Source: Diacronema lutheri
Lineage: Eukaryota > Haptophyta > Pavlovophyceae > Pavlovales > Pavlovaceae
Length of the DNA: 64,000 bases
Assembly (NCBI GenBank): GCA_019448385.1
Contig: JAGTXO010000041.1
Coordinates: 248,001-312,000, forward strand
Direction: 5' to 3'
The translations under genes and the position numbers were made by a program. This document shows positions 1 through 64,000 of this stretch, in pieces. A model generated the notes under the pieces. It searched no databases. It saw only the letters and a program-made list of their open reading frames with translations, and was not told the origin of the DNA. Numbering within the stretch: the first letter of the stretch is position 1; the number at the start of each line of letters is the position of its first letter.

Positions 1-1602
1 GCGGGGCGGGGTGGGACGCGGCGCGGTCGGCGGGCGGCGGCGGTTGCGGCGGTGGCGGTGGCGGCGACGGCGCAACGGCAGGGAGCGCGCCTCACAAGCG
101 AGACGCGCCTAAGCTGCGCGCCGGTGACGTGCACAATGTTGAGGGGCTGGAAGGGGTTTGAAACGGCCTCCGAGTAGTAGCAGAGCAGCTCCGTATCGTA
201 GAGGCACAAATAGCGCGAGCGCCAGCACACGCGCCGGCTCGACTGTTTGAGCAGGTAGCCCTGCTTGGTCGAGATGCGCTCGAGCAGCACATTCGAATCC
301 GTACGCGCGATCGGGCCGGGCTCGTCGGGCCCGCCGTCGGACCTCGAGCGCGCGGCGTCGATGAAGTGGCAGAACGCGGCGCTGCAGCAGATCGCCTCGC
401 ACGTGAGGCATGCGCGCACATACCGCTCGAGCGCGAGCCGCCGCTCGGCGATGAAAGCCGCGTCCAAGTTGCCAAAGGTGCGCTTGGGCGGGAGCAGCCT
501 TCCCGCCGTGTACACGCCGCGGCTGCCAAACTCGCGGCGCAGCATCTGGTCGAGCAACCTGAAATGCGTGTACCGGCGCGAGGAGCGCAACGTCATCTGA
601 GCACCGCGCACCTCAATCAGCGTCTGCAGCTCGTACGCCACGTAGTCGCGCCCCGCCTTGTCGTCGCGCCGCGTGCTCGTCTCGGGGATGGCCGCGCTGA
701 TGAAGTCGATCGCGCGACGGCCGTGCGAACCGCCGCCGCCGCCGCCACCGCCGCCGTGCGCGAGCTGCGCCGCGTCGCCGAGCGCGCCGGCCGCGCCTCG
801 CGCCGCTGGCGCGCGGCGGTGGCTGTGCGGCGTCCTCGGCTTGTACAGCACCGACGTGACGAACTACCGACGCGCGGGGGGCGGTGGCGCGTGCATGTGC
901 GAGGGCGGGGGCGCGGGCGGGAGGGAGGGGGGTGGGGGCGGGGCTGGGTGGGCGGGCCGGCGTCATGCGCGCGCGCGCGCGGCGCGCGGACGGAATTGGC
1001 GGACGGACGCGCGAGCGCTCTCGCGCAAAAGGGCAGCGCACCGCTTCCCGGAATCGTGTGCACATCGAGAAGACGACCACCGCCGTCGCTGCGCCGGCCC
1101 TGTCGACCGGTGGGAACGGCTGGCCGCCATTGCCACTTTGCGCGACCACGGCGCCCGCGCGCGCGCTCGCGGCGCCGGCGGCCACGGCGCACGCTCCGGC
1201 GGGCGCGCGCTGCGCGCCGTTGCCAAGGCTGCCAACAGTGCCGTGCAGGAAGACGTGGTTGAGCTGCACGTGGACGGGCGGCTTGTCGCCATCGCCCGCG
1301 AGGTGCGGCAGGTTGAGGAGGAGGTGGGGCGGGAGCATCATCGAGGCGGCGTGCTGCACGAGCAAGTCCTCCTTTGGCGGCACCATCTGCGTGAACGGCG
1401 TCCTTCGCAGCTCGACGAGCGAGTACGGATCCGAGTTGACGCGCGCCTGCCTGAGGCCCTCATTGGAGGACGATGTCTCGAGCCCCGATTGCGCCGAGCC
1501 CGACGAGCCGGCGGTGGTCGAGCGCGCGGTGGACGATTTGCCGCCGTGCGCGCTCCCGCACACGGCCGCGCCGTGCGCGCCCCCCTTGCCGCCGCGCGAG
1601 CT

Positions 1603-1641
<39 letters not shown>

Positions 1642-1971
1642 CGCCGGCGGCTGACGCGCGACGGCGAAGTTGTTGATGTTGCCCAGCGCGTCGAGCACGG
1701 TCGGCGCGGACGGATCGTGCTTCCACTGGCCGTCGATGATGAACTTGTATTGGTGCGTGCCCGGCTTGAGCTCCAGCTCCTTGAGCCACGTGCCCGGCTC
1801 GTCGGCCGACTGCGCCATCGGCGTCTGCTTCCAGTCGTTGAACGTGCCGCACACGGACGCGCTGCGCGCGCCGTGGGGCCAGCGGATCGTGACGACGACG
1901 AGCGCGGGCGCGGCCGGCCGGCCGTCGCCTTCGGCCGACGCCGCCGCGCTATGCGACACGTCGTTCCCCAT
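1..1971 (-). CDS. AMPK/SNF1 beta subunit fused in frame to PX and PH domains (3' end outside window)
   Basis: The start at 1971 gives MGNDVS, a textbook N-myristoylation site (Gly2, Ser6), as on animal AMPK beta. Residues about 22-105 form a glycogen-binding CBM48 domain (CGTFNDWK, HQYKFIIDGQWKHDP, NINNF). After a Gly/Ser linker comes the C-terminal ASC domain (PPHLLLNLPHL, HVQLNHVF, then VVVFSMCTRF). Its last strand, FVTSVLYKPR, lies across an intron (donor GTGCGC after 1042, acceptor TAG before 863, both phase 0). An earlier intron near 1100-1235 is likely but its borders are unresolved. Beyond YKPR the same frame runs on with no stop and no ATG before the next domain: a short Gly linker, a PX domain at about 705-300 (ELQTLIEV, RYTHF, LLPPKRTFGNLD, ERRLALERYV) and a PH domain from about 275 (KQGYLLKQ, RYLCLYDTELLCYYS). 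A GTGAGG donor at 95 may end this exon. AMPK beta is the scaffold and glycogen-sensing subunit of the energy-sensing kinase; PX and PH bind phosphoinositides. The fusion is seen in sequence; its function is inferred. Confidence 0.8.
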
Positions 1972-2149
1972 CCGCCCGGCCCCCGGCGCGGACCAGACAG
2001 GTGCGTGCGCTCCGGCGCGCACGCAAGCTTGACCAAAGCTGGGATTAGTCACCGCGTGGCGGGAGGCGTTCAGTGAGAACCTTTCTTTGTTTTGGTACTC
2101 GCCGACTCGAACGCTGGCCGACCGGACGAGCGGCGTCAGTCGTCACTCG

Positions 2150-3082
2150 TCACTCGGCCCAGGGCAGCTCGCCCGCGTAGATCGCGTCGGAGCAGTAAGC
2201 GAATAGCTCCTGCAGCTCGGGGCAATGCTTCGGGTAGCCCGCCATGTCGTGGAATGGGTTGCGCGCCAGCCGCTTGGCGGTCAGCCGCGCGTCGACGCAG
2301 CCGTACGGGTCGTGCGCGAAGAGCGCGGCCGAGTTGAGGTGCTCGCCGTCACGCACGGCCTGTGAGACGCCTTCCGCCGGGTCGATGCCCACGAAGGCGA
2401 ACCGCCGCTCGGGCCAGCGCAGCGCCGCGCGGTGCATCTGCGCAAACCGGCGCCGCTTGAAGCCGAACGAGACGACGGTGAGCTGGCGCGGGTACGCGCC
2501 CGTTAGCTGGCGGAAGCGGCACAGGCTGAAGAGCACATTCTCGAACGAGTCGTGCGCGTGCTCCTCGAGCAGCGCGCGCTCGCGCACGGCCGCGTGCCCG
2601 CTCCAGCCGAGGGCGTCGGCAACCTCCCAGTAGCTCTTCGCCTCGGAGCGCGGGCCGGCGCCGTGACGCGTCATCCCGCCCGAGAAGAGCAGCAGCGCGC
2701 GCGCGTCGCGCGCCGCCAGCTCGACGCCCTTTGCAATGTGCTGCACGAAGGCGCGCACCTGCCCGCTCCCGCGCTGGTACGGCTCGAGCGCCCACGCGTC
2801 GTCGCGCAGCACGCTCTCGGGCGTGAGCGCAGCGTGGGTCGTGAGCACCGCGTGCCCGCACACGACGATCAGGTGGTCCAGCTCGCCCCACGGGTTGTCG
2901 CCCGCGGGCAGCGCGTCGCGGCTGAACGGGCGGCGCGCGAGCGCGGGGACGCGGCCGAGCAGCAGCTCGCGGTACTGGAGGAGGAAGAAGACGACACCGC
3001 CGACGACAAGCTGCGTGCGGCATGTGCGCGCCTTGCCACCCCGCCCACCGTGCGCGGCGGCGCCCTCCCACGACGCGCGCAT
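2150..3082 (-). CDS. DUF218/YdcF-like membrane protein
   Basis: The ATG at 3082 opens a 310-residue single-exon protein. One hydrophobic segment (residues about 24-44, LVVGGVVFFLL) suggests a signal anchor. The rest carries the DUF218 pattern: LDHLIVVCGHAV near the start of the fold, LLLFSGGMTR in the middle, then SEAKSYWEVADALG, EEHAHDSFENVLFS and LTVVSFGFKRRRF. This matches the eukaryotic (fungal and plant) DUF218 proteins rather than bacterial SanA. Those are small single-pass proteins whose biochemical role is not firmly known. The gene is divergent from the glycosyltransferase gene at 3184, leaving about 100 bp for both promoters. The family call is confident; function is unknown. Confidence 0.8.
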   Translation of the reverse strand: MRASWEGAAAHGGRGGKARTCRTQLVVGGVVFFLLQYRELLLGRVPALARRPFSRDALPAGDNPWGELDHLIVVCGHAVLTTHAALTPESVLRDDAWALEPYQRGSGQVRAFVQHIAKGVELAARDARALLLFSGGMTRHGAGPRSEAKSYWEVADALGWSGHAAVRERALLEEHAHDSFENVLFSLCRFRQLTGAYPRQLTVVSFGFKRRRFAQMHRAALRWPERRFAFVGIDPAEGVSQAVRDGEHLNSAALFAHDPYGCVDARLTAKRLARNPFHDMAGYPKHCPELQELFAYCSDAIYAGELPWAE

Positions 3083-3183
3083 CGGCCGCCTTCAGCCCTC
3101 GGTGCGCGGCGCCATACTCGTTCTGTCGGTCAGCAGGATGGCGCCGCCCGGCGCGTAGGCCGCGAGCACCGGCCGGTGTGGCG

Positions 3184-6100
3184 ATGGCATCGTGGGTGCT
3201 CGCGCTGTGCGCCGGCGCGCCGCCCGCGCCGCGCGTGCATACCCTCTTTGCCTCCTCGTGCACGCCGCAGGGCGACTGGCAGGCCGCCGTTTTGATGCGC
3301 AGCCACGCGGATGCAGGCCAGCCCGGCGCGATCACGCGTCTGCTCGCGTGCACGCGCGCGCAGTACGAGCGGTACGCCAACGCGACGGAGCGGACGCGCA
3401 GCGTGCTGCTGGCCAACTCGCTCGTCTTCGAGCCGCGCAGCTCGACCACCGGCGACGCGTACGCCGGCGCGGACAAGCCGTGGGGCCTGCTCCGCTGGCT
3501 CGCGCACCTTCCGGCGGGCGCGGCCGCGCCCGAGTACGCGCTCGTGCTCGCCGAGGACATGGTGCTGCATACGGCGGTCACGCCGCAGGAGGTCGGCGCG
3601 CGCGAGGGTATGCCCGCCAGCGCGGCGCACCCGCTGCTCATTGGCTGCGCCGGCGGCCCGGCGCGCGCGGGCGGCGCACTCGCGCTCGCCGGGCGCTTCC
3701 TCGACGAGCGCGCGGCGGCCGGCACGGAGCGCGTGGGCGGCTTCCAACTGATCCATTTGGCCGACCTGAGGCGCGTGGTGGAGCGCTGGCTGCAGCTTAC
3801 CGAGCGCGTGCGCGCCGAGACGCATCGCTATTGGGCCGAGCCGGCGGGCGCACCGAGGCAACCGGTGGACGCCGGCGGCACGCAGCCCGGCGGCGAGCGC
3901 GCGCGCGTCGACGTGCCGACGGGCGACGGCGCGCTGCGCCGGGGCGAGCCGACGGCGCTTGCGGAGAGCTACGGCTACGCCTTCGCCGCAGCCGAGGCGG
4001 GCCTCGTGCACGTGGTGCGCTCGGGCAGCCTCCTCCTCGCCGGCTACCCACCCGAGGGCAGCCCGCTGCTCTTGCAATATGCTGCTGATTTTGAGCTGCA
4101 GCCGACGGCGGCACGCGGCACGGCGGAGCAGGACGATGGCGGCGATTCTGGCGCGAGTCCGCTCGCCGCCTTCTCCAAGCGGCTGCTCGACACTCTCGTC
4201 CTTGGCGAGGGGACGTGCGGACCGCTTCCGATTGCGTCGCCCCCGCCGCCTAAGGTGCGCCGACGGCCGCCATCGCTGCAACGCGTGCCGCGCGCGCACG
4301 CGGATGGTGTTGGGGCTCGCGCACGCGCGCGTTCCCGCGCGGTGGACCGTTGCCCTCCCACCTCGCCCGTTCACGCGCGCGCGGCCCGACGACGCGTGCA
4401 CGCGCGTGACCGTCGGCATTGCCGCTTTTCCCTTTGGGTGGCCACCACCGCGTGCTGCAGGAGCTGCTGCGCGGTGTGGCCGCGCCGTCCGAGGCGCAGA
4501 AGCTGCTCTTCGCGTACGCGACCGTGCTCGCGATCCGCGCCGGGCTGTGCGATGCCGTCGAGCGCGCCGGCTGCCCGCCGTCCGCAGGCGCCGGCGCGCA
4601 GTGCGGCGCGACGGCGCGTGGCGCGCACGCGCGCCATGCTGAGCTGCTCGCGGCGTGGCGTGCGACCAAGGCCCTCGTTGAGGGGTGCGCGGACAACGCG
4701 CCGCAGTGCGCGCGCTGGAGTGCAAAGGGCGAGTGTCTGCGCAACCCTTTTTGGATGCTGCAGGCATGCCGCCTCAGCTGTGCGGTGTGCAATGCACATG
4801 GCGGCGGTGCGGACGGCGCGGGCGAAGTGGCTGCCGCCGTCAATGGCGCGCGCGTGCCCGAGGCCGCGGCATCGGCTCCGCCGCTGCTCGCTGCCGTCGA
4901 TGCGCAGGCCGTGGCGGCGGCGCGCTCGTCGGCCGAGTTCGCGCGCGCGGCCGCGTCCGCGGAGATGAAACGGCTGCTCCGTGCACTCGTCGGGTGAGCG
5001 CGCAGCGCGCAGCGCGCAGCACGCAATGCGCGACGCGCTGCTCACTGCAAACCCAATCCCTTCCCCCTTCCTTCCGTACGTCACCCGTCGCCTTGCCTCC
5101 GCACGGGCAGCCACCCGGCCCCCGCGCGCAGCCGCGCGGCTGCACTGCCCGCGCCGAGCGCAGGCAGCCCCGCGCAGGCGGGCGCAGCGAACGAGACGGC
5201 AGGCGCGACAAACGCGACGGGCCAGCCGCGCGGCGCGCATACCCGCCGCCGGCGCCACGCGCACCGGCAAGTGAGCGCGCGTGAGCTGGCGCTCGAGCTC
5301 GCGGACGTCGATTTTGGCATCGGAGGTGCGGCCGACGGCGGCGATGGCGACGCGGGCTCAGACGCGCCAACGCAGGGCACGCAGCATGGCGACGAGGAGG
5401 CAGACGCTGCGGCCGAAGCGGACGAGCCAGCCGACGACGAGGCGCAGGCCGACGCCACATTCGGCGACGTTGAGGAGCGCGCCGCCGCGAGCGCAGGGCC
5501 CATGCCCGTCGACGCGCCCAATCGCCAGAGCGCTCGGCCGGATGCGGCGGATGGCCACGCGCCGGCGGCTGGCGCGGCGGATGCGGCGCGCGGCGACGAG
5601 AGCGTTGCGCCCACGGCAGAGCGCGCAACGCCGGACGCGGGCGGTGCGGGGAGCGCGCGCGCGCAGCTGCGAGCGGCGGAAGCTGACAACATTGACGCGG
5701 CGCGCGGGACGAGCACGAGTGCCGCCGCGCCCGCCGCTGAGGCCGCTGAGGCCGCAGCCGCCGCAGCGCCGGCCGTGGCGGATGGCGCGGCAAGCGGCGG
5801 CGGCGGCGAGCGGCCGCAGCAGGAGCTCGCGGCACCGCGCGAGCGCGGCGCGGTGGAGCACGGCGTGCAGCCGCGTTCGCTTGGCGAGCAAATCCTAGAG
5901 TCCGATGTGCCCACCGCGCAAGGGGGCGCGGGCGAGCTGGCAGGTGTCGCCTCGGCGCGCGGAGCGGAGCGGCTGCCGCTTGCCAAGCGGCTGGCCGCGC
6001 GGGCTGCGGCCGTTACACCGAGGCTCGAGCGGCTCATCAACGGCGCAGCGGGCGATGCGCAGAGCGCGTCGATCGGCGGCGGCGACGCGCGCCAGGCTGC

Positions 6101-6257
6101 GCTCGCGGTGGCCGCTGCGTGCGCGCTGCTGCTCGCCGTGTGCAAGCTAGCGCGCAGGTGGGCGGGTGCACGCCGGCCCTCAACGCGCAGGCCGGGAACG
6201 GCGCGTGGCGGCCTGCTGGGCCACGTGGCAGGGGGCGATGCGCACAAGCAGGTGTGA
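3184..6257 (+). CDS. Peptidyl-serine/hydroxyproline glycosyltransferase-like, ShKT domain, C-terminal TM
   Basis: Three exons, 3184-4254, 4461-4993 and 5111-6257, give 916 residues. Donors GTGCGC and GTGAGC, acceptors CTGCAG and GGGCAG, and phases 0 and 2 all agree. Exon 1 has the signature of plant/algal SGT1 (peptidyl-serine alpha-galactosyltransferase) and HPAT relatives: HTLFASSC, DWQAAVLMRSH, GQPGAITRLLACT, a TGDAYAGADKPWGLLRWL block, and LVLAEDMVLHTAVTP holding an E-D-M version of the nucleotide-sugar DxD region. Exon 2 ends in a six-cysteine ShKT module (CADNAPQCARWSAKGEC, NPFWM, CRLSCAVC). Exon 3 is a long acidic, Ala-rich stem followed by one membrane segment (residues about 870-892, ALAVAAACALLLAVC) and a basic tail. 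A weak signal peptide at the N terminus plus this segment makes it type I, as I recall for SGT1. The likely site is the ER or Golgi, acting on Hyp-rich glycoproteins. Acceptor specificity cannot be read from sequence. Confidence 0.75.
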
Positions 6258-6279
6258 CCAAGTCGGCGCGACTGCGCGC

Positions 6280-6906
6280 CTACGCTTTGTAGCCCGCCCA
6301 GTGGAAATACTTTGGCCGGCTGTCGAGCCGTACGTGCAACCACGAGACGCCGGAGCCCTCGGTGCTCACCCACGTCGGCGCGTCGCCGCGCGCGCGCACG
6401 GTCGTGTCGACCGCCTCCGCCACGCGCGCCCAGAACGCGCCCGCCTGCGCGTCGGACGCGCCGCGCACAAACGCGGCGATGTGCGCGTACTTCGCCAGCG
6501 CACCGGTACGCGCAGCATCCGCATCCGCGCTCGGCGCGACGAGCGTCGAGTCGCCGCCCAGGTTTGCAAACGCGACCGCGGCGCCCGTGCCGCGCGCCCC
6601 TCCTCCCACAAACGCGCGGAAAGGCGCCTCGTCGGGCACGACGCCATTGAGGTGCTCAGCGGGGAGGCAGACAAATTCAAAAGGCGCAGTGTTGCGCGTG
6701 CGCTGCGTAAGCGGCGGCGTTTCCCAGAAGAAGGCGCCGAATGGCGCGGCGGCGAGCTTGCGGCTGAACGCGAGCGCAAACGCGCGGTCCGTACGCAGCC
6801 GGTCGAGCACCTCGCCCCAGGTGAGCTGCCGAGAGCCGTCGTGTATGCGCACGCGCCATGCGCCGCCGTCGGCGAGCGCCTCGTCGCGCATCACGGCGCT
6901 GCCCAT
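6280..6906 (-). CDS. DUF6940-like protein, possibly with upstream membrane anchor
   Basis: From the ATG at 6906 the protein is 208 residues. The sequence has a run of conserved-looking blocks: WRVRIHDGSRQLTWGEVLD, PFGAFFWETPPLT, FEFVCLPAEHLNG, AVAFANLGGDSTLVAP, YAHIAAFVRGA, and the ending WVSTEGSGVSWLHVRLD then RPKYFHWAGYK. These match a bacterial family of unknown function that I recall as DUF6940. The same frame is open upstream to beyond 7400 and includes a good hydrophobic segment at about 6945-7020, but it has no ATG, and its far end overlaps the first exon of the J-domain gene. So a spliced first exon may add an anchor. It is convergent with the glycosyltransferase gene, with stops 22 bp apart. 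The function is unknown. The patchy occurrence I recall for the family may mean transfer from bacteria, which is inference. Confidence 0.6.
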   Translation of the reverse strand: MGSAVMRDEALADGGAWRVRIHDGSRQLTWGEVLDRLRTDRAFALAFSRKLAAAPFGAFFWETPPLTQRTRNTAPFEFVCLPAEHLNGVVPDEAPFRAFVGGGARGTGAAVAFANLGGDSTLVAPSADADAARTGALAKYAHIAAFVRGASDAQAGAFWARVAEAVDTTVRARGDAPTWVSTEGSGVSWLHVRLDSRPKYFHWAGYKA

Positions 6907-7270
6907 GCGCGCCGGCGCGTCGTGCGGCCCACGCGCCGCAAGGCACGGGCAGTGCCGGACGTAGAGCGCCGCCGCGCAGAGCACGGCGGCCACGCCGGCG
7001 GCGGTGCAGCGGATCACCACGGCGCGATGTGGGTCCGCCTTGTCCGCAGGCGCTCGGCCTCGAGCGCGCTCGCCGCTGAGGAGCGCGTCGCGCTCCACGG
7101 CTGGCGGCGGGCTCGGCTGCTGCGTCCGAACAATGGTGCCTGGGAGCTGGAGGAGGAGTTCGGTTTTGAGTTTGGGTTGGGTTTTGAGCGGGCTTTCACC
7201 TTTTCGGGGCAGACAAAACAATGGCGCCGGGGAGCTCAACTTGACGTCGAGTCGTACGAAAGCGCACGAG

Positions 7271-7826
7271 ATGCTGTCGCTCGCCACGCGCGCGAGGCAC
7301 TGCGTGCTCTCACCCGTGGCGCACGCACCATACCGCGCTTTGAGTTCGTGGCGCCAGCCGTTGCATGCGCTGCTCGGGGTGGAGCTGAGCGCGTCGCACG
7401 CGGACGTGCGTCGCGCGTACCTCGCGCACGCGATGCGCGTCCACCCGGACAAGGTGGCGCCTAACGACTACAAAGTGCGCGCAGCGCCGTGCTCGCGCGC
7501 ATGCGCTGTGCGCGCGCTCGCGCCCACCGCGGCTTCGGCCATCCGATCGTCCCACCCCCACCGCCGCCTGGCAGCGCGCGCACGAGCAATTCGCGGCGCT
7601 GCAGGCCGCCTGGGACAGGTACGAGCACGAGCGGCCTCGAAATTTTCGCCGCAGGCGCAAGGTGGGGGACGACGAGGACCCGACGCGCCAGCTCTACGGC
7701 GTGGGGTGCAGCTGGACGGACAATGAGGCAGAGCGGCTCGAGCGCATCAGCGTGCAGGAGCAGGCCGCGCACGGGCTCAGCTTCCGGCCGACGCTCACGC
7801 CGCGTGCGGACCGGATCAAAGAGTGA
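7271..7826 (+). CDS. Small J-domain (DnaJ-like) protein
   Basis: Two exons, 7271-7474 and 7572-7826 (donor GTGCGC after AAA, acceptor GGCAG, phase 0), encode 152 residues. The J domain starts at about residue 27 (LHALLGVELSASHADVRRAY) and has the diagnostic HPD in MRVHPDK; helix IV follows the splice joint (AHEQFAALQAAWD). A short basic segment and an unassigned C-terminal region (QLYGVGCSWTD, RISVQEQAAHGL) complete it. There is no Gly/Phe or zinc-finger region, so it is a type III (class C) J-protein. Such proteins recruit and stimulate an Hsp70. The N terminus (MLSLATRARH) is basic and free of acids and could be a mitochondrial presequence, which is inference. It is divergent from the DUF6940 gene and convergent with the F-box-like gene. 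Confidence 0.78.
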
Positions 7827-7939
7827 GCACAGATCGGTGCTCGGGCGCAACGCGGCGTGCGTCGGTGGCAAACCAGGGCAGTTGCGGCACGGGCCTGCCA
7901 GCCGCCTCAAGGCCTGCCAGCCGCCTCCGGGCCTCTGCG

Positions 7940-9262
7940 TCAGTGCGTGGCCGGCGGCGGTGGTGTACCGTTCTGGACCAAGCGCACCCATTGGGCGAGC
8001 CGCTTGAGGTCCTCGGGCGCTTCGAACAGAACGTGCGTTTGCATGCGCACGGCGCGCCCGTCCGAGCTGGCCCGCCGCTTGCTGCGTGCAGAACGCGCGT
8101 TCACCGCAGCGGCCAGCTCGGCACACTCGCTGATCGCGTTGGCAGCGGCCACCATGTCAACAGAGCGCGCGCGCAGCCGATCGGCCAGCCAGGCGCACAG
8201 CTCGGGGCTGCCGGTGTCGCCGTCGTGTGCGCGCGCCGCGCCACCGTGCTCAAGGTTGGCGAGGGCAAGGTGCGCGTGCGCGAGGGCGAGCGTGGCGAGC
8301 GTGCCCGCGCAGTTCACGCCGGGTTCCCAGACCGCGTCGGCGGCCTCAGCCACGTCGTCTGCCCAGCCCGGCTCAAACGGTGCGCCATTCGCCACGAGCG
8401 CGCGCCCAGCCATGACGAGCGCGCGCGCGCACGCGAACTCAAAGCGCCGCTTGAGGCGCAATCTCGCGCGCATCGCCATGTGCGCGCCCGTGCGCCGGAT
8501 GTTGCGCCATCGCCAGCGCGGCTGCGGCTCGCCGAGCTGCGCCCCCGCCCGATTGGACGGTGTGAATGGCACGTAGACTGAGCTGCCGCCACCCGAGAGC
8601 GCCGCGAGCAGCGCGCCGCCATCCTGTTCGCTCTCGCCAAGCTCGTCGCCACCGTCCGGCTCGTCCGGCCCGCCCGCCTGTCGTCGCCCTTCCGTCCGGT
8701 CCTCGACGCGCGCATCGCCGAGCGCGCCAAAGATGAGCTGGGATGCGCTGGTCACGTGGTCCGCAAAGAAGGAAAGGCGCGGGTCGGTGAGCAGAGCGAA
8801 ACGCGCCGCGCTGCCCGACGGCGAGCGCAGCAGCAAGCGTAGGTGCAGCTCGAGCGCGCCGAGGTCATCGCCGTGCTGCCGATTGTACAGCCCGCGCAGC
8901 ACCAGTCGCGCCTCGCCTTTGCCGCGCGAGATGATCGCTTCCACAGTGCATAGGAGCGCGCCGCGAGTCGACAGCCCATCATCGAGCCACAGCTGCAGGC
9001 GCGTGACGTCGCTCTCAAAAACAACCCCGTTGGCGTCGGCGGCGCCCTCGACATCGCATTCGGTCGCGCACAGCGGCGCCTGCATCAGCCGAACGATGCT
9101 CTGCAGCATTGGCTCGCCGCGAAGGCGCGCACTCGCCGCGCGCGCGGCGGCAGCGCGCCAGCTGCGCGCGCAACGGCAGCAGCCGGACGGCCTCAGGAGC
9201 TCGTAGAGGCTCAGCTGCTCCACCACGAGCGCGAGCACGTCTCCGTACAGAAGTGTTGACAT
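7940..9262 (-). CDS. F-box-like protein of unknown function
   Basis: The ATG at 9262 opens a 440-residue single-exon frame. The first 45 residues (LYGDVLALVVEQLSLYELL, then C-x-R-x-W) look like a degenerate F-box helix set, which would link the protein to an SCF ubiquitin ligase. No known substrate domain follows. The middle has alternating hydrophobic strands (LWLDDGLSTRGALLCTVE, GEARLVLRGLYN) and an acidic linker, and the C-terminal 180 residues are helical and Ala-rich. The upstream 247 bp hold the most AT-rich stretch nearby (9300-9420), a plausible promoter region. The F-box assignment is weak; the gene itself is well supported by length and ordinary composition. Confidence 0.5.
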   Translation of the reverse strand: MSTLLYGDVLALVVEQLSLYELLRPSGCCRCARSWRAAAARAASARLRGEPMLQSIVRLMQAPLCATECDVEGAADANGVVFESDVTRLQLWLDDGLSTRGALLCTVEAIISRGKGEARLVLRGLYNRQHGDDLGALELHLRLLLRSPSGSAARFALLTDPRLSFFADHVTSASQLIFGALGDARVEDRTEGRRQAGGPDEPDGGDELGESEQDGGALLAALSGGGSSVYVPFTPSNRAGAQLGEPQPRWRWRNIRRTGAHMAMRARLRLKRRFEFACARALVMAGRALVANGAPFEPGWADDVAEAADAVWEPGVNCAGTLATLALAHAHLALANLEHGGAARAHDGDTGSPELCAWLADRLRARSVDMVAAANAISECAELAAAVNARSARSKRRASSDGRAVRMQTHVLFEAPEDLKRLAQWVRLVQNGTPPPPATH

Positions 9263-9509
9263 CGCTCACGCCTGCCCGCGCCTTGCGAGGCCAACCAGCA
9301 GCTCGAGACCAACAAGTTTCGGTTTTAAACCTTAGAGAAAAATCGTACTTTTCGGAGGAAAAACGTGGGTCGCAGAACATCGTGTCTGTGCTTATGATTT
9401 GACGAATTAGTAAGACACGCGGGCGCGCGCCGGCCCCGCGGTGCTCCCCGAAAACCCGACGTCAGAGCGCGCAGCGCAAGTCGGCGACAGGTGCGCACTG
9501 CGCGAGCGC

Positions 9510-10583
9510 TCAGACACCGTAGACCGCCAGCTCGCTCAACTGCTTCTGCTTCTTGTCGTGCTCCTTGTCGTGCTCCTTGTGCTTCTTCTCGAGGCCCGAG
9601 CCGAGCGCGTGCAGCCCACCGCCGAGCGCGGCGCCGATGAGCGGGCCGAGCGTGTACGGCCACCACTCGCCGCCGCCAAAGCCGGCGAGGCACGGCGCCG
9701 CGTGGACGGACAGGACGGCGGAGGCGATGCGCGGGCCGAGGTCGCGCGCGGGGTTGAAGCCGGCGCCCGAGAGCGGCGCGAAGACGAGGATGAGCGCGCA
9801 CACGGCCGCGCCGAGATGCTGCGGCTTGCCGTTGCCCGGGTCGAGCCGGAGGACGCACGCCACGAGGATCGCGGCGGCGAGCGCCTCGTACGCGAGGATG
9901 GCGCCGGGCGGCGTGCGCTCGTCGTTGGGCAGGCCGGGCCAGCCGATCTGGAAGGGGAGCGGGTGGATGTCTCCGCCGTTGCACTCGACGGTCGTCGCGT
10001 TGGTCAGCGCATCGATCGAGGTGTGCGTCGAGTAGGCTTTGATCTGCGGCAGGTAGACGCAGCCGAGCAGCAGCGACGCGAGCGTGGAGCCGCCGACCTG
10101 CGCGAGCCAGTACACGACTGCGCGCTTGCCCTCAAATTTGCGGAAGAGCACCATCGCGAGCGTCACCGCCGGGTTGAGGTGCGAGTCGGAGAGCGCCGAC
10201 GAGACGCCGATGCCGAGCGCGACGCCGATGCCCCAGATTGCCGCAATCGACGCGAGGCTGAGCTGCACGTTGCCGAGCGTGGCGGTGCAGATGACGCCAA
10301 AGCCGAGCGTCAAGAATAAGAACGTGCCGATCAGCTCGCCCACCGCCTCGCGCTGCAACGAGATGAACTGGTCGGCATACCCGATCGTCGACGTCTGCAT
10401 CGCCGAGCGGCGCGCGCCCTTGTTCCCGGCTTCGTCGGCCGCCGCCGCCGCCGGGCGCTCCGCGTGCCGGCCCTCGGCGACATGCACAGTCACCGCCGGG
10501 GCGAGCGGATCGGCCGGCGCGCCGTTTGCCTTGGTGCTGCTCATCACCTCTTCGCGGTCCTCGACGAGCTGCTGCATCACCAT
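9510..10583 (-). CDS. Aquaglyceroporin (major intrinsic protein family)
   Basis: A single exon of 357 residues. After a soluble N-terminal tail of about 75 residues come six membrane segments and two half-helices. The two pore motifs are intact: HLNPAV after TM2 and GFNPARD after TM5. The Asp after the second NPAR is the usual mark of the glycerol-conducting (GlpF/aquaglyceroporin) branch, where it shapes a wider selectivity filter. The helices start EAVGELIGTFLFLTLGFG and end WPYTLGPLIGAALGGGL. The C-terminal tail is lysine and histidine rich (EKKHKEHDKEHDKKQK). It should carry water, glycerol or similar small solutes across the plasma membrane or a vacuole. Upstream is the 3' end of an unknown gene on the same strand, about 160 bp away. 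Confidence 0.93.
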   Translation of the reverse strand: MVMQQLVEDREEVMSSTKANGAPADPLAPAVTVHVAEGRHAERPAAAAADEAGNKGARRSAMQTSTIGYADQFISLQREAVGELIGTFLFLTLGFGVICTATLGNVQLSLASIAAIWGIGVALGIGVSSALSDSHLNPAVTLAMVLFRKFEGKRAVVYWLAQVGGSTLASLLLGCVYLPQIKAYSTHTSIDALTNATTVECNGGDIHPLPFQIGWPGLPNDERTPPGAILAYEALAAAILVACVLRLDPGNGKPQHLGAAVCALILVFAPLSGAGFNPARDLGPRIASAVLSVHAAPCLAGFGGGEWWPYTLGPLIGAALGGGLHALGSGLEKKHKEHDKEHDKKQKQLSELAVYGV

Positions 10584-10744
10584 GTGTCCTTCCTTGGCCG
10601 GGGGTAGACTAAGTGACGCTCGGATGAAGCCGTTCGCGCGGCAAAAACGGCATCATTGGTCGAGGAAGCCCAGAGAGCGGACTCGCGCGCGACCCGCGCA
10701 CGAGGGAGACGTTCCGCGTGTGCACTTCCCGGCGAAGGGCGCGG

Positions 10745-13700
10745 TCAGAGGCCGAGTGCGGGCCGAGGGAGGCCGTATGTGTCGGCAAACCGCCGGTCGA
10801 GCCTGCAAGTGCGAGCGCGTGCGATCGCGATTCGGCGAGGAGGGGACGCGCGCAGAGGGGCGGAAGGGGTGCGCGGCTTTCCGGCTCTGCACGCGCCCGA
10901 CGGCGGCCGACAGCGCCAGCCGGCGCGAGCGCGCGCGCACCGGTTGAACGGATCCGTGCCGGGGGTGCGTGGTTCCGGCCGCTCGTCCTGCGGCTGCGCC
11001 CACGTGTGCGCGCCGCGGTGCGTGGCGGCGGGCGGCGAAAGCGCGCTCGCACCCGCGATCGCGTGCTCGGCCACCGCGTGCGGCTCGCCCCAGCTCTCGC
11101 GCGCAAACCAGCTCGCGGCCGCAGACATGGCTGCCGACTCGGCCGCCTCTGCCTCCGCGCCGGGGTGCGGCACGGCCGCCGCGTGGCCGTGCGCTGCAGC
11201 GCGCGCGCTGCCGTGCGGCTCGGCCGACAATGCCCTCGCCCGCCCGTCGGCGCTCAACGTGGCCGGCAGCCGCGCTGGCGACGGCGGGGCGGGCGCGGCG
11301 CGCAGCGGGGAGGGCGGCAGTCCACCCTGCTGCGGCGGCGCCCACGCCCACGCCGCATGCCGCGCGAGAGCATACGGCGGCTGCGGCGTGGTCTCCGCCT
11401 CGAACGTGGCCGTCTCCGCTACCGTGTCGATCGCCTCGCCTGCCTCGCGCCCTGCCGCAGGCTGCCGCGGCGGCGAAGGGGCGGGCGCGCGCCGCCCGCC
11501 ACCGTCCGCCACCCCGCCGCCCGCATCGGGCGGCGCGGCGACGCGCGGCGGCAGTGGCGCGCGCGTGGGTATGCGGCGGTCATGCGCTTCGCGCACCGCC
11601 TCGACGCCGTCGTCTGCAGCCGCCACCGCCGCCGGCTGCTGCAGCGTGACGAAGGGCGAGTCCCACGCGACGCGCTGCACGAGGCCGCCGCCACCACCTC
11701 CGCCACCGTCGCCGTCACCGTCGTGGCCGCGGCCGCGGTCGCGCGGCACGTCCGTGCCGCTGATCGGGGGCGCATCGCAGCGGGGCGACTGGCAGCGCGC
11801 GCCGGGGCCGCGGTCTGGCGCCCAGCCCTCGCCGCACGCCGCCGCCGCGCCGTCCGCGCGCGCCTCTTCGCGCGCACGCGCGTCCGCATGCGCGAGGTCG
11901 AGAAGCGCCTGCTCCTCCGCGCCGTGTGCCGGGTACGCCCAGCGGCAGACGCCGTGCGCGTCCTGGGCGCGGCGCGTGGGCGTGGGGGCAAGGGGCGGCG
12001 CGTGGGCGAGGGGGCAAGGCGCGGCGCGTGGGCGAGGGGGCAAGGGGCGGCGCGTGGGCGCACGCGTGCGCGACGCGCGCGACGTGCGCGCGCTACGCGT
12101 GCGGGCTCACCACACACGCTGGCTCGAGCGGCGGCGGCGGCACGCGCGCGCGCAGAGCGCCGCCGCCCGCCGCCGCGCGCTCGCCGCTGCCGCCGCCGCT
12201 CGCTCGCTGCAGCCCCTCGCGCGCCGCTGCGGCAGCGGGCAGAGCGCCGCCGCCGCCGCCGCCGCCGCCGCCACTGCCGCCACCGCCGCCGGCCGGCGGC
12301 GGCGGCGGCGGCGGCCCGCCGCGTTGCAGCTGCGCGCGCGCGCGCGCGTGCGAGCGCGAGATGGTGTCCGGGCGGAACGGCAGCGAGGCCTCCGCCGCCG
12401 CGCGCCATGCGGCCGCGCTCTCGCGCTCGTCGCGCAGCACCTCGTCGAGATGCGCGCGCCACGCGGTGGAACGCGCGGCGACGGATGCCGGGCCGCTGCG
12501 CGTGCCGTCGGCCTGGTCGACGGCGCCCTCCGCGCGAGAGGCGGCGAGGCCGAGCGACGGGCCGCCCTCGCCGCACCTCGCCGAGGCGCGCGCGGCGCGC
12601 CTGTTGAGCATGGCGGGGGCGAAGGTGTATTCAGCGGGCAGGGGCGGCGGCGGGAGCGAGCCGCTTGCGAGCGCGCGCCTGCGCTCAACCCACGCGCGCA
12701 CTGCGCGCCGGAGCTCGGGCAGGCCGCGCCCGAGCGACGCGCGCGCGTCGCGCCGCGCGTCGTCCGCCCGCTCGGCGAGCGCGCGCTCGGTCGGCGGCGG
12801 CGGCGGCGGTGCGGCGGGCGGTGCGCGGGCGCGCGGCTGCAGGAGGCGCTCGGCGGCGCTTGTGCCCGTCCGCTCGTCGAGGAGCGTGACGAGGTGGCGC
12901 GACCTCGCCGACAGCGCGTCGCGCGGCGCGCGTTCGGACGTTGCGCGTGCGGCCGCTCGCGCGTCGGCCTCGCGCGCGGCCGCGCGTGCGCGCTGCTCGT
13001 CGCCTGCGGCGAGAAGGCGCGAGACGACGCGGAGCGCCGCGTTGCTCGCCGGCCCCGATGGCGGCGGCGGCGGCGCGAGCAGCGCGGCGCGCTCCGCCTC
13101 GCGCCGCGCTGCGTACGCCGCGGTGGGTTCAGCGTGCAGCCGGCCGTGCGGGTCGGCGCCGCCGGCCGCGCCGCCGTTCGATGGTGCAAGCGCGGCGGCG
13201 GCGCGGCGCTCGCGCACCAGCCGCTCCGACTCCGCCGCGATCGCCGGCCGGAACGGGCACGCGTCGTCGAACGCGGCGGCTGTCGCGCTCGGCGCGCGGC
13301 CGTCGGCCGTGCCGCCGTCGCGCGGCGCGAGGATGCCGTCGGCGGCGGCGAGCTCGGCGAGGATGCGCTCGCGCTTGGCCGATTCGACGCTCGCGAGTGC
13401 CGCGCACGCCACCGCCAGCGGCCGCTCCGGCCCCAGGTCCCGCCGGCGCGCGCGCCCGTCGCTTAGCCGCGCCACCTCCGCCTCGAGCGCGGCGCGCCGC
13501 CGGCGGATGAGCCGGCCGGGCGAGTCGTCGGCGTTCACGGCGGCGGCGGGCAGCGCGGCGGCGGCGAGCGTCGGCGCGAGCGCCGCGTCGCGCCGGCCGA
13601 GCAGCCGCCGCTCGATCAGCGGCTCGCGCGCTGCGGCGTCCTTGCGCGCGGCGGCCGCTCGGCGGCTCGCGTCGCCCGCCGCGCCGCGCGGTGGCGATGG

Positions 13701-13829
13701 CTTGGCGAGGGAGGGCGCGTGCGGGTGGTCGCGGCGCTCGCGCTCGAGCGCCATCGCGCGCAGGATCACGCGCCGCTGCTCCACCTCGGCCGGCCAGTGC
13801 AGCAGCCTCTCCACCGACGACTCGACCAT
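10745..13829 (-). CDS. Large basic, proline-rich protein of unknown function
   Basis: Two exons, 13829-12111 and 11962-10745, join in phase 0 through a GTGAGC donor and a CCCAG acceptor. The start at 13829 (MVESSVERLLHWPAEVEQ) is the first in-frame ATG. The N-terminal two thirds are charged and helical, with Arg- and Glu-rich segments and repeated short motifs of the form F-x-P-x-(I/M) (CPFRPAIAAES, YTFAPAMLN, LPFRPDTIS). Motifs like these are common in cytoskeletal and ciliary coiled-coil proteins. A poly-Pro/poly-Gly hinge precedes the splice joint. Exon 2 starts DAHGVCRWAYPAHGAEEQ and becomes low-complexity. The intron has a C-rich repeat. I do not recognise a family; the last 80 residues may be misread if another intron exists. 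It is divergent from the gene at 13976. Confidence 0.6.
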
Positions 13830-13975
13830 TGCGTCGGTGGGCCTGTTCAAATTCGCGCCGCCATCGTTGTGCGAACTCACGCCCTTCGGTCCGTCGAGTC
13901 GCTCTGATGCCGTCTGCGGTATGTTGTTGGCCGAGACGTGGCGGAGGGAGCACACGGGAGCTGGACGACGTGGAG
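13830..13975. promoter_or_regulatory. Divergent promoter region between two unknown genes
   Basis: 146 bp separate the ATGs of the genes at 13829 (-) and 13976 (+). It is somewhat richer in A and T than its surroundings. No motif recognised; the role is inferred from position only. Confidence 0.35.
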
Positions 13976-14602
13976 ATGCAGCGCGCGTGGAACGTGACGC
14001 CCGTCACGGCCAATGGCGTCGTCCCAACCGGCGCCGCGGCGTCGACCTCGCCTGCGGATGCGGCCAGCGGGCGCGACGCCGGCGCGCCGCGCGCGTGCGC
14101 CGACGCGCCACCGCGCATGGGCGCGGGGCTGCTCGCACGCGCGGGGCTGCTCTCGACCGCCGGCTTTGTGCCGAGCGACGCGCCCGTTTCGCCCGGCCGG
14201 CAAGCCCCCAAGCCCGACGAGGCGGCGGTCGGCAAGTGGCGCGACTACGACGCGACGGTGCGGACGTCTCACCGCGCGGCGCTCGACGCGCTCGTCGTCA
14301 CAAAGGGGCTGAAGAAGGTGGCGATCGCGCGCGCGCGCGACTTGCGCGCGCGCGCCGAGCGGGAGGAGCAGACGCGCCAGCACGCCATGTCTGAGCTGCT
14401 CCTCGAGTTTGGCGCGGGCCGCGGCTCGGCCGCGGCGTCGGCCGAGGCGTACGCCGACCTCTGCGCGCGGCTCGTGCGCAACAACATGGCGCACGCGGGG
14501 CCGCTCTCGCCCAACAAGGCGATGGGCAAGGCGCTCTCCGAGTACCTCAGCGCCGTCGACCACCACGGGCAGTTGACCCAGCGGTGCGTGCGCGCGCGAT
14601 GA
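13976..14602 (+). CDS. Hypothetical alpha-helical protein
   Basis: From the ATG at 13976 a 208-residue frame runs to 14602. The N-terminal half is Ala/Pro-rich. The C-terminal half is regular helix: DEAAVGKWRDYDATVRTSH, LKKVAIARARDLRARAEREE, AYADLCARLVRNNMA, KALSEYLSAVD. No recognised domain. The final residues may be intronic, since a GTGCGTGC donor-like site lies just before the stop, so the 3' end is uncertain. Its ATG is 146 bp from that of the divergent gene at 13829, which suggests a shared promoter region. Confidence 0.5.
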   Translation: MQRAWNVTPVTANGVVPTGAAASTSPADAASGRDAGAPRACADAPPRMGAGLLARAGLLSTAGFVPSDAPVSPGRQAPKPDEAAVGKWRDYDATVRTSHRAALDALVVTKGLKKVAIARARDLRARAEREEQTRQHAMSELLLEFGAGRGSAAASAEAYADLCARLVRNNMAHAGPLSPNKAMGKALSEYLSAVDHHGQLTQRCVRAR

Positions 14603-14685
14603 GGCGCGCGCTTCGGCCCGCCCTCCTGTCTGGCTGGGTGGGCCTTACTTGCCCTTGACTGAGCCCACTGCCGTTTCGGTCGCCC

Positions 14686-17600
14686 ATGTACCGGCAGCCC
14701 AAATTTTGGCGGTTGGCCGGATCAGCGATGTCGCTGCGTTCGAGCAGAGCCGGTTGGCTGGCCGCGCTCTGCATCGCGGGCGGCGCGCGCGCGCTGCGCG
14801 TGCGCAGCGCATCGTCGGCGCGCGAGCTGGCCGCGCTACTTGTCGGTGAGGGCGTCTCGCTCGTCGACGGCGGTCGCGGCGCGCACGCCGGCGCGTCGCT
14901 CGCGCAGCTCGGCGTGTTCGACGATGGCGCGGGCGCGCTCGGACTGAGCGGCGGCGTGCTGCTCTCGACGGGGTACGCCAAGGCGGCGAGCGGGCCGAAC
15001 GATGATCCTGAGGCTTCCGGCACCGTCGGCTTTGACGCGCGCGCCGATGCCGCGCTCGCCGCCGCCGATGCGGCCGGCTGGCCGCCGGGGGCGCGCGAGG
15101 CCGCGCGCTCGCTCGCGGACGCGGCGTGGCTCCGCTTCGACTTTGCGACGTCGCACGTGGGCGAGCTCGCGCTGACGTATGTGCTCGCGTCGGAGGACTT
15201 TGGTCTCTCCGCCGCCGAGCTCGACCCGCGCTTCGCTGACCGCCTCGTCGCGTACGTCGACGAGCGGCCGCTGCCGCTCGGCGCCGACGGTGCGGCTGGC
15301 GCGCTCTCCACCGCCGACGCGCGCTGCGCGGCGGCGGCGGCGGCGGCGGCTGCGCGCGCGCACGCCGGCGCGTGCGAAGCGGCGGTGAGCAACGCGGCCG
15401 GCGAGTACGCCACGCAGTTCAACGGCTTCACCCGCCCGCGCCGCGCGTCGCTCGTGCTCGAGCCGGGCGTGCACAGCATCGTGCTGCTGATTGGCGATGC
15501 GGGCGGCGACCAGCTCCTCGACTCGGCTGTGCTGCTGCCGAGCGCGGGGCTGGTGCTGCGCAGGATCGGGCGGCCGCCGCCCAGCCCGCCGCCCGCGCCG
15601 CCGCCCTCGCCTCGCCCGCCGCCGCCGCGCGCGCCGCCGTCCGCGCCGCCGAGCCCGCCGCCGAGCCCGCGCCCGCCGCCGAGCCCGCCGCCCGCGCCCG
15701 GCGCGCTCGCGCGCGCAGCGGCGGCGGCGGCGGCGGCGGCGGCGCTGCCGCTGGTTGGCACAGCGGGTGGCGGCTGGATGCGCGCACCCGGTGCGCTCGC
15801 CTCGCTTCGCCAGCGCACCGGTACGTGCGTCGGCGGCGGCGGCGGCGCGTCCGCCGTCACCATCGCGTGCGACGCGGCGTCCGTTCGGCTCACCGCCGGC
15901 GCGGCCGTGCGGCTCGCGGTGGGCGGCGTGCGCGCGCACGCGCCGGTGGAGGGCGCGCGATGGCGCTTCGACAACGATGGCTGGGAGGCCGTCGGCGTGC
16001 CGTACGCCGTCGGCCGCCCGCTCTGCCCGTCGGCGGAGGCGCGCCTCGTTGGCTCGGCCACCGACCTGGTCGCTGCGCTTGGCTCGCTCGAGCTCGCGCA
16101 CGCCGGCAGCGGCGCGGCGAGCGGGCACGTGCTCGTCACGCTCGAGGGCGAGAGCGAGCTCTGCGTCGCCTCCGTCCAGCTCAGCGTCGCCGCGCCGCCG
16201 CGCGGCCTCGGCGCGGCGGCGGCGTGCGGCGGCGCGCTCTCCGCCGCCGCCGCCGCGCTCGCGGTGGTGGGCAGCGCAGCGTCGCTCGGCGGCGGCGGCG
16301 CGGCGGCGGCGGCGCGCGCGCTCGGCGGCGCGACGGCGGCGCGCGCCGCGCCCGCGCTCGCCATCTCGCGCGCGCCACTTCGGCTGCTCGCCGCCGCGCA
16401 GCTGTCCGCGCTCGTGCCAGCGCTTCTTCTCGGCGGTGGCGCGGCGCGGCGCGGCGAGCCGTGGTCCGCGCGCGCGCTTGGCGACGCGGCCGGTGCGGAG
16501 GAGGCGGTGCGTCACCTGCTCGCGCTCGGCGGCGCGCTGCGCTGGGCGCTCTTCGACTCGAGTGCCGTTGCCGATCCGCCCGTCGCGCGCGCCGAGGCGG
16601 AGGCGGACGCGGCGGCGTCGGGCGACGGCGACGGCGACGACGACGGCGACGGCGGCGGCGGCGGCGTCGAGCGCGGCGAATCGGCGACGGCGCCGCGCGC
16701 GCGCACCGAGCTGCTGCTGCTGCTGCGCGCGGCGCAGCAGGCGGAACTCGCCGCCGCGTGGGCCGCGCAGCTGTGGCCGCCGCTGCTTGTCGCCGCCGCT
16801 GCGCTCGGCGCGGCGGCGAGCGCCCGGCTGCTCGCCGCGCTGCGCGCATCCGACGCGGCGGACGGCAATGGCGGCGGCCGGCCGGCGCGCGCGCCGAGTG
16901 CGCCCGTCGCATTGCGCGTGGCGACTTTGGCCGTCGCGGCCGTGGGCGCGCACCTCGTCGCGCTGCTATGCGCCGCGATGCTCGTCTCGGCGGCGCGCCA
17001 CGCTGCGCTGCTCGTCGCGGCGATCGGGCGCGCGAGCGGCGCGCCGCCCGGCGGCGGCGCGGGCGGCGGCGCGCTTGGCGCGTGGTGGAGCGGCTGCGCC
17101 GCGCGGGAGCGGCGCGCGGTCTGCGCGTGCTGCGCGCTCGCGCTCGGCTGGCCGCTCGTGCTCGGCGTACAGCTGCTCGTCGCTGCGCGGCTGCGCTGCG
17201 CCCCGCCGAGCGCAGCGCGCGAGGCCGACGACGGTGGCGGTGGCGGTGGCGGCAGCGGCCGGCGCGCGCTCCTGCCCGGCGGGGCGCACCGCTCGGACGA
17301 AGGCGCGCTCGCACCGCGCCGCGCCGAGCACGCGCGCGACGCCGCGTCGTGGGCTCTCGCGCTGACCGACGGCGGCGGCGCGGCCGGCGGCGACGCGCTG
17401 CTCGCCCTGCTCCAGCTCGGCAGGGCGTGCGCGCTCGGCGCGGCCGCGGGCGCGGCTGACGACGGCGGCGCGCGCGGCGCGGTGCGCGCGTGCGCCGTCG
17501 CGTGCGTGGCGCTCGGCGTCGAGGCGGTGGCCCTGTGCGCGGCCGCGCTGGCCGCCGCGCGGGCGGCCGACGGTGCCGCAGGCCGCGCCGCCGGCCGCGC

Positions 17601-20600
17601 GCGCTTCGGCGCGGCGCTCGTGTGTGCGCTGCAGCTCGGCGCGTGCGGCTGCGCGCTCGCGCTCGCGCGACAGCGCGCGCGCGACGCGGACGGCGGCGCC
17701 GCGCTGACCGCTGGCGCGCGCGTGCTGCTCGGCGTCGCGTGCGCCGCGTGCGTCGCGCTGCAGCTCGTCTGCGCGTGCGTCGTCGAGGCGGGCAAGCGGT
17801 GGGCCGAGCTGCGCGGCGCGGCGGCCGCGCTGCCGGGCGCGTGGGCGCGGCTCGGCGACGCGCTCGACGCGGACGCGGACGCGCGGCTGGACGGCGGCTG
17901 CACGACGCTCGCCCTCGCGCTGCACGACGAGCTGCCGGCCGGAGCGCGAGCCAAGCGCGCGCCGAACGCTGACGCGCACGCGGCCGTGCGCTGCGGCGCG
18001 CCGGCGCTGCTCGGCGCGTGGGCCGCGCTCGCCGCCGCGTGCGCGCTCGCCGCCGTCGCGGCCGCGCAGCTCGGCGCGCCGCACGGCATCGCCGCGCCAA
18101 TGCGCGCGCTGCGCGTCGATGGCGTGCCGTGGGGCACCTCGATCGGCGCGAGCGCGCCGCTGCCGCCGGAGGCACTCGGCGTGGCCGGCGGCGACGGCGC
18201 GCGCCCCGCGTGGGTGAGCGGCGCGACGTGGCGCGCGCTCGGCCGCTCTGAGCGAACGTGGATTGCGCTCGCGACCGAGCCTGCGCCGGGCCCGCCGCAT
18301 GCCGCGCGCGCCGCGCTGCCCGACGCGCGCGGCCCCGTGCCCGCCGGCGCGCCCGCCGAGCCGACGCGCGCGTCCGCCGCACTCGGCGCCTTCGACGCCG
18401 ACGCGGCCGCGCGCGGCTGGGCGGCGGCGGCGGACGGCGGCGGCGGCGGGCCGGCCGAGTGGCGTTTCGCCCTCGAGCTGCGGCCGGAGGGCGAGGGCGG
18501 CGCCGGCTGCTGGCACGAGGCCGCGGCGTGGGCGTTCGAGCACGCCGGGCGCGGCGCGGCGCCGCTCGCGACGGGGGCGCAGCTCGTCCTGCCGCACGGC
18601 GAGGCGGAGGGCGATGGCGGCGGCGGAGGCGGCGGCGGAGGCGTTCGGCTCGTCATCGACGGGGTGGCGCGCCGCGTGGCGGTGCCGCAGCCGCTGCTGC
18701 TGCTGCGCGGCGGCGCGAGCTGCGCGCTTCTCGCGAGCGCGTGGGCCGAGCCCACCGACGGATCGGCCGCGGCCGCGGCCGCGCGCGGCGGCCCGGCCGC
18801 GCGGCCGCCGGCCGCCGTGCTGCTCGTCGCGAGCTCGCTCCGCGCGCCACTTGCGGCCGAGCTGCTCGTGCGCGGCTGCTGCGCCGCGCTGTGCGCCGCC
18901 GCGGTGCTCGCCCGCGCACGCGCGTCGCGCGTCGCGCGGCCGGCGCGCGCGCTCGCCGAGCGCGGCTGGGTGGGCGCCACGCTCGCGTGCGCGCTGCTCG
19001 CGCAGCTCGGCGGCTGCGCGGCACTCGTCGTCGTGCCGCAGCGCGCGCACGGCGCGGCACTCGCGCCCGCGCTGCTCGCCGCCGCCGACTGCGCCATCGC
19101 GTGCGCACCCGCGTGCCTTGCCGTGCTGCTGCTGCACGCGCATGCGGCGCCGCGCGCGCCGGCGCGCGCGCGCGCCGCCACCGCCGCCACCGCCGCGCCC
19201 GTGCCGGCGGGCGGCGCGCGCCGGCGTTGGCTGGGCGTGTACGCGGCGGCGGCGGCGCTGCTCGGCGGCGCCGTTGCCGCCACGTGGCTCTCCGCGGCGG
19301 GCTGCGCGCTCGGCGCGCGCTGCGCGGGGTTGGAGGGCTGGGCCGCCGTCGCGTGGCCGTTAGGCGCCGGCGCGGTCGGCGCGGCGCGCGCGGCCGCCGC
19401 GTTGGGCGCGTGGGCGTGCGCACTCGTGCCGCTCGGCCTGTGCGTGTACGCGCTGCACCGCGCGCCCGCGCCGTGGCGGCCGCGCGCCGACCGGCGCGCC
19501 GCCACGATCTGCACGATCGCCGCGTGCGCGGCCGGCGCGTGCGCGCTCGCGGCGGCCGTGCGCGGCGCGCCGTCGAGCACGCCGCTCATGCCGCCGCGGA
19601 CGGGCGCGGATCGCGCGGCTGCGGCGGCGCGACGCGCGTTCGGCGTGTGGGCGTTTGCGACGCTCCACCTGCCGCTCGCGCTCGCGCTCCTCGCCGCCGC
19701 ATTCGAGCCGCGCGCCGACGCCGCCGCCGACGCCGCCGACAACGCCGCCGCGGCCGGCGTGGCCGAGCGCGCCGTGCGCGCCGAACGCGCGGCGGCGGAG
19801 GCGGCGGCGGTGGCGGCGCGCGAGGCGGACGAGGCGGTGGGCGCGGCCGACGCCGCCGACGCCGCCGAGCGCGCCGCGGCTGACGCCGCGCGCGAGGCCG
19901 CGCGCGCGAGCGACGCCGACGGCGCCGCGGCGGCCGCCGAGCGCGCCGACGGCGCGCGCGCACGCGCGCGCGCAGCGGCGGCGTCGGCCGCCGCCGACGC
20001 TGCGCGGCGCGAGGCCGGGCGCGAGACGGAGGAGGCGGCGGCGGCGGCGCACGCCGCGCTCGCCGCGGCGGCCGACGCTCGGGCCGCGCACGCGGCGATT
20101 GACGCGGCCGCGTGCGCGGACGCGGCGCGTGAGCGCGCGCGCGCGCTCACGCACCGCGCGCCGCCGCCGCTGCCGCTGCGCCCGCCGGGCAGTGCGGCGC
20201 GCGGCGCCGCCGACGGCGGCGACGGCGCGTCGCGACAGCCGTCCGACGAGCTGATCAACCTCGCCGCCGCGGCCGCCGCGAGCGCCGCCGCGGCCGCCGT
20301 GCGCGAGTCCCTCTCGCCGCGCCCGAGCGCCGCGCGCGTGACGCGTCGGGCAGCGGTCGATCCGGCGGCGCGCGTGCCGGACGCGATGCGCGCGTCGCTG
20401 CGGCGCGGCAGCTGGCTGCGCCTCGGCGGGCTGGCGCTGCGCCGCGTCGCCACCGCTGGCGCCGCCGCCGGCGCGCCGCCGCCGTCCGCGCTCGCGCGCG
20501 CGCGCAACGTGCAGGACATCGCCGCCGGCGCGCGCGCGGGCGCGCGCGTCGACGGGCGCGCGGACGGCGGCGGGTGGGCGCTGCGCGCGGGCGAGCTCTT

Positions 20601-21363
20601 CGACGTGCGCGCATCGCTCTCGAGTGACGAGCGCGCGCTGCTCATCGACGGCGTCGCGCTGCCGCTGCGCGCGATCGTCGGCGCCGCGCCGGGCTGGCCG
20701 AGCGCGGGCGGGACGGCGCCGCATGGGCCCCTCGCGTGCTTCGAGCTGCGCGTCGACCTCGGCGCGCTCGGCGGCGCGTCAGAGGGTCCGGGCACGCGCG
20801 CGCTCCGCTGCGTCGCGCCCTCCGCTGCCGAGGCGCTCGTCTGGCTCTGCGGCCTGCACTCGTGCGCCCATCTCGGTGTGCCGCGCGCCGCGCGCCGCAC
20901 GCTCGGCGAGCTCGGCCGCGCGCGCCTTCGGCTCGCGCTCCTCGCGCCGCGCGCCGCCACGCGGCTGTCGAGCGTGGTGGGCGCGGCGGCGGGCGCGGCC
21001 GCGCGCGGTGCCGCCCTTTCGGCCACCATGCCCGCGCGGCCGCACGCGACGCGCGTCGGCCGCGCGGCCGGCGTCGGCGCGGGCGGCGTCGGCGTGCTCA
21101 CGCTCGCGAGCGTGCCGCCCGCGCTGCAGGGCTGGGCGGAGCGGCATGCGCTCATCCTGCCGCACGTGCCGCTCCCGCACGGCGCGGCGACGGCGCCGCC
21201 GGCGCGCGCGCCGGCGGGCTCGCGCGTGCCCGCGCGCCCGAGCGCGCGGCGCGTCGATTGGCGCGCAAAGGGAGCGGCGGACGATGGGGGGGCCGAGCCG
21301 TTCCCGCGCGCCCTCGCCAATTGGGCCGCGCGGCACGGCACCGTCGCGCCGCGTAACCTGTGA
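14686..21363 (+). CDS. Giant cell-surface protein: choice-of-anchor-L-like ectodomain, Pro-rich hinge, polytopic membrane region, coiled coil
   Basis: A single exon of 2,225 residues. A signal peptide or anchor follows the start; the second ATG, at 14728 (MSLRSSRAGWLAALCIAGG), looks a better signal peptide. Residues about 45-290 resemble the bacterial choice-of-anchor L fold: ARELAALLVGEGVSLVD, FDDGAGALGLSGGVLLSTG, ASGPNDD, WLRFDFATSHVGELALTYV, LASEDFG. A Hyp-type hinge of Pro/Ser/Arg repeats (about 295-340) follows, as in algal wall glycoproteins. Residues about 520-1,680 hold many hydrophobic helices separated by Gly-rich loops, a polytopic membrane region. Then comes an Ala/Glu/Arg coiled coil (about 1,690-1,820) and a C-terminal PH-like segment (about 1,960-2,070, ending SAAEALVWLCGLHS). 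This would put the N domain outside and the PH-like part in the cytosol, perhaps as an adhesion or sensing receptor. Domain order is seen; role is inferred. Confidence 0.65.
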   Translation: MYRQPKFWRLAGSAMSLRSSRAGWLAALCIAGGARALRVRSASSARELAALLVGEGVSLVDGGRGAHAGASLAQLGVFDDGAGALGLSGGVLLSTGYAKAASGPNDDPEASGTVGFDARADAALAAADAAGWPPGAREAARSLADAAWLRFDFATSHVGELALTYVLASEDFGLSAAELDPRFADRLVAYVDERPLPLGADGAAGALSTADARCAAAAAAAAARAHAGACEAAVSNAAGEYATQFNGFTRPRRASLVLEPGVHSIVLLIGDAGGDQLLDSAVLLPSAGLVLRRIGRPPPSPPPAPPPSPRPPPPRAPPSAPPSPPPSPRPPPSPPPAPGALARAAAAAAAAAALPLVGTAGGGWMRAPGALASLRQRTGTCVGGGGGASAVTIACDAASVRLTAGAAVRLAVGGVRAHAPVEGARWRFDNDGWEAVGVPYAVGRPLCPSAEARLVGSATDLVAALGSLELAHAGSGAASGHVLVTLEGESELCVASVQLSVAAPPRGLGAAAACGGALSAAAAALAVVGSAASLGGGGAAAAARALGGATAARAAPALAISRAPLRLLAAAQLSALVPALLLGGGAARRGEPWSARALGDAAGAEEAVRHLLALGGALRWALFDSSAVADPPVARAEAEADAAASGDGDGDDDGDGGGGGVERGESATAPRARTELLLLLRAAQQAELAAAWAAQLWPPLLVAAAALGAAASARLLAALRASDAADGNGGGRPARAPSAPVALRVATLAVAAVGAHLVALLCAAMLVSAARHAALLVAAIGRASGAPPGGGAGGGALGAWWSGCAARERRAVCACCALALGWPLVLGVQLLVAARLRCAPPSAAREADDGGGGGGGSGRRALLPGGAHRSDEGALAPRRAEHARDAASWALALTDGGGAAGGDALLALLQLGRACALGAAAGAADDGGARGAVRACAVACVALGVEAVALCAAALAAARAADGAAGRAAGRARFGAALVCALQLGACGCALALARQRARDADGGAALTAGARVLLGVACAACVALQLVCACVVEAGKRWAELRGAAAALPGAWARLGDALDADADARLDGGCTTLALALHDELPAGARAKRAPNADAHAAVRCGAPALLGAWAALAAACALAAVAAAQLGAPHGIAAPMRALRVDGVPWGTSIGASAPLPPEALGVAGGDGARPAWVSGATWRALGRSERTWIALATEPAPGPPHAARAALPDARGPVPAGAPAEPTRASAALGAFDADAAARGWAAAADGGGGGPAEWRFALELRPEGEGGAGCWHEAAAWAFEHAGRGAAPLATGAQLVLPHGEAEGDGGGGGGGGGVRLVIDGVARRVAVPQPLLLLRGGASCALLASAWAEPTDGSAAAAAARGGPAARPPAAVLLVASSLRAPLAAELLVRGCCAALCAAAVLARARASRVARPARALAERGWVGATLACALLAQLGGCAALVVVPQRAHGAALAPALLAAADCAIACAPACLAVLLLHAHAAPRAPARARAATAATAAPVPAGGARRRWLGVYAAAAALLGGAVAATWLSAAGCALGARCAGLEGWAAVAWPLGAGAVGAARAAAALGAWACALVPLGLCVYALHRAPAPWRPRADRRAATICTIAACAAGACALAAAVRGAPSSTPLMPPRTGADRAAAAARRAFGVWAFATLHLPLALALLAAAFEPRADAAADAADNAAAAGVAERAVRAERAAAEAAAVAAREADEAVGAADAADAAERAAADAAREAARASDADGAAAAAERADGARARARAAAASAAADAARREAGRETEEAAAAAHAALAAAADARAAHAAIDAAACADAARERARALTHRAPPPLPLRPPGSAARGAADGGDGASRQPSDELINLAAAAAASAAAAAVRESLSPRPSAARVTRRAAVDPAARVPDAMRASLRRGSWLRLGGLALRRVATAGAAAGAPPPSALARARNVQDIAAGARAGARVDGRADGGGWALRAGELFDVRASLSSDERALLIDGVALPLRAIVGAAPGWPSAGGTAPHGPLACFELRVDLGALGGASEGPGTRALRCVAPSAAEALVWLCGLHSCAHLGVPRAARRTLGELGRARLRLALLAPRAATRLSSVVGAAAGAAARGAALSATMPARPHATRVGRAAGVGAGGVGVLTLASVPPALQGWAERHALILPHVPLPHGAATAPPARAPAGSRVPARPSARRVDWRAKGAADDGGAEPFPRALANWAARHGTVAPRNL

Positions 21364-21474
21364 ACCTGTGACGTGTGATCGTAGTCGGCTTTGGCCACAG
21401 TGAAATCAGGCTGCAACGGCCAACGAGCTGGTCATGATGAAGGACAGCTTCTGAAAACTGAGAAAGCGGCGAGA

Positions 21475-23179
21475 CTACGGCGTGCTCTTTTGCATGGCCG
21501 CCGCCGAGCGCGCGAGCGCAAAGTCGACCGTCTTGAAGAGGGCGCGCACGGGGCCGCTCGCGCCGCTCCCACGGCCGGCGCGCAGCCCAACCGTGCCGTC
21601 CGGCGCAAGGCCCATCAGCAAGAAGGGGTCGCGCGCGAAGGGCGCGAGCTCATCCTCGGACAGCACGCGCGCCGCCTCGTCCACGTCCTGCGCTCGGCGC
21701 GCGTGCGCGCGCGCGCGCGAGACCGCGCGCGTGAGGCGCGCGCGTGAGGCGCGCGCGGCACGCGGCCGGCGGGGCTGGCGCGCGCGCGCGTGCCGCGCGC
21801 GCCTTGTGGATGGCGGCGAGGAGGAGCGGGAAGCTTTCAAACTTGTGCTCGGGCCGCACAAAGGCGCAGAGCAGCAAGCGCATCTGCGCGCCGTAAAAGC
21901 TGGCAGGTGCGAAGAGCGCGCCGCCGCCATTCTCGCGCCCGCTCGGCCCGCCCGGGAGCAGGTGCGCCTCGACGATCTTCTGCGCGTTCTCCGCGCCGGC
22001 AAAGGTGGGCGAGTAGCCCACGTTGACGACCGCGCGGTGCACCACCTCGCCCGCGCGGCCGGCCGCGCCCTCGATCACGGCCCATCCCGCGTACACGCCG
22101 GTCGGCACGTGCGCGAGCTCGCCCGCAAAGTCCTGCTCGCGCAAGTTGGCCGTCGGCACGCCCAGCTGCGCGGAGCCGCGGCCGTAGCCGCGCGAGACCT
22201 CGCCACGCAGCAGCATCACGCGCGGCAGCGGACGCGGCAGCCATCGCTCGAGGAGCGCGCAGTAGAAACCGTCACCGCCACCACCAGCGCCGTCGGCGGG
22301 TGCCTCGTCGTCGAGCGCGACGAGGCGGAGCGGCAGGCCCTCCGCCAGCTCGGCGAGCGCGCGCGCGTCCGCGGGCAGCTCGTGCGGCACGACGGCCGCG
22401 TCCTCGGCGCGCAGCCGCGAGACGAAGGCGCGGCCGAGCGGGTGGGCGATGACGACGCGCCCGCCCGACGGGCGCGCGGCGGTGCATGCGGCGCGCAGCG
22501 CGAGGCGCGGCGAGTGCATGTTGCCGAAGCACGCGTTGAACACCACCGCGTCGAAGGCGCCGCCGCGCCCCGCCGCCGCCTCGGCGTCCGCCCAGTCAAC
22601 CACGTCTGCGCACAGCACGCGCGCGCCGTGCCTCGCGGCGCACGCGGCCGCCATCTTGGCCGACAGGTCGAGGCCGAGCAAGTCGAGCGCGGGCGCGCGC
22701 TCGCGCAAAAAGGGCACGAGCGCGCCCGCGCCGCACCCCACGTCGAGCACGCGCGGCGGCGGCGCGGCACGCGCGCCGTCCGCCGGCAGCGCGGCCGCGG
22801 CGATCCGCCGCAGCCGCGGCTCGACGTCGGGCGGCGTCGCGGCGGCCGACGCGAACCAGTCGACGGCCGCGTCGAAGACTGCGGCCTGGCGCGCGTTGTG
22901 CGCGGCGCGCGCCACGCCCGCGCCGCCCTCGCCGCCGACGGCCGCGGCCGCGAGGTCGCGGTGCAGCCGGACGACGCGGTCTGCGTGCGCGGCGGCCGTC
23001 TCGTCGGGCGGCGGCGGCGCGCCGCCGGCGCTCGCGGCGGCGGACGCGCGGCAGGGCGCGCGCGGCGGGCGCACGCGCGCCAGCCGCGCGCCTCGCGCGC
23101 CCGTGCAGCCGAGCGCCGCGAGGCAGAGGACGCCGCGCGGCAGGAGTCGCAGCATGGCGGCGCGCCCGCGGTGAAACAT
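21475..23179 (-). CDS. RFK: Methyltransferase-riboflavin kinase fusion
   Basis: Two exons, 23179-21803 and 21687-21475, give 529 residues. An N-terminal leader (MLRLLPRGVLCLAALG from the second ATG at 23155) suggests ER or plastid targeting. Residues about 70-310 are a class I SAM methyltransferase (motif I VLDVGCGAGALVPFL; LLGLDLSAKM; FDAVVFNACFGNM). Residues about 320-500 are riboflavin kinase: RGEVSRGYGRGSAQLGVPTA with the PTAN loop that binds Mg-ATP, PTGVYAGWAVIEG, VVNVGYSPTF, KIVEAHLL, FYGAQMRLLLCAFVRPE, and IHK joined across the intron to DVDEAARVL. Riboflavin kinase phosphorylates riboflavin to FMN. In plants the same kinase is fused to a HAD phosphatase, not to a methyltransferase. 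The donor reads AAG then GCGCGC, so this is probably a GC-AG intron. Confidence 0.82.
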
Positions 23180-23189
23180 CGCAACTGCG

Positions 23190-24556
23190 ATGGCCTCGCG
23201 CGACGCGAGTCGATATGCCTTCGAGCCGACGTTCGACGCGCGGCTGCGCGCGCTGCAGCGCGCCGTCGAGGAGGGCGTCGAGCCAATGGGCGAGTACGGC
23301 GAGGTTATCCCGCTCAAGCAGCTGCTCGGCTCGGGCCTCCGTCTCATCGACATGCTCTCGCGGCCGGTGCGCGCGGCGCCGCGCATGCCGCGCGCCGCGC
23401 CGCGCGCGCGCGCCACGGCTCACACGCAATGAGCGCCGGCGCGCGCGCGCGCGCGCGCGTGCGCCGTTCGTCCGACCAGCCGCGCTCGGCCGCAGAGGCG
23501 TCCGCGCTCTGCGCCGACGGCTACGCGCACGGCGGCCAGCTCGTGACGGACGCGGGCAGGCGCGCGACGATGCTGCTCGCGGGCGTGCTCGACGTGTCCG
23601 AGCTCTTCTGCCTCGAGCTGCTGCAGCACCTCGTGCGCGCGCTGAGCGCTCGGCTGCGCGCGCGTGCCCGTGTCGCGCACACCCGCCGCACGCCGCTCGC
23701 CAACCCAGCCTCTCCATCCCGGCGCGCGCACGCGCGAGCGACGCGCGCGGGCCGCGGACGCTGACGCGCGCGCACGTCGCGCGCGCGCGTCGCGCGTCGC
23801 GCCGGTGCGCGCAGGCGGCGGCGGGCGTGCTGTGGGCGGGGCAGGAGCAGTGGTCGATCGTGCTCGCCGCGGCGGACTATTACTGGCGCGAGCGCTACCT
23901 GATGTGCCAGCTCGCCATCGAATGCCTCAAGGTGCGCTTGGCGCTGGCGGCGGGCGCGCAGGACGGCGGCGAGCGCGGCGACGAGTGGCTTGGCGAGGCG
24001 GCGGACGCCTTTTTGCTGCCGGACGGCGGCGCGGGCGCGCAGCCCATCGGCCGGCTGGCCGACGCGCTCGCCGCCGCCGTCGAGCGCGCGGGTGTGGCGC
24101 TCGGCTCGCCGTGGCTCCCGCCGCGCCCGCCGCAGCAGCCGCCCGCGCAGCCGGCGCAGCCCGCGCCGGCGGCCCTGCAGCTCGGCTTCGGGCAGCTCGG
24201 CGCGCCGCCCGCCGCGCAGCCCGCGCTGCCGCCCGCGCTGCCGCCGCACGCCGACAGCTCCGACACGCTGCGCGCGCGCGAGCTCGCGCGCTGCGCTCGC
24301 GCATCGGACGCGTTCGAGGGCGGCGCATGCGCGCAGGCCATCTTCTGGCTCGCGTACGGGGCGCACGGCGGCGCGGACGGCGCGAGCGCGGCGGTGCTGT
24401 GCGCGGCGGCGCGCTGCCTGCGCGCGCACATGCGCGCCGGCCTGTACCCGCACGATCCGCTCCACGTGCTGCGCGCAGCGCCGTCCGCGCACTCGCTCAT
24501 GGCGCACGGCGACCTCGCCGGCACGGCCACGCGGCGCGGCGGCGCGGATGGCCTGC

Positions 24557-24592
<36 letters not shown>

Positions 24593-24776
24593 GCGACGAC
24601 GACGGCGCGAGCTCGCTCGTCGCCGCCACCGCCGGCGCGGACAGCGGCGGTGGCTTTGGTGGCTGCGGGCTGAGCGGCAACGCATGCGAGGGCGCGCTGG
24701 CAGTCGGCGAGACGCTGTGGCTTGCGATCTGCGCGCCGCTGCTGCAACTGCGCGTCGCGCACGAGAGCGCGGGCGT

Positions 24777-24819
<43 letters not shown>

Positions 24820-25045
24820 CGGGCGCGCGCGCCAGCCGCGCTGCGCGAGGCGGTGGTGCGCGAGCTCTTCGACTTTGGCGCGTGGCGCGCGCACGCGGGC
24901 GGCGACGGCGCTGCGAGCGCGGCGGCGCTGCTCTTCTTGCTCTGCGAGCCGGCGGAGGCGGCGGCGGCCGAGCGCGGCGCGCGCCCCGGCGGCGGCGCGG
25001 GCGGCGCGCTGCCGTCGCTGCTCGAGCTGCTGCGCGGCTCGGCGG

Positions 25046-25077
<32 letters not shown>

Positions 25078-27622
25078 AGCGGCGCGTGTCCAGCCACATC
25101 TGCGCTCGCGTTCCTCTCCGGCTTTGCCGCGCCCGTGCGGCTGCGCGCGCGCGCCGAGCGCCCGTCGGAGGCGGCATGCGGGCTGCTCGAGGCAGCGGGC
25201 TCGACGGCAGCGGACATCGTCTCTGGTGCGCTCTCGCCGCTGTGGGCGAGCGCGCACGTAAGCGACACGCTCGCCGCCGGCCTCGCCCTGCCGCCTCCGC
25301 CGTTCGTCGACGAGATCCTTGGCGCTCTTGTCGCGCTGCTCATCACGCACCAGCCCGCCGCGTGGGGCGCGCTGCTGCGCGACGGCGCGCGGGCGGCGGA
25401 CGAGGGCGCAGAGCGCGCCGAGCTCGCGGCGGGCGGCGCGCGCGGCGGCGCGACCGGTGGCGGCGGCGTGGCCGGCGGCGCGCTCGCGCTCGGCGCGCCG
25501 TGGCCGGCGCGCACGCGCGCGCGCGCCGGCGGCGCGCCAGCCGCGCACGCGCGCCTGTCGGAGCTGCTCGAGCTGGTGGGCGCGAGCGCGTACGGCGACG
25601 AGGCGATGTGCGCGCGGTACTGGGAGCACGAGACGGCGCAGTACCGGTTCGTGCGCGCGTGCGGCGCGCAGCTCGGCCGCGCCCTCTTCCGCGCGCTCTG
25701 CGGCTGCGCGGCGCGGCTGATCTGCGGCGCGCGCTGCGCCGAGCTCGCGTACGACGCGCTGTCCGAGTGGGCGGCGTCGGAGCAGCCGTTGCTGCAATGC
25801 CTCTCGCTGCAGGGCATGCTGAGCGGCCTCGAGGCCTACCTCGCCGCGCTCGACCGCTGGCTCGGCGCGCAGGCCACGCTGCCCGCGCGCGCGCCCGAGC
25901 TCGTCGAGGCGCGCGCGCGGCTCGACGTTGCCGAGCGCTCGTCCGAGGTTGCGCTCGGCCTGCTCGCCGCGCTCGTCGCGGGCTCGGCGCGCGTGCGCGC
26001 GATCCTCGCGCGCGCGCAGCGACCGATCGGGCTTCTCGTCCAGCTCGCGCTCGCGCGCGTGACGCCCGAGGTGAAGGGCGGCGCGTACGGCGCGCTCTGC
26101 GCACTCGTCGCGCCGTCCGCGTCCGCGCGGCTCGGCGCGCGCGCGGCGGCGGCGGCGGCGGCGCTCGCGAGCGCGCAGGGCGGCGGCGGCGGCGCGGACG
26201 GGCTCGCCGCGGCGGCGGCGGCGGCGGCGGCTGCGGACGACGGCGGCGCGCTCTGGCAGCTCGTCGGCGCGCTTGACGCGCACGGCATCGCGCAGGGCGT
26301 CGCCGTCGACCTGCGCGAGGTCGAGGCGGTGCACGCATCGTACCCGGAGGCGCGCGCCTTCTGCCGGCTGCTGCGCTGCGCGCTCGACGCGCACGACGCG
26401 GCCGAGCTCACGCCGGGCCCCGCGTGGGCGGCGTGCGCGCGCTTCGTCTGCGCGACGGTGCTCGGTGGCCTCGACGCGCTGCCGTTTGGCGATGCCGTCG
26501 AGCGCGCGCGGCTGGGCGCGTGCGCCCTCGACGTGGCCGCGCGGCTGCTCGCGAGCGCCGAGCCGCTCGGCGCGCCGCCCGACGAGGCGGCGGGCGCGCT
26601 CCTCGCCGCCGTGCTCGCCGGCGCCGACCCGGCCGGCGGCGCCGACGCGCTGCGCGCGAGCGCGGAGCGCGCGTGGGCGCGGCGCGCGGGCGGCGGCTCG
26701 GCGGAGGTGCTCGTCTCGCTGCTCACACGCCCGCCGCTCCGGCGCGCCGTCGCGCGGCTGCTCGTCGAGGCGATCGACGCGTGCGCGCCGCTGCGCGCCG
26801 GCGAGGGCGGCGGCGGGTACGGCCACGCCGCGCGGCGCGGCGGCGACGACGGCATCGCGCCGACGGCGTACGAGGGCGAGGGCGCGGTGCTCGACGAGCT
26901 GCGCGCGGCGAGCGCGCCGCGCGCGGGCGGCGTGGCCGCGGCGGAGGAGCGCGCGGTGTGGCGGCACGTCGCGTCGAGCGCCGCGCGCCTCCTCTGGCTC
27001 GCGCACCGGCGCGAGCCGCGGCTGCGTGAACTCTTCGCGCGTCTCGACGGCGCGATCGAGCGCACGGCCGACGCGGCGGCGGCGGCCGCCGAGCCGCGCG
27101 CGCGCGACGCGGCCGCCGCGCTGCGCGACGTCGTCGCGGCGGACGTGCGCCGCTGCGCGCACGCGCGGCCGATCGGCGCGCTCCTGCTCGAGCCGGTGAG
27201 CGCGCCGCGCACGCCCGCCGCCGCGCTGAGCGGCAGCACGCAGCTCGCGCTGTACGCGCGCGGCGCGGCGGCGGGGCCGGCGGGCGGCGACGCGGCGCTG
27301 GCGGCCGCGCAGCTCGGCGGCGTGGGCGGCGGCGGTGGCGGCGGCATGTACCCGCTGCTCGCGCTCCTGCGCGCCGCGCCGCTCGCGCTGCCGCACGGCG
27401 GCTCCGCGCTGTGCGTGCGCCTTGTCCGCGCCGTGCTCACCGCGCCGTCCGCGCCCGCGTTCGACGGCGACGGCGCGGGCGCGGCGGGCGCGCGCGCGGG
27501 CGCCACGCCCGACTGGCGCTCGCTCGCGCAGCTGCTGCGCGCGAGCGGGCTGCTGCGCGCCGTGCGCCTCGCGCTGAGCCGCGCGCTGCTCACCGACGTC
27601 GCGGCGCACGGCGGCGCGCCGC

Positions 27623-27677
<55 letters not shown>

Positions 27678-28458
27678 TGGCGCCGTCGACGCGTCGGCGG
27701 CGTGGGCGCGCTGCCTGCCGCCGGGCGAGCCGCTCGACGGCGCCGAGGGCGGCGGCGCGCATCCGGCGGATGCGCGCGGAGCGGAGGGCGCGTGGGACCC
27801 CACGCTCGGCGCCGACGCGGCGTGCGCGCCCGTCTCGCTCGAGATTGTGCGGCTGATCTCGGCGCAGGTGGATACGCTCCTCGCCGGCGCGCACGCGCGC
27901 GCGGGCGCGGCCGGCCGGTACGACGGCACGCCTCTCTTTGTCGAGCTCGTCCTCGGCTGCGCGCTGCGCGGCGGCTCGCGCTCGGCGCTCGCCGACGAGC
28001 TCGACGCGCTCGGCGGCGAGGCGGACGGCGGCGAACGCGGCTGCGGCTCGTGCGTGCTGCGGGCAAGCGTCTCGCTGCTCGCGCCGAGCTCGTGGCTCCG
28101 GCAGATTGCGCCCGCGGGCACGTGCGCGCAGCCGCCGCCGCCCGCCGCGCTGTGTGAGCTGGCGACGCGCCTCCTCGCGGCGCTCGCGCGCCACCCGCCC
28201 TCCGCGCCCGCCGTCCTCGCCGCGCTCGCGCGCCGCGCCACGCACGCCGGCGTACTCGACGCGGCGAGCGCGCAGCTCGTCGCGCTCGCGCGCACCGCGC
28301 CTGACGACGTCGTGCCGACCGCCGCCGTGCGGTACGCCGCGCTGCGTGCCGCGCTCGCGCGCGAGCGCGGCGCGAGCGGCGCGCGCGCCGCCGCGCTGCT
28401 GTGCGCCGCCGCCGCCACGCGCGCCGAGCTCGCCGACGCCGACGCCGACGCGGACATT

Positions 28459-28510
<52 letters not shown>

Positions 28511-30850
28511 CGGGCGCGGGCGCGCGCGCGTGCCACCTGCACTGCATCGCGTTCAGCTCGAAGCTCGTCGGCGCGCAGCTCGCCGCCGCGCTGCGCGAGC
28601 CGCGCGCGACGGCCGTGCCGCCCGTTGCGATCAGCGCGCTGCTCGGCACCGGCGGCGCGCTGCGCGCGGCAGCGTCGGGTGCGCGCGACGGCACGATGGC
28701 TGACGGCTCGGGCACGATGGCCGACGGCTCGCTGCTGCGCGCGCTGCTCCGCCGCATCTGCGCCGCGCGCGAGACGATTCAGCTGCCGACCGCGCCGGGC
28801 GCGAGCGGCGGCGGCCCGCCGGCCGACGCGCTGCGCTTCGCCGCGCCGGACGCGCGCGGCATCTTTTTGATCGACGTCACGGCCTACCACGCGCATCTCG
28901 CGGCGCAGCGGCGCGGCGCGGCGGACGGCGGCGCCGGCGTCGACGCGGACGGCGCGCGCGCCGCGCTGCGCGCCGCCGCCGCGTGGAACGGCGGCGCCGA
29001 GCTGCTCGCCGCGCACGCGCACGCGCTCGCGCAGTGGGCGTCGCTCGCGCAGCTCGTGCTCTCCGCGGAGCTCGCGCGCGCGAAAGCGGCGGCCGACGCG
29101 CTCGCGCGCGGCGCGCGCGGCGCCGACGGCGGCGGCGGTGGCGGTGGCGGCGGCGGCGGCGCGCTCGCGCCGCGCGCGCCGTCGGCGGCGGCGGCGGCGG
29201 CGAGCGCCGCCGCGGCGCTCGGCGCGTCGGCTGCCGACGCGGGCGCCGACGCGCTTGGCGGCGAGAGCTGCGCGCTGCTCGAGGCGCTGATGGTGCAGCT
29301 GGGCGGCGCGTCCGTCGCGGGCGCGGGCGCGCGCGCGGCGCCCGCGCTCGCACAGGGCGCGCTCGCCGACGCGTGCATCGCGCTGCTCGTCCCGCTGCAC
29401 GCGTGGCACGGCGCGGGCGCGGGCGCGGGCGCGCGCGCCGACGACGGCGGCGCGCTGCTCGCCGCGCCGCCGCCCCCGCGCGCGCCCATTCGCGTCGGCG
29501 CGTTCGGCGGCGCGCTGCGCGCCGCGGCGCACGCCGCGGCGCGCAGCGCCGACGCGGGCGCGGCCGTGCGCGCGCGCATCTACGCGGCGATGCTCGAGCT
29601 GCTCGCATGCGCGCGCGCGGCGGCGGCGGCGGGCGCGCTCGGCGGCAACGGCGGCGGCGGTGGCGACGGCGCGGGCGGCGGCGCGCCGTTCGGCGCGCGC
29701 GCCGGTGGCGGCGGTGGCGGTGGCGGTGGCGGCGGCGGCGGCGGCGGCTTTGGCGGCACGCACGGCGCGGAGCTCGGCATGAGCGGGTACGGCGAGGCCA
29801 CGCGACGCGCGGTGTGTGCTGTGCCCGGCCTTCTCGACACGATCGCCGCTGACGCATGCGACGCGGCCGCGCTGTGCGGCGCGCCCGCCGACGGCGGTGG
29901 CGACGGCGGCGGCGGGTGGACGCCCGCCGGCGCGCGCCTTGCGCCCGCCGCCGCCGCCGCCACTGCTGCTGGCGGCGGCGGCGGCGGCAGCGGCGCAGAG
30001 GGCGCGCACGTCTGCGCCCTTGGCGCGGCACTCCTCGACGCACTCCTCGCGTTCGACCTGCCCGCGCGCGCGCACGGCGCAGCGGCGGGCGGGGCTGCTG
30101 GCGGCGCGCTCGGCGGCGGGTGGACCGCTGGCTCGGGCGCCGTGGCCGACGGCGGCAGTTTCGACGGCGCGCTGCTCGGCGGCGGCGGCGGTGGCGGTGG
30201 CGGCGACGACGACGACGGTGCCGACGGCGGCGCGGGCGCCGACGCGCTCGGCCCGATCGGCACGCGGCTCGTCGGTGCGCTCCTCAGCTCAGGCCGCGCG
30301 GCGCAAGCGATGGCGGCCCTTGCGCACGCGCCCGACGACGGCGCGCCCGTCGGCTCGGTCGGCGCGCTCGGCGGCCCGCTGCCCGCGCTGCTGCGCGCGT
30401 GCGCGCGCGCGCCCGGCGGCGCGGCCGGCGGCGGTGCGCTGCGCTCGGTGGCGCTGGCGGGTAGCCGCCAGCTGCTCGCATACGAGGCGTTGTGCGGCGT
30501 GTTGCTCCGACTCGCGCTGCAGGTACGCCGACGGCGCGGCGCGCGCACGCCCGCCGCGCCGCCGCGGATCGCGCGATGCCTTTGCTGCCTGCGATGCGGT
30601 GCGGTGCTGCCTGCGGTGCGGTGCTGTCTGCGGTGCGGTGCTGCCTGCGGTGCGGTGCTGCCTGCGGTGCGGTGCTGCCTGCGGTGCGGTGCTGCCTGCG
30701 GTGCGGTGCTGCCTGCGGTGCGGTGCTGCCTGCGGTGCGGTGCTGCCTGCGGTGCGGTGCTGCCTGCGGTGCGGTGCTGCCTGCGGTGTGTGCGCGTTGC
30801 CGTGCTGCGCGGCTTGCCCGCGCGCGCGCTCACGCGCCCACCCCGTCTCC

Positions 30851-30886
<36 letters not shown>

Positions 30887-31356
30887 TTCCTTTCCCTTCC
30901 CCATTGGTGCCGCAGGGCGCGCACGCGTGCGCCGCGCTCGTGCGCAGCGCGGCGCTGCACAGCCTCGCGCGCTCGCCGCTGCTCGAGCTGTGGTCCCTCG
31001 TCGCGCCGCTGCCCGCGCAGGGCGGCGGCGGCGTTGGCGGTGGCGCGATCGGCGCGCAGCTCGCGGCGGACGGCGGCGGCGGCGCGTCAGCCGGCGGCGG
31101 CTCGAGCGGCGTCGACATCTTCTGGCGGTGTGCGCTGCCGCTGCTGCGGATTGCAGAGCTGGTGGGGCACGTGCTGCCGCGCGGCCACGCCGCCGTCAAC
31201 GCGCTGCTCCTTGAGGTGGTCGGCGCGAGCGATGGCTGCCTGCGCAGCGCGTGCCGAATTGCAAAGGTGACGCTGCCGTCCTGCGCCGCCTCCCCGCCCG
31301 ACATGGCCGCCAGCGGCGCGTGTCGCGCAGCCACGCGCCTCGCGCGCGCCGCACCG

Positions 31357-31391
<35 letters not shown>

Positions 31392-32891
31392 ACCGCGCTC
31401 CGCGCGCGCGCAGGACACGGCCGCCGTCGAGTACGCGCGCGCGCTCGCGCCAGCCGACGAGCCGCCGGCGCGCGGCGGTGCGCCGCTTCGGCCATCGCTC
31501 CCGCCATCGCTTCCGATCTCGCTTCCGACATGGGCGGCGGCGTCGCTCGAGGGCGCGGGCGCGCTGTGTGCGATTGCCGCACACCTCGCGCACCACGAGG
31601 CGCACGCGCACGCCGCGCTGGGCGTGGGCGGCTGGCTCAAGTTGAGCAACGCGTGCACACGGCGGCTATGCGCGCACGCGCGCGCGCCGCTCGGCGCGCG
31701 CGCACCGGCGGAGCTGGTGGGCTGCACGTACCGCGCGGTGCGCTTCGCCGCGCAGCTCGCGGCGACGGCGGCCATCGTGCCGGCCATCGTGCCGGCCAAC
31801 GGCGCCGTTCGTAGCGCGCGCGTCCTCTTTGGCGCGCACATGTCGCACGGCGAGGCGGCGGCGGGCGCGCCGCCGCTCGGCTGCGTGGTGCAGCTGCTCT
31901 GCTCCGCGTCGGCCGCGCTGCGCGCGTCGCTTGAGCTCGCGGCGCGCGCGCAGCGAGCGGCTGCGCAGTTCGGCGCGGGCGCGGGCGCGGGCGAGCATGT
32001 GCGCGCGCGCAGCGCCCGCGCGCCGACCGCCAGCCGGCAGTCCGGCCCGTCCGGCAGGTCGGCCCGTCCGGCAGGTCGGCTCGTCCGGCAGTCCGGCCAG
32101 CCCGGCGGACGGCCCGTCCGATTCGACCGGCGCGCCTCGCGCCTCACGCGCGCGCGTCCTCGCGCCTCGCGCCCTGCACCCGCCGCAGGAGGCCATGGGC
32201 GGCCCCGCCCTTCCCGCCTTGGAGCAGTCGGGCGCGTGGTCCAACGAATGGCCGAGCGGCGGTGGCGGGGTGCAACGCGGCAGCACGCAGGTGCACGCGC
32301 AAGCGCTCGTCGCGGCCCGCCTCTCGCCTCTGCGACCCTCCGGCCCTGCCCACCGCACGGCCGAGCGCGCGCCGCGCCCCCCCCCCCCCCCCCCCCGCCC
32401 CCCCCTGGCCCCACCCGCGTTCGCAGGCGGCGGCCATGGCGGCGATCGACGCGGGCGCGCGCGCCGAGGGCGTGCGCAGCGCTGCGCTGCTCACGATCGT
32501 CGAGGACGCGCTCGACCTGCTGCACGGCCACCTAGACGCCTTCCACGACCTGGCCACGCGCCCGCCGCGCGCGGGTGAGGCGGGCGCGCGCGTCTCGCCG
32601 CACGAGTGGCGTGAGCTGCTGCGCGACGCGCGTGTCGAGCTGCTGCCGCTGCTCCGCTCGCTCCAGACGCTCAGGCTCGCGCACGCGCACGCCGGTGGCA
32701 CGCGCCGCGTGGGCGGCGCCGACGGCGCGGGCGCGGGCAAGTTGGCCGCGCTCTCACCGCACCGCTGGGGCCTCGTCGAGGCGCTGTGCGCGCGCAGCCT
32801 CGCGCTCCTCACGGCGCGCGAGGCGCTGTCGCACGAGGGCGCGCCCATCGCACTGGGCGGCGTTGAGCGGCCGTTGCTCATTGAGTCGTAA
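23190..32891 (+). CDS. NUP205: Nuclear pore complex protein NUP205/Nup192
   Basis: Six exons join in phase 0 throughout: 23190-23366, 23480-23632, 23815-30522, 30916-31266, 31414-31998, 32427-32891. The product has 2,812 residues, against about 2,000 in animals; the excess is Gly and Ala runs. Family hallmarks are visible. The N-terminal block is DVSELFCLELLQ, then QEQWSIVLAAADYYWRERYL. A helical repeat (residues about 820-870, EVALGLLAALVAGSARVRAI, KGGAYGALCALV) follows. Residues about 940-965 read LREVEAVHASYPEARAFCRL, matching the EIES...EYPLTRAFCQL stretch of human NUP205. It is an alpha-solenoid scaffold of the inner ring of the nuclear pore, binding Nup93 and Nup35-type partners. Donors are mostly GTGCGC; introns 3-5 carry poly-C tracts and intron 3 a minisatellite. 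Introns 3 and 4 are multiples of three without stops. The start lies 10 bp from the divergent methyltransferase-kinase gene. NUP188 is the less likely alternative. Confidence 0.75.
30591..30886 (+). repeat. 17-bp minisatellite and 35-C tract in NUP205 intron 3
   Basis: Within the 393-base intron (30523-30915), about eleven copies of the 17-mer tgcggtgcggtgctgcc run to about 30790. A run of 35 C (30852-30886) follows, 29 bases before the acceptor CCGCAG. Copies are nearly identical, so the array is young. Confidence 0.9.
31358..31389 (+). repeat. 32-C tract before the NUP205 exon 5 acceptor
   Basis: A pure C run in the 147-base intron 31267-31413, ending 24 bases before the GCGCAG acceptor. 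It takes the place of the polypyrimidine tract. Confidence 0.9.
32377..32405 (+). repeat. C tract before the NUP205 exon 6 acceptor
   Basis: Twenty C, one G, then eight more C near the end of the 428-base intron 31999-32426, about 21 bases before the TTCGCAG acceptor. Confidence 0.85.
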
Positions 32892-33033
32892 CTCGTGGCG
32901 ACGGAAGTCAGAAGGCGCACTATCGCCCACCTCCTCCCCTTTTAAATTCGGAAGCCTCCGGGCGAGTCAGCAGGGGGACCCACTCGCTGACCTCCCGCCG
33001 AACAAACGCTGCATCCGGCAAGCTCTCGCCTAG

Positions 33034-33768
33034 ATGCCGGCTCGCGTGGAGAAGGGCCCTGCGTGGGTGCAGCGCGCGCAGCCACCGCTCTCGCTGTTGC
33101 AGCTGCCTGCCGACGTGCTCTTGCGCATCGCCGCGTTCGTGGACAAGGCGTACCTCCACTGCTACCGCGCAACGTGCCGCGCCTTCCGCGCGCACCACAA
33201 GCGGCCGGCGCGCTCGCGCCGCGCAGCGATGCTGATCACACCGACGCTGGCCGAGTGGGCGTGGGATCAGCGCGGCTTCCGTCCGCAGCTCTTCACCGTG
33301 CGCGAGCAGCGGCGAATGTGCGCGCGCGCGGCCAAGGAAGGCAGCATCGCGACGCTCGCGTGGCTGCACGAGCGCCGGTGCGCGTGGAACGGCGCCACGT
33401 GCGCAGCAGCCGCGGGCAGCGGGCACCTCGACGTGCTGCAGTGGGCGCGAAGGCACAAGTGCCCGTGGGACGGCGGCACGTGCTCCGAGGCGGCGCTGGG
33501 CGGCCACCTCGCCGTGCTCGAGTGGGCGAGGGCTTCCGGTTGCCCGTGGGGCACCGGCACGTGCACGCACGCGGCGCAGGGCGGCCACCTCGCCGTGCTC
33601 GAGTGGCTGAGGGCTTCCGGTTGCCCGTGGGACGCGCACAAGTGCCTGCTCGCCGCGTCGAGCCTGGAGGTCCGCGAGTTTATCCGCGGCGAGCTCGGGC
33701 TCGCGATCGTCCAGGACTTGCCTGGGTGGGGGGGATGGGGGGCAGTGGCTGAACTCGTGCCGTTCTAG
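33034..33768 (+). CDS. F-box protein with ankyrin-like GHL-VL-W repeats
   Basis: A 244-residue single exon. Residues about 19-55 form an F-box (LLQLPADVLLRIAAFVDKA, YRATCRAFR). From about residue 105 come four or five repeats of the type GHL-x-VLxW-A-R-x-x-x-CPW-D-x-x-T-C-x-x-A-A, period 26-27 residues. This is an ankyrin-like repeat that is strongly expanded in algae, amoebae and giant DNA viruses. Two repeats are almost identical at the DNA level. The protein would act as a substrate adaptor of an SCF ubiquitin ligase. It is complete, and convergent with the phosphatase gene 88 bp downstream. Confidence 0.75.
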   Translation: MPARVEKGPAWVQRAQPPLSLLQLPADVLLRIAAFVDKAYLHCYRATCRAFRAHHKRPARSRRAAMLITPTLAEWAWDQRGFRPQLFTVREQRRMCARAAKEGSIATLAWLHERRCAWNGATCAAAAGSGHLDVLQWARRHKCPWDGGTCSEAALGGHLAVLEWARASGCPWGTGTCTHAAQGGHLAVLEWLRASGCPWDAHKCLLAASSLEVREFIRGELGLAIVQDLPGWGGWGAVAELVPF

Positions 33769-33856
33769 TCAACGTCGTGGAGAATCGGCCGACATGAGCA
33801 AAAAAGCCCGCTCGGCCCGCCCGCCCACCACCGCCCGGCGTGCGCGCGCGCGCGCG

Positions 33857-34780
33857 TCAGCTCGCGGCCCCGGCTCGCAGCGCGTGGCAGGCGGCGGCGA
33901 ACGCGGCGAGCCACGCGCGCTGCTCGTCCGTCTGCGGCGAGAGCGCGAGCGAGCCGCGCTGGCTCTTGGCGCCGGCGCGCGTGTCGTACCCGGCTTGCAC
34001 CGTGCGCACGATTTCGTCGCTGCCGAGCTCGGGCCGGAGCAGCGCGAGCAGCGCGCCGCCGACCAGCCCGGCGCGGCCCCTCCCGCCCCAGCAGTGCACG
34101 TACATGCCGTGGCCGTCTGACGCTTGGCGCGGCTCGAGGCGGCCGAGAAGCTGGTGGAGCAGGCCGTACGCAGCCTCGTCGGACGCGGGCAGCGAAAGGT
34201 CGTGAATCGGGAAGTGCACAAAGTCGAGCTCGCGCGCCGGCCGCGCGGGCCGCGCCACGCGCGCCTCGTGCGCGGCGTGGAAGTAGCGCACGAACGGCCC
34301 CGGGAAGCGCTCGCGCGCGCCGCCGCTCGGCAGATAGACGAGCCCGTCGCCGGGCCACTGGTCGCAGCTCTGCTGCGGCGGCAGCTCCTGCTGCAGGCAG
34401 ACGAAGCACGTGATGCCCGCGCCGTGCAGCTTGTCAAGGTGCGCGCGCGCGGCGTCCTCGCTCGGGCCGCCGGCAAAGGCGGCCGAGCCCGCGCGCGGCG
34501 GCTGCGCGATTGGGTCGAGGTGCGGGTACCGCCCGACCATCAGGTGCCCGGGCACGAGCCAGTTGCACCAGCCGCGCTCGCTGCCGTCCGCGCGCGAAAA
34601 CGCCGAGTCGAACGCCAGCGCGTCGTCGCGGTGGGCGGGCAGCGCGAGCTGGGCGCGCACGGCGGCGGCCTTCGCCTCGAGCGCGGCGAGGGACACCGCG
34701 CCGGCAGTCGCAAGCGCGCGTCGCGGCGGGAGCACCGTGATCGCCATGGCGACGGCCCGGCCCATGCCCAGGGCCCGCAT
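33857..34780 (-). CDS. Dual-specificity/tyrosine phosphatase-like protein
   Basis: The ATG at 34780 gives 307 residues in one exon. The active-site loop is MYVHCWGGRGRAGLVGG at about residue 226: the catalytic Cys and the phosphate-binding Arg are in the C-x5-R spacing. A general-acid loop candidate lies upstream (VHFPIHDLSLPASD, with the Asp after the HFPI strand). The N-terminal region contains NWLVPGHLMVGRYPHLD and ITCFVCLQQELPP, resembling the algal and plant branch of DSP-like phosphatases. The first 30 residues are basic and hydrophobic (ITVLPPRRALATAG), a possible transit peptide. Substrate unknown. It is divergent from the IF1 gene, with starts 69 bp apart. Confidence 0.8.
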   Translation of the reverse strand: MRALGMGRAVAMAITVLPPRRALATAGAVSLAALEAKAAAVRAQLALPAHRDDALAFDSAFSRADGSERGWCNWLVPGHLMVGRYPHLDPIAQPPRAGSAAFAGGPSEDAARAHLDKLHGAGITCFVCLQQELPPQQSCDQWPGDGLVYLPSGGARERFPGPFVRYFHAAHEARVARPARPARELDFVHFPIHDLSLPASDEAAYGLLHQLLGRLEPRQASDGHGMYVHCWGGRGRAGLVGGALLALLRPELGSDEIVRTVQAGYDTRAGAKSQRGSLALSPQTDEQRAWLAAFAAACHALRAGAAS

Positions 34781-34848
34781 TCTCGTCTAGCGTTTTTCAC
34801 TTGGGGCCGCAGCGCCGCTCGAGACCGCCGCCCACCTTCAGAGCCGAC

Positions 34849-35151
34849 ATGCTCGCCGCCCGCCGCGTTGCCCTCCGCTCGTCGGACGCGCTTGCGCGGC
34901 GCGTGCTCGCGCGCCCGCTCGCCATCGACTCGCAGCTGTCGGAGCGCGAGCGCGCGCTCGAGGCCGTCTACTTCCAGAAGGAGGAGAAGGAGCTGCTCAA
35001 GAAGATCGCGAAGAAGATGGGGATGCCCTCCAAGGAGACTGCGCTGTCCGAGGAGGCCGAGCTCAAGAAGATCTTTGCCAAGCATGCCGTCGACGCGAAG
35101 CCCGCGCTCGTCCAGGACCTCATGACCTACTTCCACACCCACCCGCACTAG
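34849..35151 (+). CDS. ATPIF1: Mitochondrial ATP synthase inhibitor IF1 (IATP)
   Basis: The ATG at 34849 gives 100 residues, typical for the family. Residues 1-25 (MLAARRVALRSSDALARRVL) form a basic amphipathic mitochondrial presequence. The inhibitory helix follows: SERERALEAVYFQKEEKELL then KKIAKKM, matching the IF1 core (ER-E-ALE--YF---E-ELL-K). A second charged helix (EEAELKKIFAKHAV) ends in a histidine-rich tail. IF1 binds F1 between alpha and beta subunits at low pH and blocks ATP hydrolysis when the membrane potential is lost. The tail reads through to DLMTYFHTHPH. Convergent with DRC5, leaving 286 bp between stops, in which I see nothing notable. Confidence 0.8.
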   Translation: MLAARRVALRSSDALARRVLARPLAIDSQLSERERALEAVYFQKEEKELLKKIAKKMGMPSKETALSEEAELKKIFAKHAVDAKPALVQDLMTYFHTHPH

Positions 35152-35437
35152 GCGCGCGGCAAGTTGACGCGGGCTCGCCACTCTGGAGCGGGCGCGCGCT
35201 CGCTCGCCATCTGCGCGCTCCTCGGCGAAGGGCGGGCTCGAGTGATGCTCTGCAGCGCCGTGTCGCGGCGCTTTGATTGTGCGCGCCACTTGCGCGGGCG
35301 AGGCCGTTAAGCTTACGACGGCGCTTTGATCCGCGCTGTGCTGAGCCGCGCGCCCTCGGCCTCGGTTGTCGGGGCGCGGCCGGCACGCACTGTGACATTT
35401 GGGCCACGCGGGCGCACTGTGACTGGCAGGACTCTTC

Positions 35438-37063
35438 CTACGACGCGGCCGCGGCTGAGTGTGCACGGCTGCCGTCCTGCGCTCGCCGGAGCGTTCGTTG
35501 GTGCGCGAGCTGGTTGCGCTTTGCGAGCTCCTCGATCGCCCCGACGGTGTCCGGCTCTGCACGGTTGAGGCGCAGGTCGATCTTGAGAAGGGTCGAATTC
35601 GACTCGAGCGCAGCGCGGATCAGTCGCACGCCCGCCTCGTCGAGCGCGTTCGCCGAGAGGTCGAGGTCGGTGAGCGCGGCGTTGCACGGGAGCAGCGCGA
35701 GGAGCGCCTGCGCGACCTCCGCCTCCGCCGCGTTACAGCTCAGGTTGAGGCGCGCGAGCGACGCGTTTTCCTTGCAGCCGTCGAGCAGCAGCCGGCAGCC
35801 CTCGTCGCCCAGCCGGTTGAGGCGCAGGTTGAGCGACTGCGCGCCGAAGGAGCGCACGCGGTCGGCACGCATCGCCGAGCAGGCGGGCGGGGCATGCGCA
35901 CGGCCGGGGTGAGCGAGCAACCGCGCCAACGGCCGACGCGGCGGTGGCCCGCTGCGCCGCGCGCGCGCCGTGTGGGCGCCGTGTGCGGCCCCACCTGCAA
36001 CGAGCTGTTCACGCGCAGCGCGCGGCCGAGGTACTTGCCGCCGTCCGCGTGCACGTGGTTGTCGGCCAGATCGAGCGAGACGAGAACGGACGACGCTCCG
36101 AGCAGCTTTGCGAGCGCCTTGACGCCGCGGTCTGCAAGCCGGTTGTGCGAGAGGTCGAGGACAGTCACCGTGCTGTTCGTCATCAGGCCGGCGGCTGCGC
36201 GCGGCGGCGAGGGCGCGCGGCGCGGCGAGGAACGGAGTCGCCGCGCTGCGGGCGGTGAGCGCGTGCGCGCGCGCCGCGCGCGCGCGCCGCGCGCCTCGCG
36301 CGCGCTCGGTGCTGACCGAGGGTGCGCACGGCGCTGTCGTCGAGCTGGTTTGCGCGCAGCGACATGACGGTCAGCGTCTCGGTGACGCGCAGCGCCTTGG
36401 CGAGAGAAGTCACGTCCTGCGGCTTCATGCCGAAAAGGGTGCGCACGTAGCTCATGCCGACGTGCAGCGCGCCGTAGGTGAGGTCGAGGTTTGAGAGCGT
36501 CGGCACCGCCTGGAAGAAGGTCGCGAGGTCGAGGTGCGAGAGGAGCTGGCGGACGCGCAGCGAGAAGATGTAGTCCTTCGAGAGGGCGAGCAGCTGCATC
36601 AGCTCCTCGTTCGACTGCTTCGCCACGTCGAAGGCCTCGAGGAAATCCTGCAGGTGCGTCTCGAAGAAGAGGCGCTTCCATGAAGAGCCGTGCTCGCCCA
36701 CCTGACAGTTGGACCAGCGGCCGAGCGCGCGGCGGCGCCAGTAGACCTCGTCGTCGATGATCGGGCTTACCACCTCGAGTGGCAAGTCGAGCGGCAGCAG
36801 CGCCGTCACCTTTGGCACGAAGCGCGCCGGGATTCCTCGCAGCGTCGGTCGCGCTGTGAGCGCGGTGGCGCGGCGGCGAGTCGGCGGCAGCGCGCGTGAG
36901 GCGCGGGCGCGGCGGAAAAAGCGGGTGGCGGCGGCATAAGCGGGCAGCCGCATTCGCGCGCACAGGCAAAGTTGGCGGCGATCACGTCGATGCACAGAAG
37001 CGCCAGCGGCCGCGGGTTCTGGGCCTCAAGGAGCGGTGTCTGCTTGGGCTTGTCGGTTGCCAT
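35438..37063 (-). CDS. DRC5: Dynein regulatory complex subunit 5 (TCTE1/FAP155), LRR protein
   Basis: Four exons, 37063-36964, 36853-36317, 36194-35995 and 35836-35438, join in phases 1, 1 and 0 (donors GTGCGC, GTCAGC, GTGGGG; all acceptors AG) to give 411 residues. The start is MATDKPKQTPLLEAQ; an in-frame ATG three codons upstream is also possible. The N-terminal region carries the TCTE1 signature: GIPARFVPKVTALLPLDLPL, IIDDEVYWRRRALGRW, HGSSWKRLFFETHLQDFLEA and a YIFSLRVRQLLSHLD stretch. Five to six leucine-rich repeats follow (VMSLRANQLDDSAV, VLDLSHNRLADRGVKAL, SLDLADNHV, LNLRLNRLGDEGC, DLDLSANALDEAGV). DRC5 is part of the nexin-dynein regulatory complex between axonemal doublets and is needed for beating. 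It implies motile flagella. It shares a 101-bp divergent promoter region with the gene at 37165. Confidence 0.9.
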
Positions 37064-37164
37064 CGTTACCATACTGCGCCCGCTTTTCAAACAAAGCGCC
37101 GTTTCATCACGACGTTGCCCAAACCTTTCTTCCTAAATAAACCGGCTCAGCTGTGCCAAAACCC
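37064..37164. promoter_or_regulatory. Divergent promoter region DRC5 / IQ-repeat giant
   Basis: 101 bp between two ATGs, with an AT-rich core (tttcttcctaaataaaccgg at about 37126-37145) including AAATAAA. Both transcripts must start here unless their UTRs overlap. Position-based inference. Confidence 0.4.
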
Positions 37165-40100
37165 ATGGCGACTCACCGGCACTGCACACTCGCGGATCTG
37201 CACGCGTCGGCGCGCTACTTCTCCGGCCGGCTGGAGGCGCGCGCGGAGCGGCTGGAGCACGAGCGGCTTCTTGCCATGGCTCATGACGCACGCACGCGCA
37301 CGCCGCCCGATTGGGATCGCGCTGCGCGGCTGCTCGGCCGCGCGCTCCACTTTGGGTGCACGGCGGGCACGGCGTTTGCGCTCGTGCACGCGCGGCTGCG
37401 GCTCGGCGACATGACGTTCGCGCACGGGGCGTGCAACTTGCTGCTTAACCGTGGGCTCGACCTCGGCTTTCACCTCTCGCCCGCCGAGCGCGACGCCGTG
37501 TCGCGCATGCGCGAGGCGGCGGCCGCGTCGCTCTCGCAGCACGCGCGCGCGCTCGAACCGGACGAGGCCGCGGTGGCGGACTTGCTGGCGGAGCGCTGGC
37601 GCATGGAGGACTTGGCGCGCCTGCACCGCAACTCGAGCGTCGATGACGATACCGCCGCTGCGAACGGCGCTCTCGCCACCGCGGGCGACGAGGGCGGCGG
37701 CGCGGCGCGCGCGCCTGGCCGACGCGCCGACGCGCAGCCGAAGCGCGAGCACAGCGCGCGGCCGGCGCCGGGCACGCCGCCGCCGCACCGCATGCCCTTC
37801 GAGCTGGTCATGCCGTCGGTGACGGCGCTTGCGGCCGCGATGCGCGCCAAGGGCGACGCCTCGCCCCCGGTCGCGGTCGTCGCGGGCGCGCGCGGCGCGG
37901 GCGCGGGCGCGGGCGCGGGCGCACCGTTCGGCGCGCGCGAGCGCGCGAGCGCGGTCACCATCCAGACGGCGCGCCGGCGGCAGGTGTCCGGACGCCCTGC
38001 GCAGGCCTCCGCGCGGACAAGCCACGCCGCCGACGCACGCGCCCTCGGCCCCGCGCCGCACCCGCCCATGCGCCAAACGCGCACGCCGGGCGTTGCCGAG
38101 CACCGGCAGCCGCCACCGCCGCCGACGCGCGACGCGCTCGCACGCGCTGCGGCGGCCGCGACGGCCGCGGGCCCCTCGTACTACGTGACCGCGGCGTGCG
38201 CGGCGGACGCCGCCTCGCCGAGCGCGCGCGCCGCGCTGCGCAAGACGCCAGCGTCGGGCGCGTGCGCGCGCGACGCGCCGGCCGCGCCGCCTCCGGTGCG
38301 CGGACGCGCGGCGATCGGTGCGGCCGGCGCAGCGCCCGCCGTCGCCGACGACGCAGCCGCGCCGAGCGCGCCGACGGCGGCCACCAGCCTCGAGGGCGGC
38401 TCATCCGGCGGCTCGCGCGAGCGGACGCACTCGCCAAAGCGCGCGCCAAGCGTCGGCCGCGCGAGCGGCTTCATCGCCGCCGTCAAGCGGTCGGTGAGCA
38501 GCGTCACGCATGCCGTGAGGCGCAAGCCGTCGGCGGCGTCGGACGCAGGCGGTGCGGAGGCGCGCGCGGGCGCGGCGGCGGGCGGCTCGGGGCGCGCACC
38601 GCTCGACGCCCCGGCCGTGCCCGCGGCGGGCGCGGATGCCGAGCAGCCCGCCGAGGCGCATCGCGACGCGATCGCGACGGCGGCCGCTCGACACGAGGCG
38701 GCGGCGGCCACGCGGCTGCAGGCGGTCGTGCGCGGCGCTCGGGCGCGCGCCGGCGTTCGCGCGCGCCTCGCGCGCGCCAAGCAGAGCCGCGCGGATGGCG
38801 CGTCGCAGCCTGCGCCGCGCGGCCGCGCCGGTGGCGGCGGCAGCCGCAGCAGCGGCGACGAACGCGAGGGCGAGGGCGAGGGCGAGGGGCGTAGCGCACG
38901 GGCGGGCATGCACACGCGCACGGACGCGCCCACTTTTGATACGATGGCGGCGGCGGCGGCGGAGGCGGCGGCGGCGGCGGTTGAGGCGCGTCGACACGAG
39001 CTCTTCTTGCGGCAGATCGCTGTCACCGCCATCCAGGCGAGGGTGCGCGGCATGCAGGCGCGCGCGCTCATCATGGACGAGTACGACCGCCTCCTCGCCG
39101 CGCGCGCTCTGCAGGCGGTCGCGCGCGGCCGGCGCGTGCGCGCGCAGCTCGCGCGTGCGCGCGCGGCCGTCGAGCGGCAGCTCGCCGCCGACGGGCTGGG
39201 CGCAAGCGGTGCAGGCGGTGCAGGCGGCGGATGGGGCGACGGTGGCGGGTCGGAGAGCGGCTCGGAGTGGGAGGCCGACGAGCTGCACGCGCTCCTCCTC
39301 GGCGAGGGCGGTGGCGGCTCTGGCCCGCCGAGCAGGCGGCAGTCGACGGACGCGTCGGCGCACGGCGGGAGCGGCGCGCCGTCGCGCACGCCGTCGCTCG
39401 ACGCATCGCGCAAGCCGTCGCTCGACGCGGCGATGGGGCCGTCGCTCGATGCGGCGCTCGGCGTTGCTGCCGGCGCGCGCGGCCCGGCGGCGCTCGCGCC
39501 GCGCGCCGGTGCGCCTGGCGCCGCGGCTGCTGGCCGCTGGCCGTCGCATGGCGTCGAGGCGACCGCGCAAAGCGGCGAGGGCAGCATGCCTGGCGATGGC
39601 GGCGGGTCCGGCGAGGGCGGCATGTCCGGTGAGGGCGGCGAGTCCGGTGACTACTCGCCCAACTACGCGACGCATTCGCAGAGCCACGCCGTCGCGGACG
39701 CGGACGAGCCGGCGGGCGGCAATCAGCTCAGCGCGCGCGCATCCGCGCCGTCGAGCCGTCGCACCTCGCGCGCGCCTGCCGCTGCGCCTGGCGCACCGAG
39801 CTCGCCGCTGTACACGCTGTACGGCAGCTCGGAGCTCACGCGCTCGGTGCTGCAGGGGGCGACGCTGCTCTTCGCGCACTCCGTGGCGGGGGCGCAGGCG
39901 GGCGGGCTCGTGCGCGTGGGCGAGGGGACGAGCCGCGACGAGCAGTGCTGGGTGCGCTCCGCCTCCGACCAGGGCGCCGTGCACTGCCTCCTCGAGCTCG
40001 CGACGCCGACGGCCCACGCGCACGTGGCGGGCGAGCGCCTCGGCTACGCCCCGCCGCCCAGGCACGATGGCGCACCGCCGCATGTCGTCTACTCGTCTCG

Positions 40101-40775
40101 AGCCGCGTCGATCTCAGCGGTGCCCTCGCGCGGCGCGAGCCGCCGGCCGAGTGGCGAGCTAAGCGCGCATGCAGCCGCCATGGCCGCCGCCGCACCGCCG
40201 AGGGGCCGTCCGGCCGCCGAGCGGTGCACCGCCGGACCTGCAGCTCCGACGTGCGCGAGCACGGCCGCGAGCACGGCCGCCTTCTGGGGCGCGCAGCCGC
40301 CGTACTGCTCGGCTGCTCAGCCGCCGCACTGCTCGGCTGCTCAGCCGCCGCACTGCTCGGCTGCTCAGCCGCCGCACTGCTCGGCTGCTCAGCCGCCGCA
40401 CTGCTCGGCTGCTCAGCCGCCGCACTGCTCGGCTGCTCAGCCGCCGTACTGCTCGGCTGCTCAGCCGCCGCACTGCTCGGCTGCTCAGCCGCCGCACTGC
40501 TCGGCTGCTCAGCCGCCGCACTGCTCGGCTGCTCAGCCGCCGCACTGCTCGGCTGCTCAGCCGCCGCACTGCTCGGCTGCTCAGCCGCCGCACTGCTCGG
40601 CTGCTCAGCCGCCGCACTGCTCGGCTGCTCAGCCGCCGTACTGCTCGGCTGCTCAGCCGCCGCTCTGCTCGGCTGCTCAGCCGCCGCACTGCTCGGCTGC
40701 TCAGCCGCCGCACTGCTCGGCTGCTCAGCCGCCGCACTGCTCGGCTGCTCAGCCGCCGGCCGACGGCTGGGCGTG

Positions 40776-40809
<34 letters not shown>

Positions 40810-43608
40810 AACGGCAACGGCGACGGCGACGGCGACGGCACCGGCTTTGTGCGCCCGCTTGGTGCCGATGGCGGCGCGGGCGGTGCGGGCATCGGCGCAA
40901 TGGCGGCGGCGATCGCCGAGGCGCACGCCGCAGCGGCGGCGGCGCGCGCGCCGCGGGCGGCGGCGGCGGGCGCGTCGGCGCTTGCGGCCGAGATTGCCGC
41001 GCGGCCGCTTTCGCGCTCGCTCGCCGCGCTGGGCGGCGCGCAGCGCGGCGAGGCGCGCGCGGCGCGCGCGCTGCTCGCGTCGGCGAGCGGCGCGGCGGAG
41101 CGCGCGCGCGCCTCGCAGCTGCACATGCACGCGGCCAACTGTTGGGTGCACCGCAGCGGCTTTCCCGGCCACCTCGGCTACGCGCGCCTCGAGCTGATTG
41201 AGCTCGGCCGTCACCATGCGCTCAAGGCGTGGGTGCGCGGCGCCGCGCGCGAGCGGTGGCAGCGCGAGGAGCTGCGCGCGGCGCTCGCCGCGTGGTGGCG
41301 CGTGCGGCCGCGCGCGGCGGTCGGCGCGCTGCGCGAGCACGCGGCGTGGCGGCGCGGCGTGACGGCGACGACGAGCGCGCTCGAGCGCAGGGCTGCGGCC
41401 GCCTCGCGCGCGCTCAGCCGCCGGCTGACGCTGCGGCGTGCGCTCGTCGTCGCGGCCGCGGGGCCCGCGCGCGCGCGCGCGCTTCGCCGCGCGGCGCTCG
41501 CGTGCGCGCGCCGGCACGGCTGCGCGCGCGCGCTCGGCGTGCTGCGCGCGCGCGTGGAGGCGGTGCGTGCCGATGCCGTTCGCGCGCGCGTCGGCGCGGC
41601 GCACGCGCTTCGCGCCGGCGCGCTCCGCCGCTGGCGTGGCGCGAGCGCGCGCGCGCCGGCCGCGCTCGACGTGCGCGCGACCGGCCGCGCGTGCGCGCGC
41701 GCGCTGCGGCGGCTGCGGCGGCATGCGCGCGCGGGCGTGGCGGCGGCGCACGCGGCGGCGCGCGCGCGCGCCGCCGCCGCCGCCGCCGTGCTCGACGCTC
41801 TGCGGTCGCGCGCGCGTGCGCGCGCGGCCGACGTGGCCGGCGCGGCCGGCGCGGCCGCGCGCGCGTGCGGCGCGGCAGTGCGCGCGCTCGCGCTTGGCCG
41901 CGCGGCCGCGCGCGCGCGCGTCCGCGCAGTGCGGCACGCGCGCGGCGTGGCGCGCGCGCGCGCGCAGCGTGCGTGGCGCGCGTCCGCGGCGTTGTGGGAG
42001 GCGAGCGTGCGGCGCGCGGCGGGCGTCGAGCGGTGCGCAATCCGCCTCGCCGCCGCGCGCTGCCTCGCGCGCGGCGCGCGGCGCGCGGTGGTGGGCGCGG
42101 CGGAGCGCGCACTGCGCGCGCGCGGCGACGTGTTCCGCCGGTGCGCCACGCTGCGCGCGCTTCGCCGCGCGTGCCGCGCCGCGCGCGAGCGCGCGCTCGC
42201 GCGGCCGGCGCTCGCGGCGACGGCGGCGGCGGCGCGCCACCCCGCCGACGGCCGCGCGCGGCTCCTGCGCGCGGCCGCGTCGGCAGCGGGCGCGCGCCGG
42301 CTGGCCGGGCTGCGCGCGTTCGCGCTCGGCGTGCCCGCCGGCCGGCTGCGCGGCGCGCTGCGCGCACGCTCCGACGGCGTGCGCCGCCGGCTCGCGCTGC
42401 GCGCGTGGGCGCGCGCGCTGCCGCTCGTCGTGCACGCGGCGGCGCTGCGCGAGCGCGCGCTCCGCTGCCGCTGCCGGATCGCGCTCCTCCGCCTCGACCG
42501 CGCGCGCGAGCCCGCGGCGGCGGCGTCGTGGCGCGACGCGCAGCTACGCGCCGACGCCGCCGGCCACGAGGCCCGCCGCGCCGACGCGGCGCGTTTCCGC
42601 GCGCTCCGCCGGTGGGTCCGCTTCCGCCGGCGCGCGCGCGCGTCGCTGCGCGCGGCGCTCGAGTCGCTCGCGTGGACGATGCCGCCGCCGCCCGCGCTCG
42701 CGCAGCTCATCGCCGCCGAGCCGCCCGCGCGGCTCGGCACGTCTGGCCGCGAGACGCTCGCGCTGCGCTCCCTCGTCCTCTCGCTCCATCGGCTGCTCGC
42801 GCGCGGCGGCGCGGCGGCAGACGCGGCCGGCGCGTTCGCGACCCTCGCCGCGGCCGCGGCCGCGCCGGGCGGGCGCGCGGACGGCGGCGTCGGCGTCGGC
42901 GGCGGCGCCGACCGGCCGTTCGCGCACGGCGACTGGCGGCGAGCGCCCGCGGCGGGCGGGAGCGACGCGGGCTGGCGCGAGGATGACGATGGCGACGATG
43001 GCGGCGGCGGCTTTGCGCTCGCGCAGCTCGTCGACGGCTCGGTCGTCTCCGCCTCGTCGGCGTACGGCGGCTCTGTCGGCGGCGTTGCGCTCGCGCAGCC
43101 GCGCGGCACGTACGCGCGCGAGCTGTCGGGCGCGCTGCGCCGCGCGCTCGAGCGTGAGGCGGCGCAGCAGCGCGCGGCGAGCCGCGCGCGCGCGCGCGCG
43201 GACGAGACGCAGCGCGGCTCGCGCGCGCGCTCGGCGCTCTGGGGCGGCGCGGGCGCGGGCGCGCAGCCGCAGGGCGCGACGGCGGCTGCGGCCGCCACCG
43301 CCGCGCGTGCGTACGGCGTGCCGCCGCCCGTCCCAGCCGCCTACCTGTGCGTGGGCGCGGGCGCGGGCGCGCGCGCGCGCGCGGGAGCGCGCGCGCGCGG
43401 CGGCGGTGGCGTGTCGAGCGACGACGCCGGTGGCGGCGGCGGCGGCGGCGCGGGCGGCGAGTCGTGGGCCATCGACCGGGCGGCGCACTGGCTGCGCGCG
43501 GCGCGCGAGGCGAGCGGCGGCGGCGACGCCGACGGGTCGCGGCGGGCCGAGGCGCTGCGTGCGCTGCCCGGCTGGGCGCACGAGCGCGCCACGCCGCACG
43601 CCGCGGCG

Positions 43609-43640
<32 letters not shown>

Positions 43641-44736
43641 GGCGAGCGCATTCCGCACCGCGTGCGCGGGCGGCGTCGGCGCGGCGGACGCGGCCGGTGC
43701 GCGCGCGCTGCTCGGCCGGCCGACGTCCGCGCCGCTCGGCTTCGGCTCGTCGGTCGCGCGCGGCGCGCTTCCCGTCGGGCTGACCGAGCGCGAGGGTGCG
43801 GGGCTCTTCGTGCCGTCGCTCGCCACGCCCGCGCCCGCCGGGAAGGTGGGCGCGCGCGCCGCGCCGCGCGCCGCGCCGCGCGCCGCGTCGGCGGGCGGCG
43901 GCGGCCGCCGTCGGCCAATCGCGCGCGCGCTGCTGTCGCCGCCGCGCGCCGAGCGGCGCGAGGGCGAGGCGACGGCGGCGGCAGCCGCGGCGGCGGCCGC
44001 GGCGGCGATTGCGCTCAGCGACGGCGTCGGCGGTGGGCGCGAGGCCAACGCGCGCGGCCGCCGGCTGAGCGGGCGCGCGGCGTCCGCCGGCCGCTCTCTC
44101 TGGCGCGCGCGGCGCGCCGGCGCGACGCCGCTCACCGCCGAGGCGATCGAGGCGCACGACGGCCTGAGCGCGCGCGGCGCGGCGTCCGCGTCCGCAGCGT
44201 CCGCCGACGCGCCCGCCGCCGACGCGCGCCGCGCGCGCGCCGACGACAACGACGTCGGCGCGCGCGGCACGGCCGCGTCGCCACGGCCGGCGAGCGCGGC
44301 TGGCAGCGGGCCCGGCGCATTCGTCGCGCGCTCGACCGCGCGCATCGACGAGCAGCACGTGCGGTATGGCGGCGCGCGCACGGACCGCTTCACCTACTCG
44401 TGCGCGACGGCGCGCGAGGCGCTCGCCGTCATGGCGGTCGAGCACCGCGCGCCGTCGCCGCCTGTGCACCTGCGCGCACCGTTTCCCGCGTGGCCCAAGC
44501 ACCTCGGCGCCGACCTCGACCTCAACGCCAGCCGTGGCGACGACGACGCGCGCGCGTCCGACTCGGAGCGCGCGCCATCGAACGCGTGGCCGCGCCGGCG
44601 CGGCGCGGCCGCCGCCGGCGGCGGCGGCGGCCCAGCGGCGCGCGACCGCTTCGCGCGGCCGGCGGCGTACGCCAGCCCGGCGGCGCACCTCGCAGGCACC
44701 GACGGCTCAGATTCTGAGTCGAGTTACGCAGCGTGA
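37165..44736 (+). CDS. Giant IQ-motif protein with 19 octapeptide repeats and Arg/Ala helical region
   Basis: The first ATG (MATHRHCTLADLHASARYF) opens a single-exon frame of about 2,520 residues. The N-terminal 150 residues are helical and TPR-like. IQ calmodulin-binding motifs occur at about 510-535 (AATRLQAVVRGARARAG) and 615-665 (VTAIQARVRGMQARAL; ARALQAVARGRRVRAQL). A compact region (about 878-960, YTLYGSSELT, GATLLFAHSV, CWVRSASDQG) may be a small folded domain. Residues 1,044-1,195 are 19 tandem QPP(H/Y/L)CSAA repeats. Residues about 1,345-1,830 are Arg/Ala-rich helices with ALRRW-type spacing, like centrin-binding Sfi1 repeats. The last 700 residues are disordered. Likely a centrosomal, basal body or cytoskeletal scaffold. 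Its divergent pairing with DRC5 supports a flagellar role, but I recognise no ortholog. Confidence 0.6.
40294..40749 (+). repeat. 24-bp coding minisatellite, 19 copies (QPPHCSAA)
   Basis: Nineteen head-to-tail 24-bp units (cagccgccgcactgctcggc plus tgct) encode QPP-H/Y/L-CSAA. Units differ by one or two bases, mainly in the fifth codon (cac, tac, ctc). The unit length is a multiple of three and the array carries no stop in any of six frames, so it gives long false frames on both strands. Confidence 0.95.
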
Positions 44737-44851
44737 GTGGCGGGGGCTGTGTTTGAGTCGAGGCCTCGGTTGAGCCCGCAACCGGCAACAAGCCTTCACT
44801 TGTGGCATTGTCCGTGTCTGTTGTCAGTGACAATGAGCATTGAGCTGTACA

Positions 44852-45193
44852 GGGGGGGGGGTGGGGGGGGGGGGGGGGGGCAGGCAGGCAGGCGCGCAGC
44901 TCAAGCTGCACGCCACGCGCGGCGGGCCGGCGCGTGCGCGTGCCGTCACGCGCCAGCCGTGCATCTCGTGCCGTGCATCTCGTGCCGTGCATCTCGTGCC
45001 GTCCATCTCGTGCCGTCCATCTCGTGCCGTCCATCTCGTGCCGTCCATCTCGTGCCGTCCATCTCGTGCCGTCCATCTCGTGCCGTCCATCTCGTGCCGT
45101 CCATCTCGTGCCGTCCATCTCGTGCCGTCCATCTCGTGCCGTCCATCTCGTGCCGTCCATCTCGTGCCGTCCATCTCGTGCCGTCCATCTCGT
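44852..45193. repeat. Poly-G run and 14-bp minisatellite downstream of the helicase stop codon
   Basis: The 456-bp gap between the convergent genes ending at 44736 and 45193 holds no gene. A G run (44852-44880, one T inside) is followed from about 44960 by some 16 copies of a 14-bp unit, catctcgtgccgtc (the first few end in g). The array runs up to the TGA of the helicase gene on the minus strand, whose last codons (GAG ATG GAC GGC) match the unit core. Confidence 0.92.
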
Positions 45194-47869
45194 CAGCGGA
45201 AGCCGTCCATCTCCTCGGGCGAGTAGTCGTAGAGCGGAGAGACGAGAGGCGGGAGCAGCCAGCCGTTGGCGCCGAGTCGGATGCTCTCGGCCGCGCGCTC
45301 TGCGTCGATGGCGCTGCTCGCGTCGCCGCCCGCCTTGATCGCCTCGAGGGCCGCGCCGATCGCCGCGGCGGCCTGCGCGCGATCCGCGTCCGAGGCGGGC
45401 GCGCGCTGCTTTGCGAGGAGGCGGAGGAGCGCGCCCTGCACGGCGGCCGCGCTCTGCCCGTTGGCGCTGGGCGGTGGCGTGGCATGCTCCGTGGCGTGCT
45501 GCAGCTGCGTCATGGGCAATGGCCCGTCGACTGGCGCTGCGCTCGGGTCACCGACGGCCTGCGACAGCTGCAGCCGAAGCGCGTTGACCTCGTCGATGTC
45601 GGCGCTGAGGAGCTGCGGCGGGGGACGCGCGACGGGTTGGCATGGCGCGCGGGTGGCGAGGTCGGCGCGCGGCGCAGGCGAGGGGCCGTGGGCTGGGCGG
45701 TGGGCTGGGCGGTGGGCAGGGCCGTGGGCAGGGCGGTGGGCTGGGCGGTGGGCTGGGCCGTAGGCAGGGCGGTGGGCAAGTCCGGTGGGCTCGAGTCCGG
45801 TGGGCTCGAGCCCGGTGGGCACGAGTCCGCGCCGGGCCCAGCGCGCGCGCACGCGCGCGCAAGTGTCAAACGCGACGGGTGGGGGCGCGCCGCGCGCCGT
45901 CGCGCGCTTACAGCATGCGGCAGCTCGATGCCAAGAGAATCGTCGGCTGAGCCGAGCCACGCGCCGACGACGCGGGAGCGCGCCTTATTTGGAATCAGCA
46001 GCACGCGTCGGCAGAGGCCCAGCCTGCGGCGCGCGTCCAAGCGGGGCGCCGCCGCGCAATGGCCGGCGGGGCGGGGCGGGGCGGGGCGGGGGCGGGGGGG
46101 GGGGGGGGGGGGGGGGGGGCGGACGGCGGGTTCAGCCGCGCGCGCACATCGCGCGCTCTTGGCGTGCGCAGGGCGGAGGCGAGGCGGGGGCGCGGCCATC
46201 GCTGCGAGGCGGGGGCGCGGCCATCGCTGCGAGGCGGGGGCGCGGCCAACGCTGCGAGGCGGGGGCGCGGCCAACGCTGCGAGGGGGGGGGCGCGGCCAT
46301 CGCTGCGAGGCGGGGGCGCGGCCATCGCTGCGAGGCGGGGGCGCGGCTGCGCGCGTGCAGTGCGCGCGCGCAGCGATAGGAGGAGGAGGGGGGGGGGGAG
46401 GGGGAGAGAACGAATGGGGGAGGGGTCGACTGCGCGCGCACAGCAGGATGTGCGCGAGGCCGAAAGGGCTGGCGGGCAGCAACGTCGGCCAGTGCGCGAC
46501 GTGCAACCGTCGCGCATAGCCCGCTGCCGACCACGACGCCGCGAGCAAGAAACGGCTGCGCTCGCACGCGCTCGCCGACAGCGCGTCGGTGGCGGCGCGC
46601 AGCGGCGGCGGCGGGTCGGCGAGCGCGCAGCCGCCCGACTGCCAAAAGGGCTCGGCCGAGTGGCCCACGCCGGCGGCGCACGCGGCGGCGACGGCCTGGC
46701 GCTGGAAGCGGAGATGCGGCGCGTAGCGCGGCTCGGCGAGCTCAAGCCAGTGCGCGCAGGGCTCAGCCGCGCAGCCGTTGGTCGCATCAGCCCCGCTGAC
46801 CGTTGCGCCGAGCGGCACGTCGACGCCCACGCCGCGTCCGCCGCCGCGCGCGCCGCCGCGCGCGCCCGGCGCGGGCTGCCCGAGGGGCTGCGGACGCACG
46901 CCCGGCGGCAGAAGCGGCAGCGACCCTTTGAGGCCGCACATGCGCAGTGCGAGCTGCGCGCCCTGCTGCGTCGCGAAGCGCACGGTGACGCGACCAACGG
47001 TGCGCGGGCAATCCGGACTGTCCGGCCGCTCCGCGGTGGCTGCGCCAGCCTGGCCGCCATCCGCTGCGCCGCCGTCCGCTCCGCCCGCCTCAGCCGCGTC
47101 GCCCTGAGCGTGGCGCAGCGCGATCTCGACAGAGAGCGTCGGGCCGCACGGCGCGAGCGTTGAGCTCACTGTCGCTGCCGTCAAAAGCTCGCGCACCAGC
47201 AGTTGCCCCTCGCCCTCGCCATCGCCGTCGCCGTCGCCGTCGCCCGCGGCGGGCGCGGCGCTGCCCGCAGACGGAGCGCCGCCGCCATTGCCCGCATCCG
47301 CCGACGGCGACGGCGCCGGCCAGCGCACGGCGAAGGTGACGATGCCGAACGCGGCGCGCGCGTGCGCGAGCGCACGCACCGCGTCGGCGGGCGCCGGCGC
47401 GGCGGGCGGCTCGCCGGCGGCCGGCGTGCGCGCGCCAGGCGCAGCCGGCGGCGGGCGCGCGTACGCCGCGGCGGTGGCGACGGCGAGCTGCGGCGCGAAG
47501 CCGACGACGAGCAGCGCGAGCAGCGCGAGCGGCGGCGGGCGCGCGCCGGGCGGCGTGGCGGGCGGCGCGGGCGGCGGGAGGCGCAATGCGTGCCGCTGCG
47601 CCGCAAGGCGTTGCGCGAGCTCGCGCGCGAGGCAGTCGAGCTCGACGAGGCGCTTGTACGAGATGTGCACCGTCTTGCAGTAGCGCGCGGCTGCGGGCGG
47701 CCCTTCGCTCTGCAGCAGTCGGCTCCACTCGGCGTGCACGGCCAGCACGGCGAGGGGCTCGGAACTGCCGCTCGTCGCGAAGAGCTCAAGGCGACGGCGG
47801 TACGCGAGCACGTCGGCGGCGGCGAATTGCCACTCGCCGAGCGCGCACTCGCAAAAGCCGCCAGGCACG

Positions 47870-47900
<31 letters not shown>

Positions 47901-50367
47901 CCGCCGCTCGGTCGTGCGGCTGGGGCTGGAGCTGGGGCTGGGCAGGCGGCGGCTTGTCCCTGAACGGGAGGACGAACGGGTCGGGCAAGGAGAGGGCAGC
48001 GGCGAGGAGGGCGCCCTGCCTGCCAAGGCCAAGCGCGTCACCGAGCACGCACAATCGGCCCATCTGCGCCGAGCAGGGCAGCGCGGCGACAAGCGCGCCG
48101 AGCGGCGTGACTGCGCGCCCGCCCGCGCTGAGCGCGCCGAGGCCGACGAGCTCGGCGGTGGCGGCGGTGAGCGCCGCCACGTCGGGCGGCTGCAGCGCCT
48201 CCGCGAGCAGGCACCCCGCGGAAGAGGCGGGTTCAATCAGCTTCGCCTTCAGCACGAGTGAGGCGAGAGAAATGCGCTGCATCTCGGGCACAGTGAAGAG
48301 AGGCAGGCGGCCATCGCTCCAGCCCGCGTTCCCGCCGTCCGCCGCCGCGCCGTCCGCCGCAACGCGAGTCTCGCCCTCGTCGCGCGGTGCGGGCATGAGC
48401 GCGGCGCTGAAGAGGCGAAGGCAAAGGCCAGGCCCAACGCGGCCGCACCTGCCCGCCCGCTGCCGCGCCGACGCGACGGACGCGCGCTGCAGCAGGAGCG
48501 ACTCCATATTGGCGCGCGCGTCGAGGAAGGGCAACTTCTCGAGGCCCAGGTCGAGCACATACGCCACGTCAGGCACCGTCAACGACGACTCGCCCACGTT
48601 GGTCGCGAGGATCACCTTGCGGCTGCCCGCCGTGGCGGGCGCGAGGGCAAGGTCCTGCTCGGCGGGCTCGAGGAGCGCGTGCAGCGGCAGCACGTGCAGC
48701 GGCGCGCGCGCAGCGGCGTCAGCTGCGCCACTCGGCGCGAATCGGCCGCTCGCTGCGCCGACGCCGCCGCCGCTCGCGCCGTCGGCGGGCGGCACGTCGG
48801 CGGGCGGCACGTGCGCGCGCTCCGGCTGAGCGGCGAGCGGCGCGAGTGGCGGGGCGGCTGCGAGCGCGCGCATCAGCTCAGAGATCTCGGCAACGCCTGG
48901 CAAGAAGACGAGCGTGCTGCCAAACGGCGGCAGGCTACTTGCACGCACCGCAGTGACGTCGGCGGCGGGTGCATCGGCGGCGGGCGCGCCGCATCGCAGA
49001 GTCCGGGCGCCCCGGTCGTCGTCGGCGGCGGCGGCCGCCGCGGCCGCCGTCGAGCGCTGGCGCAGCTCGCGGCTCGCGGCCGCATCGCAGAGTCCGGGCA
49101 GGAGGAGGGGCAGCGAGCGGATGATCTGAGCGACCAGCGCCCACAGGGCGGGCTGAAGCCGGACAGAACGCGCGGGGGCGCCGGGCGGCGCGGGCACCGG
49201 CTGCGACGCCTTGAGCTCGCGCGCGATCGCGAGGCGCGCGTCCGCGGACAGCGCCCGCTCGCCGCCGCGCTCGGCCGCCGCGCGCGCATCGGCGAGCAGC
49301 ACGTCCTCGAGGTAGCAGACGGCGACCGGATGCAGCCCGCCGCCCACGCTCAGCCGCGGCACGTGCAGCCGCGGCCGCTCGACGCGGACGGCGAGGCCCG
49401 TGACTGCATCGATCGCGCTGAGCGGCGGGGGCACGGCGAAATACTCGGCCAGCCGCGCAACGTCAATGGTGGCACTCATCACGACCACGCGCAAAGCCCG
49501 CGCGCCCGCACCGCGCTCATCGCCGCCGGTGCCCGCACCGCCGACGCTCACGCTGAGCGCGCCGGCGCCAACCGCGCGCACCGCACCGGCGGCATCGGCA
49601 CCATCGCCGCCGCCATCGCCGTCGCCATCGCCGCCGCCATCGCCGTCGCCATCGCCATCGCCGTCCGTGTGCGCGCGCCGCGGCCGCTGCGTGTGCTGCT
49701 CGTGCACGATCCTGCGGAGGAGGAGGAGGAGAAGGTCCATCTCGCACGAGCGCTCGTGCGCCTCGTCGACGACGATGTGCGTGTACGGCAGGCTCGACGC
49801 CGCCGACTCGGGCTCGGCCGCGCTCGCCGCGTCCGGCGCGCGCGCGCCGTCGACGGCGGCGCGCGCGCCGCCGCGCCGGCGCTCAAAGATGAGCATCTGG
49901 AGGAGGAGGCCGACCGTGAGGAAGGTGCAACGCGTCGCACCGCGTGTCACCACCTGCTCGCGCGAGACGGCGTAGCCAACCTCCTGCCCGAGCTGCTTGG
50001 CACGCTCGCGGCTGACGCGCTGTGCAAGCGTCTTGGTCGCGAGGCGGCGTGGCTGCGTGCACGCGATGCGCGCGGCGGGGTCGGCGTCGAGCAGGAACTG
50101 CGGCACCTGCGTCGACTTGCCACACCCCGTATCGCCCTCCACCACCACGACCGCGTGCGCGCTGACCGCGTCGACGATCGCGCGCCGGTGCTGCAGCACG
50201 GGAAGCTGCGGCGCGTCCTCCGCGCGCACGCGCTTCCACTGGCGGTGCGAGCTCCCCGCGGCGGGCGGCGGCGGCGCACGCTTGTGCGGAGGCCCACGCC
50301 CGCGCGCGTACCCGCCGCGAGCCGGCGCCGGCGCGCCGCGCCACGGGCCCCGTCCGCCGCGGTACAT
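45193..50367 (-). CDS. DEAH-box RNA helicase (TDRD9/YTHDC2/DHX-like)
   Basis: Three exons, 50367-46442, 46023-45912 and 45612-45193, join in phases 2 and 0 (donors GTGCGC, GTAAGC) to give 1,485 residues. The N terminus is Arg/Gly-rich (MYRGGRGPWRG), RNA-binding in style. RecA1: motif I GDTGCGKSTQ (about residue 80), TQPRRLA, motif II VVDEAHERS (about 205), MSATID. RecA2: LATNVGESSLTVPDV and QRAGRCGRVGPG (about 635). A winged-helix/HA2 segment (SLASLVLKAKLIEP, ALQPPDVAALTAATAELVGLGAL) and a C-terminal region follow. The short exons encode VLLIPNKARSRVVGAWLG and IDEVNALRLQLSQAVG. It should unwind or translocate on RNA in an ATP-dependent way; the precise subfamily is not settled. The introns hold a 25-bp and a 12-bp minisatellite. 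Confidence 0.85.
45676..45835. repeat. 12-bp and 15-bp tandem repeats in helicase intron 2
   Basis: Inside the 299-base intron (45613-45911) lie about eight variants of the 12-mer ggtgggctgggc, then three variants of a 15-mer, tccggtgggctcgag. The array is imperfect and non-coding by the splice model; in one frame it reads as Pro/Ala/His repeats, which I treat as spurious. Confidence 0.75.
46094..46352. repeat. 25-bp minisatellite and homopolymer run in helicase intron 1
   Basis: Intron 1 (46024-46441) contains a run of about 26 G on the + strand (46094-46119; C in the transcript, before the acceptor), then seven copies of the 25-bp unit that begins gaggcgggggcgcggccatc and ends gctgc at about 46180-46352. 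A second short G run lies near 46388. Copies differ at one to three sites. Confidence 0.85.
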
Positions 50368-50546
50368 CGCCGCGTGGGCGCCTCCCTCGAGCGTCGCAGA
50401 CCTATTTCAAAAGAGACGCGCATTCCGCACGCAGCATGGCACTCTTCATCGTCTTGCGGAAAAAAGAGGCCAATGACAGGGGCACCGCAGAAGTGCGTCC
50501 TCGCCGACGAACCATGTCTGCGCGCCGCGTTGCCCTCCATCGCCAC

Positions 50547-50614
50547 GCTGACCATGTCCACGATCGCGCGCGGGTGCTGCAGCACGGGCAGCTGCGGCGC
50601 GTCCCCCGCGCGCA
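50547..50614 (-). pseudogene. Duplicated fragment of the helicase 5' coding region
   Basis: About 68 bp here match 50161-50228, inside the helicase first exon, with roughly six differences. On the minus strand the copy reads GDAPQLPVLQHPRAIVDMVS, against EDAPQLPVLQHRRAIVDAVS in the gene. It lies in the 394-bp gap between the helicase start (50367) and CDC48 (50762) and has no helicase motif after it. The rest of the gap has no gene I can support; 50640-50690 is AT-richer and may serve as the CDC48 promoter. Confidence 0.75.
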
Positions 50615-50671
50615 GTGCGCACGCACGCAGCGAGCTGGCTTCCGCCGCTTTGGGCTTTTGGGTTTTTTTAA

Positions 50672-53447
<2,776 letters not shown>

Positions 53448-53651
53448 GCGCGCGCAACCCGCCCTGCAGACCCGGCCGGCCGCGCGGCCGCGCGAGGCGT
53501 GCGGCCGGGCGTGAGCGCGCGAGCGCACGAGCGCGCGAGCGCGCGCCGCCCGCGCTCGCTGCGCGCGGGCGCGCACGCCGGTAGCCGTATGTATCGGTGC
53601 GACACTGAAATGATGGGGTCTACTGTGAAATGATTACGCGAAGGACGTGAA

Positions 53652-54479
53652 ATGATGGCAGCATACACGACGTTGCGAGTCTCGCGCGCGCCCGACGAGC
53701 CGTCCGTCGCGCACGTTGAGCTGGCGCGCCCGTCCAAGCGCAACGCGATGAATCGTGACTTCTTTGACGAGCTGGCGGCCGCGTTCGCCGCGTTGGGCGC
53801 CGACGCGAGCACGCGCTGCATCGTGCTGTCGGCCGAGGGCCCAGCGTTCAGCGCGGGGCTCGACCTCGCCGAGCTGGCGCGGCACGAGCCGGGCGTTGAC
53901 GCGGCGCGCACGGCGCTCGGCCTGCGCGCGCGCGTCCTCGCGCTCCAGCGAGCGTTCGGTGCGCTCGAGCGCTGCCCCCAGCCCGTGCTCGCGCTTGCGC
54001 ACGGTGCGTGCATCGGAGGGGCGGTCGACCTGCTCTGCTGCGCCGACGTGCGGTGGTGCGCGGCCGACGCGCACTTTTGCGTCAAGGAGGTCGAACTTGG
54101 CCTGGCGGCGGACCTGGGCACGCTGCAGCGCCTACCCGGCCTCGTGGGCAGCCGCTCCCTCGCGTGCGAACTCGCCTACTCCGCGAGGCCGATGGGCGCC
54201 GCTGAGGCGGCTGCATGCGGGTTCGTCTCGCGCGTGCTGCCGACGCGCGCGCAGCTGCTCGACGCCGGGTTCGCGCTCGCCGCGCGCATCGCAGCGATGC
54301 CGCCCGTCGCGGTGGCGGGCAGCAAGCTGGCGCTCCTGTACAGCCGCGACCACCCGGCCGTGGCCGATGGCCTCGAGCAGGTCGCGACGTGGAATGGCGC
54401 CGCGCTTCAAACAGCCGACCTCTCAGAGGCGGCCGCCGCGCTGCGCGAGCGGCGAGCCGGGCGCTACGCGCGGCTTTGA
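53652..54479 (+). CDS. ECH1: Delta3,5-Delta2,4-dienoyl-CoA isomerase (ECH1-like)
   Basis: A 275-residue crotonase-fold protein in one exon. The N-terminal strand block (RPSKRNAMNRDFFDELA) leads to the oxyanion-hole region SAEGPAFSAGLDLAEL. The block ACIGGAVDLLCCADVRWC then CVKEVELGLAADLGTL keeps all three acids that define ECH1 (Asp in VDL, Glu in KEVE, Asp in AAD), setting it apart from plain enoyl-CoA hydratase. It isomerises 3,5-dienoyl-CoA to 2,4-dienoyl-CoA in beta-oxidation of unsaturated fatty acids with odd-numbered double bonds. The C terminus is RYARL; ARL is a plausible peroxisomal PTS1 signal, so the peroxisome is the likely site. No N-terminal presequence is seen. It is convergent with the GT25-like gene. 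Confidence 0.88.
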   Translation: MMAAYTTLRVSRAPDEPSVAHVELARPSKRNAMNRDFFDELAAAFAALGADASTRCIVLSAEGPAFSAGLDLAELARHEPGVDAARTALGLRARVLALQRAFGALERCPQPVLALAHGACIGGAVDLLCCADVRWCAADAHFCVKEVELGLAADLGTLQRLPGLVGSRSLACELAYSARPMGAAEAAACGFVSRVLPTRAQLLDAGFALAARIAAMPPVAVAGSKLALLYSRDHPAVADGLEQVATWNGAALQTADLSEAAAALRERRAGRYARL

Positions 54480-54625
54480 TGAGCGGCCTGGCGCCGAATG
54501 TCGGGTACGTGCGAGTGAAAAGTAGGGAAAGGACAAAAACAAAAAAACAAAAAACATTGCTCGCGTACACGCGCATCGCGGTGCGCGCGCGCCATGCGAC
54601 GAGCGGCCTGCTGGGCGACGAGCGG

Positions 54626-57146
54626 TCAGACCATCTCTTGCGCACCGCGCCGTCCGTCAAAGCGGCGCGCGCTTGTGGGCGTCAGGTCAGCGCCGTCGCG
54701 CGGAGCGCCCGGCCGGCCGGGCGACGGCTGCGCCGAGCGCGTGAGGCCGGCCATGTCGACGTGGCTGCTCGCGCGCGAGATGTGCCCACCGAGCTCGTCG
54801 TAGGCGCGCGCGCGCACCAGCTCGCTCTGGTGCTGCAAGTGCGCGCACCGCAGCTGCGCGTCGACGAGCGTGGTGGCGAGGAGGAGCACGACGAGGCGGC
54901 CGAGGGCGCACAGCCCGACCTGCGGCGCGGGCGGGGTGGGTGGGCGGGGCGGGTGGGGCGGGTGGGGCGGGTGGGCGGGCGGGGCGGGTGGGCGGGCGGG
55001 GCGGGTGGGCGGGGCGGGTGGGCGGGCTTCTCACTTGTGGCGTGCGACGCGCGCGTGCTCGCCCGGCGGCGGCGGCGCGCGAGTGCACGCACCTCCTTGG
55101 CGGTGCACGACCAGGGCAGCAGCCGGGCGATTGCGATGGCCGCGAGCTCCACCGGCCCATTCGAGCCGAGCAGCTGGCACGCACCCAACACGCACAGCTC
55201 GGAGAACGAGACGGCAACGGTCCAGAGCACAGCCTGCGCGAGCCACCAGCTCAGCCGCGCGGGCTGCGCCTGCAGCCGCTCGGGCGAGTCGGCCGCCGCC
55301 ACGGCCTCCTCGAGCGCGCGCAGCGCCTCGCGCGCGCTGTCGCCCGCGCCGTCGCCGTCGGTGGTGAAGGCTTCGGAGTGCGCGCTGAGCGCGCCGGTGC
55401 TCGCGGTGCGGTCGCGCCGACTGAGCGGCACGAGTGCGCCGCTCGCCGATGCGTCGAGTGCGTCGAGTGAGACGCACGAGCCGTTGACAGAGCGCGAGGC
55501 GAGGAGGCTCGTTGTCTGCGCCTGCGGCTTGAGCCGAAACGAAGGCATTGGCAGCAGCGATGGCGGCCGTACAATCGACGCGAGCGCGCGGTTGAGCATC
55601 GCCTGCTCCTCCGCGTCGAAGCCAATCCCCGCGCTCGGCAAGAAGGAGAGCGGGTCGGAGTAACGGCCGCTCACCGCGATCGCCTGCGCCACAAGCCGCC
55701 GCGCGGCGTGGCGCGGCGTGGCGTGGCGTGGCGCGCTGGCGCGCTCAGCGGGGCGCGCGCGCGCGGAGGCCGGCGTGCGCGCGCCCGGTGGCTGCTGCCG
55801 CTGCCGCTGCCGTGCGCGCGCACCTGCAGTCGGCGGTGCTGGCCCGCACGATCGGCAACGGCCGCGTGCAGTGCGAGGGCGAGGGGCCACACGAAGACGG
55901 GCACGACGAGCAGCGCGGACGCCGCGCGCGAGAGCGCGTCGATGCCCAGCTCGTCGCCGTGGCGGAGCGTGCTCACCGACGGCTGCACGTGCAGCACGTA
56001 GCCAAACTCGAAGGCCGCGGCGACCGCAAGGCCGAGCGCAGTGCGCGCCGTGTCGAGCAGAAAGGTGCGCCAGTGGCGCCGCTCGGCAAATGCGCACGTG
56101 AAGCGGCGCGCCGCGTAGTAGCACGTGTGCAGCACAAGGACGGTGACGGTGAGCCAGGCGGCGAGCGTGATTGAGAGCGCGTGCGGCACGAGCTTGCATG
56201 GCGGCGCATTGTCGCCGTCAGCCTGCAGCTCGGCGCGTCGCAGGACGGAGAGCGGCCAGCGCACGGCGACGAGGAGGAGCCACGCGCTGAGGCAGATGGC
56301 GCTGAGCGTCTGGAAGAAGGCGAAGCACGTGGCGCAGCGCTCGCCCGACTGCAGCGAGCAGACCGAGCGCACGATCGGGATGCTCGCCATCTCCTTGGGC
56401 ATCACTGACTGTGTGGCGACAGTCGGGAGCATCGCAAAGCGCTCGTCCGCCGGGTAGGCCCAGTGGCCCTCAACCATCATCGGTCGCTTCCACAGGCGCT
56501 CGGGCACGAATGCGTGGATCGAGCGGACGGTGCGCCGGTTGAGCACGTACGCGTGCGACGTGCACGGGTTCATCGAGCGCGCGAGCCCATTCGGCAGAGG
56601 GTAGATGGGGCCCATGGGGATGTGGCCGATGTGCAACGAGCCCCACTTGCCCCACGTCTCGAGTGAGTCGAGCGCGACCTTGACGCGCTCGGCGGCGTCG
56701 TCGAAGACAAACTGCGCGTCGTCCTCGAGCACGAACATGTGGTAGCGCGAGTCGAGCCCCTTCGCGAGGTACCAGCTGATCGCCGTGTGGTGCGCGCGGC
56801 ACACGCAGTCGTGCACCGTGTCGCCCGGCCGTGGCGTCACGCCCGGCATCATGAACGGCGGCGGGAAGCCGTGGCCGACGACGTTCTCGATAGTCTCTTG
56901 ACAGCGCTTCATGTTGCGCGGCAGGTAGATCACGCACAGGAAGCAGCCGTGCCAGACGTGCTTCTCGAAGTCCGCGAGCTCCTCGGCCGACGCTGTCGGC
57001 GCGGGCGGTGGCGGCACCTTGGGCCGGCCGCTCGGCGTGCGCTTCGTCTTGCGCGGACGCGGCGAGGCCACCGCCTCGGTGGGGGCGGGCTCCGGCACGC
57101 GCACCGCGATCTCGCCCGTCTTGAGCCGCACGAGCGTCGGCTGCAT
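54626..57146 (-). CDS. GT25-like glycosyltransferase domain with polytopic membrane tail
   Basis: Three exons, 57146-55824, 55683-55093 and 54919-54626, all phase 0 (donors GTGCGC, GTGCGT; acceptors GCGCAG, CCGCAG), give 735 residues. After a basic Pro-rich N terminus, residues about 65-275 look like a glycosyltransferase family 25 (LPS/collagen galactosyltransferase-like) fold: FLCVIYLPRNMKRCQETIEN, HHTAISWYLAKG, the LEDDAQF acidic motif, WGSLHIGHIP, SHAYVLNRRTVRSIH and EGHWAYPADERF. Then come at least six hydrophobic segments: CATCFAFFQTLSAICLSAWL, LAAWLTVTVLVLHTCYYA, LGLAVAAAFEFGYVLHV, SALLVVPVFVWPLALALHA, WWLAQAVLWTVAVSF, LCALGRLVVLLLATTLVD. GT25 enzymes are normally soluble or single-pass, so the tail is unusual. 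Likely a secretory-pathway enzyme; donor and acceptor unknown. Intron 2 carries a G-rich repeat (54931-55024, ggcggggcgggtg). Confidence 0.7.
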
Positions 57147-57408
57147 CTCGGTGGAATTAGGGAGCAGCTGCGCCGCACGCGGGGGCGGAAATCTGAAATC
57201 TGAAATCTTGCGACCCCGGGCAGCGGCCGCCCGTTTTTTGAGTGACGGGCGCGAGGACAATGCCAGACTCGGCGTGAGTGGTGAGACTGGGAGGAACCCC
57301 GCGCGGCGTGTTGGCGCTTCAGCAGCGTCGGCGCAGCTCGAGGCGCCCGTGCCGCTCGGCTCGCGGGCGTCGCCGTCGGCGGCGGCGCGCGCGCCTGCAT
57401 GTGTGCCC

Positions 57409-60400
57409 TCAGCCCCTCCACGCGCCTGCGATCGCGCCGCCCGCGCCGCGCTCGTCGTCATCGACCGTCGCCTCGTCGCCTACGAGCAGCCGGCCGTCGC
57501 CGCCGGTCGGCGCGCCGCCGCCACCGTCCCTGTGCAGCAGCACGACGCGGCCATCATCGCCGCCCGACGCGAGGTACCCGCCGCATGGCGCAGCGGCGAT
57601 GCATCCCGCGGGCTGTGAGTGTGCGCGCAGCCGTGAGAGAAGCGGACTGCCGAGCGAGACGTCCCACACGCAGACGCACCCGTCGTCCGCGGCCGTCGCG
57701 ACGAGCGTGCACGCGCCCGCGCCGCCAACGGGCGGCAGCCATGCGCCGCTCACGCCATTGACCGCCTCGCCACCGAGCGGCACGCCATGCTCGAGGGTGA
57801 GGAGCGTGCGGCTGGGCACGCGCAGGTCAAGGATGGCGGCTGCGGTGCCGTCGCCGCACGCGAGCACGAGCGTGCCGCCCACGCCGCCGTGCGCGTTCTC
57901 GAGCGCGAGGTTGACATCGTGCAGCTCCGTCTGCAGCGAGAGGGCCGGCGTCGCGTCAGGCAGCGCGTGCACGCGCAAGCACCCGTCCGCCGCGCCCGAG
58001 AAGAATGTGCGCCCGTCGGAGCAGGCGCGCACAATGGACACGTGCCCGCGTGCGCCGTGCCAGCGCGCGCACAGCGAGCCCGCCTCCGAGTCCCACACGC
58101 TCACCGCGCCCGCGCGGCTGCCCGCGTCCACGCCGCGCTGCGCGACATCGTGCGCCGCGCAGAGCAAGTGCGCAGTGCGCCCCTCGCCCCAGCCCAGTGC
58201 GAGCGCCGGCTGCGCGCAGCTGAAGCGGCGGAGCGCCGCCGCGCGCTGCGGCGCGCGCGGCGGCGCGGCGGCGGCGCGTGCGGGCGGCCACGCGGGGGCG
58301 GGGGCAGCGGCCACGTGGGCGTGAGCGCGCACCCGCCGCGCGCGGCGCGGCGCAGCCGGCGCGGTGCGCGGTGCGCGCGGCGTGGTGCGCGAGAGCGCGC
58401 ACCGCAACGTCCCACAGCCAGACGGTGGAGTCGCGCCCGCCCGATGCGAAGAGGCGGCCGCGACTGCTGTGCGGCGCGACGCAATCGACGGGGCCACGAT
58501 GGCCGACCGCCCCCGCGGGCGGCGCCCCCTCGGCCGTCGGGTGCAGCGGGCGCAACGCAGGTCGTAGCCGCGCCATGCGCTCGAGCGGCAGGAGCGGCGG
58601 CGGGAGCAGCGGCAGCGGAGGCGCCGGGCCGGCGGCGAGTTGCGCCTGCTGCGCCCGCGCGCCCGCGCCGGCCGGCGCCGCGCCCGCGTCGCCAGCTGGC
58701 GCGGCGGGCTGCGGCGCGCCCGGCGCGCGTGCGCGCGCGCCGGGCAGCGGCGGCGGCGGCGGCGGCGCGCGGCCGAGCGTGCAGTGCAGGCGGTGCGGCG
58801 CGCGGCCGCGCCAGACGCTCAGCGTGTGCGCGTAGCACGCCGTCGCGAGCCACGTGCCGCAGCAGCTCCACGCGAGCGCCGAGACCGTGCCGCCATGCCC
58901 GCCGAGGGAGTGGAAGCTCCCTGCACGCAGGTCGAGGACGATCGCTGCGTGAGGCTCGCGCGTAGCGGCGACAGCGAGGCGGTGGCGGTGGCGCGAGGCG
59001 GCAGCGCGGCGTGCGCGGTGCGTGTCGTCCTCCTCGCCATCGTCCGAGTCGCTGCCGCCGCTCAGCGGGCCGTGGCCATCGCCACGGCCGTCGCCATCGC
59101 CGCGGCTGCTGCTGCTGCGCGCACGCTCGCGAGGGCCACGCCGCACGCGCCGACGCGCCGCAGCGGCCGCGCGACGCGCGGCGGCGGCCGCGCCGGCGCC
59201 GTCGCCCTCAACGCGCTCCGCCTCGTCGTCGCTTCCACCACCGTCGTCACTGTCGCCGCCAGATGCGCGCGCTGCGCTCGGCATGAAGGCGACGTCGACA
59301 ACGTTGCCAGACGGTGCTGTGCTCGCCGAGAGAGGACGCCATGTGCGCGCCATCGCACGCTCAGCGGCGCAGCGCAGCGCCGCGCGCCCGCCGCAGCCGG
59401 CGCGCGCGAGCGGCGCGCCCGCCGATCGCCGCCGCGCGCCCGCCACGCCCGTGTCCGCCCTGCCCAGCTGGCGCGACACGAGCAGCTGCGCGACGGATGG
59501 CTCGCGTACCGCGCTCGCCGCCGGCTGCGCCCGCTGCCACTGCGCGCGCAGCGACGTGGCCGAGGCGGAGGCGGCGGCGTTGGCGGCGTTGGCGGCGGCG
59601 GCGGCGGTCGGCGCTGCGGGCGGCGCCGATGCGGTGCGCGGCCGCGCGCTCGCGACGAGCACGCCGCCGCCGCCGCCGCCGCTGCCGCCGCCACCGCCGC
59701 CGCCGTCGGCGATGAAGCGAATCAAGTCAGCGGCGGTGCGGCCGGGCAGGCGCGCGGCCGCGGCGGCGAGGGCAGTGGCGGGGTCGGTCGAGGCGGCAGC
59801 CCATCGCACGAGCCGCGCCTCCGCAACGCTGAGCGGCACGTGCAGCGTGTCGCCCGGCCTCAACGAGGCCGCGGCGGCCGAGCAACCCGCCGAGGGCAGC
59901 GCGCCGTGCGGAGCGCAGGCGCAGAGCGCGAGCCCGGCGGAGGCGGCGTAGGCACGCGCGCGCTCGGCGAGGTAGGGGCGCGCGGCAGGCGCGACGAGGC
60001 GTGGCGGTGCGGGCGGTGCGGCTGCCGGGTGCCATCGTGCGGCTGCCGGGTGCCATCGTGCGCGCGCCTCGTCGAGCACGCCGCGCCACGACGCCATGGT
60101 GCCCGTCTCCGCGTCCGCCGGCGCGCCAAGCGCAGGCGCGTCGGCGGCGGCGAGACGAAGCAGCAGCTGCGCGAGCGGTTCAGCCTCCGCGCCTGCCGCA
60201 TGCCCGGTGCTGGCCGTGCCGCGGAGCAGCGGCGCGTCGAGCAGCTCGGCGGTTAATGCAACGGCGGTTGGTGCAACGGCGGTTGGTGCAACGGCGGTTG
60301 GTGCAACGGCGGGCGCTGCGGCGGGCGCTGCGGCGCGCGCGGCGGCCATGGCGATTGCCACGTCGACGATGGCAAGGGCGTTGAGCAGCGGCACGCACTC

Positions 60401-62362
60401 GTCGTGCGCGCGCAGCTCCGACCACGCCGCATGCCACGGCTGCCCGCCATCGTGTGCGTGCGCTGCCGCCATGGCCGCGGCCCGCGCGGGCGCGGCGCCG
60501 AGCGCGCGCGCGCGCGCGAGCACGGCCATGGCCGCGGCCGCTGCGTGTGCGCTTGGCAGACGCGGCGGCTCGGGCGGCGGCACCGCCCCGTCGCTCGCTT
60601 CGTGCTCGGCGCGCGCGACGTGCGGGCTGCCGGGCGCTTCGCTTACGGCTGCGCCCCCGCGCAGAAGCGCGGGCAAAAGTTGGTCCGCAGCGAGCTGCGC
60701 GCGGTCGTGCAGCGCGGCCGTGAGCACGCGCAGCTCGGCCGAGAGAGCGCCGAGTGCGCTCAGCTCGTCGAGCGCCGCGCACGCGGACAGCGGCATGGGT
60801 GGCGGCGCGGGCGACGGCGCGGGCGCGCGCTCGGGCGCGACGCGCGACTCGGGCGGCGGCAGCGACGCGGCGCGTACGGGCGGCGTGCGCGCTGCCGCCG
60901 CTCCGCGCGCTACGTGACCACCCCCCACGCCTGCTGCTCCCCGTGCCGACGACGCGCGGTGTGTGTCAGCGCAGCCCGGTGGGCGCGCTGCGCGCAGCGC
61001 GCCCGGCGGCCGAGTGGCCAACGCCGGCGGCGGCTGCGGCGGTGGCGGCGGCGGCGGCGGCATCGGCGGCGGCTGCGGCTGTGGTGGCGGCTGCGGCGGC
61101 AGCTGCGGCTGCGGCGGCGGTGGCGGCGGCGGCGTCTGCGCCTGAGGCAGCAGCAGCAGCAGCTGCTGCTGCTGCTGCTGCTGCTGCTGCGGCTGCGGCT
61201 GCGGCGGCGGCAGCGGCGGCGGCAGCGGCGGCATCGGCGGCGGCTGCGGCTGTGCCGCCGCGTGCGCAGCCGTGACGTGCGCGACACCACGCGCTGGCGC
61301 GAGCGCCGGTGCGGATGCGGACGCGGACGCGGGTGCGGACGCGGCGAGTAGCACGGGTGCACGTGCATACGGCACCTCGGATGGCGCGGCATAGCCGGAC
61401 GCCATGGCGCAGGCGGCGGTAGGAGCACCGAAAGCGGTTCCGCCGCCGAGATAGCCGCCGAATCCACCGCCGGTGCCCGCGTCCGCGGACGCCGCGTCCA
61501 ACGCACAAGTGGCCAACCGATGGCGTGGCAGCGCGTGTGGAGCGGGTGCGAGCGCGTCCGGCTGTGCGCTCCGGAGCGGACGGGAGGGGCGGCTGCGCTT
61601 TCGATTGGGGGCGCACTGCTCGCTCTGCGTGGCGGGCGTGGGCGTGGGCACAGGCGCACGCGCGTCGATGGCCCGCGGTAGTGCGCACGCGTGCGCCGCG
61701 CCAGCGCGGCAGCTCGGGCGCAGCAGCTCGAGCACAGAGCCAGCGCGCACGGCGGACGCGCGGCGCGGCACCGAGCTGCACCGCGCTAGCGTGCGCGGCG
61801 GCGCTGCCGGCGGATGCGTCGACGAATGCTGCACTGCGACGTAGGCGGACACGGCAGCCGCGACGGGCTGGCGCGGCGACGATGGCGCCGCCGGAGAAGG
61901 GCACGCGCTCGTGGGCCGAGCGGGTGGGCCAGCCGATTCGGGCGCGGCCACGGCCAGCGCCGCAGCAGGCGCCGCGCAGCCAGCGGCCTGCGCAAGCGGC
62001 GCCCGCGCAGAAGCGGCGCGTGACCCACTGGCAGGCGCGCGCCGTTTAAGCCCGCGCGGTGGCACGCCGTCGAGCGGCACATCGGCGAGTGGGTCGCCAA
62101 CAGGTGTGGCGTTGGCGCGCACGGCGCACCGGCCGGATGCCGCGGTCGCCGTGGCGAGCAGCTCAGCTGCGGCGAGGTCGTGCGCATGCTCAAGCGCTAG
62201 CGCTTGCTGCATGGCAGCGAGCTCGCGCGCCCGGCTGACGAGCTCGGCCGCTAGCCGCTCCGGCGTGCCGCGCGGCAAATCGCCACTCGCCTCCATGCTA
62301 CTCGACTGATGGAGTCGACTCGCGCCCTTCTTCGGATCTCCCACCGGAAAACCCGAAAGCAT
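57409..62362 (-). CDS. WD40-repeat protein with long disordered N-terminal region
   Basis: Two exons, 62362-58403 and 58245-57409, phase 0 (donor GTGCGC, acceptor GCCGCAG), give up to 1,598 residues; an ATG at 62296 (MEASGDLPRG) is an equally good start. The first 1,100 residues are low-complexity, with Pro/Ala stretches, a Gln run followed by a Leu run (about 60,950-61,200 in the window) and a Lys/Arg patch. An acidic Ser/Asp linker leads into at least six WD40 repeats (GGHGGTVSALAWSCCGTWLA; GHRGPVDCVAP then STVWLWDVA; GAVSVWDSEAG; FFSGAADGCLRVHA; DDGCVCVWDVS; GGYLASGGDDGRVVLLH). The splice joint falls just after WDVA, between repeats. A beta-propeller scaffold; the complex is unknown. It is divergent from SUB2. 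Confidence 0.75.
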
Positions 62363-62446
62363 TTTTTTTTCCTTTTTTTTTCCTCGCTAGACGCGCACGC
62401 GTGTCCGCGCCCGCCTCGCCGCGCCCACACCTCGCACTCCTGCGCC
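62363..62446. promoter_or_regulatory. Divergent promoter region with T tracts (WD40 gene / SUB2)
   Basis: The 84 bp between two divergent starts contain two runs of eight to ten T (about 62362-62381) in a genome that is otherwise some three quarters G and C. Both 5' UTRs and any core promoter must fit here. No TATA-type element was recognised; the function is inferred from position. Confidence 0.4.
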
Positions 62447-64000
62447 ATGGCGGAGAACAACGAGCTGAACGACGACGAGCTTGTGGACTATGACGATGAG
62501 GGCGAGGCGCTTGAGGGCGTGGGCAACGTGGCCGCCGGTGGCGACGTCAAGAAGTGCGCGCATGGTCGGCCACCCCGGGCGCGCGCGCGCGCGCTCGCGC
62601 ACGGTGCATGCTGCGGTCGGCGCGGGGTGGCGGCAAGGCTGGCGGGGCGAGCTCGCCGGCGGACGCGCGAGCGCGGGCTATGACGGGCAGGGTCTATCCC
62701 GAGCTGCGTGGCGCCTCCGCCCGCCGGCGCTCGCGTTGCACCGCTGCGGCGCGCTCGCGCTGGGCGATGGCGCGCGCGCGGCGGATGCCTGCGGCCACGG
62801 CCGCGGCGGGCCCGCCGCGCGAGTTGCTTTGGATGGCGCGGACTGGGGCGCAATACGTGCCCTGCTGTTGCTCACGGGGCGCGCTCGACCGCCCGGCTCG
62901 GCAGCGCCGCGTGATCGCCTCGGACGCGCGTGGCGCGTGGCGCTCGCGGCCGCGGGCGCGCTTCGGGGGGCGCGCGCCCTTCGCGGCCGCCGCGTCGTGG
63001 CGGTGCGCGTACGCCGCGCGAGGTGAGGCGGGGCCTGCATCGACGTGAACAGGCGTTGCTCGCGCCCCGCCAGCTGCTCGCTCGGCCGCCGCCCCGCCTG
63101 TCCCGCTCCGAGGCAGGCGGCGCGCACGGGCACGGCTCGGCAGCGGCGGGCGGATCGCGCGGCAGGCCGCTGATCCGCGCATGGCGGCTGCGCCGTCGCG
63201 CCTCGTGCTCGCGTCGCCGCGCGGCGTGGTGCCCTCCTCTCCTCCCGCCCGTCCTCCGCGCAGGGGCGGCACGTACTCGGGTATCCATCAGTCGGGCTTC
63301 CGCGACTTTCTGCTCAAGCCCGAGCTGCTGCGCGCTGTTGTCGACTGCGGATTTGAGCACCCGTCCGAGGTGCAGCACGAGTGCATCCCGCAGGCGATCT
63401 TGGGGATGGACGTGATCTGCCAGGCGAAGAGTGGGATGGGCAAGACCGCCGTCTTCGTCCTCGCTGTCCTCCACCAGATCGAGCCCAAGGATGGCGAGAC
63501 GTCCGTGCTCGTCATGTGCCACACGCGCGAGCTCGCCTTCCAGATTCACAACGAGTTCACGCGCTTCTCGCGCTACCTGCCGGACGTCAAGAGCCGCGGT
63601 ACGCGCCCCACGCCCCACGCGCACGAGGCGCGCCGCGCGCCGCGCCGCCCGCTGCGCGCCGCACCGCTCAGCCCCCCCCCCCCCCCGGCCCCCGGGCCCA
63701 TCCTGTTTGCCGACGGCGAGCAGTTTTCTATGGCGGCGTGCCTGTCTCGGAGCACAAGGCGATCCTCAAGAGCGACCCGCCGCATGTGATTGTGGGCACG
63801 CCGGGCCGCGTGCTGCAGCTGAGCCGCGACAAGGACCTGCCGCTGGGCAAGGTGAAGCACTTCGTTCTTGACGAGTGCGATAAGATGCTCGAGCAGCTCG
63901 ACATGCGCAAGGACGTGCAGGACATCTTCAAGATGACGCCGCACGAAAAGCAGGTGATGATGTTCTCGGCGACACTCTCCAAGGAGATGCGCGCCGTGTG
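62447..64000 (+). CDS. SUB2: SUB2/UAP56 (DDX39) DEAD-box RNA helicase, 5' part
   Basis: Exons 62447-62553, 63264-63598 and 63724 onward (leaves the window) join in phases 2 and 1. The start [18 protein letters not shown] is the acidic SUB2 N terminus. Exon 2 reads [35 protein letters not shown] (Q motif), [14 protein letters not shown] (motif I) and [11 protein letters not shown]. Across the intron, DVKSR joins VFYGG. Exon 3 has [10 protein letters not shown], the family-specific DECD box ([18 protein letters not shown]) and SATLSKEMR. It is the TREX/exon-junction ATPase acting in spliceosome assembly and mRNA export. Intron 1 is 710 bases, the longest in the window, and I see no exon or RNA gene in it; intron 2 has a 15-C run. 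Confidence 0.96.

Follow-up and report, generated by a model that had tools for sequence, protein, structure and literature searches.

The marine alga Diacronema lutheri carries a minus-strand gene that very probably encodes an AMPK β subunit and a PX-PH-PH module on one polypeptide. It is probable, though somewhat less so, that this single gene is an AMPK β paralogue whose C-terminus has been extended by one PX and two PH domains, giving the protein a phosphoinositide-type membrane address. The first-pass annotation had proposed a fusion of AMPK β with PX and PH domains; the fusion itself was borne out by the anatomy of the gene, while the spacing argument used in its favour and the guess that the missing 3′ part could encode a phospholipase D were not. 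The window, i.e., the whole 64,000-nucleotide stretch that was analysed, corresponds to positions 248001-312000 of contig C92, and region C92:234001-252000, in which the gene runs on beyond the window edge, was also taken in. The genome searched comprised 43,492,796 bases in 103 contigs. The published assembly of D. lutheri NIVA-4/92 is described as 43.503 Mb in 103 contigs, with a GC content of 73.25%, obtained from PacBio and Illumina reads, and three RNA-seq libraries served in its annotation (PMC8379373).

With splice sites predicted from sequence alone, the gene has four exons and its product 916 residues. Exon 1 (1042-1971, minus strand, as are all gene coordinates below; 930 bases followed by GT, phase 0) carries the start codon, the MGNDVS N-terminus, the carbohydrate-binding module (CBM) and most of the ASC region. 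The ATG at 1971 is the only minus-strand ATG between 2160 and 1960. Intron 1 (864-1041) is followed by exon 2 (96-863), which holds the last ASC strand, a Gly/Ala-rich linker, the PX domain and the first part of PH1 in a single frame. Intron 2 (GTGAGG...ACACAG, starting at 1-95) runs past the window edge. Exon 3 (C92:247948-247196) and exon 4 (C92:247064-246765) lie outside the window, encode the end of PH1 and PH2, and finish with a TGA stop codon at C92:246765. The three predicted introns (178, 147 and 131 bases) are all of the GT-AG type and in phase 0. The splice positions 1042 and 96 implied by the first-pass annotation proved consistent with this model, since a GT follows both and leaves phase 0, and beyond the window edge, where it had proposed to look, the gene does extend, with two more exons and then a stop. 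The predicted order in the protein is thus an MGNxxS start, AMPK1_CBM, an ASC region ending in YKPR, a 40-codon linker, PX, PH1 and PH2.

The N-terminal half has several features of an AMPK β subunit. MGNDVS (1971-1954) matches MGNXXS, the myristoylation motif of animal AMPK β (PMC4995730). The CBM (PF16561, AMPK1_CBM; residues 27-104, positions 1660-1893) scored 78.2 bits on the joined protein against a cut-off of 26.8. When the AMPK half was compared with solved structures by phmmer, in the 877-residue version described below, AMPK β-1 chains were recovered (best E 1.6e-20), and of the 21 solved sequences that matched at E≤0.01, AMPK/SNF1 β chains made up the top 16. The ASC region was less well recognized. 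Its first part (LPPHLL to RFREA, 1042-1335) was covered by a second, weak β-1 alignment (12.9 bits, i-Evalue 0.51), obtained with a query from which a 117-base stretch had been removed; in it LPPHLL was aligned and the end fell at YKP. The last strand, FVTSVLYKPR (834-863), was matched by PF04739 (AMPKBI) at profile positions 49-71 only (residues 297-319), with 18.7 bits, below the curated cut-off of 24.3; on a typed fragment containing a four-residue slip the score was 21.7 bits against the same cut-off. The PF04739 profile found no match in the D. lutheri genome itself, a search in which introns split the ASC and no control matched either, and which therefore carries no weight. The ASC is also interrupted by a low-complexity insertion of 52 residues; a 117-base intron could account for 39 of them. 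This low-complexity stretch (1236-1120) is bounded by GT and AG and lies in phase 0, so that it can be read as a coding insertion or as an intron; in the latter case the product would have 877 residues. Because AMPKBI stays below its cut-off and the ASC insertion is of uncertain status, assembly of the trimer is not assured.

The C-terminal half contains three putative lipid-binding domains. The PX domain (330-713, outer limits approximate; Pfam stretch 581-357) was recognized by PF00787 with 46.9 bits (E 4e-12) in exon 2 and with 44.7 bits (residues 405-479) in the joined protein, the cut-off being 21.6. Its best solved relatives are the PX domains of sorting nexin-17 (SNX17; E 4.2e-8) and KIF16B (E 2.6e-6). 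PH1 starts in exon 2 (96-269) and is completed in exon 3. The piece in exon 2 alone scored 24.2 bits with PF00169, just under the cut-off of 25.1; upon removal of the predicted introns the PH1 score rose to 48.7 bits and PH2 appeared, with 32.2 bits, each scored as a fragment, and the joined protein showed two PH stretches totalling 69.9 bits. The matches to PX, PH and CBM greatly exceed what chance would give.

Whether these domains still read lipids has to be weighed. The RR(Y/F), PPxK-type and (E)RR motifs contact PI3P in the lipid pocket of PX domains, and the D. lutheri sequence keeps RRYTHF (406), PPKRTF (435) and ERRLAL (450) in the alignment with KIF16B, and RY, PPK and RR in that with SNX17; the domain is, by its motifs, probably of the PI3P-binding type. 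PH1 resembles the pleckstrin PH domain (E 7e-6); K and R in its first strands are kept, as is much of the basic pattern. On the other hand, lipid binding by PX and PH domains is often weak or absent, and many PH domains do not bind lipids specifically. PH2 is the more divergent copy; its match extends over 142 residues for 96 profile positions, and it therefore holds a long insertion. The fusion could be real and its PX-PH-PH part a tail for regulation or protein docking that has lost the ability to read lipids. The motifs kept in PX and the basic pattern of PH1 speak against this reading, which we regard as unlikely, although it is the best placed of the alternatives.

A PX search of the alga's own genome gave at least 20 places at E≤0.001, the AMPK β-PX gene included. 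Two of the matches, C94:46179-46415 and C95:25392-25628, agree in score, frame length and profile range, which suggests a duplicated stretch or redundant contigs. When window positions 111-863 were searched against the same genome, the gene itself and two weak places were found, on C6 (E 5.6e-4) and C46 (E 0.0078). These were rejected as relatives of note, since Pfam detected no PX in the matched stretches (no family on C6, and on C46 a sub-threshold HSA match of 17.3 bits, cut-off 23). Exon 2 gave 21 and 300 pattern matches in the viral_contigs and genome_contigs collections, respectively, and no tblastn relative in either; these collections hold viruses, bacteria and archaea, so nothing follows from them on conservation among algae.

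The case for one gene rests on the joint between the two halves. The first-pass annotation had the AMPK β frame running through a Gly linker into PX and PH, and this reading held: the last ASC strand and PX share exon 2, in which one frame, beginning with FVTSVLYKPR, stays open all the way between the acceptor at 863 and the donor at 96. The continuation from ASC to PX in one frame, extending past the window, was thus confirmed at the level of the predicted gene. The joint is indeed short, although the linker (714-833) counts 40 codons from YKPR to AIDFIS rather than the approximately 45 reported. Its shortness had been taken to leave insufficient room for a terminator and a new promoter. That argument failed, because an upstream co-directional frame ends only 178 bases before the ATG at 1971, and with neighbours at such a distance at the same locus tight spacing does not argue for a fusion. 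This upstream frame (2150-3091, minus strand) matches DUF218 with 29.0 bits (cut-off 27.6). Nor is the stop-free linker rare: it contains no ATG and no stop codon in any of the three frames, but when 20000 random 120-base stretches were drawn from the minus strand of this GC-rich window, 5914 shared this property, and rarity was dropped as an argument. The weight of the fusion lies instead in what a two-gene model would have to supply, namely a stop as well as a start. Downstream of YKPR, frame 0 stays open as far as the donor at 96, and the earliest stops of frames 1 and 2, at 619 and 615, are already within the PX coding region. With the ASC end and PX in one exon, a linker devoid of stops and ATGs, and the stops of the other frames inside PX, two ordinary genes are hard to draw.

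Base composition cuts both ways. In favour of one gene, exon 1 and the PX/PH portion of exon 2 are alike in third-position GC (0.92 and 0.90). The linker counts against the fusion reading. By codon position, its GC was 0.93/0.80/0.88, as compared with 0.70/0.58/0.92 in exon 1, 0.60/0.50/0.90 in the PX/PH portion of exon 2, and 0.82/0.83/0.80, 0.82/0.88/0.84 and 0.80/0.86/0.88 in the three introns; the linker is thus nearer to the introns than to its neighbouring exons. A coding linker rich in Gly, Ala and Arg would have the same profile, which by itself does not show coding. A single-sequence AlphaFold model of exon 2, with a mean pLDDT of 36.6, gave no usable information.

An alternative that keeps the continuous frame is that two products arise from the same DNA, the β subunit reading through and a separate PX-PH-PH protein being made also, or mainly, from an internal start. 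Neighbouring frames at this locus can be as close as 178 bases, and a route in frame with PX does exist, from the ATG at 896 via a 45-base GTAG...ACAG intron into the linker. Such an intron would be short next to the 131-178 bases of the three predicted ones. Moreover, of the three ATGs between 1042 and 560, that at 966 is out of frame, that at 896 reaches a stop after 10 codons unless spliced, and that at 596 lies inside PX. We consider this alternative improbable. Whichever frame it is read in, a transcript with the last ASC strand would reach PX without encountering a stop, so that the fused protein would exist even if an internal start were used. Still less probable is an assembly or consensus error that joins, or locks in one frame, two separate genes. 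The joint is a GC-rich repeat of Gly codons and a difficult template; against such an error stand the combined PacBio and Illumina data of the published assembly, presumably the one analysed here, with a PacBio coverage reported as most frequently about 315-fold (PMC8379373). A frameshift would follow from a single-base error in the linker, yet there is no ATG or stop in any linker frame, and errors of whole repeat units would keep the frame because the unit is three bases.

PX followed by PH also heads the phospholipases PLD1/2 and plant PLD-ζ, from which an AMPK β-PLD enzyme had been surmised, and this can be practically discarded, because the frame ends after the second PH at C92:246765, an open frame on the opposite strand (C92:244994-246505) comes next, Pfam finds PX and PH but no PLDc family in the product, and the genome profile search gave no PLDc match on C92, both of its two matches being on C5. 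The convergent frame (plus strand) was matched weakly by the fungal Zn(2)-Cys(6) cluster profile, with 19.2 bits against a cut-off of 21, which is unexpected in an alga. In another large neighbouring frame (L002:5257-9000, minus strand), a Kelch match that stays under its threshold (35.5 bits against 50) precedes an extended repetitive region rich in Ala and containing tandem repeats.

The AMPK1_CBM profile found four places in the genome: C73:139003 (121.2 bits), C30:316606 (85.2 bits), the window gene (83.4 bits) and C92:119801 (52.3 bits). The frame downstream of the C30 match ends in ILLKPPPRW and then a stop, 4 residues past LKP; Pfam finds no family in this piece, and the ASC was assigned by eye. 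At C92:119801 a single open frame reads 159 residues past an ASC-like LYTR, Pfam confirming the CBM only and the ASC again being assigned by eye. The ASC may therefore not need to be terminal in this organism. This second AMPK-β-like frame of the contig (C92:119204-121075, plus strand) lies ∼130 kb from the window gene and has, by eye, a long insertion in the ASC region much like that of the window gene. The frame of the C73 paralogue holds RFRAKFVTLVLYKPF, scores 23.7 bits with AMPKBI (cut-off 24.3) and reads on past YKPF, although it may contain an intron. Judging from these frames, it seems that one β-like gene ends at the customary point and that at least one more reads beyond it. A candidate AMPK α kinase domain is present at C9:1363838 (68% identity, E 1e-61, the best match to an AMPK α probe); the α C-terminal domain profile (PF16579) found no match in the genome, a search in which no control matched either.

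Compared with known β subunits of AMPK, SNF1 and SnRK1 (PRKAB1/2, Sip1/Sip2/Gal83 and AKINβ), the D. lutheri protein is alike in its MGNxxS start, its CBM and an ASC strand ending in YKP, but it runs past YKP into PX, PH and PH, and its ASC has an insertion. Unlike SNX17 and KIF16B, it has no FERM or kinesin part detectable by Pfam, and its PX is preceded by AMPK β and followed by two PH domains. With the phospholipases D it shares the order PX then PH, but it lacks PLDc, has a second PH, and then ends. The plant SnRK1 subunit AKINβγ is a known precedent for the remodelling of an AMPK-subunit module, the CBM, through domain fusion (PMC4032982). There the CBM is fused to the CBS repeats of γ, whereas here it would be the ASC that is joined to lipid-binding domains. 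No description of an AMPK β-PX/PH fusion was found among the titles and abstract openings of the open-access literature, hence a weak absence; the excerpts of PMC9664231, PMC6766888 and PMC11449223 treat AMPK with no mention of β architecture.

In yeast and animals the location of AMPK is set by β N-termini, myristoylation and adaptors (PMC6244292, PMC4995730). Yeast β subunits are reported to modulate the location of the kinase, Sip1 itself relocating to the vacuolar membrane upon glucose depletion (PMC6244292). In the animal case, as outlined in PMC4995730, β subunits with MGNXXS are myristoylated, and glucose starvation moves the complex to speckles, which the authors speculate to be lysosomes. 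The simplest mechanism for the D. lutheri protein would be that β carries its own membrane address and places one AMPK pool on PI3P-bearing membranes. As in other AMPKs, the CBM/ASC half would assemble with α and γ; the MGNDVS N-terminus would be myristoylated, and the PI3P-type PX together with the basic motif of PH1 would give the trimer a built-in phosphoinositide address, which may be that of endosomes, the vacuole or autophagic membranes. Myristate and lipid readers could then act as a coincidence detector that places one AMPK pool near membrane targets. Membrane targeting is, by a small margin of confidence, the role we favour for the fused protein. The more specific proposal is tentative and rather doubtful: that myristoyl, PX and PH jointly form such a detector, and that the pool with the lipid-reading β is activated or meets its substrates solely at particular membranes (endosomal, vacuolar or autophagic), with no need for adaptors of the AXIN/LAMTOR type.

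The fusion, seen in one genome, is well drawn and probably real, and a β subunit with a PX-PH-PH tail is probably a new form of AMPK β. Since domain fusions are common in protists, we regard the gene as a strong lead rather than a discovery. It offers a concrete construct that can be tested. The coordination of TOR and AMPK is described as unexplored in microalgae (PMC9664231). The cellular site of AMPK shapes what the kinase senses and phosphorylates, and the fused β would let it dock directly on internal membranes. If this is true, a lipid-reading β would be a natural experiment in which energy sensing has been wired to phosphoinositides, in an alga that is studied for its lipids.
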